Source: a virus
IMG/VR virus record: IMGVR_UViG_3300020438_000019
Location: 1-64,000 of that record
Reading direction: 5' to 3' (one strand)
DNA length: 64,000 nt
The translations under genes and the position numbers were made by a program. The notes under the pieces were generated by a model. That model searched no databases, was not told the DNA's origin, and saw nothing but the letters and a program-made list of their open reading frames with translations. Shown piece after piece: positions 1 through 64,000 of this stretch (positions within the stretch are counted from its first letter, which is position 1; each line of letters starts with the position of its first letter).

Positions 1-9000: not shown

Positions 9001-12000
9001 ATTTGATCAAAGTGGTCTATTTGACTCTACCACATTGAGTATTAATATCATTCTCAATACAAATGCTACATTCACTGTTGGTGCAATTGTAGAGTTGACT
9101 AATGGTACTGTTAACAAAGTCGATTCTGTAATAGCAACAGGTGAAGTAATTGAATCTACTGATAGGAGAAATTCTGTTAAGCTTAAAGTATTGACTGGTA
9201 CTTTTGCACAACAGGCAGGATACTTCCTTAGAAGTAATAATTTACTAAACACAGTTGGTGCAGAGATCTTATCAACTACAAGCTTAAGTACGGGTTTAAT
9301 ACCATTCATTGTTAGTACGAATATTGCATTAGTTGAAACTGATGGTGATCATGCACTTGGTGTAGGTGATGTTGTATATGTTGAAATAGATCCTGATGAT
9401 TCTATCTCGACAACAACTTACTATGTTCAATTAGGAGCAACGCAAGAGATTGATATCAAGTCACTAACATTATCAACACAGATCGATGATCCTGGATTAG
9501 GAAGAGCTGATTTAGTTAATGGTGGTGCTGATTATGCAGCAAACACATATGAAGATGTAGAACTTATATTTGTTGATCAGAATGCTGCTAGAACTGACTT
9601 AGGGAAAGTCGGCGACTCAAATAATGCAAAAGCAACTATAGTTGTATCAGATATTGATAGTACAGGACTAGGGTCTGTAATAAATGTTATAATCACTGTT
9701 AAAGGATCTAGTTACAAGAAGGGTGATGTCCTTACTGTTGAAGATACATCATTAAACAGATCAGGTGCTTCTACTAATACTCAACGTCTACGTTTAGTAG
9801 TCGATCATATTGGATTCGCTACTGGTGAGACTGTATTGAAATTAGACTCCATTAGTGGATTAGCAAAAAATGATCTTATATTAATAGGTGATGAGATTGT
9901 TAAGATAAACTCTATATCAGAGTCTACCACTTCAGTAACTGTCACAAGGGCACAGAATAATACTAGTGATATAGATCATTTTGATAATGAGGTTGTTACT
10001 CTATATGGATCTAACTATAGATTCACAGTTGGAGATCTTCTTCCTGTTACAGGTACATCATTAGATCCTACAATCATTTCATATGATAATAACAAGTTGA
10101 TTGTAGAACACAATCAAGGATTCTTTGCGACTGGAGATTTTACTCCATATAAGCTTACAGATCAAGCTACACTGTTTGATGAGAGTGAACCTAAAAAATT
10201 GATTGATGTTGATAGTGTTACAGATTATAAGATTGTAACAAAGATATCTTCATCTGTTTCTGGTCCATATGAAATATCACCTAACCTTAAGATACAAGAG
10301 TATTATCAATATAGATTTGATTTGAGTCATTATACAAATGGTGAATCTGAGTTTATTATATCTCCTAGTCAGAATGATAATATTATTGCACCAGAGGTTG
10401 TTAACATTGGTACTCCAGGTACTGCAGGTGCTTACTCGTATATAAAGTTTGGATATGGTCCTAGACTTGGTGATGTTAATCTTGATGGTATATTGACTAA
10501 TAGAGTACCTAGAACTTATCAACGGTATTACTACAAGTCTATTGTGAGAACAATGGTAGATGGAACTAAGCAAATAAGAATTGGTCCATCTACGAGTATT
10601 GTTGATAGTAACAATTATATTGAGCTTATTAATGATCCATTACAAGGACAGAAGTTAATTTCTGATGCACTCACATCTTCTACTGAATCTACTGGTACAG
10701 GAGTTAAAGTATCATTTGTTACAACTGATAGATTTGTCTATGAGTTAACAGAAGATCCTGAGTGGTATGGAACTGGTAATATAAAGTATACTACAAAATC
10801 TAAAGGTGCAACTGGTGCTATTGCTGAAGTTGAGGTATCTAACCTTGGTTCTGGTTATAGAAAAGTTCCTGGTGTATTAGGAGCAGAATTAGATAGCAGT
10901 AGAGCTGCAGATGTTACTGCACAATGGGATTCTGTAGAAAAGAATATTGTTGGCGTTACAATCAATAAAGCTGGATTCAATTACTCTAAACCAAAAGTTG
11001 TTGTAGTTGATGGTGATGGATCCGAAGCAAGGTTCGATGTTTTAAAAACTGCTGATAATAGAATAGCAAATGTTATTGTAACAAACAAAGGAAAGAACTA
11101 CACATACAAACCAGAGCTTAAGGTTGTTGAAGGTGATATTAGAATATTTGCTTTGGGTTCTTCTATAGGAGCTCCAAAGAATGTACAACTTGAATTTAAT
11201 GGATCTGGAATTTGGAATGATACTTCAATATTAAGAAAGCATAAGGCAAGTGATGTTATTATCTTGGACACAACAGATGATTTCTTAAGTGGAGAGAAGG
11301 TAACCTCTGGACTTGCAGAGGGTACTGTTACTAATGGTGGATGGAGAATTGGATCTAATATTCTTAAGGTATCTGTAACTAAAGGTGAGTTTGTTGTAGG
11401 TCAAACTCTTACTGGTAGTGCCAGTAATTCAACTGGCACAATAGTTTCTGTTCAGAGGGCAGAGTTTTCTACTGATCTAAGATCGTATTATGATAATCTT
11501 GGTACTTATACTTCTGATAAAGGTAAAGTTGGTGTAAGAACTCACAAGATAGCAGATAATAAATTCTATCAGGATTATTCTTATGTTATCGAGTCTAAGA
11601 CACAAATAGAAGACTGGAGAGATCTTATTAAGGATTCAGTTCATCCAGCTGGATTTAAGATGTTTGGTGAGCTTAATATAGATGCAAAGGTAGATGCAAA
11701 GGTAAGTAATAATTCTAAGACTACTCAAGTTTCAACATTAAAACTATGGGATGAGAATAGTAACAATGCAAGCATTGCTGATAGTAAAAGATATCATCAA
11801 ACTATTGTAAACTTATCTAAGGATATTAATGTATTGAGAGGTAATGGATCTCTTACAGAGAAAGCAAGTGATACATCTGGACTAATTGCTAAAGAGATTA
11901 AACTTACTCCACACTTTGATGGTACTTTTGATCAGTATGGTAATATCTCTGGTACAAGAGAATTTACTATTGTTGATGCCGAGACTAACAATCCAATAAC

Positions 12001-15000
12001 TCCATATAATGCTATGGCTTTGACCATAACATTAGATGCAGTATTACAAGAACCAGAGACTGCTTATACTGTATCTGGTGATAAGATTACTTTTGCTACA
12101 GCACCATTTGGTATTAGACAAGAAGGTAATAACACAATTGCAGCAACTAAGTTTATTGGAAGATTGTTCCAGTTTAAGGAAGCTTCCAAGAACCTTCAGT
12201 ATTTGAAGAAGGTTAGACCTATTTTCCAAAAAGAAGGTACCTGGATTGATGCTGCTAATCAATTACGTTTTAATAGAAATTTCATTCAAGAAGAAGCAGT
12301 TGGATATGGTAAATCTAAGTATCCTAATTTAACTTGGAATACTAAAGAGTCTAAGTGCATTAGGGATGTTGGATTGATTTTAGATGCTTATGAACACGAT
12401 CTTAGATTTGGTGGTAATAGTGCTTCTCATCATGCAGCAACAGAGTATTTCAACGAGACGACTGTAGAAGCTTCTGCTGTTGAGATATACAAATATACTA
12501 TGAACTTGTGTATTGCTGCATCAAGGAATTGGGACATATCAGTTAAGAACTGTACCGTATCTCAAGGACAGGATGTTGTTACACTTCCTTCTACTTTAGG
12601 TGTATGTGTAGGAATGAATGTAAGTAGTGGTAATCAATTTGATGTAGGTACTATAGTTACTGAGATAGTAAGTTCTACACAGATTAAAGTTTCCAAAGCA
12701 GCAAACATTGCATACCCAGCTCAGAATATCAGTACAACTGTTAATAATAGTGGAACCACTAATTATGGTCCTGTTACTGTTACTGGTACAGGTGTACTAA
12801 ACGTGGGCATTGGAGCAACTACAACTGTTTATTCCACTATCAATAATATTGATGAGATGACCTTCTCATTTAGTAGAATTAATAATGGTAAGTTTATGGA
12901 TGCTGCTAAGCTCATTGAAGGAAATAAGAAGTATATTTCAGAAGAGACTATTGGTTGGACAAAAGCAACATATCCAAGCTTGGTAATACCTAATGAAGAT
13001 AAGTGTCAACGAGATACTGAGTATCTTATAGATGCAATGGTATACCATATAAGATATGGTGGTAACTGGAATGTTGTTGATTTTGGCGAGAGATATTATT
13101 ACAAAAATAAACTTAATCATATAGTAGATCAGAAAGAAGAGAGTATTGCTGCTTACACAAAAGCAACTCAACTTATGGTTGAGGCAATGAAGAACAATCT
13201 TCCAACTGGCACATATACTACTATTGTTCCTTATGAAGATTCTACTATCCTTGCTGATCCTAATGGTCCTTACGTAACAACTTGTGCTGAAGTAGAATCT
13301 GCATTGAATAGTTACATTCAAATAGTTACTAAAACTATCAATAAAGGTCCAAACTTATTCACTAAGGTCGAAGATAATAATCAAAGAACTGGTAATTGGA
13401 CTACGTTAAGAACATTAACTAATATAAACATTCTTTCTAAGGATGATGTGTTTACTGAGTGTGATACTGTGGTATCTGCTTTAAATTCTCTGTTCTTAAA
13501 TGTTGAGTCTATATTAAATGGTACTACTGTAGTTAAGTCCTTACCAGATTATTTCAACAATGAAAATAAAGAGTTTGAGTTATATTATACTGATAATACA
13601 CCAGTAAAAACTGAGGTTGAACATAATCTTATAGTTGGTATTAATGGTGTTTTCCAGAATGCTAAGTATGATGAGACATTCCCTAGATTGAATTCTTATT
13701 ATATCAAGAGAGCTGCTGGTGCTAGTGATCCTGATAGAATTCTATTTTCGGAAGCACCTAAGTGGAAACAGAGTCTGAATACATTAACTGTTCAAGAACC
13801 TCTTGCTGTAGATAAGTTCTTTGCACATAATATTGGTGGTTATGTGAGGATGAGTTTACAAGAAGAGAACTTTAATGGATCTGTTAATGGACCATTCATT
13901 ATGAGAGATGAAAAGACTGGAGATGTAGTAGTTGTTGATGATGATAGATTTGCTTTTGTTTATATTGATGGAATACTACAGAAGAGGAGTACTGCATACA
14001 CTATAAACGAATCTAGTATTACATTCAGTCAAGCTTTGAAGAAAGGTCAGAGTGTTAGTGTTGTTTTATTAACAGGTACTTCTGTTGATCAGTTATTAGA
14101 TGCATTTAATGTAGAACCAGATCGTTTCTTTAATGAAGTAACTATTACAGTTACTGGTGGTTCTGCAGAATATGCTACCTTCATTTCATCTGTAAGAGAT
14201 GGTGCGGTAGTTTATCAATTTACTGATAACTCTTGGCCAACACCTGATGTATACACAACTATTGGTATGGTTAGAAAGTATAACCAAACCGCTAGTGGAT
14301 GGGATGTTACTCTCATTGCTCAGAATCCTAAGCTTGATCTCACCAAACCTTTAAGAATTGCTGCAACTACTGATCTTCAGACTGCATCATATACTGAGGT
14401 TGATTTATCTGCTCTTACTACAGCAGTTACATATAATGATGTTGATGGTAAGAGACTTCTTAGGAAAGATAGTGTCTCTTGGTTGTATGATAGGGTTAAA
14501 CCTACTATAACCTCATTAGAACCTGGTGATCATATTAAGATCGATGGTGAGAGTGATTATAGAACAGTTAAATTAACTCCTAGAGAATCTACATCATTAG
14601 GTCATGTTGAAGATACACAAGTTACCGATAATGTAGGTGTTATCTCTGTTAGCAATTATAATGGTGATACTAAAGGGGAAGGTCTTGATATTAAAGCAGT
14701 TATTACTGGAGATACTGTAACATCATTGAATTGGAATAAAACTGTTCTCGGTTCTAATCCACAAGCTCATAATTATGATACACCACCAGTATTAACATTT
14801 GAACCAGTTGATCTAAATGGTGGTGGTGCTAAAGCACATGTTATTGTTGATGGCGGTAATGTTATTGATGTTATTTTAGAATCTGGTGGTAGTGGATATA
14901 CTGCTTCTCCTGTTGTTAATGTCTCTCGTGGTTATGATATCATCAAGAAGACTAGACAATTCGATACCAAATATCTCCGTAAAATTGAAGACACTATAAC

Positions 15001-15565
15001 TGGTCTTAGTGCTCTAAATACTACATCATTAGTTGGGGAAGCAACACAGTTAGCATACGAGTTTACTCATAGTGTTGCTGCAGCATCTTCTCAGAGTGAT
15101 CAATTAAAAGTCATTCAGCAACTCGTTAGGGATAATAAAGTTTCTGTTGGTCCAACAGAGATTCATGTTACCACACCTCATAGTATTACTCAATCTGCAA
15201 TGGGAACAACTACATCGTTGACTCATTCAATCAAACAGATTGAGCTTGATAACACGTTATCAATGACTGGAACAGTTACATTAACGACTCCTACTAGTAG
15301 TCCTACTATTGGTATGGGTACTTCAACATCAGCAGTTCTTTCCGCAATACTATTAGATACTGACTTCGATTGGTCTGATGCTAATGTTATGGTATCGACT
15401 ACTGCTGCATTTGATGCAACAGGTGTGATACAAGTCGGTAAGTTCCGTATCGCTTATAGTTCAAAATTATCTGATCGTTTTGTCGTTGATTACGGCAGTG
15501 CAGATACTATTCAACCTTCAGGTCTAACAACTGAAACTGCAGGAACTGTAGTTAGACAAGTATAA
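6026..15565 (+). CDS. 7: Giant baseplate wedge protein, gp7 position (3179 aa)
   Basis: Lies between gp6 and gp8, the place of T4 gene 7, but is three times longer than T4 gp7 (1032 aa), so the name rests mainly on position. The N-terminal ~220 residues ('IEDYEYFVKFLKSYYAQQEL'-like region) look like the wedge-binding part. The rest is beta-rich domains: repeated 'GSGY..PP' type strands, a YHYH-like 'FAYDGNPIYGSYGY' near residues 737-755, a dockerin-like 'GDVNLDGILTN' near 1480, two copies of an 'RDxxxxxDA....RxGGN' module (about 2110 and 2330), and two 'NGVFQ/DGILQ' domains near 2530-2660. Overlaps gp6 by 4 bases. Probably a wedge protein enlarged by host-interaction domains. Confidence 0.8.
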   Translation: MNVKSKNISALIESQLPGFIVEDYEYFVKFLKSYYAQQELSGGVLDIVTNLTKYRDINFYDKEVLKQSSKTVGITGISDTSINVLSTEGFPESGLAKVDDEIFFYASKTSNQFNGVARGVSGNTELGDLYKLSTYVSTTADTHAADVKVENLSNLFLYALIQSFESEYLAGIPEKYLRGEIDKRTLIKNISSFYKSKGTKRSIQFIFNSLVSSEDNDVYFPKDTTLKSSESDWINVHSLKVVVTSGDPKDLIGKVVTESGDNYASAVVDNIKQLEDVDGANVWELILAPSTINNQFTISNKTKLKKTIDSGDQTGDIIDVDSTFGWEKEGKIFVDGEVIEYSSKTIRQFKIKNRILTRTHNIGSTLYSDNRIKGNNVEFIALGVVYNLSPTTSTPYGIEGEPLVVEASGFDTVDPKIKKSDGTVRWLPNDDANYSPLSGDPRTQASVSDAIPGIQRIFSDDNNYYICTSGVPVNRTMFYNQTIPATKTVVEQSFLRTIRKNAITTTEVYESPRKDFGILVDGSLAYTHKHQDGVFYGGLTKIDVTTQGSGYSRPPYVLVNTEPYKATAVLSGTVVESVRIDVAGSYTAAPIIEIVSGRNAVLTPVITQGAITSLVVTDPGEYYSAPPTIRIVDAMGRGRYAEYTAQVSATGQISGCTKINGGSFYSEGNVVIQVIPSGSGALASSSIYEWIKNRFVEETLDSEWGISHLNDRGYQNYGTVSYPPTLRGNDTGTNHSPIIGFAYDGNPIYGSYGYSDPVDSSSSVVRMQSGYLKYGTRPNGPSLVTYPLGTFIQDYYYADRYGTVDRNNGRYCVTPEYPDGTYAYFATFDNLGDPEFPYLIGENFYSLPLAANYDQNQTQNDLPLDAVRLRGVDTPNNGRKTRGVVKDVSAGSLDAFQVYSSSDNFRVGSSIVLDDTGTGGVDAAGTISAVNGNTVQELQATDAKRVAKVQITENCYVFGGDTITQSSSGVSGKVVGDVLDGKILVLEDVTGTFDQSGLFDSTTLSINIILNTNATFTVGAIVELTNGTVNKVDSVIATGEVIESTDRRNSVKLKVLTGTFAQQAGYFLRSNNLLNTVGAEILSTTSLSTGLIPFIVSTNIALVETDGDHALGVGDVVYVEIDPDDSISTTTYYVQLGATQEIDIKSLTLSTQIDDPGLGRADLVNGGADYAANTYEDVELIFVDQNAARTDLGKVGDSNNAKATIVVSDIDSTGLGSVINVIITVKGSSYKKGDVLTVEDTSLNRSGASTNTQRLRLVVDHIGFATGETVLKLDSISGLAKNDLILIGDEIVKINSISESTTSVTVTRAQNNTSDIDHFDNEVVTLYGSNYRFTVGDLLPVTGTSLDPTIISYDNNKLIVEHNQGFFATGDFTPYKLTDQATLFDESEPKKLIDVDSVTDYKIVTKISSSVSGPYEISPNLKIQEYYQYRFDLSHYTNGESEFIISPSQNDNIIAPEVVNIGTPGTAGAYSYIKFGYGPRLGDVNLDGILTNRVPRTYQRYYYKSIVRTMVDGTKQIRIGPSTSIVDSNNYIELINDPLQGQKLISDALTSSTESTGTGVKVSFVTTDRFVYELTEDPEWYGTGNIKYTTKSKGATGAIAEVEVSNLGSGYRKVPGVLGAELDSSRAADVTAQWDSVEKNIVGVTINKAGFNYSKPKVVVVDGDGSEARFDVLKTADNRIANVIVTNKGKNYTYKPELKVVEGDIRIFALGSSIGAPKNVQLEFNGSGIWNDTSILRKHKASDVIILDTTDDFLSGEKVTSGLAEGTVTNGGWRIGSNILKVSVTKGEFVVGQTLTGSASNSTGTIVSVQRAEFSTDLRSYYDNLGTYTSDKGKVGVRTHKIADNKFYQDYSYVIESKTQIEDWRDLIKDSVHPAGFKMFGELNIDAKVDAKVSNNSKTTQVSTLKLWDENSNNASIADSKRYHQTIVNLSKDINVLRGNGSLTEKASDTSGLIAKEIKLTPHFDGTFDQYGNISGTREFTIVDAETNNPITPYNAMALTITLDAVLQEPETAYTVSGDKITFATAPFGIRQEGNNTIAATKFIGRLFQFKEASKNLQYLKKVRPIFQKEGTWIDAANQLRFNRNFIQEEAVGYGKSKYPNLTWNTKESKCIRDVGLILDAYEHDLRFGGNSASHHAATEYFNETTVEASAVEIYKYTMNLCIAASRNWDISVKNCTVSQGQDVVTLPSTLGVCVGMNVSSGNQFDVGTIVTEIVSSTQIKVSKAANIAYPAQNISTTVNNSGTTNYGPVTVTGTGVLNVGIGATTTVYSTINNIDEMTFSFSRINNGKFMDAAKLIEGNKKYISEETIGWTKATYPSLVIPNEDKCQRDTEYLIDAMVYHIRYGGNWNVVDFGERYYYKNKLNHIVDQKEESIAAYTKATQLMVEAMKNNLPTGTYTTIVPYEDSTILADPNGPYVTTCAEVESALNSYIQIVTKTINKGPNLFTKVEDNNQRTGNWTTLRTLTNINILSKDDVFTECDTVVSALNSLFLNVESILNGTTVVKSLPDYFNNENKEFELYYTDNTPVKTEVEHNLIVGINGVFQNAKYDETFPRLNSYYIKRAAGASDPDRILFSEAPKWKQSLNTLTVQEPLAVDKFFAHNIGGYVRMSLQEENFNGSVNGPFIMRDEKTGDVVVVDDDRFAFVYIDGILQKRSTAYTINESSITFSQALKKGQSVSVVLLTGTSVDQLLDAFNVEPDRFFNEVTITVTGGSAEYATFISSVRDGAVVYQFTDNSWPTPDVYTTIGMVRKYNQTASGWDVTLIAQNPKLDLTKPLRIAATTDLQTASYTEVDLSALTTAVTYNDVDGKRLLRKDSVSWLYDRVKPTITSLEPGDHIKIDGESDYRTVKLTPRESTSLGHVEDTQVTDNVGVISVSNYNGDTKGEGLDIKAVITGDTVTSLNWNKTVLGSNPQAHNYDTPPVLTFEPVDLNGGGAKAHVIVDGGNVIDVILESGGSGYTASPVVNVSRGYDIIKKTRQFDTKYLRKIEDTITGLSALNTTSLVGEATQLAYEFTHSVAAASSQSDQLKVIQQLVRDNKVSVGPTEIHVTTPHSITQSAMGTTTSLTHSIKQIELDNTLSMTGTVTLTTPTSSPTIGMGTSTSAVLSAILLDTDFDWSDANVMVSTTAAFDATGVIQVGKFRIAYSSKLSDRFVVDYGSADTIQPSGLTTETAGTVVRQV

Positions 15566-15574
15566 ATATAAATA
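15561..15574 (+). promoter_or_regulatory. Tandem overlapping late promoters before gp8
   Basis: Two exact TATAAATA octamers overlap by two bases (15561-15568 and 15567-15574), with the stop codon of the gp7-like gene inside the first. They lie 41-55 bases before the gp8 start. Strong candidate for a late promoter driving gp8 and the DUF4815 gene. Confidence 0.8.
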
Positions 15575-15615
15575 ACTCGGATATCCTGTAGTACAAAACT
15601 ACCCAATTTTCAATT

Positions 15616-17433
15616 ATGTCGGCAATCATATCAGAAAAGTTTCGCATTTTTAATGCACAACAATTTCTAGAATCCCTTACGGAAGGTGCAAACGATACTA
15701 GTGCGGATCGTGCACGAATGTATTTCTTCGTTGGTCGTTCGGATCAATGGGATTCGTATCTAGAGATCTATGATCCCAATGCTACTGCATTTAATGTCGG
15801 TGAAGAAGTGTATGACGCTGGTGCTGCTGGTGGTACTGCATATGGATCTACAACATGGAAAGCAACTATCCGCAAGGTAAATCCTAATTCAATTCTTGTT
15901 TATTCTCCTACCCCTGCTGCTGGTACACCGACTGCTGGTAACGTAATTAAGGGATATACAGGTGGTTCTGATACTGGTGCTGAAGCTAAAGGTGGTGTGT
16001 ATCGTATTGCCGATGAAACGAATGCACCTGCTCCTTTAGACAACCAAGAAGAAAAGCAGAGTATCTATGACGAGCTCATTGCTGCTAAAAGGGTAGAGTC
16101 ATCCAATGTTGTTTCTGTAGTTTCACGTTATAACTGGAACACAGTTACCAACCCTAAGTTTGATATGTACAAGCCTGACTACAGTGCTGCACCTGCTTCA
16201 GGTGGTACTGCAAAGGCTGCTGCTACAGGAGCAACTTCATTAGGAGCTTCTAAGTTCTATGTTATGAACAATAACTACGAAGTATTCAAGTGTCTTTACA
16301 ATAAGGAAGATACAGTTGCTGGTGGTGGTAACGCATCTGATATGCCTACTACAGCAAACAACTATGCTTCTGGTGTGTATACTGGTCCTACTGACGGTTA
16401 TGTTTGGAAGTACCTTTACACAATGACAACACAACAGGTCATGGATTTCTTATCCAGTGACTTCATGCCTATTGGTACATATGCTGGTCCAGCTGCTACA
16501 GCTGGTGCTATTGATACCATCTTGATTTCAGATGCTGGTTCAGCTCTTCCTACTGGTGCTACTCTATATGGTCCTATCTTAGGAGATGGAGCAGATGGTG
16601 TTGCTAAGATTACCACTGATGGTACTGGTGCTATAAGTGCTGTTGAAGTACAGACTGCAGGTAACGACTATACTTATGGTACTGTTGCACTTAAGTCTGG
16701 TACAGGTACTGGTGCTGGTGGAAATGCTTATGGTTTATTCGCTGATGCATCTTTAAGTACTGCTGAGAATATTTCTGGAACTGCTCGTGGTGCTCTTGAA
16801 GTTATCATTCCACCTGCAGGTGGTCATGGTGCTAACCTTGCACAGGAGCTTAACGGCAAGCGTGTTATGGTTAACGTCCGTTTGACCTATGCAGAAGGAT
16901 CTGGAGACTTCCCAGTTGATAATGACTTCCGTAGAATCGGACTTATTAAAGATCCACTGCAGTGGGGATCAACAAACTTTGCTACTGCAAACACCCTTTC
17001 TGGTGTATACGCCGTAAGAGTTAATGGAACTGGTCTTACTAGTTCTTCTTTCGGAAAAGATAATACAATCACACAAACTTTAAATGGTGGTGCTGGAACT
17101 GCTAAAGGAACCGTTGTTTCTTGGACTGCAGATGGTAATGGTAATGGTGGTATTCTTAAGTACTTCCAATCACCTAAAGCACATACTGATAATGGAGTAG
17201 TAAGAGCATTTGAAAATAATTCAAGTTCTGCTATCGTTGATGGTGGTACTTCTGTATCAGTTAACCCTGATAGCACATACTCATCAACTACCGAAGGCGT
17301 AACATTTGCAAGTGGTTTGGCGAATCCAGAGATAAAGAACAACTCTGGAGAACTCGTATACATAGAGAACAGGAGACTGATTACAAGAGCTGCTGACCAA
17401 ATAGAGGACATCAAGCTCGTAATCGAATTCTAA
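15616..17433 (+). CDS. 8: Baseplate wedge protein gp8
   Basis: 605 aa (T4: 334). The N-terminus 'ISEKFRIFNAQQFLESL' followed by 'MYFFVGRSDQW' is the recognisable gp8 opening, matching T4 'FITFGRSEPW'. Also gp8-like are 'SIYDELIAAKRV', 'VFKCLYN' and 'GYVWKYLYT'. The protein contains an inserted beta segment with Gly/Thr-rich repeats around residues 290-380 that resembles repeats in neighbouring virion proteins. The C-terminus 'YIENRRLITRAADQIEDIKLVIEF' is typical of cyanophage gp8. In T4, gp8 dimers bridge gp7 and gp10 in the wedge. Confidence 0.9.
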   Translation: MSAIISEKFRIFNAQQFLESLTEGANDTSADRARMYFFVGRSDQWDSYLEIYDPNATAFNVGEEVYDAGAAGGTAYGSTTWKATIRKVNPNSILVYSPTPAAGTPTAGNVIKGYTGGSDTGAEAKGGVYRIADETNAPAPLDNQEEKQSIYDELIAAKRVESSNVVSVVSRYNWNTVTNPKFDMYKPDYSAAPASGGTAKAAATGATSLGASKFYVMNNNYEVFKCLYNKEDTVAGGGNASDMPTTANNYASGVYTGPTDGYVWKYLYTMTTQQVMDFLSSDFMPIGTYAGPAATAGAIDTILISDAGSALPTGATLYGPILGDGADGVAKITTDGTGAISAVEVQTAGNDYTYGTVALKSGTGTGAGGNAYGLFADASLSTAENISGTARGALEVIIPPAGGHGANLAQELNGKRVMVNVRLTYAEGSGDFPVDNDFRRIGLIKDPLQWGSTNFATANTLSGVYAVRVNGTGLTSSSFGKDNTITQTLNGGAGTAKGTVVSWTADGNGNGGILKYFQSPKAHTDNGVVRAFENNSSSAIVDGGTSVSVNPDSTYSSTTEGVTFASGLANPEIKNNSGELVYIENRRLITRAADQIEDIKLVIEF

Positions 17434-17459
17434 TCTTCCATGTTAGCTAATGGTTTACG

Positions 17460-20400
17460 ATGCCACAAAAGACGAATCTAAATGTAAGTCCATACTATGA
17501 TGACTACAGTGCGTCTAAGAATTTTTATCGACTTCTTTTTCGACCTGGATACTCAATACAAGCGAGAGAACTAACTCAACTTCAATCTGTACTCCAAAAT
17601 CAGATTGAATCTATTGGACGTAAACAATTTAAACAAGGTGATCTAGTTATTCCTGGTGAAGTAGGATTAAACAATAAACTAGATTACGTTAAACTTTCTT
17701 CTGTTACTGAAGTTGCAGTATCAGAGGGAGGTAATATTGTCTTCAAAAAGTATGATATTAAACAACTAGTAGGTCAGACGTTAAAGGGCATCACATCTGG
17801 CGTTACTGGTACAGTTGTATCCACTAGATATAGTACCACTACAACTGCAGACACACTATATGTAAACTATACTAGTAGTGGTAATTCTAATAATGAGTCT
17901 ACTTTTAGACAAGGTGAGACTCTAGAAGTTGTTGCTGGAGTAAATACTCCACTTATGGTAGTTGGAACTGATGGAAGTGTTCTACCTACATCTATTACTT
18001 TAAAGGATCCTGATACTGATGTAGAGACCTCTATCACCAGTCCAGCAATGGGCTTTGCTTCTGCTGTACAAGTGGAAGAAGGTATTTACTTCGTTAATGG
18101 TCATTTTGTTCGTAATGATTCTGATCTTATAATTCTAGAACCATATATTGATACTCCATCTGCTAAAGTTGGATTTAAGATCACAGAGGCTTTAATCACT
18201 CCTGAAGAGGATGGAACACTCTATGATCAGGCAAGAGGATTTGCAAACTTTAGTGCTCCTGGTGCTCATCGTCTATCGATCACTCTAGGATTAGCTAAGT
18301 ATGAGTATAATGCTTCTACAGATAGCAACTTCATACAACTTCTAACTGTTAAGAGGGGATCTGTACAGAAGAAGGTTAAACAAGCAGAATACAATGTAAT
18401 TGAAGAGACTCTAGCTAGAAGAACATATGATGAGTCTGGTGATTATGTTGTTGAAGCATTCCCAACAGAATTAAGAGAGTATTACCAGAAAGACGGTAAC
18501 AAAGGTCTTTATGGTGTAGGTGTTGATGGAACGGTTAATGGATTAACTGTTACTGAAGCATCACAAAAGATGATTGCAGCAGTAGGAGTTGGTAAAGCAT
18601 ATATTAAGGGTTATGAGATTGTTAATAAAGAGAGTAAGTATCTAACTGTTAACAAATCAAGAGAATCACTTGAGAGAGATAATATAACTCTTAAGCATAG
18701 TGGTCTTGCAAGCTTCTATCTAACTAACACTTATAATTCAGTTCCTTTAAATTCATTTGATGCTGAGTTAACATCATATCCAACATTATATCTTAATAGT
18801 ACATTTGGTGATGGATCATTAGGTCTTAATGGTACAGAAGATAAAACTGATGGTAAGGTAATAGCTTCTCACAAGCAAACTCGTAATAGAAGAGCATTTA
18901 CATCTGATGCTGATGTAGCAATCAAGACTGTACTTATTAATATTACATCAACTGCTGCTGGTACAACATTTAGCGAAATAGTACCAACTTCATGGGAATC
19001 ATCACATGGAAGTTTCTGGGTAAGAAAAGGTGGTTCTGGTAATGCTAATGAAGCAGTAGAAATTACATCTCTTGCTTATTCCAAATTTAGTGGTTCTAAT
19101 GCAGACTTCCCAGCTTCGTTTAAAGGAAGTTCTTCTTATGTTGAATTCACTTTTATCGGACCAAGAGATATTGTTGATACACATTTGAGAGATTTCACTA
19201 CTGTTGATAGTGGTACTGATAATAGAACGAGACTTTATTTCTCAGAAAATGGAGCAGAGCAATCTACTTCAACTGATGTATTTGGTTACATAGTTTCTTA
19301 CAGTGAGATGATTGTTCCTACAATTGGTCTTGCTAAGCCTAAGGACTTCCATTTACAAGAAAGAGGTGTTGGATTTAATCCAGATTCTGATACTATTCTT
19401 TCTAAAGGAAGAATTGCTGGAACAAGTAAATACAATACGACTTTCAAGATGTCGTATTTCAACCCAACATTCTTAACTAAGATAACTGTAGATAGTGATA
19501 TACCAGCTCCTTCAGCAGGTAACATTCCATTCCAAGCTGGTACTTATATTACTGGTAGTAAGAGTGGTGCTTATGGAGTAATAGAAGGATCACCAAACGG
19601 TCTTCTATCTTCTGGTAATAGAATTTATTGTAAGGTTCTTAATGGAGAGTTTGTTCAAGGAGAAACTATATTTGACGAGAAAGGAAATTCTCTAAGGATT
19701 GCTAGAGAGAATACTATATCCCATTTTGTAGTGGATCATAGAGGAAATAACTATGGTGCATTAGAGACCTTAATTGTAGATGGTGTATCATATGATACAT
19801 CTGTTATAACTTCTACGGTAGATTCTGCAGATGGTTATGCTGCAGCGTCTATTAAAAATAGAGATGCATTATCCAATGTCTACTCATCACCTCCATCAGT
19901 AGCTGTTAAGACTACTTCTACTAGTTTTGTTGCTGGTAATGAAGCAATAGTACGTGCTGTATTGTTTAAGAATGTCGTACAAACATACACACCACAGAAT
20001 GTTAAGTCTATGTGGGCCAGATTTGGTGTAGCACCTGTAGGAGCTTTAGCACCTAATCTATTCACTAGTGATGTTGAGTTGTTTAGAGAGAAGTATGTTA
20101 CTAGTACTACTATAACTGACTTTAGTTTTAGTGGTGTAGAGGGCAACCAGTATATTGAGTGTACAGGTTTTGGTGGTGATGCATCGAAGAGTCTTGTACA
20201 AGGAGATTTGGTTCAGTTTAGTGATGCAAACAACAACCTTATTCAGGCAATAGTACAACAGGCAACATCACCACAAGGAACTAAGAAATCAAGAATATAC
20301 TTAGATTCTTTACTTCCTTCTACTATAAGTAGTACAACTGTACTAAGAGTAAGACCAAAGATTGCAAATGGATCCAAATCTACTCTAATATTCCCAACTG

Positions 20401-23400
20401 GTAGTAAGCAAATTAAGTCATTAGTTAAAAATGTTGATGATACTGCTATTAAGTACTATCAAAGAAAAGATTTTGTACTAGATTCATCTTCTACTGGTGG
20501 AACAGTAACATTTAAGGCACAGTTAGAATTTGGTACACAGAAATTTGTAGAGTTTAGAGAGACCAATTTTATTCTTACTGTTCTTAAGAAAGGAAATGCA
20601 ACTGCTGTAGAAACTGGAGATATTGTATTCGTTCCATCTTCTGCTGTAGATGTTGCAACGTCTACTGATACTGCTAGTGGATTAACTGCTGGTAGCGTTA
20701 GTATAGCACTTCCTACTAATTATTTTGGTGCTCTTTCAGGTGGTACTGCTTATCCAACACTTAAGCTTACAGCAACATTAGAGATTACTAAGTCTAGACC
20801 TAGGTTGAAGACAATTGTTAAAAACAAGCAGATTGTTATTACTCCAGAAGGAGACAGGGTTCTTCCTCTAAGAGGACAGGATATCAATGCAACTGAAATT
20901 AATGCAGTATCATATTCTGATGTTATTAAGCTTAACTATGTTTATGAAGGTTCCACAACTGCACCTCCAAATGTAGATACTGCTGGTAATCTAATTAGCG
21001 GTACTGATGTAACTAGTAGATTCACATTTGATGATGGTCAACGTGATACTTTATATGATGTATCACGTATTGTTCTCAAACCTGGTTTTGATTTACCTAA
21101 TGGTCAGTTATTAGCATCTTTTGATTACTTCGATCATTCACAAGGTGATTTCTGTGTGGTTGATTCTTATGTACATGAAGCAGGTGTTTCTGCTGATGAT
21201 ATTCCCACATTCAACTCATCTGTATATGGTATAACAAATCTCAGAGATGTTATTGACTTTAGACCAAAAGTTGATACTGAAGCTACCATCACTGGTTTCC
21301 AAGATAAGTCGATTTACACAGAGTCTTCTTTCAACGAATTTACTGGTAGTGGTGGTGTTGTTTCTAGTTGTCCAGCATCAGATTCAAATCTACCTTACAC
21401 TATATCATTCTATCAGAATCAATATCTTGATAGAATTGATGGTATCTTCTTGACTAAGAAAGGTGAATTTATAGTTAAGGAAGGTAACTCTTCACTTAAC
21501 CCATCAAGACCAGAGGGTATTGATGATGCTGTACCTTTAACTTATCTTTACATACCTGCATATACTACAACAAGTAATGATGTTCGTGTTATCCCTGTTG
21601 ATAACAAGCGTTATACAATGCGTGATATCGGTAAGTTAGAGAAGCGTGTAGAAAGGTTAGAGTACTATACACTCCTCAGTGTTCTTGAGCAGCAAGCATT
21701 AAATATGCAGATCAAGGATGAAGTAGGACTTGAAAGATTCAAGAGTGGATTTGTTGTAGATAACTTTGAGACTCATAAGGTAGGTAACCTTAAGTCTATT
21801 GATTATAGGTGTTCTATTGATACAAAGCAATCTGTATTGAGAGCACAGTCTAAAGAAGACTCATTTGATCTTGTTGAGGTTAATACAAAAGAAGATGAAA
21901 GAGTAGTTTCTGGATATAGGAGATCTAGTGATGTTATTACTCTTCCATATTCTAATCTATCGTTATTAGATAATAGCTTTGCTACAAAGACTATTAACCC
22001 AAACCCATTTGTTGTTATTCAATATGTTGGTGATGCATCCCTCGATACACCTGTAGATTCATGGTATGAGAATACTGATGCTCCTTTAATATCTGATAAC
22101 AATACTTCACTCTATACTATATTCCTTGCTAAGGATAATGTACGTGATGCATACTCAAGCTTGTATAATTCTTATTCAGTAAACTGGGTTGGATCAAATC
22201 AGAACTTCTTTAATATCGGACCTCTTTCTGATATTAACTCAGATCAAGTATCATCTACAGTTAAGATTGCTAATGTAGCAAGTTCATCTAATATCAGTCC
22301 ACAGAATAATGAGACTGGTAAAGGTATTAATACGAAGTTAGTTGGTGAGACTGCTGTTGCTACTTCATTGCAGCAATTTGCTAGATCTAAGGCAGTTAAG
22401 TTTACTGTTCGTAGGATGAAGCCTAATACAAAGATCTATCCTTTCATAGAGGGTAGGAGTGTTAGTAGATGGACTACTCCTGATCTAAGATTTACAGGAA
22501 TTCCTGGTAATTCATTATCAACATTTGGATCTGATATTATCACAGATGATGGTGGTAATGCTAGTGGTCTTATTATAATACCTAATGGTTATGCCCCAAC
22601 ACAAGGAACTACTTGGAATAACTATATCTACAATACAAGTTACGATACCACTTCTGAACAGTTACAATTCACAACTGGTGAGAAAACAATTAGATTTACT
22701 TCGAGCTCTACAGATAGTAATAAAGACACTGTAGAAACATACACTGAAGTTAAGTACTACCCAACAGGTATACTACCTGCTAATCCTGGTAGTATCGTTT
22801 CAACATTACCTGCATACCTTAAGTCTAACGAAGGTAAGCAGATTGTTGATCTTGATACAAGTACACAGAAGAAACCAAGTCCATTAGCACAAACATTTAA
22901 GGTAGAAGGATATGATGGTGGTGTATTTGTTACTAGTTTGTATCTCTTCTTCAATAAAAAGGCATCTAAGGTTCCAGTAAGAACTTATATTACTAATACA
23001 GTAAGTGGTAAGCCAGGAACTTATATTGTTCCTGGTACAGAGAAGACTATTTCTCCTGAAACCAAGTTAAAGTTTTATGTATCACAAGAAACATCTCTTG
23101 AGGTTGGTGAAATTGTAACTGGACAAATATCAGGTGCTACTGGACCTATATTTAAAATATTTGATAGAACTGGTATTGAAGTATTACCAGGAGCTGCAGA
23201 TAAGATTCCAGTATCAGCAGATCAGGTATATACACTAGTTCTTTCTAATAACAATGGTAATTCGTTCCAATCAGGGGAACAACTTATTGCTCCATCAATA
23301 ACTCTAGCGAATAATACAAATAACACTTCAATATCTGTTAGTATTGCTAAGGATTCTGGATCAGTTGTTGATCTTAAGGTCATTAGTGCTGGATCTAATT

Positions 23401-25673
23401 ATGATAGTGCAGCAATGACTATTGAGAGTCCACAGTTACCAGGTGGTACTACTGCAACTGGAACACTAGGAATATCTGGTGGTAAGTTATTCAATTCTGA
23501 AGTTTCTATATCTGGTTCTGGATATACAAGTTCTCCATCTATTGTTATTGCTGGAACTGGTTCTGGTAATGCTGGTGCTGCTGTAGAAGCAGTTGTAGAT
23601 ATTGATACACCTGCAGTTAGAATGGGTGTAGCGACTAATTTGGTAACTGATGTTGCTGGTAGTGTATCAACTGATTTTGAATTTGATTATCCTGTATATT
23701 TACAGAATGATACAGAGTATGCTTTTGTTATCGAAACCGATTCTACAGATTATGAAGTATGGGCTTCTGAAGTTGGAGAACCTGCAGGTTCAGGAACTGT
23801 TACAGTACAACCTGGATTGGGATCTGTTTATAGATCACAGAATGTAGATTCTTGGACAGAGAACCTTAAGGAAGATATTAAGTTCCAGCTTAACAGAGCA
23901 GAGTTTGATATTTCTAGGACTGCTAGTGTTATGTTAACAAACGATAACATAGGTTATGAAACTATGGATGCTAATTCCATACGTACAAGTGCTGAAGCAA
24001 GTAGTAGTGCAACTCTAGAAAGATTTAGAGGAAATAATAAGTATATTGAAGTTACACATAGAGATCACGGATTTGAAGATAGTGGTAAGTCATTTGCATT
24101 CTTCAAGGGTCTTAAAGAGACTGGTGGTATCTCAGCATCTTCTATGAATACTACATTATTCACAGTTGAGAACTCTGGTATTGATTCATTTAATATTGTA
24201 TCTACAACTAATGCAAGCTCTAATGCTATTGGTGGTGGATCAGGTGGATTAATTTCTCTCAATAAGAAATTTGAGAAATTGTATGCTGATATTGGTTATC
24301 TATCATTCCCACAAACAAAAATAGAATCATCTGTTAAAACAACTAACATAGTTTCCGCAGATAGTGGTCCTGTTAATTATGGTTCTTATTCTCAATCTGA
24401 TTATGAAAAAACATTTATTAAACAAGAACATTTCTTTATAAACCAGAAGGTGTTAGCTTCTAGAATTAATGCATTAAGAAATGATATTGCAAATTCTTTA
24501 GTTTATAAGTTAGATCTTTCATCTACTCAATCAACACTATCTCCTATTATCGATCTTAGAACTAGTTCTGTTAAGACTATATCTAATAGGATCGAGAATC
24601 CTACTGGAAGTGAGAATAGGTATGGTAGACAGAATCAAATCGTAAAGCTTTATCCAATTGTTACATTTGCTATAACAGGTCATAGTGGTGCTGCTATAAC
24701 AGTTCCTCAGGCTATCAATAGTACAACTGTAGCTGCTACATCAGAGGTTGCTGATATTGCTGGTGGTGCTGGTACTGTTATAGGTTGGGATAGTGGTACA
24801 AGTACAATGACTGTTCAGGTAACTAATGAAGGAACCTTTAAAGCAAGAGAAGTACTAACACTTGGAACTGATACATCTTTGAATTGTACAGTTACAGATG
24901 CTGGATCCAGTCTTAAAACACCTACATTTACTGTAGGTACAACTGTTAATCGATACAACGAACAGCAAACAACAACTTCAGATACTACTGATGATCTATA
25001 TCTAGATAAGATTAGTGGTGTAGTTGTTGAATGGGATGCTAAGACTCAAGAACTAGTATTGTTTAATAATAAACAACCTATCAATGATGACTTTACTTCT
25101 AAAGTAACAGCACTTTCACCTTATGAAAGAAAGAAGGATCCAACAGATCAACAGAATGATATATTCAGGGTTACTGATCTACTTAGTTTTGTTGGTCAAG
25201 AAGCTAATACTGAAACTTGGTGGGAAGTAAAAACTGCAACATTACAAAATGGTGTGGGGTATGTTTCTGAAGATTCCTCTAAGAATACTTCTGGTGTTGC
25301 TAAGTATGTTACTAAGGAAATTGCTATAGAGAATCCAGGTACATCAATCGATGTTAAGCTTACTGCTAACTTAAGAAATATTGATGATATTAAAGTTCTT
25401 TATAAGATTAAGGAAGAATCAAGCGAAGTTAATTTTGATGATATTGAATGGAAGTTCTTTAATGAAGATGGTAAGGCTGATATTGAATTAGCTCCTACTC
25501 CAGAGAATGAAATATCTGGTCTCTTTGAGAAGCAAGATTCATATCAGGAGATTCCATTTAGTATCTCTAACTTACCTGAGTTTACTTCCTTTGCAGTTAA
25601 GGTTGTTATGAATTCTGATAATCCAGCATACGTACCTAAACTACAAGATATAAGAGCAGTAGCATCCTTCTAA
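17460..25673 (+). CDS. Giant DUF4815-type virion protein (2737 aa)
   Basis: The N-terminus ('YDDYSASKNFYRLLFRPGYS', 'ARELTQLQSVLQNQIE') is the signature of DUF4815 proteins found in T4-like cyanophages and relatives. The next ~450 residues continue the domain ('GHFVRNDSDLIIL', 'GYEIVNKESKYL'). A later region at about residues 1380-1410 ('RYTMRDIGKLEKRVERLEYYTLLSVLE') contains a coiled coil, and the C-terminus ends in a beta domain. Two Gly/Tyr beta repeats occur near 1980-2030. By position it replaces T4 genes 9/10, so a baseplate-periphery or fibre-attachment protein is likely (inference). Separated from gp8 by 26 bases. Confidence 0.85.
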   Translation: MPQKTNLNVSPYYDDYSASKNFYRLLFRPGYSIQARELTQLQSVLQNQIESIGRKQFKQGDLVIPGEVGLNNKLDYVKLSSVTEVAVSEGGNIVFKKYDIKQLVGQTLKGITSGVTGTVVSTRYSTTTTADTLYVNYTSSGNSNNESTFRQGETLEVVAGVNTPLMVVGTDGSVLPTSITLKDPDTDVETSITSPAMGFASAVQVEEGIYFVNGHFVRNDSDLIILEPYIDTPSAKVGFKITEALITPEEDGTLYDQARGFANFSAPGAHRLSITLGLAKYEYNASTDSNFIQLLTVKRGSVQKKVKQAEYNVIEETLARRTYDESGDYVVEAFPTELREYYQKDGNKGLYGVGVDGTVNGLTVTEASQKMIAAVGVGKAYIKGYEIVNKESKYLTVNKSRESLERDNITLKHSGLASFYLTNTYNSVPLNSFDAELTSYPTLYLNSTFGDGSLGLNGTEDKTDGKVIASHKQTRNRRAFTSDADVAIKTVLINITSTAAGTTFSEIVPTSWESSHGSFWVRKGGSGNANEAVEITSLAYSKFSGSNADFPASFKGSSSYVEFTFIGPRDIVDTHLRDFTTVDSGTDNRTRLYFSENGAEQSTSTDVFGYIVSYSEMIVPTIGLAKPKDFHLQERGVGFNPDSDTILSKGRIAGTSKYNTTFKMSYFNPTFLTKITVDSDIPAPSAGNIPFQAGTYITGSKSGAYGVIEGSPNGLLSSGNRIYCKVLNGEFVQGETIFDEKGNSLRIARENTISHFVVDHRGNNYGALETLIVDGVSYDTSVITSTVDSADGYAAASIKNRDALSNVYSSPPSVAVKTTSTSFVAGNEAIVRAVLFKNVVQTYTPQNVKSMWARFGVAPVGALAPNLFTSDVELFREKYVTSTTITDFSFSGVEGNQYIECTGFGGDASKSLVQGDLVQFSDANNNLIQAIVQQATSPQGTKKSRIYLDSLLPSTISSTTVLRVRPKIANGSKSTLIFPTGSKQIKSLVKNVDDTAIKYYQRKDFVLDSSSTGGTVTFKAQLEFGTQKFVEFRETNFILTVLKKGNATAVETGDIVFVPSSAVDVATSTDTASGLTAGSVSIALPTNYFGALSGGTAYPTLKLTATLEITKSRPRLKTIVKNKQIVITPEGDRVLPLRGQDINATEINAVSYSDVIKLNYVYEGSTTAPPNVDTAGNLISGTDVTSRFTFDDGQRDTLYDVSRIVLKPGFDLPNGQLLASFDYFDHSQGDFCVVDSYVHEAGVSADDIPTFNSSVYGITNLRDVIDFRPKVDTEATITGFQDKSIYTESSFNEFTGSGGVVSSCPASDSNLPYTISFYQNQYLDRIDGIFLTKKGEFIVKEGNSSLNPSRPEGIDDAVPLTYLYIPAYTTTSNDVRVIPVDNKRYTMRDIGKLEKRVERLEYYTLLSVLEQQALNMQIKDEVGLERFKSGFVVDNFETHKVGNLKSIDYRCSIDTKQSVLRAQSKEDSFDLVEVNTKEDERVVSGYRRSSDVITLPYSNLSLLDNSFATKTINPNPFVVIQYVGDASLDTPVDSWYENTDAPLISDNNTSLYTIFLAKDNVRDAYSSLYNSYSVNWVGSNQNFFNIGPLSDINSDQVSSTVKIANVASSSNISPQNNETGKGINTKLVGETAVATSLQQFARSKAVKFTVRRMKPNTKIYPFIEGRSVSRWTTPDLRFTGIPGNSLSTFGSDIITDDGGNASGLIIIPNGYAPTQGTTWNNYIYNTSYDTTSEQLQFTTGEKTIRFTSSSTDSNKDTVETYTEVKYYPTGILPANPGSIVSTLPAYLKSNEGKQIVDLDTSTQKKPSPLAQTFKVEGYDGGVFVTSLYLFFNKKASKVPVRTYITNTVSGKPGTYIVPGTEKTISPETKLKFYVSQETSLEVGEIVTGQISGATGPIFKIFDRTGIEVLPGAADKIPVSADQVYTLVLSNNNGNSFQSGEQLIAPSITLANNTNNTSISVSIAKDSGSVVDLKVISAGSNYDSAAMTIESPQLPGGTTATGTLGISGGKLFNSEVSISGSGYTSSPSIVIAGTGSGNAGAAVEAVVDIDTPAVRMGVATNLVTDVAGSVSTDFEFDYPVYLQNDTEYAFVIETDSTDYEVWASEVGEPAGSGTVTVQPGLGSVYRSQNVDSWTENLKEDIKFQLNRAEFDISRTASVMLTNDNIGYETMDANSIRTSAEASSSATLERFRGNNKYIEVTHRDHGFEDSGKSFAFFKGLKETGGISASSMNTTLFTVENSGIDSFNIVSTTNASSNAIGGGSGGLISLNKKFEKLYADIGYLSFPQTKIESSVKTTNIVSADSGPVNYGSYSQSDYEKTFIKQEHFFINQKVLASRINALRNDIANSLVYKLDLSSTQSTLSPIIDLRTSSVKTISNRIENPTGSENRYGRQNQIVKLYPIVTFAITGHSGAAITVPQAINSTTVAATSEVADIAGGAGTVIGWDSGTSTMTVQVTNEGTFKAREVLTLGTDTSLNCTVTDAGSSLKTPTFTVGTTVNRYNEQQTTTSDTTDDLYLDKISGVVVEWDAKTQELVLFNNKQPINDDFTSKVTALSPYERKKDPTDQQNDIFRVTDLLSFVGQEANTETWWEVKTATLQNGVGYVSEDSSKNTSGVAKYVTKEIAIENPGTSIDVKLTANLRNIDDIKVLYKIKEESSEVNFDDIEWKFFNEDGKADIELAPTPENEISGLFEKQDSYQEIPFSISNLPEFTSFAVKVVMNSDNPAYVPKLQDIRAVASF

Positions 25674-25870
25674 TGGATATCCAAGTAGAAGGTGAGGACG
25701 GTCTTTATAGAGACTCGAAAACTGGTGCTATAATTAATAAGGATAAGAAAGCATTTGATCAGATTAGAGCAGCAAGAGCTCGGTCAAGATACTCTGATAT
25801 TGAATTGCAGATGGTAAAATCCGAACTAGCTGAGCTAAAATCGATGATCCATGCTATAATAAATAAGTAA
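25673..25870 (+). CDS. Small helical protein, 65 aa
   Basis: Starts inside the stop codon of the DUF4815 gene (TAATG). The N-terminal part reads 'GLYRDSKTGAIINKDKKAF', and the C-terminal ~35 residues form an Arg/Ala then Leu/Glu-rich helix, possibly a coiled coil. Tight coupling to the giant virion gene suggests an accessory or chaperone of that protein; this is inference. No known family identified. Confidence 0.7.
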   Translation: MDIQVEGEDGLYRDSKTGAIINKDKKAFDQIRAARARSRYSDIELQMVKSELAELKSMIHAIINK

Positions 25871-25885
25871 GATCGATCACTTATC

Positions 25886-26128
25886 ATGACCCAAACACCA
25901 AATGCTGCTCCTATGGAACCAGCACAGTTGAGAGAAGAGTTTACTAAACAACTTTCTGATGCTAACGATAAAATTACTAAGGCAGAGACAGAACTTATTC
26001 GTCTTAGAGAGTATCGCACAAAGCTTCAGGGTGGACTAGAAACCCTTGGTATTTTATCTGGTGAGGTTAATGCTGAACCACTACCAGTACCAGAAACGGA
26101 AACACCCGAAACACCTCCAACTGAATAA
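25886..26128 (+). CDS. Small coiled-coil protein, 80 aa
   Basis: Residues about 12-55 form a charged helix with heptad spacing ('LREEFTKQLSDANDKI' and on); the last 20 residues are Pro/Glu/Thr-rich and disordered. Follows the 65-aa gene by 15 bases and is directly followed by an intrinsic terminator, so it closes the gp8-DUF4815 unit. Likely an assembly helper or minor virion protein; function not determined. Confidence 0.7.
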   Translation: MTQTPNAAPMEPAQLREEFTKQLSDANDKITKAETELIRLREYRTKLQGGLETLGILSGEVNAEPLPVPETETPETPPTE

Positions 26129-26130
26129 CA

Positions 26131-26165
26131 AAGTTCCCCCTCGCTAAATAGTGAGGGGTTCTTTG
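26131..26165 (+). terminator. Rho-independent terminator
   Basis: CCCCTCGC (26137-26144) pairs with GTGAGGGG (26151-26158), allowing one G-T pair, around a TAAATA loop. The flanking AAAG and CTTT can extend the stem beyond a TT/TT mismatch. A T-rich stretch follows. The CTAAATA motif seen before other late genes occupies the end of the 5' stem and the loop. Confidence 0.8.
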
Positions 26166-26173
26166 TATGTACG

Positions 26174-26509
26174 ATGGCTGCTATACCAATAAATTTAATT
26201 TGCGAGAAAGGAACTGACTTTAATGCAACCTTTAATATTCAGAATGAAGCGAATACAACACCGTTAAATTTAACTGGTTATAGTGCTGTAGCGAAATTGA
26301 AAAAGAGTTTTACTTCATCTACATCAACAGACTTTACAGTTGACTTTCCAGACAGATATAACGGACAATTATCAATAGCCCTTCCTAATGCTACATCAAC
26401 TACCTTAGAAGCTCGAAGGTATGTTTATGATATTCTCTTGACTGCACCTTCGGGTACTAAGTCTAGAGTTATTGAAGGAATACTAGAAGTAACACCTGGA
26501 GTTTCCTGA
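26174..26509 (+). CDS. Small beta-sandwich virion protein, 111 aa
   Basis: Pattern 'INLICEKGTDFNATFNIQNEA', 'LNLTGYSAVAKLKKS', 'GQLSIALPNATSTTLEARRYVYD' and 'VIEGILEVTPG' matches a family of short phage beta-sandwich proteins (BppU-N-like) encoded next to fibres and baseplates. Such proteins often link receptor-binding fibres to the tail. Starts 9 bases after the terminator and overlaps the next gene by one base. The exact structural role is inferred from family and context. Confidence 0.65.
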   Translation: MAAIPINLICEKGTDFNATFNIQNEANTTPLNLTGYSAVAKLKKSFTSSTSTDFTVDFPDRYNGQLSIALPNATSTTLEARRYVYDILLTAPSGTKSRVIEGILEVTPGVS

Positions 26510-27213
26510 TGCCTACCTATAATGTATCAGTACAATCTCAAAACTATAATATAGTTTCTGAGGCTAAGAAGAAATTTGCAGTTGGTGTAAATTATGATAT
26601 TCCTGCAAAATATTTGCAGAATAACAATGAGGTTCTTGATGATTTCACTGCTCAGTTCGATGGAACTAAGACAGAGTTTGATCTAACAGAAGGAGGAACT
26701 CCATACTTTCCAACAAATGAAGGACAGTTGATTGTTTCTATCAATGGATTACTTCAACATCCAGGAGTAGATTATACTGTTAGTGGGAGTAAGATAATAT
26801 TCCCAACTCCACCTTCTGCTGGAGATAAACTTTTCACTGTTGCTCAATCAACAACTGCAGATCTTACCAGAACAATTAACTTTGTTTATGGTAGTGGTTC
26901 TGTAGATATGAACACTGGAGAAAAAGGTGAACTACAAATAGATGTAACTGGAAGAATCCAGTCGTGGACACTAACTTCTGATGTGGTTGGTATTCTTATT
27001 ATGGACGTACAGAAATGTACATTCAATGATTTTCCTAACTTCCAGACTATATGTGGTGGTGATAAACCAACCATTAATGGAAACTTGAAAGCATCTGGTG
27101 ATGTTTTAACTAATTGGGATCAAGATTTAATGGCTGGGGATATGCTACGGTTCCGAGTTGATCAGGTAAACCAGATCAGGAGATTTATGTTATCTCTTAA
27201 AGTTTTCCTTTGA
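26509..27213 (+). CDS. Virion structural protein with fibre-type beta domain, 234 aa
   Basis: Residues about 45-115 ('TEFDLTEGG', 'LIVSINGLLQHPGVDYTVSG', 'KIIFPTPPSAGDKLF') form a domain common in phage fibres and also present twice in the gp7-like protein of this genome. The C-terminal half contains 'QSWTLTSDVVGILIMDVQK' and a 'MLRFRVDQVNQIRRFMLSLKV' ending. Coupled to the upstream beta-sandwich gene (TGATG). Probably a fibre or baseplate-associated protein; copy number and location unknown. Confidence 0.7.
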   Translation: MPTYNVSVQSQNYNIVSEAKKKFAVGVNYDIPAKYLQNNNEVLDDFTAQFDGTKTEFDLTEGGTPYFPTNEGQLIVSINGLLQHPGVDYTVSGSKIIFPTPPSAGDKLFTVAQSTTADLTRTINFVYGSGSVDMNTGEKGELQIDVTGRIQSWTLTSDVVGILIMDVQKCTFNDFPNFQTICGGDKPTINGNLKASGDVLTNWDQDLMAGDMLRFRVDQVNQIRRFMLSLKVFL

Positions 27214-27214
27214 T

Positions 27215-27237
27215 AAATAATCGAGGAGCGATTATTT
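27215..27237 (+). terminator. Hairpin, possible weak terminator
   Basis: A perfect 9-bp inverted repeat, AAATAATCG and CGATTATTT, encloses an AGGAG loop and runs into TTTAT. It is AT-rich, so it may be a weak terminator or a processing site. A GATAAATA (27212-27219) overlaps its left arm and a perfect TATAAATA follows immediately. Confidence 0.45.
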
Positions 27238-27245
27238 TATAAATA
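27238..27245 (+). promoter_or_regulatory. Late promoter TATAAATA
   Basis: An exact late octamer sits 42 bases before the ATG at 27288, directly after the hairpin. A strong Shine-Dalgarno-like GGAG lies about 10 bases before the ATG. This suggests independent, probably high, late expression of the 341-aa protein. Confidence 0.8.
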
Positions 27246-27287
27246 AACGTAAGCAAGCAACACAAACGATTTTCGGAGACAAATTAA

Positions 27288-28313
27288 ATGGCACTGCTAG
27301 TACCTAATATTGGCGAACTTGAGTCACTTCGTTATCTCGTTAACCAGAACAACTTCGTTTTGGATAGAGAGGATAATGCACCAAGGGATCTAATTCTTAA
27401 GCTTTACACTACTGACACCACTCCTGCTGAAGCAGACGTGCCTAGTGTTACAGCATATTATGAACCATACCAAGATGGTAATACAAACAAGTATGGACAA
27501 ACTGTAAATACAGGGTATCCTCTTTGTATTAACAACCGTACAGAAGCAAGATACGATTATACTGATCAGTATGGTATTCTCCTAAATGGTGGGCAGTGGA
27601 AAATTAATCAAGATTCTACTGCTGGTGTTGTAACAACTGCTACTTATCCAGAACAGACTTTCACATTTGATGCTGCTGCTGGTAATGTCTACGGTTATTA
27701 TATTGTAAGAGCAAATAACATGCCTCTTGCGATTCAAGGTGTTGCTGATGCTGCTTCAGGTGCTGCTGCTACTACTCTAACAAAGGGAGATAACACAAAC
27801 GTATGTATTGGAGTTATTGGTAACGACTATGTTACACTTCCTAACGTAGCTTCTGTAATGGATAACATTACAATCGGAATGGCTATTGGTGGTAACGCTG
27901 CTGTTCCTGCTGGTACAGTTATTGGTGGTATTGATCGTGCTCTTCGCCGTATCTACCTTGTAGATTCTGCTAATGTTTCTGTTGCTCTAACTGATAACAT
28001 TCAGGGTGCTACTGACCCAAGTATCACACTTGACTATACTTCAGTAACTGCTATTCAAGCTCACGGTTTACAACCAGGCGATGTTATTTACGTTGCACGT
28101 GGTACTTCAAACACTACAACTACTGAACAGACATATACAATCTTCAGTACACCTTCAACATCAACCTTCACTACAACTCCTGCATTGGATGGAACTGGTA
28201 ACCTAACTCTTTACAGCAGCATAATGTTCGCTGAAAGATTTACAAATGGTCCATACCCTATTCAGAACAACGGTGACCAAATTAAGGTTACATTGAACAT
28301 CAGTCTTGACTGA
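27288..28313 (+). CDS. Virion structural protein, 341 aa
   Basis: Begins 'MALLVPNIGELESLRYLVNQ'. I recall proteins with this kind of start as structural proteins of T4-like cyanophages, but cannot verify this here. It has its own late promoter upstream and terminator downstream, so it is a monocistronic unit, as expected for an abundant virion component. The middle contains an Ala/Gly-rich beta segment (residues ~145-220) and an 'IQAHGLQPGDVIYVARG' stretch, followed by Thr/Ser-rich strands. Tail fibre or baseplate location is likely from its neighbours; no motif gives a function. Confidence 0.72.
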   Translation: MALLVPNIGELESLRYLVNQNNFVLDREDNAPRDLILKLYTTDTTPAEADVPSVTAYYEPYQDGNTNKYGQTVNTGYPLCINNRTEARYDYTDQYGILLNGGQWKINQDSTAGVVTTATYPEQTFTFDAAAGNVYGYYIVRANNMPLAIQGVADAASGAAATTLTKGDNTNVCIGVIGNDYVTLPNVASVMDNITIGMAIGGNAAVPAGTVIGGIDRALRRIYLVDSANVSVALTDNIQGATDPSITLDYTSVTAIQAHGLQPGDVIYVARGTSNTTTTEQTYTIFSTPSTSTFTTTPALDGTGNLTLYSSIMFAERFTNGPYPIQNNGDQIKVTLNISLD

Positions 28314-28341
28314 TCATTTATACTATTAAGTATATCAGGAT

Positions 28342-28378
28342 GGGGGTTGGAGATATTCCACCCCCTTCTTATTGTTTT
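28342..28378 (+). terminator. Rho-independent terminator
   Basis: GGGGG-T-TGG (28342-28350) pairs with CCACCCCC (28358-28365) with a single bulged T; the loop is AGATATT. It is followed by the T-rich TTCTTATTGTTTT. It isolates the 341-aa gene from the giant repeat protein. Confidence 0.8.
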
Positions 28379-28386
28379 CGTGAAGT

Positions 28387-31300
28387 ATGAACGAATACAC
28401 CTACGATTCAAATACGATTTCTCTATATTCTACCGAAAGTTACGGCGATGTTACTGTCCTTAACGTAACGGATGATTATGGATCGATAGGTGATGCTCCG
28501 ACAAATTTAGAAGCAGAAAGTAATTTAAGTCAAGATAGTTTTGGAGAAGTCTCCATATCAGCAGATCATTACCCATTTGGAACAGCAACTATATCTGGTG
28601 GATCACCAAGGGTAAGCTTCAGTCATGGTAATTTCGTTGCTGATGGAACTGCTCACCTCGCCTCTACCGCCTTAGAAGGCATCAGAAAGTTCTGGGTTGG
28701 TACTGGATCCCTATTTGAGATGGGTGGTGGTATGGAACGCAGCAGTGCGTTCTGGGTAGGTTCTGGTGGGATTACTGTATCTGGTACTTGTGAAGTAACA
28801 ACAACATTAGATTGGAACGAATTCTTATTCGTACCATTCACTACAGAAGACTTGGGAGCTGTTGATGCAGTCCCAAGTCTTTTGGACTTTGGGGGTATAC
28901 TAGATCCTAAAGATGGAGGAGAAGAATCTTGGGGATTTGTATACAATACGGATGATGTAAGAGGTGCAACATCATACCATAAGTTTAGTAATGCACCTTG
29001 GGCAGAATTTAATACTTATAGCTTTACTACAGACAGAACAGGTTCAGGTGGTCTATTTGCTGCAAGTGGTCTCTCGGAGACTAAGACCTCTACAGAACTT
29101 GGAGATAAGACAACACTATTCAGTATAACTGGTGGAGAGATATACTCACAGACAAGTCGTGAGGTAATGTCTGGTAATGCTTCATTCGGAAGTGCTGGTG
29201 TTGAGAAGTTTGTACATGAGTTTAATGATGAGTCTGGATTTACACTAGACACAGCAGATTATGGATTAGTTTGGTATGGATTTAGTGAGACTGATGATGA
29301 TGGTAGTATTGCAGAACCTAAGTCAGGTGGTGAATATGATCATGGTGGAATTATATGGAATAACGTAGAGGCAAATACTGGTACATATGAATTGTATGGT
29401 CTCTATGATATCCAAGGAGATGGTACTTACGCTAGGTATTGGGATGGTGAAGGATCTATCCACATCACTGGACAAGACTTTACAACTAATTCACCACATT
29501 GGACTGCATCTGGATCTTTATTCAGTGCTGGTGGTGCTGCTGAGTGTAGAACTGATACTATAGTTGGAAGTGATACAACTCTATTCACTTGGTCTGGTGC
29601 ATACAGTGATCTTAAGTTCCAATATCATTGGACTGGATCTGGTTCTCTACCTGTAACTGGTGGTGTAGCAATACTAAGAACTTATGGATATGATGATACT
29701 GCTACGATTGGATACAGTACTCAGAACTGGGGATCAATAACAGATAGTCCAGTTGATTCAGAGAATTGGGGTCTTGTTACTGAAGGATGGTTATCAGAGA
29801 ACTGGTGGTATGTCTGGCATGAGGGTGTTGCAACCTCAATGGGTGGATTTAAGGTTCGTACAGATCCTAAAGTTATTCATGATTCGACTCCAGAGAATTA
29901 CTTTGATCCAACTAACCCAGGTCTTTCTGCTACCGAAGGTCACAACTTTGATACATATTCATTCACTTGGGGTCATGGGTTCGTACAAGGTGGTAATCTC
30001 TTCGGTATGGGAGGAGCTTCCGAGGCAGTTGGATATCAACCAGTTGAAGATATTGCACTGTTTACTTGGTCTGGTGCATATACTAACCTTCAAGCAACAT
30101 TCAGAGAAATTGGATCTGGTTCTATATCGAGAATTGGTGGTGGAGCTGAGAGAGTCACCTTCGATTATAATGAATCATCTATTGTTCCATACTCATCAGA
30201 TGATAATGGTCTGATAATAGATGCAGCAGTAGTAGTTGATCAAGGTAATGTTGCTGATATACAAGAAGGTGAAGATGATTATGGTTCTGTTCTTTATAGT
30301 TCTGTTGCATATCCTCTAGTTGGATCATATAGCATCACCAATCTACAGTTCTTTGGTGAGACTTATTCCTTCCAGAGAAGATACATTGCAGATCCTGTAT
30401 CCATATTCACTGCTCTTGGTGCTGTAGAGAGTAAGAGTACTACTGAGCTTGGTGAAGATACTTCATTAGGAGATCTTAGTGGTTCTGCTTCCCATTATGT
30501 AATATTCAGGGAGACTGGTTCTGGTGCTATGTCCAGAATTGGTGGTGGAGTTGAGAGAGTTGTATTTGATTATAATGATAGTACAGTTGTACCATACAGT
30601 AGTGAAGATAGTGGTCTTGTAATAGATGCTGCTACTACTGATGTTGATCTTGGTGATGTTACAGAAGTTCAGTATGGTGGTGAAGAGAATTATGGTTTAG
30701 TTACTTACACTTCTACTGCTAATTCTGCACAGGGAACATTCACCGTCAGTCTCACAAGAGAATTGTGGACTCAGGAAGATATTGATAAGCTTAATCCAGA
30801 ATATACTACTAAACCATATGGTACATTCCCACAGGTAGGAGATGAGAAGACACAAGAAGAAGCAGGTCATCTTCGATTCATTCCTGTCTGGGGTCAAACT
30901 GGTTCTGGATCTCTATTCTCAGTTGGTGGTGCTTCTGAATCTGTAACGGTAGAACCAAATACAACTGGTATATTCCAGATGGTTGGTGGGGATTACTATA
31001 TCGGTAGTATGGTTGCAACCTTTGCCTTCCGTGAGGTTGGTTCTGGTTCTATGTCCAGAGTCGGTGGAGCTGCTGAGTCAGTAACATTCGATTATAACGA
31101 GTCTTCTATTGTTACCTTTACTACTGAGGATGTAGGATTAGTAACAGATGCTACAAATTATCAAACTGATCATTTTGATGATGGTAGTGTAGCACTTCCA
31201 CAAGAAGCAGAGAATGATTATGGTTCAGTAATCTATGGTGAGACAGTATATCCTCTCACAGGATCTATTGATATATTCACTGCACCTGAATGGATTGGTA

Positions 31301-34300
31301 ACACATATAGATTTGTATGGAGAGCACCAGCTGGTAGTGGTGGAATACCAACTGTAGGTGGTGCTGCGGAATGTGTATCTACAACAGAACTTGGAGATTC
31401 TACAACACTATTCGATATCTACACTTCACCTGCAGGTATCGGTAACACCTATAGCTTCTGCTGGAATTACACTGGTTATGCATCAGTACCAACTATCGGT
31501 GGTGCAGCTGAGTCTATAACATATGATTACAATGAGAATTCTATTGTTGTATTCACTACTGATGATAGTGGTCTTATAACAGATTCTGCTACTGTCTTTG
31601 ACGATAGTACAGTTATAACTGCACCTCAGTCTGGTGGTGAATATGATTATGGTTGGGTATTCTGGACTAGCACAGTTCTTCCAGTTTCAGGAACACTCCA
31701 ATCTTCTGGTACTTCACCAAGTGCTACTGTATTCAGAGATCCTACACAGGGTGGATCACTATTCAGTGCTAGTGGAGCTAGTGAATGTGTTAGCACGACA
31801 GAACTTGGTGATGCTACAACACTATTTGATATCTACACTGCTCCAGCATACATTGGTAACACATATAGCTTCGTGTGGAATGCACCTCCAGGTACAGGTG
31901 GATTATTCAGTCTTAATGGAGTTGCAGAATCTATATCATGGGCATATAACGAATCATCAATTATTCCATATGCAACAGTAGATAATGGATTGGTAGTTGA
32001 TTCTGTAACTGTAGTTGATGACTATGGTTCAGTAATAGAATCTCAATATGGTGGAGAATATGATCAGGGACAGATTATATTCACATCTACTGCTACTCCA
32101 TTCGGATCACTCAACTTAAGTCTAACAAGAGAACTGTGGACTCAGGCAGAGATTGATGAGTTACCTCCTACTTACGAGACAAAACCTTACGGTACATTCC
32201 CAGTTGCAGGTCAAGAGAAGACTCAAGAAGAATCTGGTGATGTTAAGTACAAACCTATCTGGGGTCAGATTGGTGAAGGTTCTCTATATTCTGTAGGTGG
32301 TGCTGCTGAATGTATTGCTTATCAACCAACTGAGGATACAGCACTATTTGATATCTTCACTGCACCTCAATACATTGGTAACACTTACAGATATGCATGG
32401 AGTTATGTTGGTTACTATAACTTACCTACTATTGGTGGTGCTGCTGAGTCAGTAACATTCGATTACAATGAATCTTCTATCAACGTATTCTCTGTTGATG
32501 ATGAAGGTAACATTGTTGATAACGCAACAGTATTTGGTGAGTATGGCGACCTTAACATCCAACAAGGTGAAGATGATTACGGAACAGTAATTTGGACTTC
32601 TACAACATATCCTCTAACAGGAACACTCCAGACATCAGGTATTGGTTCAGAGTATGTTGTATTCAGAGATCCTACCACTGGTGGTTCTCTATTCAGTGCT
32701 GGTGGATCTGTCGAGAGTAAGACCTCTACTGAGTTTGGTGAAGATACATCACTTGGAGATCTTAGTGGTACTGGTATTCTATCCAAAACTAAGGATTGGG
32801 TTGGATCTGGATCACTATTTACTGCTCTTGGTGCTGCTGAGTCTGCAACATTCGATTACAACGAATCTTCCATCGTTACACACACAAGTGATGACTATGG
32901 ATTAATAGTAGATGCTTCTACTACCAATGTTGATCAAGGTAATGTTGCTGATATACAAGAGGGTGAAGATGATTACGGTTCAGTAATTTACACTGAAACT
33001 GTCTATCCTACAACTGGATTAGTAACTCTTACTACTGCACCTCAGTTTATTAATAATACTTACAGCTTCTGTTGGAACTTTGTATCAGATGCTGGATCTC
33101 TATTCAGTGCTGGTGGTGCTGCTGAGTCTGCAACGGTTGATTGGGAATCAACAGGTCTCTTTGATGTCTTTACTGCATCTCAGTTTATTGGTAACACATA
33201 TAGCTTCGTATGGAATGCACCTCCAGGTACAGGTGGACTATTCTCTATTGGTGGTGCTGCTGAGTCTATTACATGGAACTATGCTCCTGGTCCAGTACTT
33301 CCATTCAGTACTACTGATTGGGGTGCAGTAGCTGATGCAACACATCCAACTAATGATGTAATCAATTACGGTGATCTTGGATTGTTCGATGAGGACACAG
33401 AAGATTACGGATTCGTAATTTACACATCTGAGACTGTTTCCAACTCTGGAACATATACCTTAAGTTTAACAAGAGCACTGTGGACTCAAGAAGAAATTGA
33501 TGCACTTAACCCAGAGTATCTAACTGAGCCATATGGTACATTCCCACAGGTAGGGGATGAGAAGACTCAAGAAGAATCTGGTGATATTAAATACGAACCA
33601 TCTTACGCACATATTGGTGGCGGTACATTATTCACTGCTGGTGGTGCTGCTGAGGCTGCTGTCTATCAACCTACTGAGGATACTGTACTATTCACTGCAT
33701 TCACAGCACCTCAATTTATTGGTAACACCTATAGGTTTATTTGGAATGCACCTCCAGGCACAGGTGGATTGTTCAGTGTTGGTGGATGTGTAGAATCTAG
33801 ATCTTATGTTTATAACGAATCTGGTGTTGTTACGTATGGTACTGTTGATTATGGATCAGTAACAGATCTAACACATCCAACCAATGATGCAATCAATTAT
33901 GGTGAGGTTGCACTACCTCAATCTGATGGTGAAGTAGACTACGGTTCCGTTCTCTACACCTCTACCACATATCCAACAACAGGTACTTACGTTGTTGATG
34001 GTGCTGTTACCCAGTCATTCAGTAAGGGTCTATACACTGGTGGTGGTTCTCTATTCGCTACAAGTGGTGCTGGTGAATGTGTATCTACTACTGAGTTTGG
34101 TGAGGATACATCACTTGGAGATCTTGGTGGTTCTGGTTCACAGTCACGTACTGTTGTTGAAATTGGATCTGGATCAATATTCAGAGCTGGTGGTGCTGCT
34201 GAGTGTAGGACATATGATTATGATCAGAGTGCTATCGTTGTATTCACATCAACTGATCATGGTCTAGTAGTAGACAGTGTAGTTACATCAGATGATCAGG

Positions 34301-37300
34301 GTAGTGTTGATACTATTCAGTCTGGTGGTGAATATGATTATGGAACTGTACTTTACAGTGCTAATGCAATACCAGTAACAGGTACTTACGTTGTTGATGG
34401 TGCTGTATCTACTGCGTTTGTCTTTGGTAACTTTACTGGTTCTGGATCACTATTCACTGCTGGTGGTTCTGCTGAATCTTCAACATACTCACCTGAGAAT
34501 GATACCTGTCTATATGATATCTTTACTGCTCCGCAGTTTATTGGTAACACATACAGCTTCGTATGGAATGCACCTCCAGGCACAGGTGGATTGTTTAGTG
34601 TTGGTGGATGTGTTGAAGTTAGAACATACGCTTACAATGAATCTGCTAGTCAGGCATTTAGCACTGAGGATAACGGTCTCATATCTGATGCTGTTACAAC
34701 AACTGATGATCATGGTGACTTTGGATATGTTGGTGACGACACCGAGGATCATGGTCAGGTATGGTTGGGTGCTACCAATGGTGCTGCTGCAAATGGATTC
34801 CTTACCTTCGGTGGTGAAGTATTCGAGATCTACAAACCAGCATATGCACATACTGGTGAAGGTTCATTATTTACTACTCTTGGTGCTGCAGAATCCTTTA
34901 CCACGACAGAGTTTGGAGAGGACACATCACTTGGTGATCTAAGTGGTACTCATTCTATAGTAAGAACATTCAGTGAGGTTGGAACTGGTTCTATCTTTAC
35001 TGTTGTTGGTGGTGCTGAGTCTAGAACCTACAACTATGATATCAACCTCACCGCCATAACATTCCAGGATGATAATGGTTCAATAACAGATAGTGCTACT
35101 ACGATTGATGATCAAGGTACGGTTCATCCACCTCAAGACGGTGGCGAATACGATTATGGATCTATTTGGATTGGTCTTGGAAGTGAACTATGGAGATCTA
35201 GTGATACTGTATCTGCTTCTGGATTTGTTCATCTTGGTCTAATAAGTGATACCGTTGGTATTGCTAGAACATTTGGACACACTGCTTCTGGATCACTATT
35301 TGCTACTGGTGGTGCAGCAGAGGTTGTTGTATACGATTACGAAGATACAACTCTATATGATATCTTCACTGCACCTCAATACATTGGTAACACCTACAGC
35401 TTTAGTTGGCAGTACAGTGGATCTGGTAACATCAATTCACTTAATGGATGTGCAGAATCTAGAACATGGAATTATAGCGATACCTTACCATCTGCACTCG
35501 TTGTTGATGATGAAGGTAATGTCGTTGATGCTACAACAGTATTTGCTGATTACGGTGACCTTGGTGTTAGATGGGGTGGTGAAGAAGACTACGGTTCCAA
35601 CAACACACTTGCACATCCTGGTCTCGCTGCATCTGGTACTTACACAATTAGTGGTGTTGCAAATACTCCATTCGTCTGGAGAGAAGGATGTGAAGGTGGT
35701 ACGTATCTAGTTTCTGGTGAAGGAATAGAGAGACCTACAACAGCTCTAACTGGTGAAGGTACTGCATACATTTACACTGCACCTCAGTTTGTTGGTAACA
35801 CATATGCATTCACTTGGGGTCATGGATTTGTACAGTCTGGATCTCTATTCAGTGCTGGTGGTGCAGCTGAGTCTACTACAACCAACCCACCAGAGGATAC
35901 ATTACTCTACACATTTGCTGGTACTAGAGTATCAGAACTTCGTACATATGCTGAGTCTGGATCTGGTTCCATCACTCTATCTGGTTCAGGTTCCGAACTT
36001 TACACTGGTGCATTTGAAGGATCTGGTACTGTTACTCTATCTGGTACAGGTGCAGAGAGCAAGTCGTTTGCTAACTTTGACGGATCTGGTTCACTATTCA
36101 CTGCTGGTGGAGCAGTTGAAATGGTTGCTGTTCTTGAAGGTGGAATCGGTCTTTGGACTTACAGTGGTTCTGGTATCGAGAAGCATACAGAGAGATGGAT
36201 CGGTTCTGGATCTGCAACTGTATCTGGTGCTGGTCTTGAGGTATATTCCAGAGGTACGGTTACTGGATCTGGTACGGTTACATTATCTGGTACTAAGGCA
36301 GAAAGCTTTACTCCAGCACCTGAGATTGGAACTGGTTCTATCTTTACTATTGGTGGTGCTTCTGAGTCTGCGACTGTTGATTGGGAATCTACAGGTCTCT
36401 TCAATGTTATTGGTTCCACTCATTATAACTTCTCACTCAGACATATTGGTTCTGGTTCACTATTCACTTCCAGTGGTGCTGCTGAATCCACAACTACCAA
36501 TCCTCCAGAAAATACTGCACTATTCGCAGTTGGTGGTACTAAGGCAGAAAGCTTTACTCCTGCAACTCATGTTGGATCTGGATCTATCACTCTATCTGGT
36601 GCTGGTTCTGAGAATTACACTGGTGCATGTACTGGTTCTGGTACTGCAACTATCACTGGTGAAGCAGATCTCATCTACCGTGTTAGATACTTTGGTTCTG
36701 GTTCACTATTCACTGCTGGTGGTGCTGCTGAATCTGTTACAACCAATCCACCTGATAGTACTTCACTCCATCAAATTAGTGGTACTAGAGTTGAGAAAGC
36801 AGTATTCAGAGAAATCGGATCTGGATCTATCAGTTTCTCTGGTACTTCTCCACTTACCCGTTACATTCCACATATCACTGGTAGTGGTACTTACACAGTT
36901 GGTGGTGCATGTACATTCAAGGTTCGTTACATCCTTGGTGGTTCTGGTAACATCTCCACATTTGGTGGTTCTGCCGAGGCAGTTGGTACTAATCCTCCAG
37001 AGGATATTGCACTATTCGTTTGGTCTGGTATTGGCGAGAGTCAATGGTCACCTTCTTGGGTTGGTCAAGGTTCTTACTTCACATCTGGAGAAATCCCAGA
37101 ACCACTTATCACGAAACACTGGACTGCATCTGGTTCACTGTTCTCAGTTGGTGGTGCTGCAGAAAGCTTCTCTGCAAATATCGATGGTATTGGTCTATAC
37201 GATATCAGTGGTGCATACTCAGATCTCAAGGCAACATACAGAGAAATTGGATCTGGATCTCTTTGGACAGCAAGTGGAGCATCAGAGTCTGTTGGAACCA

Positions 37301-38754
37301 ATCCTCCAGAAAGCACAGTACTATACACATATATTGGTGCTGGTATCGAGAAGCACACCGAGAGATGGATTGGTTCTGGATCTATCAGTCTTTCAGGTGC
37401 TGGAGTTGCATTCTATACACCACACATTACTGGTTCTGGATTTGCTACTCTATCTGGATCAGCACTCGAAAGTCAGACAGACGATTGGGTTGGATCTGGA
37501 TCACTATTTACTGCTGGTGGTTCTGCAGAATCTACAACTACAAATCCTCCAGAGGATACAGTTCTCTATACTTGGACAGGTGCTGGTACAGAGAAGCATA
37601 CAGAGAACTGGGTTGGTTCTGGATCTACAACATTCTCTGGTGCAGTCTCCGATGTTCAAAGAACATTTGCAGAGACAGGATCTGGATCTCTATTTACAGC
37701 TCTCGGTGCAGCAGAATCTATCTCCACAAGCGAGGTCAGCACTGGAATCTTCACAATCAATGGAGACGGTGCAGATTCAAGAGCAAGGATATTTGTTGGA
37801 TCTGGTTCTATTACCATTTCTGGTACAGCAGCAGAAGCAACAGTTGTTCCTCTTTCTGGATCTGGTACTGCTACCTTCAGTGGAGAAGCATTTATCAGAT
37901 GGATCCCAAGTTGGATTGGTTCTGGTACAGCAACAATATATGGTCAAGTCACCGATGTTCAGATTACAAAACATTGGACTGGATCTGGATCCCTATTCAC
38001 AGCAGGTGGTTCCGCAGAATCGATTACCACGAATCCTCCAGAGGATACGTTACTCTACACAGTTGCAGGTAATCTTGCTGAGAGCTTTACTCGTGCTCCA
38101 TACATCGGATCTGGTACTGCTACCTTCAGTGGTGAATCTAAAAACATATTCACACCTAACAATATTGGTTCTGGTTCAATATATGTTGCTGGTACTCTGG
38201 ATGAAAGACAGACAGATCATTATCATGGATCTGGTACTGCTACAGTTAGTGGTGATTCTGATGACGCACGTGCAAGAGCATTTGAAGGATCTGGATCTCT
38301 ATTCACTGCATCTGGAGCTGCTGAATCTACAACTGTTGATTACGAAGATACAACTCTATATGACATCTTCGGTCATGGTGCAGAAGCCTTTGTACGTAAG
38401 GGATATGTCGGATCTGGTTCCTTCAGTGGTATTGGTGGAACAGTTACCGATGTTAAGCTTACACATGCTGATCCAGCAGGTGATGTTGACTACGTTGTAT
38501 CTGGTGAAGTTACAGATATCAAACGTACCTTCGGATACGTTGCACCTTACGGAACACTATTTGCCTTCGGTGGAGGAGTTGAATCTGCCACTGTTGACTA
38601 TGAAAATATTCTTCTTACAACAATTGGTGGTAGTGCAGATGATAAATTCGTCAGATCTGCATACATTGGAGAGGGAACAATTACTCTCAGTGGAGAGTCC
38701 CTCAATGAGCTCAGAACATTCGAGCCACCATTCATGTTTGCAACGATAATATAA
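28387..38754 (+). CDS. Giant repeat adhesin / tail-fibre-like protein (3455 aa)
   Basis: The largest gene in the window. Roughly residues 1-2410 are built from alternating modules. An acidic 50-60-residue unit (consensus-like 'YNESSIV...DxGLVxDxx...DxGxV...GGEYDYGxVxYTS') occurs about 16 times, interspersed with 'GSLFxxGGAAES' beta units and 'FIGNTYSFVWNAPPGTGG' units. Residues ~2410-3430 switch to short 20-35-residue Gly-Ser beta units ('GSGSITLSGAG'). There is no signal peptide or membrane segment. Such repeats suggest a long beta-structured surface fibre or decoration; acidic turns could bind calcium (inference). Its placement between baseplate and fibre genes supports host attachment. No known T4 homologue. 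Confidence 0.75.
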   Translation: MNEYTYDSNTISLYSTESYGDVTVLNVTDDYGSIGDAPTNLEAESNLSQDSFGEVSISADHYPFGTATISGGSPRVSFSHGNFVADGTAHLASTALEGIRKFWVGTGSLFEMGGGMERSSAFWVGSGGITVSGTCEVTTTLDWNEFLFVPFTTEDLGAVDAVPSLLDFGGILDPKDGGEESWGFVYNTDDVRGATSYHKFSNAPWAEFNTYSFTTDRTGSGGLFAASGLSETKTSTELGDKTTLFSITGGEIYSQTSREVMSGNASFGSAGVEKFVHEFNDESGFTLDTADYGLVWYGFSETDDDGSIAEPKSGGEYDHGGIIWNNVEANTGTYELYGLYDIQGDGTYARYWDGEGSIHITGQDFTTNSPHWTASGSLFSAGGAAECRTDTIVGSDTTLFTWSGAYSDLKFQYHWTGSGSLPVTGGVAILRTYGYDDTATIGYSTQNWGSITDSPVDSENWGLVTEGWLSENWWYVWHEGVATSMGGFKVRTDPKVIHDSTPENYFDPTNPGLSATEGHNFDTYSFTWGHGFVQGGNLFGMGGASEAVGYQPVEDIALFTWSGAYTNLQATFREIGSGSISRIGGGAERVTFDYNESSIVPYSSDDNGLIIDAAVVVDQGNVADIQEGEDDYGSVLYSSVAYPLVGSYSITNLQFFGETYSFQRRYIADPVSIFTALGAVESKSTTELGEDTSLGDLSGSASHYVIFRETGSGAMSRIGGGVERVVFDYNDSTVVPYSSEDSGLVIDAATTDVDLGDVTEVQYGGEENYGLVTYTSTANSAQGTFTVSLTRELWTQEDIDKLNPEYTTKPYGTFPQVGDEKTQEEAGHLRFIPVWGQTGSGSLFSVGGASESVTVEPNTTGIFQMVGGDYYIGSMVATFAFREVGSGSMSRVGGAAESVTFDYNESSIVTFTTEDVGLVTDATNYQTDHFDDGSVALPQEAENDYGSVIYGETVYPLTGSIDIFTAPEWIGNTYRFVWRAPAGSGGIPTVGGAAECVSTTELGDSTTLFDIYTSPAGIGNTYSFCWNYTGYASVPTIGGAAESITYDYNENSIVVFTTDDSGLITDSATVFDDSTVITAPQSGGEYDYGWVFWTSTVLPVSGTLQSSGTSPSATVFRDPTQGGSLFSASGASECVSTTELGDATTLFDIYTAPAYIGNTYSFVWNAPPGTGGLFSLNGVAESISWAYNESSIIPYATVDNGLVVDSVTVVDDYGSVIESQYGGEYDQGQIIFTSTATPFGSLNLSLTRELWTQAEIDELPPTYETKPYGTFPVAGQEKTQEESGDVKYKPIWGQIGEGSLYSVGGAAECIAYQPTEDTALFDIFTAPQYIGNTYRYAWSYVGYYNLPTIGGAAESVTFDYNESSINVFSVDDEGNIVDNATVFGEYGDLNIQQGEDDYGTVIWTSTTYPLTGTLQTSGIGSEYVVFRDPTTGGSLFSAGGSVESKTSTEFGEDTSLGDLSGTGILSKTKDWVGSGSLFTALGAAESATFDYNESSIVTHTSDDYGLIVDASTTNVDQGNVADIQEGEDDYGSVIYTETVYPTTGLVTLTTAPQFINNTYSFCWNFVSDAGSLFSAGGAAESATVDWESTGLFDVFTASQFIGNTYSFVWNAPPGTGGLFSIGGAAESITWNYAPGPVLPFSTTDWGAVADATHPTNDVINYGDLGLFDEDTEDYGFVIYTSETVSNSGTYTLSLTRALWTQEEIDALNPEYLTEPYGTFPQVGDEKTQEESGDIKYEPSYAHIGGGTLFTAGGAAEAAVYQPTEDTVLFTAFTAPQFIGNTYRFIWNAPPGTGGLFSVGGCVESRSYVYNESGVVTYGTVDYGSVTDLTHPTNDAINYGEVALPQSDGEVDYGSVLYTSTTYPTTGTYVVDGAVTQSFSKGLYTGGGSLFATSGAGECVSTTEFGEDTSLGDLGGSGSQSRTVVEIGSGSIFRAGGAAECRTYDYDQSAIVVFTSTDHGLVVDSVVTSDDQGSVDTIQSGGEYDYGTVLYSANAIPVTGTYVVDGAVSTAFVFGNFTGSGSLFTAGGSAESSTYSPENDTCLYDIFTAPQFIGNTYSFVWNAPPGTGGLFSVGGCVEVRTYAYNESASQAFSTEDNGLISDAVTTTDDHGDFGYVGDDTEDHGQVWLGATNGAAANGFLTFGGEVFEIYKPAYAHTGEGSLFTTLGAAESFTTTEFGEDTSLGDLSGTHSIVRTFSEVGTGSIFTVVGGAESRTYNYDINLTAITFQDDNGSITDSATTIDDQGTVHPPQDGGEYDYGSIWIGLGSELWRSSDTVSASGFVHLGLISDTVGIARTFGHTASGSLFATGGAAEVVVYDYEDTTLYDIFTAPQYIGNTYSFSWQYSGSGNINSLNGCAESRTWNYSDTLPSALVVDDEGNVVDATTVFADYGDLGVRWGGEEDYGSNNTLAHPGLAASGTYTISGVANTPFVWREGCEGGTYLVSGEGIERPTTALTGEGTAYIYTAPQFVGNTYAFTWGHGFVQSGSLFSAGGAAESTTTNPPEDTLLYTFAGTRVSELRTYAESGSGSITLSGSGSELYTGAFEGSGTVTLSGTGAESKSFANFDGSGSLFTAGGAVEMVAVLEGGIGLWTYSGSGIEKHTERWIGSGSATVSGAGLEVYSRGTVTGSGTVTLSGTKAESFTPAPEIGTGSIFTIGGASESATVDWESTGLFNVIGSTHYNFSLRHIGSGSLFTSSGAAESTTTNPPENTALFAVGGTKAESFTPATHVGSGSITLSGAGSENYTGACTGSGTATITGEADLIYRVRYFGSGSLFTAGGAAESVTTNPPDSTSLHQISGTRVEKAVFREIGSGSISFSGTSPLTRYIPHITGSGTYTVGGACTFKVRYILGGSGNISTFGGSAEAVGTNPPEDIALFVWSGIGESQWSPSWVGQGSYFTSGEIPEPLITKHWTASGSLFSVGGAAESFSANIDGIGLYDISGAYSDLKATYREIGSGSLWTASGASESVGTNPPESTVLYTYIGAGIEKHTERWIGSGSISLSGAGVAFYTPHITGSGFATLSGSALESQTDDWVGSGSLFTAGGSAESTTTNPPEDTVLYTWTGAGTEKHTENWVGSGSTTFSGAVSDVQRTFAETGSGSLFTALGAAESISTSEVSTGIFTINGDGADSRARIFVGSGSITISGTAAEATVVPLSGSGTATFSGEAFIRWIPSWIGSGTATIYGQVTDVQITKHWTGSGSLFTAGGSAESITTNPPEDTLLYTVAGNLAESFTRAPYIGSGTATFSGESKNIFTPNNIGSGSIYVAGTLDERQTDHYHGSGTATVSGDSDDARARAFEGSGSLFTASGAAESTTVDYEDTTLYDIFGHGAEAFVRKGYVGSGSFSGIGGTVTDVKLTHADPAGDVDYVVSGEVTDIKRTFGYVAPYGTLFAFGGGVESATVDYENILLTTIGGSADDKFVRSAYIGEGTITLSGESLNELRTFEPPFMFATII
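30130..35620 (+). repeat. Acidic 'YNESS...GGEYDYG' protein-coding repeats
   Basis: At least 13 well-formed coding copies, with several degenerate copies further upstream from 28387. Each contains an aromatic-Asn-Glu-Ser start, one or more Asp-x-Gly turns and an Asp-Tyr-Gly ending. Copies are diverged, so the array is old or under selection for variation. Three copies of a longer block starting with 'LTRELWTQ' (coding starts near 30751, 32122 and 33466) give a higher-order period of about 1.35 kb. Confidence 0.8.
35860..38750 (+). repeat. Short Gly-Ser beta-repeat region
   Basis: Dozens of 20-35-codon units with a GSGS/GSGT core, frequently ending Ala-Glu-Ser or Ala-Glu-Lys, and DNA dominated by GGATCTGG/GGTTCTGG. 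Repeats within this part are more similar to one another than those upstream. The extreme codon repetition leaves long stretches of a second forward frame free of stops. Confidence 0.8.
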
Positions 38755-38770
38755 CTGAAGATTTTGATGG

Positions 38771-38778
38771 TATAAATA
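38771..38778 (+). promoter_or_regulatory. Late promoter TATAAATA
   Basis: An exact late octamer lies 27 bases before the ATG at 38806 and 17 bases after the stop of the giant adhesin gene. Confidence 0.75.
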
Positions 38779-38805
38779 AAAGAAGCATAAATTCGAGGGA
38801 AAACT

Positions 38806-39015
38806 ATGACTAAGCAGGTACAGTTGAGACGGGGTACTACAGTACAACAGTCAACATTTACTGGAGCTCTTGGAGAATTGACCGTAGATACTACGAAAAT
38901 GACCCTTGTTCTCCATGACGGAGCAACTCAAGGAGGCATAGAATTTGCTCGAAGAGACGATGTTACTGCAGAAGTAACAACAAGTATGGGCATGATGGCC
39001 GCCCTTGGTTGGTAA
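38806..39015 (+). CDS. Stand-alone Mtd-N-like fibre domain protein, 69 aa
   Basis: The sequence 'QVQLRRGTTVQQSTFTGALG', 'ELTVDTTKMTLVLHDGAT' and 'GGIEFAR' is the hallmark of the N-terminal domain of phage major-tropism-determinant-like and many tail-fibre proteins (hyperlinked beta/trimer base). Normally it caps a much longer fibre, but here the protein ends about 25 residues later. It may be a free trimeric adaptor between the 3455-aa and 2039-aa proteins, or the head of a fibre that has lost its shaft. It has its own late promoter. The family call is firm, the role is inference. Confidence 0.75.
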   Translation: MTKQVQLRRGTTVQQSTFTGALGELTVDTTKMTLVLHDGATQGGIEFARRDDVTAEVTTSMGMMAALGW

Positions 39016-39042
39016 ACCAAAACCCATCAACATTAGATTTCA

Positions 39043-39050
39043 TATAAAAT
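39043..39050 (+). promoter_or_regulatory. Late-promoter-like TATAAAAT
   Basis: One or two mismatches from TATAAATA, 54 bases before the fibre gene at 39105. A purine-rich AAAAGGGGAC ribosome site precedes the ATG. Confidence 0.5.
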
Positions 39051-39104
39051 GATCTGCACTGAATTGATAACCACTCATAAACAATAAAAGGGGACTAAAA
39101 GAAA

Positions 39105-42100
39105 ATGGCAAAAACCTTGCTCTTTGATGCTGTGTTTGACGCATCAGCAAGAACAGTAACTTTGCATGGTAATAAGCACCAGCGAAGAATGTTGTTGATA
39201 ACTAACACAACGGATAACCAAATTATCTATAATTTTGCTGACCCTACCAGAACTGGTACGTTTAGCTACGATACAACAACTGATCATACAACGATCACAT
39301 TGCTGTATGATACGACATCAATGTCTGATTCAGACACTCTTCAAATTCTTGAAGAGGATGATGCTGTTAAGATGGAACCGTCTGAGACATTTGTTGACGC
39401 TGTATCGAAGTTCCGAGTATCAAATCCAGAAAACTTGGTTGATACCGACTTTGAGTATGGACCTCAGGCTTCTAAATGGGAAACTATTCAGACGATCAAT
39501 AACATTCCATCGTTCTTTGCATCTACTTCAGATACTACTATCCCCTTTATCTCGAAAGTAGAAGCTGTTCAGGGTAACGAGCTTATTACAGTTTCCACGA
39601 GTTATGATCACAACCTTACAAGTGGTGTTCCTATCACAGTTACAGGTCTTGCATCGGTTACTGCAGAAGGTACATATATCATTCAGGCTGTACCTACAAG
39701 TACATCTTTCACATATAAAGCAAGATCAGCTCAACCAACAACTAGAGAATTGCAAGGTGTATATACATCTATTATTCCAGGTAAGTTCTTCCAAGGTTCT
39801 CAGATCAGTCTAGACCAATCAATTGGTATTGTGTCTGACCTTTACAACTATCAGGTTACTGTTGCTAGTATCATGAAACTTGTAGTTACAGCTGCACCTG
39901 GTCCTGAATGGGTAATTGGTACTGTGATTTCAGGTGTTGGTGGTGGTGTTGGTAAGATTCTTCGTATAGAAGGAGTTAATCTATACGTTTCTACTATCGG
40001 TGGTGCATTCGTAGACGGAGAAGTTATTACTGGTACTGGTATTGATACCATAGGTGGAACAACAACACTTACTCTAGAAGCTAGTGGTGGTGTTAACGCA
40101 GATGGTAATAAGTATCTTATTGATACTACAGGTGATGGTTCTGGAGAACTTTATCCAGCTATCTCGATGACAAGAAAAGGTATCTATACTTTTGACCAGT
40201 CTGATACTAGTAATACTTCACACAATCTAAGATGGTCTACAACTGCTGATGGTACTCACGGTGGTGGTTCTGCTTATACAACATATGTTTATGAGCATGG
40301 AACTCCTGGACAAGCTGGTGCATACACAAGAATCTACGTTAACAACGATACTCCTGCGAACCTCTATTACTACTGTGTAAACCACGCTAATATGGCTGGT
40401 AACGCAGGTGCATCTATATCAAATGTTGATGTTACTGATGTATCATACAACCCAATTACAGGTGATATGGTATTGACCATTGGTTCACATACTTTACTAA
40501 CTGGTCAAAACATTAAGCTTAAGACAGAATCTATTAAACTGACTTGTGATTATCACGGAGACGGAAACACAACCGTTAAGTCATATCCTCGTGCTTCTGG
40601 TGCTTCTACCTCTAATGGTGCTGACTATGTTTACAACCAAGCAATTCCTATTATTGCTAAGACTGCAACAACAATTACAGTTAATGTAAACGGTGGTCAA
40701 GGTCCTGTTACAGATACTTCTACTCACGTACATAGTGGTGGAACTGCATCTGGTGCTGTTATTGCTGGAGTTAATGCTGGAATAGCAATGCTTGCTCCTA
40801 CAACAAACTCTAAGGTTTATCTAACCACAGTTTCTGAGCACGGATTTGCTGATAACACAAACTTCTACTTCATTAACACTGTATCTCCTAAGATACTTGA
40901 AGTTCAGGATCCTACTTCTACTGCTCCTGATGGTCAAGCATACGTTGATACTGTACTGCAAGCTACAGTTAATAGAGATACTGATATGACTCAGTATGAT
41001 CCATATGATTATGAATCAACATATACTCTAGCATTTGATGAGTCACAAGTAGATTACGGTAATAATACGATCTCATTTGATAGTAACCATGATCTCAAAG
41101 ATGGATACTCTGTACTTTACTATCCGCCCCCAGGAGCACGTCCAATCGGTGATTGCCGTAGGATGCAGGTATACTGGATTGAAGCAGTAGACGCTACTAC
41201 GATAGCTTTCCACCATTCTCAGAGAAGAAACTATGGTCGTGTTAATTTAAGTAATACTTATACTGGAACATGGGATGGTAACTGGTCATATGGTAAGCAT
41301 AAGATTGGACTATGTTATACATGCTACAGAGAATATAAAGGTTGGCATGAATGGACTACAAGAATCTATACTTACTACTGGCAGTGGGGTTCAACCTATT
41401 CAGGACATGACTTCGCACAAGTTAATGGTAGTTATGGATTAGGTCAGCAAAACTGGGAGTTGACAGCGTTCTTCTCTTGTTCAAGGCCAGAGCGTGGTGG
41501 ATATGGAAACCAGCATTATTACTATTGCTGGCCATGGAGACACGCATTTGGAACTTATTGGAAAACTTACGGATATCATCTACAGAGTCTACCAAGGAGT
41601 TCAAGTGAGCGTTGGCAAGGTAGCTACGACTTTATAACAGATGACGGAAACCGTGGTGTTAACACTAATAACTATCATGACTACAGTTATGGTTATACTA
41701 TTGGTGGACTAGGTGGTCACGGTGGTAGTAAGCACTATTGGACATCAAGCTTCTATGCTGAAGGATGGTCTGGTGGTAACTACATGAACATACGTGGTAA
41801 TGAGACATATTGGTGGTATTATCAGGGATGGTATTCTCAAACTATTAACCAGTACTTTAGAGATATCTCTACTGATGGTGGACATACTATGTTCTGGATT
41901 CTTCTTAAGAGGAATACTTCAACCAATGATAGTTTCTACTTCCCTAACCACGGATTTAGTAATAACCAATCCGTTACAATGTCATTCCCATCTGGCGGTG
42001 AAGTTTATTACTACTATGACCAATATGGTAATAGAACTAATACTTCTAGTGGTACATGGTACATTGATAGAATCGATAATAACAGATTCAGAATCAAATC

Positions 42101-45100
42101 AAGTACTGGTGCTGAGCCAATGAGATTGGCTGGTGTAAATGGACAAATTAGATTTACTGCTATTCTTGATAACCCATACAAGAACACCATTTATATTGCA
42201 ACTAACCAGTTCTCTAACAACGAAGTTGTTAAGTATACAGGTACTGGTGGAGCTATTGGTAACCTAACAAGTGGTAACTCTTATTACATTAAGACTATTA
42301 CTGGAGATAGATTCCAATTAGCAAGTAGTGTTAATGGTACTCCGATTTCCTTTGGTAATGGTAATACTGGTGCTGGTATTCAAGAGTTTGAGAACACAAC
42401 TGCTGACTTCGGTGTTGTTGATGGTTCTTACACTACTGTTAAGGCAATCTCCGAGACAGAACTTGAAGTTTCAATTCCATTCAAAGTTCCACCTTCTGTA
42501 AAACAGTTTGATGGTTCTTCTAATGACGTTGATACTTCAGGAGACTGGATCAATATTAACAACCACTACTATGCTACTGGTACTAGAGTTATCTACGATA
42601 ACAATGGTAACAGCACTATCGGTGGTTTGAGTCACAATAAGGACTACTATGTGGTTGTTATTGATAACGCTCACTTCAAGCTTACTGAGTCACTAGCAGA
42701 TGCACTTGCTAGTACTAACATTGTAGACATCACAGGAACCTCTTCTGGATTCCACCAGTTGATCTCTGCTGCACTATCTGGTGAAGTTGGAGGAACAGGT
42801 ACAGTTGCTGTTCAAAGTGGAATAAGAAGAGTCACAGGTACTAATGCTGCCTTCCAGAGATTCTTCAAGATTGGTGATACAATCAAGATTGTTAACACAA
42901 CAGGTGGTACACCTGGTGTTATTGAAGGACATACAATTACTGCTATTACTGATGATGACAACTTGATCGTTGATACACCTTGGACATTCAGTCAGTCTGG
43001 TACTAACTACATGATTCCTTCTTACATCTATGTAAGACCTGATGGATTCTTCTTACACAGACCGTTTGACGGTGGTATGGAAATCGGTACTTCTAAGTCT
43101 CCGAACTCCAGAATCTCCAGACAGACTCGTAAGTACTTCCGTTACCAGTCAGGTAAAGGTATTCAGACCTCACTTGCGATTAACTTCACACCACAGATTC
43201 CAATTATCAACTTAACATTTGCGACATCTGGTTCACAACAGATTCAATCATGTTCAGGTACAATTGATACGAATGTTCTAACAGTTGCTGATAGTTCAGT
43301 ACTTGTTGTTAACATGCCCGTAACTGGTACTGGTGTTGCAACTGATAGTTTTGGTAACCCAGTTAAAATTGCTGAGATTGTTGATGCTACAACAGTTCAA
43401 CTCTCTGCACTACTAACTGCAACAATCAGTTCTGAGAATCTTACATTCGAGCCAGTTATAACTGCAGAATGTACAACAACTAAACCACACCAGTTGAGTG
43501 CTGGACTTAACATTAAGGTTATTGATTGTGATACTCCAGAGTTTAACACTGGTGCTAAGGCAACTAACGTATTAGCAGTTAATGATGAATTTAGATTCAC
43601 ATACCTATTACAAGAAACTCCTTCACAGTCTGTTGGTGCTGGATTCCCAACACTAGCTGTTCTATCTTGGAACGACTGTGCTGTACGTGCTGGTATGTTT
43701 GATGATCAGAACGGATTCTTCTATGAGATGGATGGTCAAACGATCAACTGTTGCCGTAGAAGCTCAGTACAACAGCTTCCAGGAACTGTTAGTGTAACCA
43801 AAGGTTCACAGATCATTACTGGTACTGATACTAAGTTTACATCACAGTTACTTCCGAAGGACATGATTGTTGTTCGTGGTATGAGTTATAAGGTCGTTAA
43901 GGTCGCTAACAATACTCAGATCACAGTTCAACCATCTTACCGTGGTACAACTAACGAAGATGTTATCATGACGAAGACAATCGATACTAAGGTTGCGAAA
44001 GCAAACTGGAATATCGACACTGGAGATGGACTTGGTAAGTCTGCTTACATCTTGGATGTTTCTAAGATCCAGATGTGCTACATGGATTACTCTTGGTATG
44101 GTGCTGGTAAGATCCGCTTTGGATTTAAAGATCAGCATGGACATGTTAAGTACTTCCATGAGTTCAAGCACAACAACAAACTAACTGAATCTTACTTCCG
44201 TTCAGGTAACCTACCTGCTCGTTACGAGATTGAGAATGGTGATGAACCTACCTACGTAGGAACTCTGTTCCACTGGGGTACATCGGTTATCATGGATGGT
44301 ACATTCCAGGATGACGAAGCGTATCTATTCACTGCGTCTGGTATTACTCACAAGTATACCAACAGTTCTGCTAACGCTGCTCAGACAAATGGAAACTCTG
44401 CTATTGTTGAGGAAAGAGTCAACTGGTACTATAGAAGATACTTTATCAGAATCCCATTTGATAATGGTTCTTATGGATCAGTTCTAACGATTAACACTAA
44501 CATCTATGAAGCTTCTGTTTCTAACGGATACTTCCAAGATGGTAGGGTGATCGATACTAGATCATATCAGTCAGGATCTACCTATTACGTATACATCAAG
44601 TATGTCGAAGGTACATCTGACTACTTCCCAAGAAACTACTACTCCGCAATCAACTCAACCCTAGGTAACCCTGCTGTTCCTAGCAGTACTACCTTCTCAG
44701 TTGGTGCTCCAGCTGGTAACGAGAACTTGATTCCTGTTGATATGCCTCTAATTTCAATTAGATTGGCTCCATCAGTTGACTCCTCGATTACTGGAGCATT
44801 AGGAGATAGAGAGATTATCAACCGAATGCAACTTAAGCTTGACTCGATTGGTATCTTGACTACACACGAGACAGAGATTAGTCTAAGACTGAACCCTTCT
44901 CTAAGTACGGATACATTCGAGAATGTTGAGAACCCATCACTATGTCAATTGGTTAGACACAGTTCATCTGATACCCTTGCCTCTGGTTCAACGATTCTAT
45001 CGTTCAGAGCATCTGGTTCTGGTGCTGGTCAAACTGCATCAACTAACTTCGACCTATCGAAGATTAGTGCGTTGGGTAACTCGATCTTAGGTGGTGACGG

Positions 45101-45224
45101 TATCTATCCAAATGGACCTGACCTTCTAACAGTGGTAGGAAACATAGTTGACTCTTCTGGAGTTAATCTATCCAACCCTTACTCAATATCTGCTAGAATT
45201 ACATGGCAGGAATCACAAGCATAA
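39105..45224 (+). CDS. Large fibre-like virion protein with cupredoxin-like motif (2039 aa)
   Basis: Multi-domain, beta-rich structural protein. Around residues 350-435 lies a domain found in marine phage fibres: 'YTFDQSDTSNTSHNLRW' followed by 'GTPGQAGAYTRIYV' and 'YYYCVNHANMAG'. His373, Cys424, His427 and Met430 are arranged like type-1 copper ligands (His...Cys-x2-His-x2-Met). Residues about 700-940 are exceptionally rich in Trp, Tyr, His and Gly. The C-terminal ~750 residues include repeated beta domains and end 'SNPYSISARITWQESQA'. A receptor-binding fibre is the likely role, given its position between the Mtd-N-like gene and the neck genes. No T4 counterpart recognised. Confidence 0.78.
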   Translation: MAKTLLFDAVFDASARTVTLHGNKHQRRMLLITNTTDNQIIYNFADPTRTGTFSYDTTTDHTTITLLYDTTSMSDSDTLQILEEDDAVKMEPSETFVDAVSKFRVSNPENLVDTDFEYGPQASKWETIQTINNIPSFFASTSDTTIPFISKVEAVQGNELITVSTSYDHNLTSGVPITVTGLASVTAEGTYIIQAVPTSTSFTYKARSAQPTTRELQGVYTSIIPGKFFQGSQISLDQSIGIVSDLYNYQVTVASIMKLVVTAAPGPEWVIGTVISGVGGGVGKILRIEGVNLYVSTIGGAFVDGEVITGTGIDTIGGTTTLTLEASGGVNADGNKYLIDTTGDGSGELYPAISMTRKGIYTFDQSDTSNTSHNLRWSTTADGTHGGGSAYTTYVYEHGTPGQAGAYTRIYVNNDTPANLYYYCVNHANMAGNAGASISNVDVTDVSYNPITGDMVLTIGSHTLLTGQNIKLKTESIKLTCDYHGDGNTTVKSYPRASGASTSNGADYVYNQAIPIIAKTATTITVNVNGGQGPVTDTSTHVHSGGTASGAVIAGVNAGIAMLAPTTNSKVYLTTVSEHGFADNTNFYFINTVSPKILEVQDPTSTAPDGQAYVDTVLQATVNRDTDMTQYDPYDYESTYTLAFDESQVDYGNNTISFDSNHDLKDGYSVLYYPPPGARPIGDCRRMQVYWIEAVDATTIAFHHSQRRNYGRVNLSNTYTGTWDGNWSYGKHKIGLCYTCYREYKGWHEWTTRIYTYYWQWGSTYSGHDFAQVNGSYGLGQQNWELTAFFSCSRPERGGYGNQHYYYCWPWRHAFGTYWKTYGYHLQSLPRSSSERWQGSYDFITDDGNRGVNTNNYHDYSYGYTIGGLGGHGGSKHYWTSSFYAEGWSGGNYMNIRGNETYWWYYQGWYSQTINQYFRDISTDGGHTMFWILLKRNTSTNDSFYFPNHGFSNNQSVTMSFPSGGEVYYYYDQYGNRTNTSSGTWYIDRIDNNRFRIKSSTGAEPMRLAGVNGQIRFTAILDNPYKNTIYIATNQFSNNEVVKYTGTGGAIGNLTSGNSYYIKTITGDRFQLASSVNGTPISFGNGNTGAGIQEFENTTADFGVVDGSYTTVKAISETELEVSIPFKVPPSVKQFDGSSNDVDTSGDWININNHYYATGTRVIYDNNGNSTIGGLSHNKDYYVVVIDNAHFKLTESLADALASTNIVDITGTSSGFHQLISAALSGEVGGTGTVAVQSGIRRVTGTNAAFQRFFKIGDTIKIVNTTGGTPGVIEGHTITAITDDDNLIVDTPWTFSQSGTNYMIPSYIYVRPDGFFLHRPFDGGMEIGTSKSPNSRISRQTRKYFRYQSGKGIQTSLAINFTPQIPIINLTFATSGSQQIQSCSGTIDTNVLTVADSSVLVVNMPVTGTGVATDSFGNPVKIAEIVDATTVQLSALLTATISSENLTFEPVITAECTTTKPHQLSAGLNIKVIDCDTPEFNTGAKATNVLAVNDEFRFTYLLQETPSQSVGAGFPTLAVLSWNDCAVRAGMFDDQNGFFYEMDGQTINCCRRSSVQQLPGTVSVTKGSQIITGTDTKFTSQLLPKDMIVVRGMSYKVVKVANNTQITVQPSYRGTTNEDVIMTKTIDTKVAKANWNIDTGDGLGKSAYILDVSKIQMCYMDYSWYGAGKIRFGFKDQHGHVKYFHEFKHNNKLTESYFRSGNLPARYEIENGDEPTYVGTLFHWGTSVIMDGTFQDDEAYLFTASGITHKYTNSSANAAQTNGNSAIVEERVNWYYRRYFIRIPFDNGSYGSVLTINTNIYEASVSNGYFQDGRVIDTRSYQSGSTYYVYIKYVEGTSDYFPRNYYSAINSTLGNPAVPSSTTFSVGAPAGNENLIPVDMPLISIRLAPSVDSSITGALGDREIINRMQLKLDSIGILTTHETEISLRLNPSLSTDTFENVENPSLCQLVRHSSSDTLASGSTILSFRASGSGAGQTASTNFDLSKISALGNSILGGDGIYPNGPDLLTVVGNIVDSSGVNLSNPYSISARITWQESQA

Positions 45225-45243
45225 TCTATAAGGAGATACTAAA

Positions 45244-45534
45244 ATGAGTTACACATCAAGAGGACTAGACGGACAGGGTGTTGCTGGCACCCTGGCCAGT
45301 TTAAAAGTAGCACTCGAAGACATGACCCCTGCAAGGTGGGAATGGCACGTTGAGCAAGACGAAGCTACTAGAGTTGCAGACGAAGCTTATTGGAACAAAG
45401 TTGAAAATGAGTGGATTGCATACAAGATAAATTGTGGGGATCTAAATTTTCCACAAATGAGACAAGGTTTTGACTTGTATAACAAGTACGCACCAAAGAA
45501 ACATGCACTAGAGTGGAAAGCAATCACAGGGTAA
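45244..45534 (+). CDS. Hypothetical protein, 96 aa
   Basis: Follows the large fibre gene by 19 bases with a perfect AAGGAG ribosome site. The protein is acidic, helical and Trp-rich ('ARWEWHVEQDEATR', 'AYWNKVENEWIAYKI'). Tight linkage to the fibre gene and the terminator just after it suggest it is a fibre-associated or fibre-assembly protein. Family not recognised. Confidence 0.7.
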   Translation: MSYTSRGLDGQGVAGTLASLKVALEDMTPARWEWHVEQDEATRVADEAYWNKVENEWIAYKINCGDLNFPQMRQGFDLYNKYAPKKHALEWKAITG

Positions 45535-45548
45535 TAAAAAAGAATAAA

Positions 45549-45578
45549 AAAAAGGAGGGGATAAAACCCCTCCTTTTT
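45549..45578. terminator. Bidirectional terminator between converging units
   Basis: A 12-bp perfect stem AAAAAGGAGGGG / CCCCTCCTTTTT with a 6-base ATAAAA loop. The T-run on the forward strand and the A-run on the other make it symmetrical, so it can stop both the fibre unit and the reverse operon whose last stop codon overlaps it at 45577. Confidence 0.93.
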
Positions 45579-46419
45579 ATTTGATTACTCCTACCAGAGA
45601 GTATCTAACACCTTTCTCTTTATCTGCATCATATGATATACAATGCCATCTATTACCTCTGTACATAGAGCACATATTTCTCTCTGCTTTAATAAAGGCA
45701 TACCTTTCAAATCTAGGTAATGGTTCATCTGCAGTGTCTCCAATATAATATACCCAATCAGATATATCAGTTCCTTCTATAGGATTCTTACTCCACTGTT
45801 TTCCATTTGCCCCAACGAACTCATACTTATTACGATATTCCTCACAAGCTATTCTTGATTTTCCAAGTTGTAATGAATTATAAAATGCCTTCCCATCGGA
45901 GGTTACAAATCTTAAAAAGGATGTACCAGTATTATCACATTGAGTAAGATACATGTTACATGCTAGTGAGAATGGATCTATATGTGGAAGCCAATTGTTC
46001 TGGCAAGATTTCATTCCAGGATAACAGGTATTTGTATAGTAGTTGAATCGAACTTGTTCTCTTTCGTACTTATGCAACCCAGTCGTTTTCCCTAGCTCGT
46101 AAATTTCATCACACAACTTTCTTGCTAATTTTGATTCCAATGGTTGTTGAAACCCAGGAGCATTACTAGCCATGTAGGTGAATCTATCTTTTATTATACT
46201 TTCTGTCTTATCCTCAGAAGGTATATGTTTTAAGAAGTCTATAATTTCATTCGGTCTTTTGAAGAAGTCTTGAATAACAACATGTTTCAGACCAGTCTCT
46301 TCATCTTTATTATTTTCTATTTCTAGATCATCATTGAGCTCAAATATACTATCTAAATCTCTACTTGTATATCGATTAAATTCCGATATATCTAGTTTGT
46401 CTTTAGTATAATCTCTCAT
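45577..46419 (-). CDS. Putative 2OG/Fe(II) oxygenase-like protein (DUF6445-like), last gene of reverse operon
   Basis: 280 aa from the ATG at 46419; a TTG two codons upstream overlaps the previous stop and is an alternative. It has 'APGFQQPL', 'VRFNYYTNTC', then His146-x-Asp148 in 'LPHIDPFSLACNMYL', 'GTSFLRF', and the distal His259 in 'GNRWHCISYD' with Arg272 ('VRYSLVGVI'). This is the layout of DUF6445-type cupin-fold oxygenases. Its substrate is unknown. It lies 2 bases from a paralogue-like gene that seems to lack the ligands. Transcription is opposite to all virion genes and starts from a host-type promoter near 47845. Confidence 0.7.
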   Translation of the reverse strand: MRDYTKDKLDISEFNRYTSRDLDSIFELNDDLEIENNKDEETGLKHVVIQDFFKRPNEIIDFLKHIPSEDKTESIIKDRFTYMASNAPGFQQPLESKLARKLCDEIYELGKTTGLHKYEREQVRFNYYTNTCYPGMKSCQNNWLPHIDPFSLACNMYLTQCDNTGTSFLRFVTSDGKAFYNSLQLGKSRIACEEYRNKYEFVGANGKQWSKNPIEGTDISDWVYYIGDTADEPLPRFERYAFIKAERNMCSMYRGNRWHCISYDADKEKGVRYSLVGVIK

Positions 46420-46421
46420 AA

Positions 46422-47333
46422 TCAATAGTCACTATCCCATTGCTGTGGAGCTTGTTCTCCTGGTAGTTGTTGCTGTTGTTCTGGCATTTGGTTTTGTGCC
46501 TCTGGATCACCTTGTTGTTGACCTTGAGAAATAATGATATTGGTGTTAAACATATATCTTTCAACTCCCTCAAGACCATTATAGTCATGAGTCATCCATT
46601 TACCAGCTTTAAAGATAACCATTCTATTTTTCTTTGCTTCTACAAATCTAGTTTTATCGTAGTACTTTGTATCTTCGTATGGTTTAAATGTTTCTAGTTC
46701 TGGTTGGATGGTTACAAAAACATTTAAGTAATCTTTGAGTGTACCTTGGAGTTCTCTATCCTCAATTTTTGAAAGATCTTCTATCTCTTTAAATCTTTGA
46801 CCTTCAAACATAAGATCATAAAAAGATATACCATTTTCAGGATCTATATCATCACCTAAAAATACATTACATGAATACTCAAAATCTAACACAGGAGCTG
46901 GCCATTGTGCACGTTTGTGTATGGTCATATTATCATGTTGTAGATTGCAAGTTACCAATCCACTTCTAGAGAGACTACTCATATAAGCTTTGTCCTTCAA
47001 GTATTCATTAACTTGATGTGGAACAAATTCTGCTTCTATTAGTACCTTGTAAAGATCTTGAAACCATACATCGAAGTATTGGTTTGGAAGTAGTTGTGTT
47101 ATACCATTGGGAGTTTTGAACTCAGGCTTATCATTGTTTAGATGCATCATCCTTTTAAGTTCATCAGCACTGTCTGCAGGAAACTTTACAAGGAAATCAA
47201 AAACAGCATCTGGGTCTGTAAAGACATCATCTACAACTACATAGTCACCCATGTCTTGTATATCAATATCTTCATTGATGTCTATTAATTGGTGAAAATC
47301 ACACTGGTCTAACTGAGATCGTATATTACTCAT
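46422..47333 (-). CDS. Paralogue-like partner with degenerate oxygenase site, 303 aa
   Basis: Shares the order of features with the downstream 45577-46419 product: an N-terminal 'VVVDDVFTDPDAVFDFL' (there 'VVIQDFFKRPNEIIDFL'), a central Cys-Asn strand ('FEYSCNVFL' versus 'FSLACNMYL') and a C-terminal 'NRMVIFKAGKW' strand with an Arg-containing end. At the position of the partner's His-x-Asp there is Pro-x-Leu, so iron binding may be lost; His236 or nearby residues could compensate. The last 35 residues are a Gln/Pro-rich disordered tail. Overlaps the upstream gene by 8 bases. A non-catalytic partner subunit is possible. Confidence 0.6.
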   Translation of the reverse strand: MSNIRSQLDQCDFHQLIDINEDIDIQDMGDYVVVDDVFTDPDAVFDFLVKFPADSADELKRMMHLNNDKPEFKTPNGITQLLPNQYFDVWFQDLYKVLIEAEFVPHQVNEYLKDKAYMSSLSRSGLVTCNLQHDNMTIHKRAQWPAPVLDFEYSCNVFLGDDIDPENGISFYDLMFEGQRFKEIEDLSKIEDRELQGTLKDYLNVFVTIQPELETFKPYEDTKYYDKTRFVEAKKNRMVIFKAGKWMTHDYNGLEGVERYMFNTNIIISQGQQQGDPEAQNQMPEQQQQLPGEQAPQQWDSDY

Positions 47334-47817
47334 TTGTACTCATTTCAAAGTTTTGATCTAATTTTTCTCCTTGAGTTGCAAGACTAGTTGGACTTGCCAT
47401 ACCTTGAGCACCAGCATCATCTGCTGCTTGATTAGGGTCTTGACTGACTACAGTCTCCTTCATAACAGGATCTAAATGAACTGTATTCTCTGATTGATAT
47501 CTAGCAACAACATCTAAGTATGCTGCTACAATATCTGAATGAGGTTCATACACTACTCTAACAAAGTTATAAGTGAATTGGAAATCTCTATCTGCAGACA
47601 TAGGAGCCCAAAATCTAAATCCAATATCACCTTGAGGTATAGCAGACGGTTCAGGAGCAGCTTCATTCAGATTCTGAGTACTACCAGGCGTAAAATCTAT
47701 AGTGTAAGGAGCTTCTACTTTGTATCCCAAAGCTTCATCCTTCTCTTTATCCATTACTTCTTTGATATCACCGATGACTGTTTCACCAGTTTCCAATACC
47801 AATAACTTTATACTCAT
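47326..47817 (-). CDS. Hypothetical protein, 163 aa, first gene of reverse operon
   Basis: The N-terminus 'IKLLVLETGETVIGDIKEV' followed by 'YKVEAPYTIDF' has the strand pattern of a small Sm/SH3-like barrel, but the match is weak. The C-terminal third (Gln, Asp, Ala-rich) looks disordered. It is transcribed from a near-consensus sigma70-type promoter and heads an operon with two oxygenase-like genes. RNA binding is one possibility if the Sm-like reading is right; otherwise unknown. Confidence 0.65.
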   Translation of the reverse strand: MSIKLLVLETGETVIGDIKEVMDKEKDEALGYKVEAPYTIDFTPGSTQNLNEAAPEPSAIPQGDIGFRFWAPMSADRDFQFTYNFVRVVYEPHSDIVAAYLDVVARYQSENTVHLDPVMKETVVSQDPNQAADDAGAQGMASPTSLATQGEKLDQNFEMSTNE

Positions 47818-47841
47818 TTTACTTATTCCACATGTGTTATA

Positions 47842-47870
47842 ATTGTACAGTATAACCCGTCTTATGTCAA
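47842..47870 (-). promoter_or_regulatory. Near-consensus sigma70-type promoter for the reverse operon
   Basis: On the reverse strand, TTGACA (47870-47865) and TACAAT (47847-47842) are separated by exactly 17 bases, 24 bases before the ATG at 47817. Such a promoter would be read by unmodified host RNA polymerase, implying early expression inside a late region. Confidence 0.8.
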
Positions 47871-47871
47871 G

Positions 47872-47900
47872 TTGTCTTATGACGATAAATATGTTATACT
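47872..47900 (+). promoter_or_regulatory. Sigma70-type promoter with extended -10 for the forward gene
   Basis: TTGTCT (47872-47877) and TATACT (47895-47900) are spaced by 17 bases, with a TGn extension at 47892-47894. The start codon at 47923 follows after a short leader. The -35 is separated by a single base from the -35 of the opposing promoter. A GATAAATA late-like octamer lies between the two boxes (47884-47891). Confidence 0.75.
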
Positions 47901-47922
47901 AGAGTTATTTAGATCTGAAAAA

Positions 47923-48378
47923 ATGAGCGAATCTGGAAAAGGCTTTGCGGATACTACACCAAAAGAGATATCCCCTGATGTGATATATGTTGATGAGAAA
48001 GGTAAACCTACATCTTATGGACATAAAACAAGTGTTTTAAAACAGCATCCTGATAGGGAAACCCCACCTCTACTGAAAGACATTCCTTTATATGAGTTGG
48101 TACAAAAGATTGAGAAGAAGCACGGATATAATTTGAATATGGTTGTCGAAGCTTTCTTGAAGAATCAATCAGAAGAGAATGAGCATGTTCGTGATAGTGA
48201 TATTCTAGAAGATGGTATGGTAAGAGCTGATGAAATATATTGGTATTGTGAATTCCAAGAGCAAAAGAAAATCTTTGATCACATTGCTGCTGTTGAAGCA
48301 TGGTTCTTAGAAGAAGTAGTATACAATCCTGAAATCCCATATACAGCACCAGAGGAACCAGTTAGTAATGAAGCATGA
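47923..48378 (+). CDS. Hypothetical protein, 151 aa (weak gp33-like pattern)
   Basis: I chose the ATG at 47923, not an in-frame ATG at 47872, because the latter lies inside the -35/-10 promoter region. The centre 'LYELVQKIEKKHGYNLNMVVEAFLKNQ' faintly resembles the middle of T4 gp33, the late-transcription coactivator, but the match is too weak to name it. The C-terminus is Trp/Phe-rich and acidic. Placed first in the unit leading into an oxygenase-like gene and the neck genes, and probably expressed early. It overlaps the next gene by 11 bases. Confidence 0.65.
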   Translation: MSESGKGFADTTPKEISPDVIYVDEKGKPTSYGHKTSVLKQHPDRETPPLLKDIPLYELVQKIEKKHGYNLNMVVEAFLKNQSEENEHVRDSDILEDGMVRADEIYWYCEFQEQKKIFDHIAAVEAWFLEEVVYNPEIPYTAPEEPVSNEA

Positions 48379-49000
48379 TTTAACAAAGGAAGCACAAATA
48401 CATGAGGTATTTCCTAAACTAGTTTGTCGCCATGATAACATAGGTCTGGACTTGATTCCAGACATGCTTGAGATGATGGAAGATATTAAAGATCAGACTG
48501 CTGGTAATTCAGCTCTTAATGTAAATTCGTCTCATACAACTATAGAAACTCTTCATAGACTACCTGTATTTAAAGATCTAAGTAACGAAATTATTAGGGT
48601 TGCTAGGGGATTTATGCATGAATATGGTTATGAGGATAAGAGAATAGCTGACCTATTCATGGCTGGTATGTGGTTTAACCATTCAAATAAAGGAAATTTT
48701 ATCTTCCCTCATATCCATCATGGAGGATTTCTTTCATGTGCTTATTATTTAAAAGCAAATCCAGAAAGACATAATATTGTTTTTTATGATTTTACTAAGA
48801 ACATATCGGAAGACCCTTATTCATATAATGATCTGAGCTCAGAAGTTTTCTCTATACCATGTAAACCTGGTAGACTCTTAATATTTCATTCAGATTTTCC
48901 TCATGGTGTCCCTTTGCAAGAACATGAAGAAGAAAAAATCGTTGTATCAACCAATATGATACTGAGAAATGTACCTAGTTGGGAAGGTAGAGCTGCTTGA
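48368..49000 (+). CDS. Putative 2OG/Fe(II) oxygenase-like protein next to neck genes
   Basis: 210 aa. The iron site reads His115-x-His117 in 'FPHIHHGGFLSCAYYL', then 'IPCKPGRLLIFHSDFPHGVP' with His179. The usual Arg of the 2OG anchor appears to be replaced by Lys190 ('EKIVVSTNMI'), unlike the genome's other members, which have Arg. Family 2OG-FeII_Oxy_5 is the best fit. Ends 34 bases before gp13. Whether Lys can substitute for Arg here is uncertain. Confidence 0.75.
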   Translation: MKHDLTKEAQIHEVFPKLVCRHDNIGLDLIPDMLEMMEDIKDQTAGNSALNVNSSHTTIETLHRLPVFKDLSNEIIRVARGFMHEYGYEDKRIADLFMAGMWFNHSNKGNFIFPHIHHGGFLSCAYYLKANPERHNIVFYDFTKNISEDPYSYNDLSSEVFSIPCKPGRLLIFHSDFPHGVPLQEHEEEKIVVSTNMILRNVPSWEGRAA

Positions 49001-49002
49001 AG

Positions 49003-49009
49003 CTAAATA
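49003..49009 (+). promoter_or_regulatory. CTAAATA element before gp13
   Basis: Part of a recurrent motif found just before several late genes of this window. It overlaps the left arm of a 7-bp inverted repeat (AATACCA 49006-49012, TGGTATT 49025-49031). It may be a shortened late promoter; not proven. Confidence 0.4.
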
Positions 49010-49034
49010 CCATTAGGAAACTATTGGTATTCGT

Positions 49035-49871
49035 ATGGCTGCTCCTAGCACGAAGGCTGAGTTTAAAGATTACTGTCTGAGACAGTTAGGTGCTCCAGTC
49101 TTAGAAATTAATTTAGATGATGATCAGATTGATGATCGGATAGATGATGCTCTCCAATATTTCCACGAGAGGCATTATGATGGATCTGAGAGGATGTATC
49201 TTAAGCATAAGTTTACAGAAGCAGACGTAACTAGATTCAACGAGGAGAACGAAGTTCAGTCTACTACTGATCCAGACGGAGCAGGTTGGGAAAATAGAAA
49301 GAATTTTTTAGAGATACCAGAACATATATTTGGTGTCTCTAAAGTTTATGGTATCAGTTCAAGCTTTGTTCGTAATAGTTTGTTTGGACTAAACAACCAG
49401 TATTATTTGATGGACTTGTTTTCCTATACTTCAGGAACAGGTCTTGCTTTTGGTGGTGTTGATATGGTCAACTACTACATGGTTAAGCAACACTTTGAGA
49501 CCATTGATATGATTATCAATACAGGATCTTTAGTAAGTTATAGATTTAATACTAGAGCAGATAGACTGTACATTGATATTGATCCAGATAGAATAGTTAA
49601 GGATCAAATGCTGATTATAGATTGTGAGAGGGCATTAGATCCAGCAACATATACACAGGTCTGGGATGACTTCTTCCTTAAGAAGTATGCTACTGCATTG
49701 CTCAAGAGACAATGGGGACAGAACTTAATTAAGTTTAATGGTGTCCAACTTCCTGGTGGAGTTTCCATCAATGGAATGCAAATCTACAAGGAAGGACAGC
49801 AAGAAATAGATGAGCTTATGGAGAAGTCCCTCAGCACATTTGAGTTACCACCTCTGGATATGATAGGATGA
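49035..49871 (+). CDS. 13: Neck protein gp13
   Basis: 278 aa (T4: 309). N-terminal 'FKDYCLRQLGAPVLEINLDDDQIDDRIDDALQYF' is characteristic of T4-like gp13. In T4, gp13 and gp14 form the neck that seals the packaged head and receives the tail. The short spacing from the preceding oxygenase-like gene and the ATGA overlap with gp14 support operon expression. Middle and C-terminal parts show the family's 'WDDFFLKKYATALLKRQWGQNL' block. Confidence 0.92.
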   Translation: MAAPSTKAEFKDYCLRQLGAPVLEINLDDDQIDDRIDDALQYFHERHYDGSERMYLKHKFTEADVTRFNEENEVQSTTDPDGAGWENRKNFLEIPEHIFGVSKVYGISSSFVRNSLFGLNNQYYLMDLFSYTSGTGLAFGGVDMVNYYMVKQHFETIDMIINTGSLVSYRFNTRADRLYIDIDPDRIVKDQMLIIDCERALDPATYTQVWDDFFLKKYATALLKRQWGQNLIKFNGVQLPGGVSINGMQIYKEGQQEIDELMEKSLSTFELPPLDMIG

Positions 49872-51280
49872 AGAAGGTATACTTTCCTCAACACGGTGGT
49901 GTTACCACTGAACAGAATCTTGTACAGGACTTGGTTGATGAACAAATCAAGTTGTTTGGTACTGATGTGTTTTATATTCCTAGGAAGATGCTTAGGGATA
50001 AGACTCTCGGTGAGGTAGTACATTCCGAATACAACCAAGCATATATGATAGAGATGCTCTTGGTTAATGTAGAAGGATTTGGTTCTCCATCTGAATTTAT
50101 CAGTCAGTTTGGTGTAAGGATTACTGATGAGATTAAGTTCATTCTCTCCAAGAGAAGATGGGAACAGTCTGTAGTACCTTCTGTAGGTCTTACTATTACT
50201 GATAGACCTAATGAAGGAGACTTAATATACTACCCATTAACAGAGAACGCATACGAGATTAAGTTTGTTGAGAGAGAAACTCCTTTCTATCAGTTAGGAA
50301 AACTCTATTACTATGAGATCACTGCTGAGATCTACGAGCAGGGTTCTGATGAGTTTGATACTGGTATTGCAGAGATTGATGAGATAGAGTTAGAGAACAC
50401 ATTTGTTACTACACTATCCCTAAGTGCACCACGTACTACTGCTACTATGACTAGTTCTATTGTAGGTGGTGTGTTGGATAACATATCCATCACTGCTGGT
50501 GGTAGTGGATATAAGACTGCACCTGTAATTACAGTATCAGATCCACCTGATGTTGCTGGAGGAGATGTACCTGCTACTGCTACATGTACAGTATTGAATG
50601 GTGCTGTTAATGCTTTTACTATTACTCAACCTGGTAGTGGATATACTACTGCACCTACAATAACTGTTGCAGCACCTGAACTATCTGTTGATTTCCAAGC
50701 AAGAGAATATATTGTTGCTGGTAACTTCCAGAATCAAGGTGGTGATAGAATCTGGGCAGCACAAGGAGATGGTCAGATATTTGTAGAACATGCTTCTAAT
50801 TTTGATCCAAACTTTGCTACAACAACTTTAGTTAAATACTTCTTCTGGAAGTTTGAAGATCTTAGGTTGAAGTATCGTTACACATATACTGGTGAGACTC
50901 CATCAACAACTAAGGGTGAGTTCTATTACGATTCTGCTAACAGCAGATATGTTATTAACGCATATGAGACTACAACTACTAGTGGTCAGAGAGCTCAGTT
51001 GTTTGATCTTGCTACCAATACTATAGGTGAGGTTTCTGGTTGGAATGGAGGAACCTTAGAGCTTGCTATGATGAATAAGTCTGGTGACTTCCTAGATGGT
51101 GACTTGATTAGAGGGGTAGATTCTAATGCCCTATATACATTAGGATCCTTTAGTACGATTGATAATACTAATTCTGAGTATGATCAGAATAAAGCAATTG
51201 AAACAGGTGCTGATGAATTAATTGATTGGGGTGAAGACAACCCCTTTGGTGAGTTTGGTAATTTTACAGGTAGCTTCTGA
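49868..51280 (+). CDS. 14: Neck protein gp14 with inserted beta repeats
   Basis: 470 aa, nearly twice T4 gp14 (256). Residues 1-185 ('LVQDLVDEQIKLFGTDVFYIPR', 'KRRWEQS', 'ERETPFYQLGKLYYYEI') and the C-terminal region ('AIETGADELIDWGEDNPFGEF') match gp14. Between them, residues about 190-280 hold two 'GSGYxTAPxITV' beta units like those in the gp7-like, gp18 and DUF4815 proteins, probably exposed decoration. Overlaps gp13 by 4 bases; its TGA overlaps the ATG of gp15. Confidence 0.92.
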   Translation: MKKVYFPQHGGVTTEQNLVQDLVDEQIKLFGTDVFYIPRKMLRDKTLGEVVHSEYNQAYMIEMLLVNVEGFGSPSEFISQFGVRITDEIKFILSKRRWEQSVVPSVGLTITDRPNEGDLIYYPLTENAYEIKFVERETPFYQLGKLYYYEITAEIYEQGSDEFDTGIAEIDEIELENTFVTTLSLSAPRTTATMTSSIVGGVLDNISITAGGSGYKTAPVITVSDPPDVAGGDVPATATCTVLNGAVNAFTITQPGSGYTTAPTITVAAPELSVDFQAREYIVAGNFQNQGGDRIWAAQGDGQIFVEHASNFDPNFATTTLVKYFFWKFEDLRLKYRYTYTGETPSTTKGEFYYDSANSRYVINAYETTTTSGQRAQLFDLATNTIGEVSGWNGGTLELAMMNKSGDFLDGDLIRGVDSNALYTLGSFSTIDNTNSEYDQNKAIETGADELIDWGEDNPFGEFGNFTGSF

Positions 51281-52080
51281 TGTTAGGAACACATTTTTAT
51301 AACGAAACAATTCGTAGAACCGTTGTAGGGTTCGGTACTCTTTTTAATAATATAGAAATTAAAAAGAAAGACCCACTCAACAATGAGGTGATAGAAACTG
51401 AGAAAGTAGCATTAGGTTATGGTCCTAAGAATAAGTTTCTTTATCGTTTATTTGAAAACCCTAAGACCCAAAAGGTTGCTATTACTATGCCTCGAATGTA
51501 TTTCGAGATGACTGGTATTGATTACGATTCAGCAAGAAAGACTAGTCCAGTAAGAAAATATAAAAATGTTGTACAGGGTGATGGTAAAGAGGTAAGGGTA
51601 CAGTATGTACCAGTACCATACACTCTAGGATTTGAACTTGGAATACTGTCTAAGGATCAAGATACAGGACTACAAATACTTGAACAGATATTACCATACT
51701 TCCAACCAGCTTTTAATATCACTCTGAACATGGTTCCTGATATGAGTGAGAAGAAAGACGTTGCTATCACTCTCAACTCAATTAATATGGAAGATGAGTG
51801 GGATGATAGTTTCTTAGAACGTAGGTTGGTAGTATATACATTACAATTTACTGCTAAGACATTCCTATATGGTCCTTACAACAAGGCAGATATTATTCGT
51901 AAGGCAACTGTATATGAGTCTATTGGTGATAATGCAGTTGGTAGACGTGCTGTTAAGATGGAATACACACCTAAAGCTAAGACAGATAAGAACCTAGATG
52001 GACAGGTTGATGCTAATGATGATATACTAGTAACACCTGATGATGATTTTGGATTTAATAGTGGGTTTGAAATATTATGA
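51280..52080 (+). CDS. 15: Tail completion/sheath terminator protein gp15, with EF-hand-like loop
   Basis: 266 aa (T4: 272). 'LGTHFYNETIRRTVVGFGTLFNNI' at the N-terminus and 'KNVVQGDGKEVRVQYVPVPYTLGFEL' in the centre are clear gp15 signatures. In T4, gp15 forms a hexameric ring closing the tail and binding the neck. Residues 236-247 fit an EF-hand/dockerin-type calcium loop (Asp236, Asn238, Asp240, Gly241, Asp244, Asp247), close to the C-terminus. Coupled to gp16 by an ATGA overlap. Confidence 0.93.
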   Translation: MLGTHFYNETIRRTVVGFGTLFNNIEIKKKDPLNNEVIETEKVALGYGPKNKFLYRLFENPKTQKVAITMPRMYFEMTGIDYDSARKTSPVRKYKNVVQGDGKEVRVQYVPVPYTLGFELGILSKDQDTGLQILEQILPYFQPAFNITLNMVPDMSEKKDVAITLNSINMEDEWDDSFLERRLVVYTLQFTAKTFLYGPYNKADIIRKATVYESIGDNAVGRRAVKMEYTPKAKTDKNLDGQVDANDDILVTPDDDFGFNSGFEIL

Positions 52081-52499
52081 GCGATCAAATATTTGAAAAG
52101 AACATGGAAGAGATCTTTGATGTTGATGTATCCAACACACCCGAAGGTGGTTGTGCTAAACGTAAGGATCAAATCAGAGATGTCTCAGAGGACAGAGATA
52201 AAGACTATGAATATACCAGAGGGGAATTGTATAGTCTTATAGATCAAGGTCAGGAGGCGGTCAGAGGGGCGTTAGAGGTCGCACAGGAGTCAGGGCATCC
52301 AAGAGCATATGAAGTTGCTACAAACGCTATGAAGCAGGTAGCAGACATGACTGATAAACTCATGGATCTACAGAAGAAAGTTAAGGATCTAGATGAGGAT
52401 AAGAAAGGTCCAAGTAAGGTTACAAACAATGCTATGTTTGTAGGTTCCACAGCAGAGCTTCAGAAGATGTTAAAACAAATGAATGGTGGTAAACGATAA
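52077..52499 (+). CDS. 16: Terminase small subunit gp16
   Basis: 140 aa (T4: 164). The central 'LYSLIDQGQEAVRGALEVAQ' and 'PRAYEVATNAMKQVADMTDKL' helices followed by 'VTNNAMFVGSTAELQKML' match the T4 gp16 family. The protein forms oligomeric rings that recognise DNA and stimulate the gp17 motor. Unlike T4, nine accessory genes separate it from gp17 here. Overlaps gp15 by 4 bases. Confidence 0.93.
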   Translation: MSDQIFEKNMEEIFDVDVSNTPEGGCAKRKDQIRDVSEDRDKDYEYTRGELYSLIDQGQEAVRGALEVAQESGHPRAYEVATNAMKQVADMTDKLMDLQKKVKDLDEDKKGPSKVTNNAMFVGSTAELQKMLKQMNGGKR

Positions 52500-52514
52500 C
52501 AAATATATTATATT

Positions 52515-53213
52515 ATGAATCAATTGGAAGCATTAAATCCTTGGCCGACAATCTTTAAGAAAAAATACGACTTTGATTTTGAGAATAAGTTAAAGACTAA
52601 GGTCGTAGATTCTCTTAAAGCAGCAGATGGGTTTATAAAATCAATGGATATACCGACACCAGAAAAATCTGGTGGTGTTACTTCTGTTGTTTTGTCTCAG
52701 AATCCACAACATCCTCAGCCTCATGAATGGCCAGAGTTTGTTCAGTTTGAACAATTCGTTATGCGATCTACAGTTGAGGTACTACGCAAATGGCATTGTG
52801 ATCCTGGTGTTGAAAGAGCAGTCATGAAATCATGGATTAATGTCCACCCTCAAGGAGCTTATACCGAAGAACATAATCATCAGGGAGTTCTTATGGCTGT
52901 TGCTGCTTATTTACATGTTCCAAAGAACGGTGGAAATCTTTTAGTAAAGAATCCATTAACTTCTTATAAGTTTGGAGAACCAATACATCGTCAATATTTT
53001 AGTGAGTCTGAAGGAAGAGATGGATTGGAATGGACACAAATACCTGTTGAGACAGGAGATGTGTTATTCTTTCCAGGATGGTTAACCCATAAGACACAGA
53101 AAAATCTGGCCAAAGAAAATAGATTTGTTATGTCTTGGAATGTATCGTATGCAACTGATGCTCAAATGGAAGTAGCCTATAGGAATAAATATTCAAGGAG
53201 ACCTAATGGTTAA
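52515..53213 (+). CDS. Putative 2OG/Fe(II) oxygenase between gp16 and gp17
   Basis: 232 aa. Begins 'LEALNPWPTIFKKKYDF', typical of 2OG-FeII_Oxy_5 proteins ('..FPTPIW..'). Iron ligands His120-x-His122 ('TEEHNHQGVLMAVAAYL') and distal His192 ('FPGWLTHKTQ'), with Arg203 in 'NRFVMSWN' as 2OG anchor; all present. First gene of the cassette inserted between the two terminase subunits. Substrate unknown. Confidence 0.82.
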   Translation: MNQLEALNPWPTIFKKKYDFDFENKLKTKVVDSLKAADGFIKSMDIPTPEKSGGVTSVVLSQNPQHPQPHEWPEFVQFEQFVMRSTVEVLRKWHCDPGVERAVMKSWINVHPQGAYTEEHNHQGVLMAVAAYLHVPKNGGNLLVKNPLTSYKFGEPIHRQYFSESEGRDGLEWTQIPVETGDVLFFPGWLTHKTQKNLAKENRFVMSWNVSYATDAQMEVAYRNKYSRRPNG

Positions 53214-53292
53214 CGATTCAACACGTACCCCTGCACCTTACCAGAGGTATGATATAACTAATAATGCAGTCAAGGACTATCATGCAGTTTAA
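53206..53292 (+). CDS. Possible microprotein, 28 aa
   Basis: An ATG inside the end of the oxygenase gene is preceded by a perfect AAGGAG at a good distance and overlaps the neighbouring genes on both sides (8 and 11 bases), as expected for a translated small gene in this tightly packed cassette. The peptide is polar with one Pro/Tyr-rich segment and no known motif. Confidence 0.4.
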   Translation: MVNDSTRTPAPYQRYDITNNAVKDYHAV

Positions 53293-53449
53293 CGAACGAG
53301 AGATGAACCGTATTTTACTAGCGGTTGAACACTACAGAAATTGTGTTCAATCTAAACCAGATGAGTACGATAAAATCATCGATAAGCTACATTCCTACGA
53401 AAAGGAATATGAATGTCCAGATTGTGTCCTATGTACAATTCACCAATGA
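53282..53449 (+). CDS. Small Cys-rich protein, 55 aa (CxxCxxC)
   Basis: The ATG at 53282 has an AAGGA ribosome site; an in-frame ATG 18 bases upstream is less well supported. The first 40 residues form a charged helix. The C-terminus holds Cys45-x2-Cys48-x2-Cys51 plus a near-terminal His, suitable for zinc or an Fe-S centre. Overlaps the next gene by 4 bases. Not recognised, but its neighbours (NifU-like, oxygenases) make a metal-linked role worth testing. Confidence 0.6.
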   Translation: MQFNEREMNRILLAVEHYRNCVQSKPDEYDKIIDKLHSYEKEYECPDCVLCTIHQ

Positions 53450-53607
53450 AACATTACACCGTTGGTTACCATGACTATGAGTTACACACTCATGAAATCT
53501 GCGAGTATGCAGATGATTCTTATGAAGCAGGTAAAGATGCTATAGAAGATGTTCCTTATCTTCATGACCATCCAAACGCAATAGATTATATTTTACTAGA
53601 TGCCTGA
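53446..53607 (+). CDS. Small conserved-looking protein, 53 aa
   Basis: Starts at the ATGA overlap with the Cys-rich gene; an in-frame ATG 33 bases upstream lies wholly inside that gene and is rejected. The product is acidic with Tyr/His-rich start ('YTVGYHDYELHTHEICEYADD') followed by 'EAGKDAIEDVPYLHDHP', resembling small proteins I recall from T4-like cyanophages; this cannot be checked here. Function unknown; overlaps the next gene by 8 bases. Confidence 0.65.
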   Translation: MKHYTVGYHDYELHTHEICEYADDSYEAGKDAIEDVPYLHDHPNAIDYILLDA

Positions 53608-53812
53608 GCAACAAAAACTTAAATTTTCTATCAGACAAGACGGTACTGTAACTGAAGAAGTTATCGGTACTGTCCGTTCTGAATGTATTTCATTGACAGA
53701 ACAGATTGAGGAAAAGCTTGGAGTCTTACAGACTCGCCAATTTAAACCCGAATTTTATTCTAACAATGTCGCACTTCAGCACAATCAAAACAAAATTGAA
53801 GAACAAACCTGA
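53600..53812 (+). CDS. DUF2997 family protein, 70 aa
   Basis: 'LKFSIRQDGTVTEEVIGTV', 'CISLTEQIEEKLG' and 'QFKPEFY' match the DUF2997 family, small proteins widespread in cyanobacteria and some other bacteria. The next gene is a DUF1257 (Ycf35-like) gene, and this pairing is also seen in bacterial genomes. The two phage genes overlap by 47 bases in different frames, so their translation may be coupled. Biochemical function unknown. Likely acquired from a host. Confidence 0.8.
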   Translation: MPEQQKLKFSIRQDGTVTEEVIGTVRSECISLTEQIEEKLGVLQTRQFKPEFYSNNVALQHNQNKIEEQT

Positions 53813-54149
53813 ACTCATAGAAGCACTTCTGCTTCTTCAGTATGATGTACAGGAAGATCAAGAGTTAATAAATCCATTAGACCATCAACATGAAAAGGTA
53901 AAGGTTGATGTTGCTATAGGGAATGATATTGGATTTCGTAGAAATTCAGAAGGTGTATATGAGTTGGTGGCTGATATACAAACTTGGAAGGATCCAGTTC
54001 CACCAAAGAGATTTGTAGATAAGGTTACTCAGCAATATGCTAGAATGACTGTACATAATACAGTTAAGGATATGGGATTTCAAGTAGAAGAAGAATGGGA
54101 GATGGATGATGGATCAATAGAATTAGTTGTTAATAGATGGGTGGGGTAA
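53766..54149 (+). CDS. DUF1257 / Ycf35-like protein, 127 aa
   Basis: I chose the ATG at 53766 because 'MSHFSTIKTKLK' is the typical start of the family. 'NDIGFRRNSEGVYELVADIQTW' (residues 53-74) is its diagnostic core, and the 'QQYARMTVHNTVKDMGFQVEEEW' region completes it. Ycf35 occurs in cyanobacteria and in red-algal and related plastid genomes; function unknown. Partner DUF2997 gene overlaps upstream. It ends 7 bases before a small membrane protein gene. Confidence 0.85.
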   Translation: MSHFSTIKTKLKNKPELIEALLLLQYDVQEDQELINPLDHQHEKVKVDVAIGNDIGFRRNSEGVYELVADIQTWKDPVPPKRFVDKVTQQYARMTVHNTVKDMGFQVEEEWEMDDGSIELVVNRWVG

Positions 54150-54156
54150 TCCACTT

Positions 54157-54342
54157 ATGTCCGAGGTCGTATGGTCAATAAATATTATGATAGGTATCCT
54201 ACTGCTTGCGGTGGGATATGTTATTTACTGGGTCTTTAAGTACGATGATTGGAATCCTAACCCCGTTGTTCATAGTGACATCGCCGTTCAATCCGAACAC
54301 AATGATTCAGGAGATGAGGAATCATCAGTCGGAACTGAATAG
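54157..54342 (+). CDS. Single-pass membrane protein, 61 aa
   Basis: A hydrophobic segment at about residues 5-27 is followed by a positive/aromatic 'WVFKYDDW' and a polar acidic tail, suggesting a short N-terminal outside and a cytoplasmic tail or the reverse. The ATG at 54157 is preferred over an in-frame ATG at 54127, which lies within the upstream gene. No family recognised. Confidence 0.55.
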   Translation: MSEVVWSINIMIGILLLAVGYVIYWVFKYDDWNPNPVVHSDIAVQSEHNDSGDEESSVGTE

Positions 54343-54361
54343 AACTCCTATACAGGAGATG

Positions 54362-54368
54362 CTAAATA
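54362..54368 (+). promoter_or_regulatory. CTAAATA element before thermonuclease
   Basis: Same 7-mer as found before gp13, gp18 and the small gene before gp21, 21 bases from the likely start. A weak, context-only prediction. Confidence 0.3.
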
Positions 54369-54389
54369 ATACACTTGAAGAATTTGAAT

Positions 54390-54845
54390 ATGGGGAAACT
54401 GACACCACCAAGCAGGAAGAGCTGCTACAACTTCCGAGTGATAAAGATCAACCGAGTATTAGACGGAGACACGATAGATGTCACGATAGATCTTGGTTTC
54501 GATTTATTCAAAAAAGAACGGGTAAGGATTGCAGGGGTTGACACACCTGAGAAAAGAACACGCAATCTAGAGGAGAAAGCACTTGGAATCGATGCAACAG
54601 AATGGCTCAAAGGGCAACTCACAGATACTATTAAGGGTGATGACGAACTGGTTATTAGGACTGAGCTTGTTGGTGGGGTCGGTAAGTATGGTCGCCTTTT
54701 GGGCTGGTTATACATTGGGGAGTCAAACATCTCAATCAACGAGCAAATGATTACCGAAGGGTATGCTTGGGAGTATGATGGTGGTAAGAAACAAAAAGAC
54801 TTTGAAGAATTGAGAGAGATAAGGAGAGAACATGGAACTCTCTGA
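54390..54845 (+). CDS. Thermonuclease (SNase-like)
   Basis: 151 aa with all SNase catalytic elements: 'VLDGDT' (Asp27), 'RIAGVDTPE' (Arg46, Asp51, Glu54) and 'GKYGRLLGWLY' (Arg102). The family cleaves DNA and RNA using one calcium ion. No signal peptide, so it acts inside the host cell, plausibly in host DNA breakdown or nucleotide recycling. The start ATG was chosen over a TTG 15 bases upstream. The 3' end overlaps the NifU-like gene by 14 bases. Confidence 0.9.
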   Translation: MGKLTPPSRKSCYNFRVIKINRVLDGDTIDVTIDLGFDLFKKERVRIAGVDTPEKRTRNLEEKALGIDATEWLKGQLTDTIKGDDELVIRTELVGGVGKYGRLLGWLYIGESNISINEQMITEGYAWEYDGGKKQKDFEELREIRREHGTL

Positions 54846-55062
54846 AGAAAACGTACTCATAGTATTAGAGGAAATCATTCCTTATATTGAAGCTGATGGT
54901 GGATACCTTCAACTATATGATATAGAGGATGGATATGTTAAAGTAAAGTTAGGTGGTGCATGTGAGACATGTGCTATGAGTACTATGACTTTGAAGCAAG
55001 GTATCGAACGTAAGCTGATGGAAGAGATTCCAGATGTTAAAGGAGTTGTGCAGGTATTATAA
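54832..55062 (+). CDS. NifU C-terminal-like Fe-S scaffold protein, 76 aa
   Basis: Residues 7-76 form the NifU C-terminal (Nfu) domain: 'IIPYIEADGGYLQLYDI', 'VKVKLGGACETCAMSTMTL' with Cys44-x2-Cys47, 'GIERKLMEEIPDVKGVVQV'. Nfu proteins carry and deliver [4Fe-4S] clusters as dimers; cyanobacteria have a similar stand-alone protein. In the phage it may help load clusters into host or phage iron enzymes during infection. It is coupled by one-base overlap to gp17, which ties its expression to packaging genes. Confidence 0.93.
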   Translation: MELSEENVLIVLEEIIPYIEADGGYLQLYDIEDGYVKVKLGGACETCAMSTMTLKQGIERKLMEEIPDVKGVVQVL

Positions 55063-56714
55063 TGGCTCAACAAACTGAAGTATATCTTGGTAACCCCAAC
55101 CTGAAGAAGGCAGGTACTGAGATACAATTTACAAAAGAGCAAGTAGAGGAATGGATCAAGTGTAAACAAGATCCACTCTATTTTGCATGTACTTACATGC
55201 AGATCATTAACTTGGATGAAGGTCTCGTACCTTTTGAAATGTATGATTTTCAAAAGAAGATCTTAATGGATTTCCATGAGAACAGATTCAACATTGCAAA
55301 ACTCCCTCGGCAGACAGGTAAGAGTACGACTGTCGTGGCTTACCTTCTACACTACGCTATTTTCAATGATAGTGTTAATATCGGTATCCTCGCTAACAAA
55401 GCAAGTACTGCTAGGGAACTCCTTGGAAGACTCCAACTAGCATATGAGAACTTGCCTAAATGGATACAACATGGAATACTAGTATGGAACAAAGGTAATG
55501 TCGAACTCGAAAATGGATCAAAGATACTGGCTGCTTCTACGTCTGCAAGTGCTGTCCGAGGCATGTCGTTCAATATCCTCTTCCTCGATGAGTTCGCTTT
55601 CGTTCCGAACCATGTTGCAGAACAATTCTTTGCATCTGTTTATCCTACTATTACTTCTGGTAAGTCAACGAAAGTCATAATCATATCTACACCTAATGGT
55701 ATGAACCACTTCTATAAGACGTGGGAGGATGCTAGGAATGGTAAAAATGGTTATACTACCAACGAAGTTCATTGGTCTCAAGTACCAGGCAGAGATGCTA
55801 AGTGGAAAGAAGAGACATTACGAAACACATCTAAGAGACAGTTCGCACAAGAGTTTGAGTGTGACTTCCTTGGATCTGCTGATACATTAATATCACCAGC
55901 AAAATTACAATCTATCCCATTTGAAGAACCTATAGTAAGCAATGCAGGACTTGACATATACGAACGAGTGCAAGAAGATCATGAATACATTATTACTGTG
56001 GACGTTGCCAGAGGAATTGGTGGCGACTATAGTGCTTTCATCGTGTTTGATATCACCACTCTCCCGTATCAAATTGTTGCCAAATACCGTGATAATGAGA
56101 TTAAGCCTGTCTTGTTTCCTTCGGTCATCTTCTCAGTAGCAAAGAATTATAATCTCCCATACATCCTAGTAGAGATAAACGACATTGGTGATAGTATAGC
56201 AGCAACATTAAACTATGACCTTGAGTATCCTAACGTACTCATGTGTGCTATGAGAGGTAGAGCAGGTCAGATAGTAGGTCAGGGGTTCTCAGGTAACAAG
56301 ACACAGTTAGGTGTTAAGATGAGCATCACTGTAAAGAAACTAGGGTGTGCTAACCTCAAAGCAATACTAGAAGAAGATAAATTAGTCTTTAAAGATTTTC
56401 ATATACTACAAGAGCTTACAACTTTCATTCAAAGAAAGCAAGCTTGGGAAGCTGATGAAGGATATCATGATGACTTAGTAATGTGTATGGTACTCTTCTC
56501 TTGGTTAGTCATGCAAGACTATTTCAAGGAGATGACTGATCAAGATGTTCGTAGAAGAATATATGAGGAACAACGTAATCAGATAGAACAGGACATGGCT
56601 CCATTTGGATTTATTGATGATGGACTAGGTGATGATTCATTTGTAGAGGATGGATCTATTTGGGAATATGGTACGACACAAGAAGATGTAACTTACATGC
56701 TTCCTGATAGGTAA
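55062..56714 (+). CDS. 17: Terminase large subunit gp17
   Basis: 550 aa (T4: 610). ATPase: Walker A 'LPRQTGKST' (residues 81-89), Walker B 'ILFLDEF' (Asp176, Glu177), coupling motif 'IISTPNG' (207-213). Nuclease: 'ITVDVARG' (Asp314), 'VEINDIGDS' (Glu371) and 'YHDDLVM' (Asp470/471). It powers DNA entry into the prohead with gp20 and cuts the concatemer. Overlaps its neighbours by one base on each side. Residue order and domain spacing are typical, so the enzyme should be active. Confidence 0.97.
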   Translation: MAQQTEVYLGNPNLKKAGTEIQFTKEQVEEWIKCKQDPLYFACTYMQIINLDEGLVPFEMYDFQKKILMDFHENRFNIAKLPRQTGKSTTVVAYLLHYAIFNDSVNIGILANKASTARELLGRLQLAYENLPKWIQHGILVWNKGNVELENGSKILAASTSASAVRGMSFNILFLDEFAFVPNHVAEQFFASVYPTITSGKSTKVIIISTPNGMNHFYKTWEDARNGKNGYTTNEVHWSQVPGRDAKWKEETLRNTSKRQFAQEFECDFLGSADTLISPAKLQSIPFEEPIVSNAGLDIYERVQEDHEYIITVDVARGIGGDYSAFIVFDITTLPYQIVAKYRDNEIKPVLFPSVIFSVAKNYNLPYILVEINDIGDSIAATLNYDLEYPNVLMCAMRGRAGQIVGQGFSGNKTQLGVKMSITVKKLGCANLKAILEEDKLVFKDFHILQELTTFIQRKQAWEADEGYHDDLVMCMVLFSWLVMQDYFKEMTDQDVRRRIYEEQRNQIEQDMAPFGFIDDGLGDDSFVEDGSIWEYGTTQEDVTYMLPDR

Positions 56715-56944
56715 TGGATTTAGAACAGCAGTTTGATTTAGAACATTTGCTGTTTAAGCAAAGGAAATGTAGATCTTGTGGAAGGACAAAAGATCTATTG
56801 GATGATTTTTATTTGATTAGAAAGAATAGAAGTAGGTTGGCTTCCTCATATTCATATGAATGTAAGGTGTGTACAGTCGAAAGAGTAGTGAAAACCAGAA
56901 AGAATAAGAACCCACATAAGGATTGGATGTATCCAGACTGGTAG
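56714..56944 (+). CDS. Zinc-ribbon-like small protein, 76 aa
   Basis: Two Cys pairs (Cys19-x2-Cys22 and Cys50-x2-Cys53) separated by 27 residues, with a basic C-terminus, resemble the metal site of HNH- or endonuclease VII-like proteins, but the His/Asn catalytic residues are not evident. Starts one base into the gp17 stop codon. Could be a DNA-binding accessory of the packaging machinery; this is inference. Confidence 0.7.
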   Translation: MDLEQQFDLEHLLFKQRKCRSCGRTKDLLDDFYLIRKNRSRLASSYSYECKVCTVERVVKTRKNKNPHKDWMYPDW

Positions 56945-56981
56945 TTCATGCATTGCTTCCCCATTGAAGAGTTGCTATTTT

Positions 56982-56988
56982 CTAAATA
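56982..56988 (+). promoter_or_regulatory. Late-promoter-like CTAAATA before gp18
   Basis: 43 bases before the sheath start, in an 87-base gap between operons where a strong late promoter is expected because sheath protein is needed in large amounts. The ribosome site CGGGAG follows. Confidence 0.5.
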
Positions 56989-57031
56989 ACTATAGACAAT
57001 TTTAGCGATCATTTATCGGGAGTAACTAAAC

Positions 57032-59473
57032 ATGGCAAGTCAAATCTCGCCTGGTGTTATTGTCAAGGAAAGAGACCTCACAACTGGTACTGTTGTTAAC
57101 GCTGCTTCAAATACTGCTGCAGTAGTTTCAACATTCAGTAAAGGTCCAGTCGGACAAATCACCACGATAGCTTCACAGAGAGAATTAGTAGATACATTTG
57201 GATCACCAGGTGATGCAAATGCTGACGATTTCTTTGTAGCCTCAGAATTTTTAAACTACGGTGGTCGCCTTTCAGTGGTAAGAGCAGAAACAGGAGCAGT
57301 TAACGCTGGTGCTACTGCAATTATTAAGAATAAGGTAGACTACGAATCACGCATAGAAGGAACATCTCCAGCATGGAAATGGGCAGCTCAAACTCCAGGT
57401 ATTTGGGGTAACGACTTTGATGTTGTTGTAGCAGACCGTGGTGCTGATCAGTATGTTACTTTTGCTTCTGCACCTGCAGGAATTGCAGCTGGAACAAACT
57501 TAGCGTTTAGTTCTGGTAAAGCTGCCGAGGTTCTTTCTTGGGATGCTGGATCATTAACTGGTGCTGTTATACTAGATGATCCTACAGTTCGTGTTACTTC
57601 TGCTGATACTCTCGACACTCCCGACACAGGTCGAGTAAGTGGTGTAACAGTTAACAATGCTGGTACTGGATACACAACAGCAACATCTCTTGCTACTACA
57701 GGTGGTGCTGGATCTGGTGCTAAGGTAGACATTACAGTAACAACTGGTAACCCAGAAGGTTTAACAGTATCTGCTGGTGGTTCAACATACGGTGCTACAG
57801 GTACTGCAGTTGCTACTACAGGTGGTAATGGAACAGGTCTTACACTTGACTTTACTTCTACTGGTGGTGTTGTTGATAGCGTAAGTGTTGCTGTTGCTGG
57901 TGACGGTCAATATCAAGTTAATGATGTAGTTACAATTACTGGTGGTGGTAACAACGCACAAGTAACTATTACATCTGTAAGAGGAGCAATTGCTACTGTT
58001 GCTGTTACTGGTGGTGATCCTGGTATTGGATATGCTGTTGGTGATACACTATCAGTTACTCAGTCTGGTGCATCTTCAGGTACAGTAGATGTTTCTTCAG
58101 TTCAGGATACAACAATCGCTGTTACAGTAGAAGACTGGTGGACTAATACAAACACAGACGGTACTAAGTCTGGTGCTGACGATGGTAAGATTAAACTATC
58201 TGCTATCGGTCCTCGTCCTGGTACTTCCGCATTTGCTGCAAACTTAGGACTATCTTATGACGAAGTTCATATTGGTGTTGTAGAGAGATCATCTAAGAGT
58301 GTTGTAGAAAGACTACAATATCTTTCTAAGTTCAGTGATGGTAAAACATCAGAAGGAGCTTCTTCTTACTACCCAACATATATTAAGGAAGTTTCTCAAT
58401 ACGTTTACTTCGGTGATCACGTAACTGCTGCACACAATCCTACCACTGCTGGTGCTGGACTTGCTGCTGGTACTGCTGCTACTGCTGGAACTTCTGGTCA
58501 GAAACTACAACTCTTCGGTGTTGTTAATACATCACTTGCTGGTGGTACTGATGACTATGCATATACAACTGCAGAGTTTAGTACAGGTCTTCAAGAGTTC
58601 AATGATACAGAAACAGTTGATGTTGACTTCATCCTTATGGGTGGTTCAATGGGAACTGAAGCAGATTCTAAGTTGAAAGCTGCTGCATGTATCACTACTG
58701 CTAACCTAAGAAAAGATGCTGTTGCATTTGTTTCTGCACACAAAGGTGCTCAGGTTTCTGGAACTGTTGCTCTTTCAAGAAAAGATCAGAAGGATAACAC
58801 AGTTAACTTCTTCTCAACATTAAGTTCTTCTTCATACGCAGTATTTGATAGCGGTTATAAGTATTTCTATGATCGTTTCAATGATAAGTATCGTTATGTT
58901 CCTTGCAACGGAGATGTTGCTGGTCTATGTGTTGCAACTTCTACAACACTTGATGACTGGTTCTCACCTGCAGGACTTACACGAGGTGGAGTACGTAATG
59001 CTATTAAACTAGCATACAACCCAACTTCAGCAGATAGAGATGAACTTTATCAGAATAGAATCAATCCAATTGTTTCTTTCCCTGGTCAAGGCATCACACT
59101 ATTTGGTGATAAGACTGCACTATCTTCACCTTCTGCATTCGACAGAATTAATGTTCGTAGACTCTTCATCAATATTGAGGAGAGAGCAGAAGCACTTGCT
59201 AAGGCAGTTATATTTGAACAAAATGATGAGACTACAAGAGCTGGTTTCAATAATGCACTTTCTTCTTACCTTTCTGAGGTACAAGCTGGAAGGGGCGTTA
59301 CAGATTTCCAAGTAGTATGTGATGAGTCAAATAATACACCTAGTGTTATTGACCGTAATGAATTTGTCGCTGAGGTTTACATCAAGCCTACACGCTCTAT
59401 CAACTACATTACATTATCATTTGTCGCTACGAGATCTGGAGTTTCCTTCAGCGAAGTCGTAGGTCGTTCTTAA
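57032..59473 (+). CDS. 18: Tail sheath protein gp18
   Basis: 813 aa (T4: 659). N-terminal 'SPGVIVKERDLTTG' and 'VVSTFSKGPVGQI' and C-terminal 'TDFQVVCDESNNTP', 'EFVAEVYIKPTRSINYITLSFVATRSG' are standard sheath signatures. It forms the contractile sheath around gp19. Residues about 205-370 contain Gly/Thr-rich beta repeats ('AGTGYTTATSLATTGG' type), probably on the outside of the tail and similar to those in gp14 and the gp7-like protein. Separated from gp19 by 35 bases. Confidence 0.95.
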   Translation: MASQISPGVIVKERDLTTGTVVNAASNTAAVVSTFSKGPVGQITTIASQRELVDTFGSPGDANADDFFVASEFLNYGGRLSVVRAETGAVNAGATAIIKNKVDYESRIEGTSPAWKWAAQTPGIWGNDFDVVVADRGADQYVTFASAPAGIAAGTNLAFSSGKAAEVLSWDAGSLTGAVILDDPTVRVTSADTLDTPDTGRVSGVTVNNAGTGYTTATSLATTGGAGSGAKVDITVTTGNPEGLTVSAGGSTYGATGTAVATTGGNGTGLTLDFTSTGGVVDSVSVAVAGDGQYQVNDVVTITGGGNNAQVTITSVRGAIATVAVTGGDPGIGYAVGDTLSVTQSGASSGTVDVSSVQDTTIAVTVEDWWTNTNTDGTKSGADDGKIKLSAIGPRPGTSAFAANLGLSYDEVHIGVVERSSKSVVERLQYLSKFSDGKTSEGASSYYPTYIKEVSQYVYFGDHVTAAHNPTTAGAGLAAGTAATAGTSGQKLQLFGVVNTSLAGGTDDYAYTTAEFSTGLQEFNDTETVDVDFILMGGSMGTEADSKLKAAACITTANLRKDAVAFVSAHKGAQVSGTVALSRKDQKDNTVNFFSTLSSSSYAVFDSGYKYFYDRFNDKYRYVPCNGDVAGLCVATSTTLDDWFSPAGLTRGGVRNAIKLAYNPTSADRDELYQNRINPIVSFPGQGITLFGDKTALSSPSAFDRINVRRLFINIEERAEALAKAVIFEQNDETTRAGFNNALSSYLSEVQAGRGVTDFQVVCDESNNTPSVIDRNEFVAEVYIKPTRSINYITLSFVATRSGVSFSEVVGRS

Positions 59474-59508
59474 CCCATAACCACAAACTCGTAGGAAGGT
59501 AATTTAAA

Positions 59509-60132
59509 ATGGCTATTAATTCAAACGTATCACAGTTTCTTAGCAAGATCAAACAGGGTGTTAAACCCAATATGTATCAGGTCAGTGTTAACTGGCCTAG
59601 TGAGCTTGATCAAGGAAAAGGAGCTACAGATAAAGATCTAGTAAACATTCTTTGTAAGTCTGCAGCACTCCCTGCATCTAACTTAGGTGTTATCGAAGTC
59701 CCATTCAGAGGACGCACAGTAAAAATCGCAGGTGATCGCACCTTCGATACATGGTCTACAACATTCATCAATGATGAAGATATGAAGATTCGTGCTTATT
59801 TTGAAGAGTGGTTGGCTAAGATCAACTCTCATGAAAATAATGCATCTCCATTATTCAGACCAACAAGTAATTCTGAAGGTTACATGGCTAACCTTTCAGT
59901 TACACAACTTGAAAAGAATGCAACTACTGGTACTGTTTCTGGTGGTGGTATCAGAGAGTATACACTCTGGCATGCATTCCCAACTAGTGTTTCACAAATC
60001 GATCTAGCTTACGATAGCAACGATCAGGTTTCTGAATTCTCAGTTGAGTTCCAACTATCATACTGGACAGCAGAGGCAAAGTCACAAGCTGAGTCATCTC
60101 CTCCAGATATCAAAGAAACCGTCTCGGCTTAA
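59509..60132 (+). CDS. 19: Tail tube protein gp19
   Basis: 207 aa (T4: 163). 'KPNMYQVSVNWP', 'LPASNLGVIEVPFRGRTVKIAG', 'TFDTWSTTFINDEDM' and 'FPTSVSQIDLAYDS' match the gp19 family. It forms the hexameric rings through which DNA passes. A good AGGAAGG ribosome site precedes the ATG. A Ser/Glu-rich tail of about 20 residues extends the C-terminus. Confidence 0.95.
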   Translation: MAINSNVSQFLSKIKQGVKPNMYQVSVNWPSELDQGKGATDKDLVNILCKSAALPASNLGVIEVPFRGRTVKIAGDRTFDTWSTTFINDEDMKIRAYFEEWLAKINSHENNASPLFRPTSNSEGYMANLSVTQLEKNATTGTVSGGGIREYTLWHAFPTSVSQIDLAYDSNDQVSEFSVEFQLSYWTAEAKSQAESSPPDIKETVSA

Positions 60133-60136
60133 CTGG

Positions 60137-60144
60137 TATAAATA
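60137..60144 (+). promoter_or_regulatory. Late promoter TATAAATA before gp20
   Basis: Exact late octamer 5 bases after the gp19 stop and 26 bases before the gp20 ATG. Confidence 0.8.
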
Positions 60145-60170
60145 GTATAGTTGGTTAGACGAATAATATA

Positions 60171-61850
60171 ATGAGTCAACTATTTGGATTCCAAATTAAC
60201 AAGAAAGGGGAACGGAAGGGTCAATCTCCCGTTCCTCCAAATGCTGAAGACGGCGTTGCCGTAGCAGCAGGTGGTTATTTTGGCACATATGTTGAAACTG
60301 ATGCACAGGCAAGGAACGAGTTTGATCTCATAAAAAGGTATAGGGACATGTCCCTTCACCCAGAATGTGATTCAGCTGTTGATGATATTGTTAACGAGTT
60401 TGTGGTTAATGACCTTAACGATACCTGTGTACAAATTGATTTAACAAATTTGGAAGTGGGAGCTTCTGTAAAGAAAAGGATCCGAGAAGAGTTTGATTAC
60501 ATCAAGCGTCTTCTCGGTTTTGATATGAAAGCCCATGAAATTATACGTAATTGGTATGTAGATGGTAGGGCATATTATCACAAAGTAATAGATTTAGCGA
60601 AACCAACAGAAGGAATTACTGAGCTTCGCTACATTGACCCAATGAAAATAAGAAGGGTCAGACAAAAAATTAAGAAGGTAGAAGATCCAACAACTGTACG
60701 TGGTACTGCCCTTGAACATGAGTGGGGAGACTACGTAGATTATTATATCTACAACCCACAAGGTTTTGGTAGACAGTCTTCAATGGTTGGTACTGGAGAT
60801 TTTACTGGTAACCAAGGAATTAGATTAGCATTTGATTCTGTTACATTTAGCCATTCTGGATTGATGGACATGAACAGAAGGATGCATCTTAGTTTCTTGC
60901 ATAAAGGAATTAAAGGTCTCAATCAATTAAGAATGATTGAAGATGCATTGGTCATCTACAGATTATCAAGAGCACCAGAAAGAAGAATTTTTTATATTGA
61001 TGTAGGTAACCTTCCAAAGGTTAAAGCGGAGCAATATCTACGTGATGTAATGTCTCGTTATAGAAACAAGCTTGTCTATGATTCACAGACAGGTGAGATA
61101 CGTGATGATAAAAAGCATATGAGTATGCTTGAAGACTTCTGGTTACCTCGTAGAGAAGGTGGTAGAGGAACTGAAATTACTACTCTTCCTGGAGGACAAA
61201 ACCTTGGTGAACTTAAAGACGTTGAATACTTTAAGAAGAAGTTATATAACTCACTTAACCTTCCACCATCTCGCCTTACTGACGATAACAAAGGTTTTAA
61301 TCTCGGTAAGACTACGGAAGTTCTTAGAGACGAACTCAAGTTTACTAAGTTCATTGGAAGACTACGCAAAAGATTTAGTTTCCTCTTCCAAGACATTCTT
61401 AAGACTCAACTAATTCTTAAAGGAGTTATTGCTCCTGAAGATTGGGATGATATGCAGGAGCATATCCAGTATGATTACATACACGACAATCATTTCAATG
61501 AATTAAAAGAGCTTGAGATGGAAACTCAAAGGATTGCTCTAGTAACACAGATGGATCCTTATGTGGGTAAATATTATTCTGTTGATTATATTCGCCGTAA
61601 TGTTCTTGGTCACAAAGAAACAGATATTAAGGAACAAGATAAGCAGATGAAGAAGGAGATTGAACTAGGTCTCGTTATGGATCCAGTCGATATGAATACA
61701 TTCGATACAATGGACCGCCAGAACGATGCCTTTGCTCCAGAGATCGAAGCACAAAATGCGGAAGATGATCAGAAGAGAGACATGGAAATGGCTAAGCAAC
61801 AAGCAAAGCTTAAACCTGCTCCAACCAAAACCACTAGTAATACTAAATAA
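60171..61850 (+). CDS. 20: Portal protein gp20
   Basis: 559 aa (T4: 524). 'RYRDMSLHPECDSAVDDIVNE', 'LRYIDPMKIRRVR', 'RLSRAPERRIFYIDVGNLPKVKAEQYL' and 'NLPPSRL' are core gp20 sequences, used as a marker for cyanomyoviruses. It forms the dodecameric gate for DNA entry and exit. The C-terminal 60 residues are highly charged and helical. The stop overlaps a CTAAATA motif. Confidence 0.97.
   Translation: MSQLFGFQINKKGERKGQSPVPPNAEDGVAVAAGGYFGTYVETDAQARNEFDLIKRYRDMSLHPECDSAVDDIVNEFVVNDLNDTCVQIDLTNLEVGASVKKRIREEFDYIKRLLGFDMKAHEIIRNWYVDGRAYYHKVIDLAKPTEGITELRYIDPMKIRRVRQKIKKVEDPTTVRGTALEHEWGDYVDYYIYNPQGFGRQSSMVGTGDFTGNQGIRLAFDSVTFSHSGLMDMNRRMHLSFLHKGIKGLNQLRMIEDALVIYRLSRAPERRIFYIDVGNLPKVKAEQYLRDVMSRYRNKLVYDSQTGEIRDDKKHMSMLEDFWLPRREGGRGTEITTLPGGQNLGELKDVEYFKKKLYNSLNLPPSRLTDDNKGFNLGKTTEVLRDELKFTKFIGRLRKRFSFLFQDILKTQLILKGVIAPEDWDDMQEHIQYDYIHDNHFNELKELEMETQRIALVTQMDPYVGKYYSVDYIRRNVLGHKETDIKEQDKQMKKEIELGLVMDPVDMNTFDTMDRQNDAFAPEIEAQNAEDDQKRDMEMAKQQAKLKPAPTKTTSNTK
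61843..61849 (+). promoter_or_regulatory. CTAAATA element at the gp20 stop
   Basis: 10 bases before the start of the small core gene; too close for a normal leader there but possible for gp21. Weak. Confidence 0.3.
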
Positions 61851-61859
61851 AAGATAGTC

Positions 61860-62072
61860 ATGGAACAATCGAATCCCAACGCTGAAGTTCTTTCAGTAGT
61901 TGATACAATCAAAGACGGCAAAAGAGCTGATGCTTTAGATGCTGTTAATGATATATTATTCTCACGTGCTGCCGATGCAATTAAAAGCTATAAGCAAGTC
62001 GTGGCCAAGACTTTTTTTGATGAACCACAGGTAGAGGAGCCATCCAATGAAACTGATAACGGAACAGATTGA
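61860..62072 (+). CDS. Prohead core protein-like, 70 aa (gp67/gp68 position)
   Basis: In T4, genes 67 and 68 lie between 20 and 21, and both encode small prohead core proteins cleaved during maturation. This single 70-aa protein sits in that place and has a helical 'DALDAVNDILFSRAADAIKSY' region followed by an acidic tail. Identity rests on position and size. Overlaps gp21 by 26 bases. Confidence 0.65.
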   Translation: MEQSNPNAEVLSVVDTIKDGKRADALDAVNDILFSRAADAIKSYKQVVAKTFFDEPQVEEPSNETDNGTD

Positions 62073-62691
62073 AGATGTAAAAGTCATCACTGAAGGTAAA
62101 GGCGATGATAAAAAATTATACATCGAAGGTGTTTTCCTACAAGCAGAACTTAAGAATAGAAATGGTAGAGTATACCCTTTCAAAGTTCTTGAAACTGAAG
62201 TAGGTAGATATAATGAAGAATACGTTAAAACAAAACGTGCTCTTGGTGAGTTGGGTCATCCTGATGGTCCTACTGTTAACCTTGACCGTGTTTCCCACAG
62301 AATCACATCGCTTACTGCTGAAGGTTCTAACTTCATCGGAAAAGCCCAGATCTTAGACACACCAATGGGTAAGATCGCTAAGTCTCTTTTAGGAGAGGGT
62401 GTTCAATTGGGTGTATCATCTAGAGGAATGGGTAGCATCAACAAACAAGAAGATGCTAATTATGTAATGGATGACTTCATGTTAGCAACAGCAGCAGATA
62501 TAGTTGCTGATCCTTCCGCACCTGATGCATTTGTTAATGGTATCATGGAAGGTAAAGAGTGGGTTTGGAACAACGGTATTCTTAAGGAGACCGAAGTTGC
62601 TAAATACCAGAGTTATGTGAGCAAGTCTACTCACAGAAATCTTGAGGAAAGGACACTTAAAGTGTTTGAGCATTTCCTTTCAGGATTGTAA
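62047..62691 (+). CDS. 21: Prohead core protease gp21
   Basis: 214 aa (T4: 212). 'GELGHPDGPTVNLDRVSH' with His71 and 'GVQLGVSSRGMGS' with Ser124/Ser125 carry the catalytic His and Ser of this U9/S77 family of phage prohead proteases. It matures the scaffold and capsid proteins after assembly. Sits between the core protein and the scaffold gene as in T4. Confidence 0.95.
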   Translation: MKLITEQIEDVKVITEGKGDDKKLYIEGVFLQAELKNRNGRVYPFKVLETEVGRYNEEYVKTKRALGELGHPDGPTVNLDRVSHRITSLTAEGSNFIGKAQILDTPMGKIAKSLLGEGVQLGVSSRGMGSINKQEDANYVMDDFMLATAADIVADPSAPDAFVNGIMEGKEWVWNNGILKETEVAKYQSYVSKSTHRNLEERTLKVFEHFLSGL

Positions 62692-62694
62692 ATC

Positions 62695-62702
62695 TATAAA
62701 TA
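62695..62702 (+). promoter_or_regulatory. Late promoter TATAAATA before gp22
   Basis: Exact late octamer starting 4 bases after the gp21 stop and 38 bases before the gp22 ATG. Confidence 0.82.
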
Positions 62703-62740
62703 AACTTAGACTTATTGTACGAATCTTAGGGGAAACTCAA

Positions 62741-63901
62741 ATGTCAGATATGTTAAACGAAAAGTTTGCGGAATTCGTTAGTGAGAATGAAAAAGTTCTT
62801 TCTGAGGCTGGACAAGATCCAATGCCTAGTGTTTCTGCGGCTGTTCTTCCATCAAACCCACCAGCACCTGGTGCGGTAACAGGTGAACCCAAGAGGGATT
62901 CCCACAAAGATCCACAACCTAGTGTTGGGACAGATGCTGCTACTGCAGGTCAGTCAATAACCGACAATGGTGGACCAAGACCTGATGGAAATGATGCAGG
63001 TGAAGATAATCCAGGTGCTAAGGCTGCTGCCCCCGTTGGAGCCAAAGGAGCACAATCAGATGGTACAGCACAAACCGCAAGTATAAATGATGCTGGTGAT
63101 CAAGGAACAACACCTACTGTAGGTGCTGATGTTGCTTATGGTACTACTACTGGACCTGACGTACAATATCCTATTAAGCCTTCATTCGAGGAAGTTGACG
63201 TAGCTGACGATGTTAAAGCTCTCCTTGAAGGTACAGAACTCTCTGAAGAGTTTGCTGAGAAAGCCAAGACAATCTTCGAGGCTGCTATCAAGTCAAAACT
63301 TACAGAAGAGCATACAAAGCTTGTAGAACACTTTGCTAAAGAATCTGCTGAGAAAATTGAGTCTGCTAAGGCAGAACTTGCAGAGGAAGTTAATGGCACA
63401 GTTAACTACGCCATCGGTAGATGGGTTGAAGAGAACCAAATCGCCCTAGACCGTGGTATAAAGAATGAGATTACAGAAGACTTTATTTCAGGTCTGAAGA
63501 ATCTCTTTGAAGAGCACTACATTTCTATCCCCGATGAGAAAGTCGATGTGGTAGAAGGTATGGCTGAACAAATTCGTAAAATGGAAGAACGCCTTGACGA
63601 ACAGGTCAAGTCTAATGTGAAACTTCAAACTCGTCTAGATGAGAACACAAAGAAAGTTATTCTGAACACTGTGTCAGAAGGATTGGTGGATACTCAGAAA
63701 GACAAACTAGCTGCACTTGCAGAAGGTATTGAGTTTACTTCAGAGGAAGAGTATTCCAAGAAGATCAGTACTCTCAAGGAAAGTTATTTCAAAGGAGATG
63801 CTCCTAAGATAACATCCGCAGCAGATGAAACACCTGTCGAAGAAGTTGCAACTACACCAGCTATGAACGCTTATGTAGACGCTCTTAGTCGTTGGGAATA
63901 A
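62741..63901 (+). CDS. 22: Prohead scaffold protein gp22
   Basis: 386 aa (T4: 269). The ATG at 62741 follows a late promoter and a TTAGGGG ribosome site; upstream in-frame codons are within the gp21 gene and promoter. The N-terminal third is Pro/Gly/Asp-rich and likely disordered; the C-terminal ~200 residues are acidic, helical and Lys/Glu-rich, the usual scaffold look ('EFAEKAKTIFEAAIKSKLTEE', 'ENQIALDRGIKNEI'). It forms the inner core of the prohead and is degraded by gp21. The extension compared with T4 is mostly the low-complexity N-terminal part. Confidence 0.92.
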   Translation: MSDMLNEKFAEFVSENEKVLSEAGQDPMPSVSAAVLPSNPPAPGAVTGEPKRDSHKDPQPSVGTDAATAGQSITDNGGPRPDGNDAGEDNPGAKAAAPVGAKGAQSDGTAQTASINDAGDQGTTPTVGADVAYGTTTGPDVQYPIKPSFEEVDVADDVKALLEGTELSEEFAEKAKTIFEAAIKSKLTEEHTKLVEHFAKESAEKIESAKAELAEEVNGTVNYAIGRWVEENQIALDRGIKNEITEDFISGLKNLFEEHYISIPDEKVDVVEGMAEQIRKMEERLDEQVKSNVKLQTRLDENTKKVILNTVSEGLVDTQKDKLAALAEGIEFTSEEEYSKKISTLKESYFKGDAPKITSAADETPVEEVATTPAMNAYVDALSRWE

Positions 63902-63902
63902 T

Positions 63903-63910
63903 TATAAAAA
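63903..63910 (+). promoter_or_regulatory. Late-promoter-like TATAAAAA before gp23
   Basis: One mismatch to the late octamer, 28 bases before the major capsid start, where a strong late promoter is expected. Confidence 0.6.
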
Positions 63911-63938
63911 CACATCTAACTTTTAGAGGATTAATCGC

Positions 63939-64000
63939 ATGTTTAATGCAAAAGCTCTAACAGAAAAGTGGGATCCTGTTCTTAGTCACGAAGGTAGTTC
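63939..64000 (+). CDS. 23: Major capsid protein gp23 (start only)
   Basis: The first 20 full codons are present; the gene runs off the end of the window. 'LTEKWDPVLSHEG' matches the conserved N-terminus of T4-like gp23 ('..EKWAPVLDH..'). An AGAGGA ribosome site lies 8 bases upstream. Order gp21-gp22-gp23 agrees with T4. Confidence 0.9.
   Translation, partial: MFNAKALTEKWDPVLSHEGS

Follow-up and report, generated by a model that had tools for sequence, protein, structure and literature searches.

In phage S-CREM2, gp84 adjoins the 4971-aa long tail fibre gp85, both being virion proteins by mass spectrometry (PMC10665884). The same succession, an LtfC-like gene of shared PHROGs and then a giant gene, is found in the window analysed here, a 64,000-nt stretch of DNA that is a portion of an 80,893-base (80.9 kb) IMG/VR viral record. 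The L-shaped tail fibre system of T5 likewise has an LtfC-like partner gene beside the fibre, as at 26174-26509 of the window, and the T4 long tail fibre (gp34-gp37) is alike in the role that we propose for the giant protein, that of a long fibre at the baseplate. Its sequence, however, resembles none of these: S-CREM2 gp85 carries none of its motifs (no profile hit), it is not homologous to T5 pb1 (it has no Pfam domain and matches PHROG 11522 alone), and it shows no sequence similarity to gp34-gp37. The absence of a T4 counterpart, proposed in a sequence-only reading of this DNA, is supported by the lack of any T4-fibre PHROG, Pfam or PDB match, and a search of solved structures by sequence returned nothing meaningful from the PDB.

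The window can be read as a T4-like cyanomyovirus tail module, and its source is a T4-like cyanophage (Kyanoviridae) infecting marine cyanobacteria; the portal is 70% identical to portals of Synechococcus phages. The giant gene is flanked by baseplate wedge genes (gp6, gp8-like) on one side and by neck, terminase, sheath and portal genes on the other, and past the DUF4815 gene the order runs fibre cassette, gp14-like, terminase, sheath, portal. The features of this region are as follows:

4221, gp6 (baseplate wedge)
6026, 3179-aa structural protein
15616, gp8-like protein (baseplate wedge)
17460, DUF4815 protein
26174-26509 (+), LtfC-like / BppU_N-like small tail-fibre attachment protein, 111 aa, cassette gene 1 (PHROG 3304, PHROG 1084)
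26509-27213 (+), virion structural / tail adaptor protein, 234 aa (PHROG 10330 'virion structural protein', 1.3e-78)
27238-27245 (+), TATAAATA, T4 late-promoter consensus match 42 nt 5' of the partner gene (weak evidence)
27288-28313 (+), obligate partner gene, 341 aa, PHROG 10467 (giant family next in 60/60 loci)
28387-38754 (+), probable giant modular fibre protein, PHROG 11522 (ORF, profile match, homologues)

The giant gene is one uninterrupted frame with an ATG start, positioned exactly where the sequence-only reading had placed it, and encodes 3455 aa (362 kDa, pI 4.05). Its product matches PHROG 11522 in 15 stretches (E 1e-114). This is a large unnamed family whose complete proteins span 737-3690 aa, with constant ends and a variable middle, and the window protein carries both the conserved N-terminal cap and a C-terminal end of the R-T-[YF]-x-x-I-I type. 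Counterparts occupy the same place in cultured S-CAM1 (2130 aa; tblastn 2e-36), S-CAM3 (2558 aa), S-SSM7/S-SSM6a (1529 aa as annotated in S-SSM7), Sf-FS3 (1505 aa) and S-SCSM2R (1369 aa, annotated 'TolB'), as well as in many IMG/VR contigs. Those of S-CAM1, S-CAM3, S-SSM7 and S-SCSM2R match PHROG 11522 too; the S-SSM7 and S-CAM proteins are annotated 'hypothetical'. The isolate homologues share with the window gene its cassette, both caps, a Gly-Ser motif and a depletion of out-of-frame stop codons, but the window protein is longer, has 17 acidic DYG domains against 1-3 in the isolates and, unlike them, shows stop depletion only in its C-terminal third. Among prokaryote genomes the sole relative found, matching the N-terminal cap, lies in a Rhodobacteraceae MAG (NZVE01000039.1), probably as a phage contig binned with it. 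The open literature searched held no virion proteome of a phage with a member of this family.

Some members contain an extra inserted domain (GGFNIGPHVRFG...NGGE.PD.GEDL..E; L001 9913-17589, L104 9989-20437, L177 11170-20265), and an insertion in the S-SCSM2R protein gave rise to its TolB annotation. Judging from these insertions, the PHROG 11522 scaffold appears to take up unrelated domains.

The giant gene closes a four-gene cassette. The product of the first gene matches PHROG 3304 'L-shaped tail fiber protein assembly' (8.8e-25) and PHROG 1084 (6.4e-29), with a Pfam LtfC match below the cut-off (19.4 vs 27); it is 24% identical to S-CREM2 gp84 (BLASTP 2e-9), with which it shares its PHROGs. 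In S-SSM7 the PHROG 10330 gene carries the annotation 'structural protein', in S-SCSM2R 'tail adaptor protein'. PHROG 10467 is named 'tail fiber rope protein' in S-SCSM2R, a name for which literature on 'tail fiber rope' and on S-SCSM2R yielded no published support. On its own, this partner gene retrieved at least 599 viral sequence stretches, and the cassette is present in only about six cultured phage species. Among contigs recruited by the partner gene alone, a giant-family member followed PHROG 10467 in all 60 that could be tested, and the LtfC-like and PHROG 10330 genes lay 5' of it in 67 of 67 loci. The window has the family order (LtfC-like, PHROG 10330, PHROG 10467, giant), which is identical in S-CAM1, S-CAM3, S-SSM7, Sf-FS3 and S-SCSM2R. 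As for the candidate late promoter, the window contains 7 matches to the consensus where 6 are expected, and position is the sole argument for the one at 27238-27245. Between the partner and giant genes, at 28339-28375, GGGGGTTGGAGATATTCCACCCCC is followed by a T-rich stretch; this element, read by eye and absent from the list produced by the scan, looks like an intrinsic terminator or attenuator.

It is mainly the cassette context, with its LtfC-like gene and kinship to S-CREM2 gp84, that leads us to call the giant protein a fibre. We consider it probable that this protein is a tail fibre, either long or accessory, of a T4-like cyanophage, with an extended and modular build that is probably rich in beta structure. 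Context and homology thus support, short of proof, the surface fibre that had been suggested from the letters. Such a fibre would be part of the virion and anchored at one end, with the three products encoded 5' of it (LtfC-like protein, adaptor and 341-aa partner) as its likely attachment parts at the baseplate, and would be a main candidate for host recognition by many uncultured cyanophages. A decoration of the head or neck, a surface appendage (whisker-like or of another kind), or a scaffold on the tail that carries other domains is unlikely, though it retains some weight: the downstream neighbour in S-CAM1 is annotated 'putative hoc', the S-SCSM2R member has its TolB-annotated insertion, and conservation of both termini counts against a fibre, in which the tip that binds the receptor usually varies most. 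These alternatives fit poorly with the presence of an LtfC-like/BppU_N-like attachment gene and a tail adaptor in a fixed cassette, and with a locus in the baseplate region.

The sequence-only reading had divided the protein into about 2400 residues built of some 16 acidic Asn-Glu-Ser/DYG modules and a last ~1000 residues of Gly-Ser units. A profile search found 17 copies of the acidic DYG domain, every one before residue 2422; what ceases after residue ~2421 is this inserted domain. The Gly-Ser motif (GSGSLFTxGGAAES), in contrast, extends well beyond the last ~1000 residues; its 37 profile hits are distributed over the whole protein. The two regimes are therefore one Gly-Ser scaffold, with and without an inserted acidic domain. 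In a segmentation based on this motif, short (41-48 aa) units alternate with long (89-138 aa) ones from residue ~572 to ~2440, after which short units alone continue with a 20/41/82-aa period. Autocorrelation detected repeats above chance in both parts, at lags of 448-454 aa in the N-terminal part (z 7-8) and of 41, 82 and 20 aa in the C-terminal part (z up to 12.5). The resulting architecture is as follows:

28387-28791 (+), conserved N-terminal cap, residues 1-135, Y.YD...DYG.I...PFG...WVGSGTLFEMGGG.ER (alignment; N-termini of 57 homologues)
30100-35649 (+), body 1, residues 572-2421, alternating short and long modules, the long ones with the acidic NES/DYG domain
30889-32259 (+), super-unit 1, residues 835-1291, three short/long pairs, the last with the LTRELWTQ extension
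32260-33603 (+), super-unit 2, residues 1292-1739, 49% identical to super-unit 1
33604-34842 (+), super-unit 3, residues 1740-2152, the last pair without the LTRELWTQ extension
35821-38532 (+), body 2, residues 2479-3382, Gly-Ser motif alone with a basic period of 20.5 aa (41/82; autocorrelation, profile hits)
38533-38751 (+), conserved C-terminal cap ending ...RTFEPPFMFATII (family: RTY..II; alignment; 55/57 complete homologues)

In structural terms, the constant caps would bracket a variable shaft whose basic element may be a ~20-residue Gly-Ser strand-turn-strand motif; over the first 2400 residues, pairs of this motif would bear the acidic DYG domain, which would project from the shaft and could touch the host surface. 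The motif pattern and a low-confidence model suggest a shaft of beta strands with Gly turns between them. AlphaFold2 monomer predictions reached a pLDDT of 25.6 for residues 1610-2200 (26 sequences) and 36.4 for residues 2900-3455 (13 sequences), and the all-beta pattern appears only in the latter, low-confidence model. Obligate trimers are a common cause of failure in monomer prediction.

Three LTRELWTQ blocks, the third reading LTRALWTQ, lie at 30751, 32122 and 33466 with spacings of 1371 and 1344, just as first reported. Each 1.35-kb unit consists of three pairs of one short (41-48 aa) and one long (89-138 aa) module, and it is the LTRELWTQ extension on every third long module that produces the spacing. 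A higher-order unit exists, but it is not a recent segmental duplication: identity between aligned super-units is 45-50%, and their other two long modules do not come in a constant order, that at residue 881 pairing best with 1469 and that at 1026 with 1338. With 49% identity between super-units 1 and 2 and a changed module order, the array is old and partly rearranged. The longest exact DNA repeat in the gene is 36 bp.

Module number nevertheless differs among relatives. Four contigs, drawn from different samples and ~80-90% identical over most of the protein, are module-poor: L078 and L032 lack 133 aa, L032 lacks a further 272 aa (two modules), and L076 and L025 lack 135 and ~143 aa. A more distant relative (L094/L034) is also without the 587-721 module. 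The modules concerned are:

30145-30549 (+), module of residues 587-721, missing in L078/L023, L032, L076/L026, L025 and L094/L034
31258-31686 (+), module of residues ~958-1100, missing in L076/L026 and L025

As the longest exact repeats measure 36-48 bp, assembly collapse is an unlikely source of these differences. At the junctions, the remaining module is chimeric: its start resembles the first of two window modules and its end the second, the pattern expected from in-register unequal recombination. Recombination of this kind, at equivalent points of two modules, would remove or add a whole ~136-aa module in frame. In L077, near nt 9696-9718 of the gene, a repeat unit has been replaced by a variant like another copy (20- vs 21-aa unit), which suggests that sequence has been exchanged between copies.

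The many repeats, and the module losses that separate relatives, might suggest an adhesin subject to phase variation, in which slippage, or recombination between tandem repeats that are nearly identical, would change the length rapidly. We regard this as quite improbable: the gene has no near-identical repeats (one weak tandem array, in addition to the 36-bp limit on exact repeats), relatives at 88-91% identity keep 3454-3456 aa, and gene length is identical within species in 6 S-CAM1 records and 3 S-CAM3 isolates that differ by 5-33 substitutions. Length variation by recombination, as originally proposed, therefore stands in a slow, modular and evolutionary form and not as rapid switching. 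The comparisons support a fibre whose length would evolve slowly, by whole ~136-aa modules in register, and such stepwise changes offer a direct test of how fibre length evolves. On the whole, then, the sequence-only reading had its coordinates right and its substance largely so, with several details corrected here.

The omega of the giant gene against close relatives is 0.31-0.50, with neighbours mostly at 0.04-0.25 and only the downstream 2039-aa gene comparable (0.32-0.52). With dN/dS below 1 it is under purifying selection, yet no more than one gene of the region has a similarly high value, which is what an exposed fibre would be expected to show.

The 3' third of the gene has a further property, in that its alternative forward frames are almost free of stop codons:

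35750-38746 (+), +1 frame open for 999 codons, to 8 nt before the gene end
36993-38069 (+), +2 frame open for 359 codons, all three forward frames being open here

When synonymous codons of the C-terminal region were shuffled, the longest open runs never exceeded 423 (+1) and 100 (+2) codons; when codons for equal dipeptides were re-drawn coherently, the 99th percentile of the longest +1 run was 465, and the highest value over 1000 trials 915. Within the open +1 stretch, Leu, Val and Ile codons end in TA before a purine in 1 of 96 cases and before a pyrimidine in 33 of 67, while other fourfold codons end in A before a purine in 108 of 344. Similarly, T-ending codons of the S-CAM1 gene number 3/205 before AA, AG or GA vs 237/441 before other codons starting with A or G. 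The avoidance is stop-specific, and simple dinucleotide avoidance is ruled out, the depletion being limited to stop-forming contexts. It is also specific to strand and frame. Among 101 ORFs of at least 250 aa in 18 stretches of related phages, only PHROG 11522 members showed it; over the last 500 codons, alternative-frame stops fall to 0-30% of expectation in 33 of 56 family members, and the depletion is absent from the group ending NPFQIPRTYxxII. Open alternative frames were seen also in L002, L004, L104, L137, L184 and others.

At codon sites that differ among orthologues, which are not fully independent, xTA occurs before a purine in 11 of 195 cases and before a pyrimidine in 86 of 196 (p 1e-19). 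Fourfold divergence and the nature of +1 changes in the open stretch equal those of a control region. Taken together, these comparisons indicate that out-of-frame stops are avoided and that the +1 protein sequence is not conserved. Among 60 aligned pairs of relatives we found no compensated frameshifts; one apparent -1/-2 pair proved to be an in-frame exchange between repeat copies. Frame-swapped repeats were likewise rejected, as the +1 and +2 translations match no frame-0 family member.

A described parallel is provided by the PE_PGRS genes, which are Gly-rich and repetitive, contain few hidden stops and have been proposed to tolerate frameshifts, their stop depletion being attributed in that work largely to GC content, as a passive consequence (PMC13328622). 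In the giant gene, by contrast, at 42-48% GC, the depletion is still seen when judged by a synonymous-codon null, and it extends to zero stops across ~1000 codons. Out-of-frame stops have been shown by experiment to limit indel variation (PMC13006647). The strict, frame-specific lack of out-of-frame stops runs contrary to the prediction of the ambush hypothesis. A literature search for phage fibres open in three frames returned nothing, and as far as we found, no such lack of stops has been described for a phage fibre gene.

Tolerance of frameshifts is the explanation that most readily suggests itself for the open frames, frameshifting itself being only hypothetical. We suggest, tentatively, that the 3' part may be selected for zero stops in all forward frames while its out-of-frame sequence goes unconserved, which would let the gene survive frame changes and generate diversity. 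Such changes could come from mutational indels, out-of-register module joins or frequent ribosomal frameshifting, and would result in altered full-length fibre tips, not truncated ones. The giant gene would then be a frame-tolerant, diversity-generating host-recognition gene. For the specialist the surprise lies in the frame-open 3' region, a modular giant fibre being of a known kind.

The open frames could instead be a by-product of repetition, a stop-lacking repeat unit having been copied many times. The open stretch of the window does coincide with its Gly-Ser repeat region, and the dipeptide-coherent null produced its 915-codon run once in the 1000 trials. We nonetheless judge this account improbable, given that orthologue-variable sites still avoid stops, that the frames stay open in members of the S-SSM7 type having no more than 4-6 repeat hits (L184: 790 and 711 codons), and that neither T4 gp34-gp37 nor the 4971-aa S-CREM2 fibre shows any out-of-frame stop depletion. 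It is very improbable that the open +1 stretch (35750-38746) represents a genuine overlapping gene, as its 999 stop-free codons and their retention in relatives might imply: neither dS in frame 0 nor divergence at fourfold sites shows a consistent drop in this stretch, the control region has +1 changes that are just as conservative, the product would be 26% Leu and 14% Val with no Pfam or PHROG match, the +2 frame is partly open too, and openness stops with the end of the frame-0 gene.

Downstream of the giant gene, a 69-aa ORF at 38806-39015 is 94-100% identical in relatives and matches only the first 50 residues of the 152-aa tail-protein family PHROG 9648; in S-CAM1 and S-SSM7 a 152-aa protein occupies its position. 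A copy of TATAAATA begins 35 nt 5' of this ORF.
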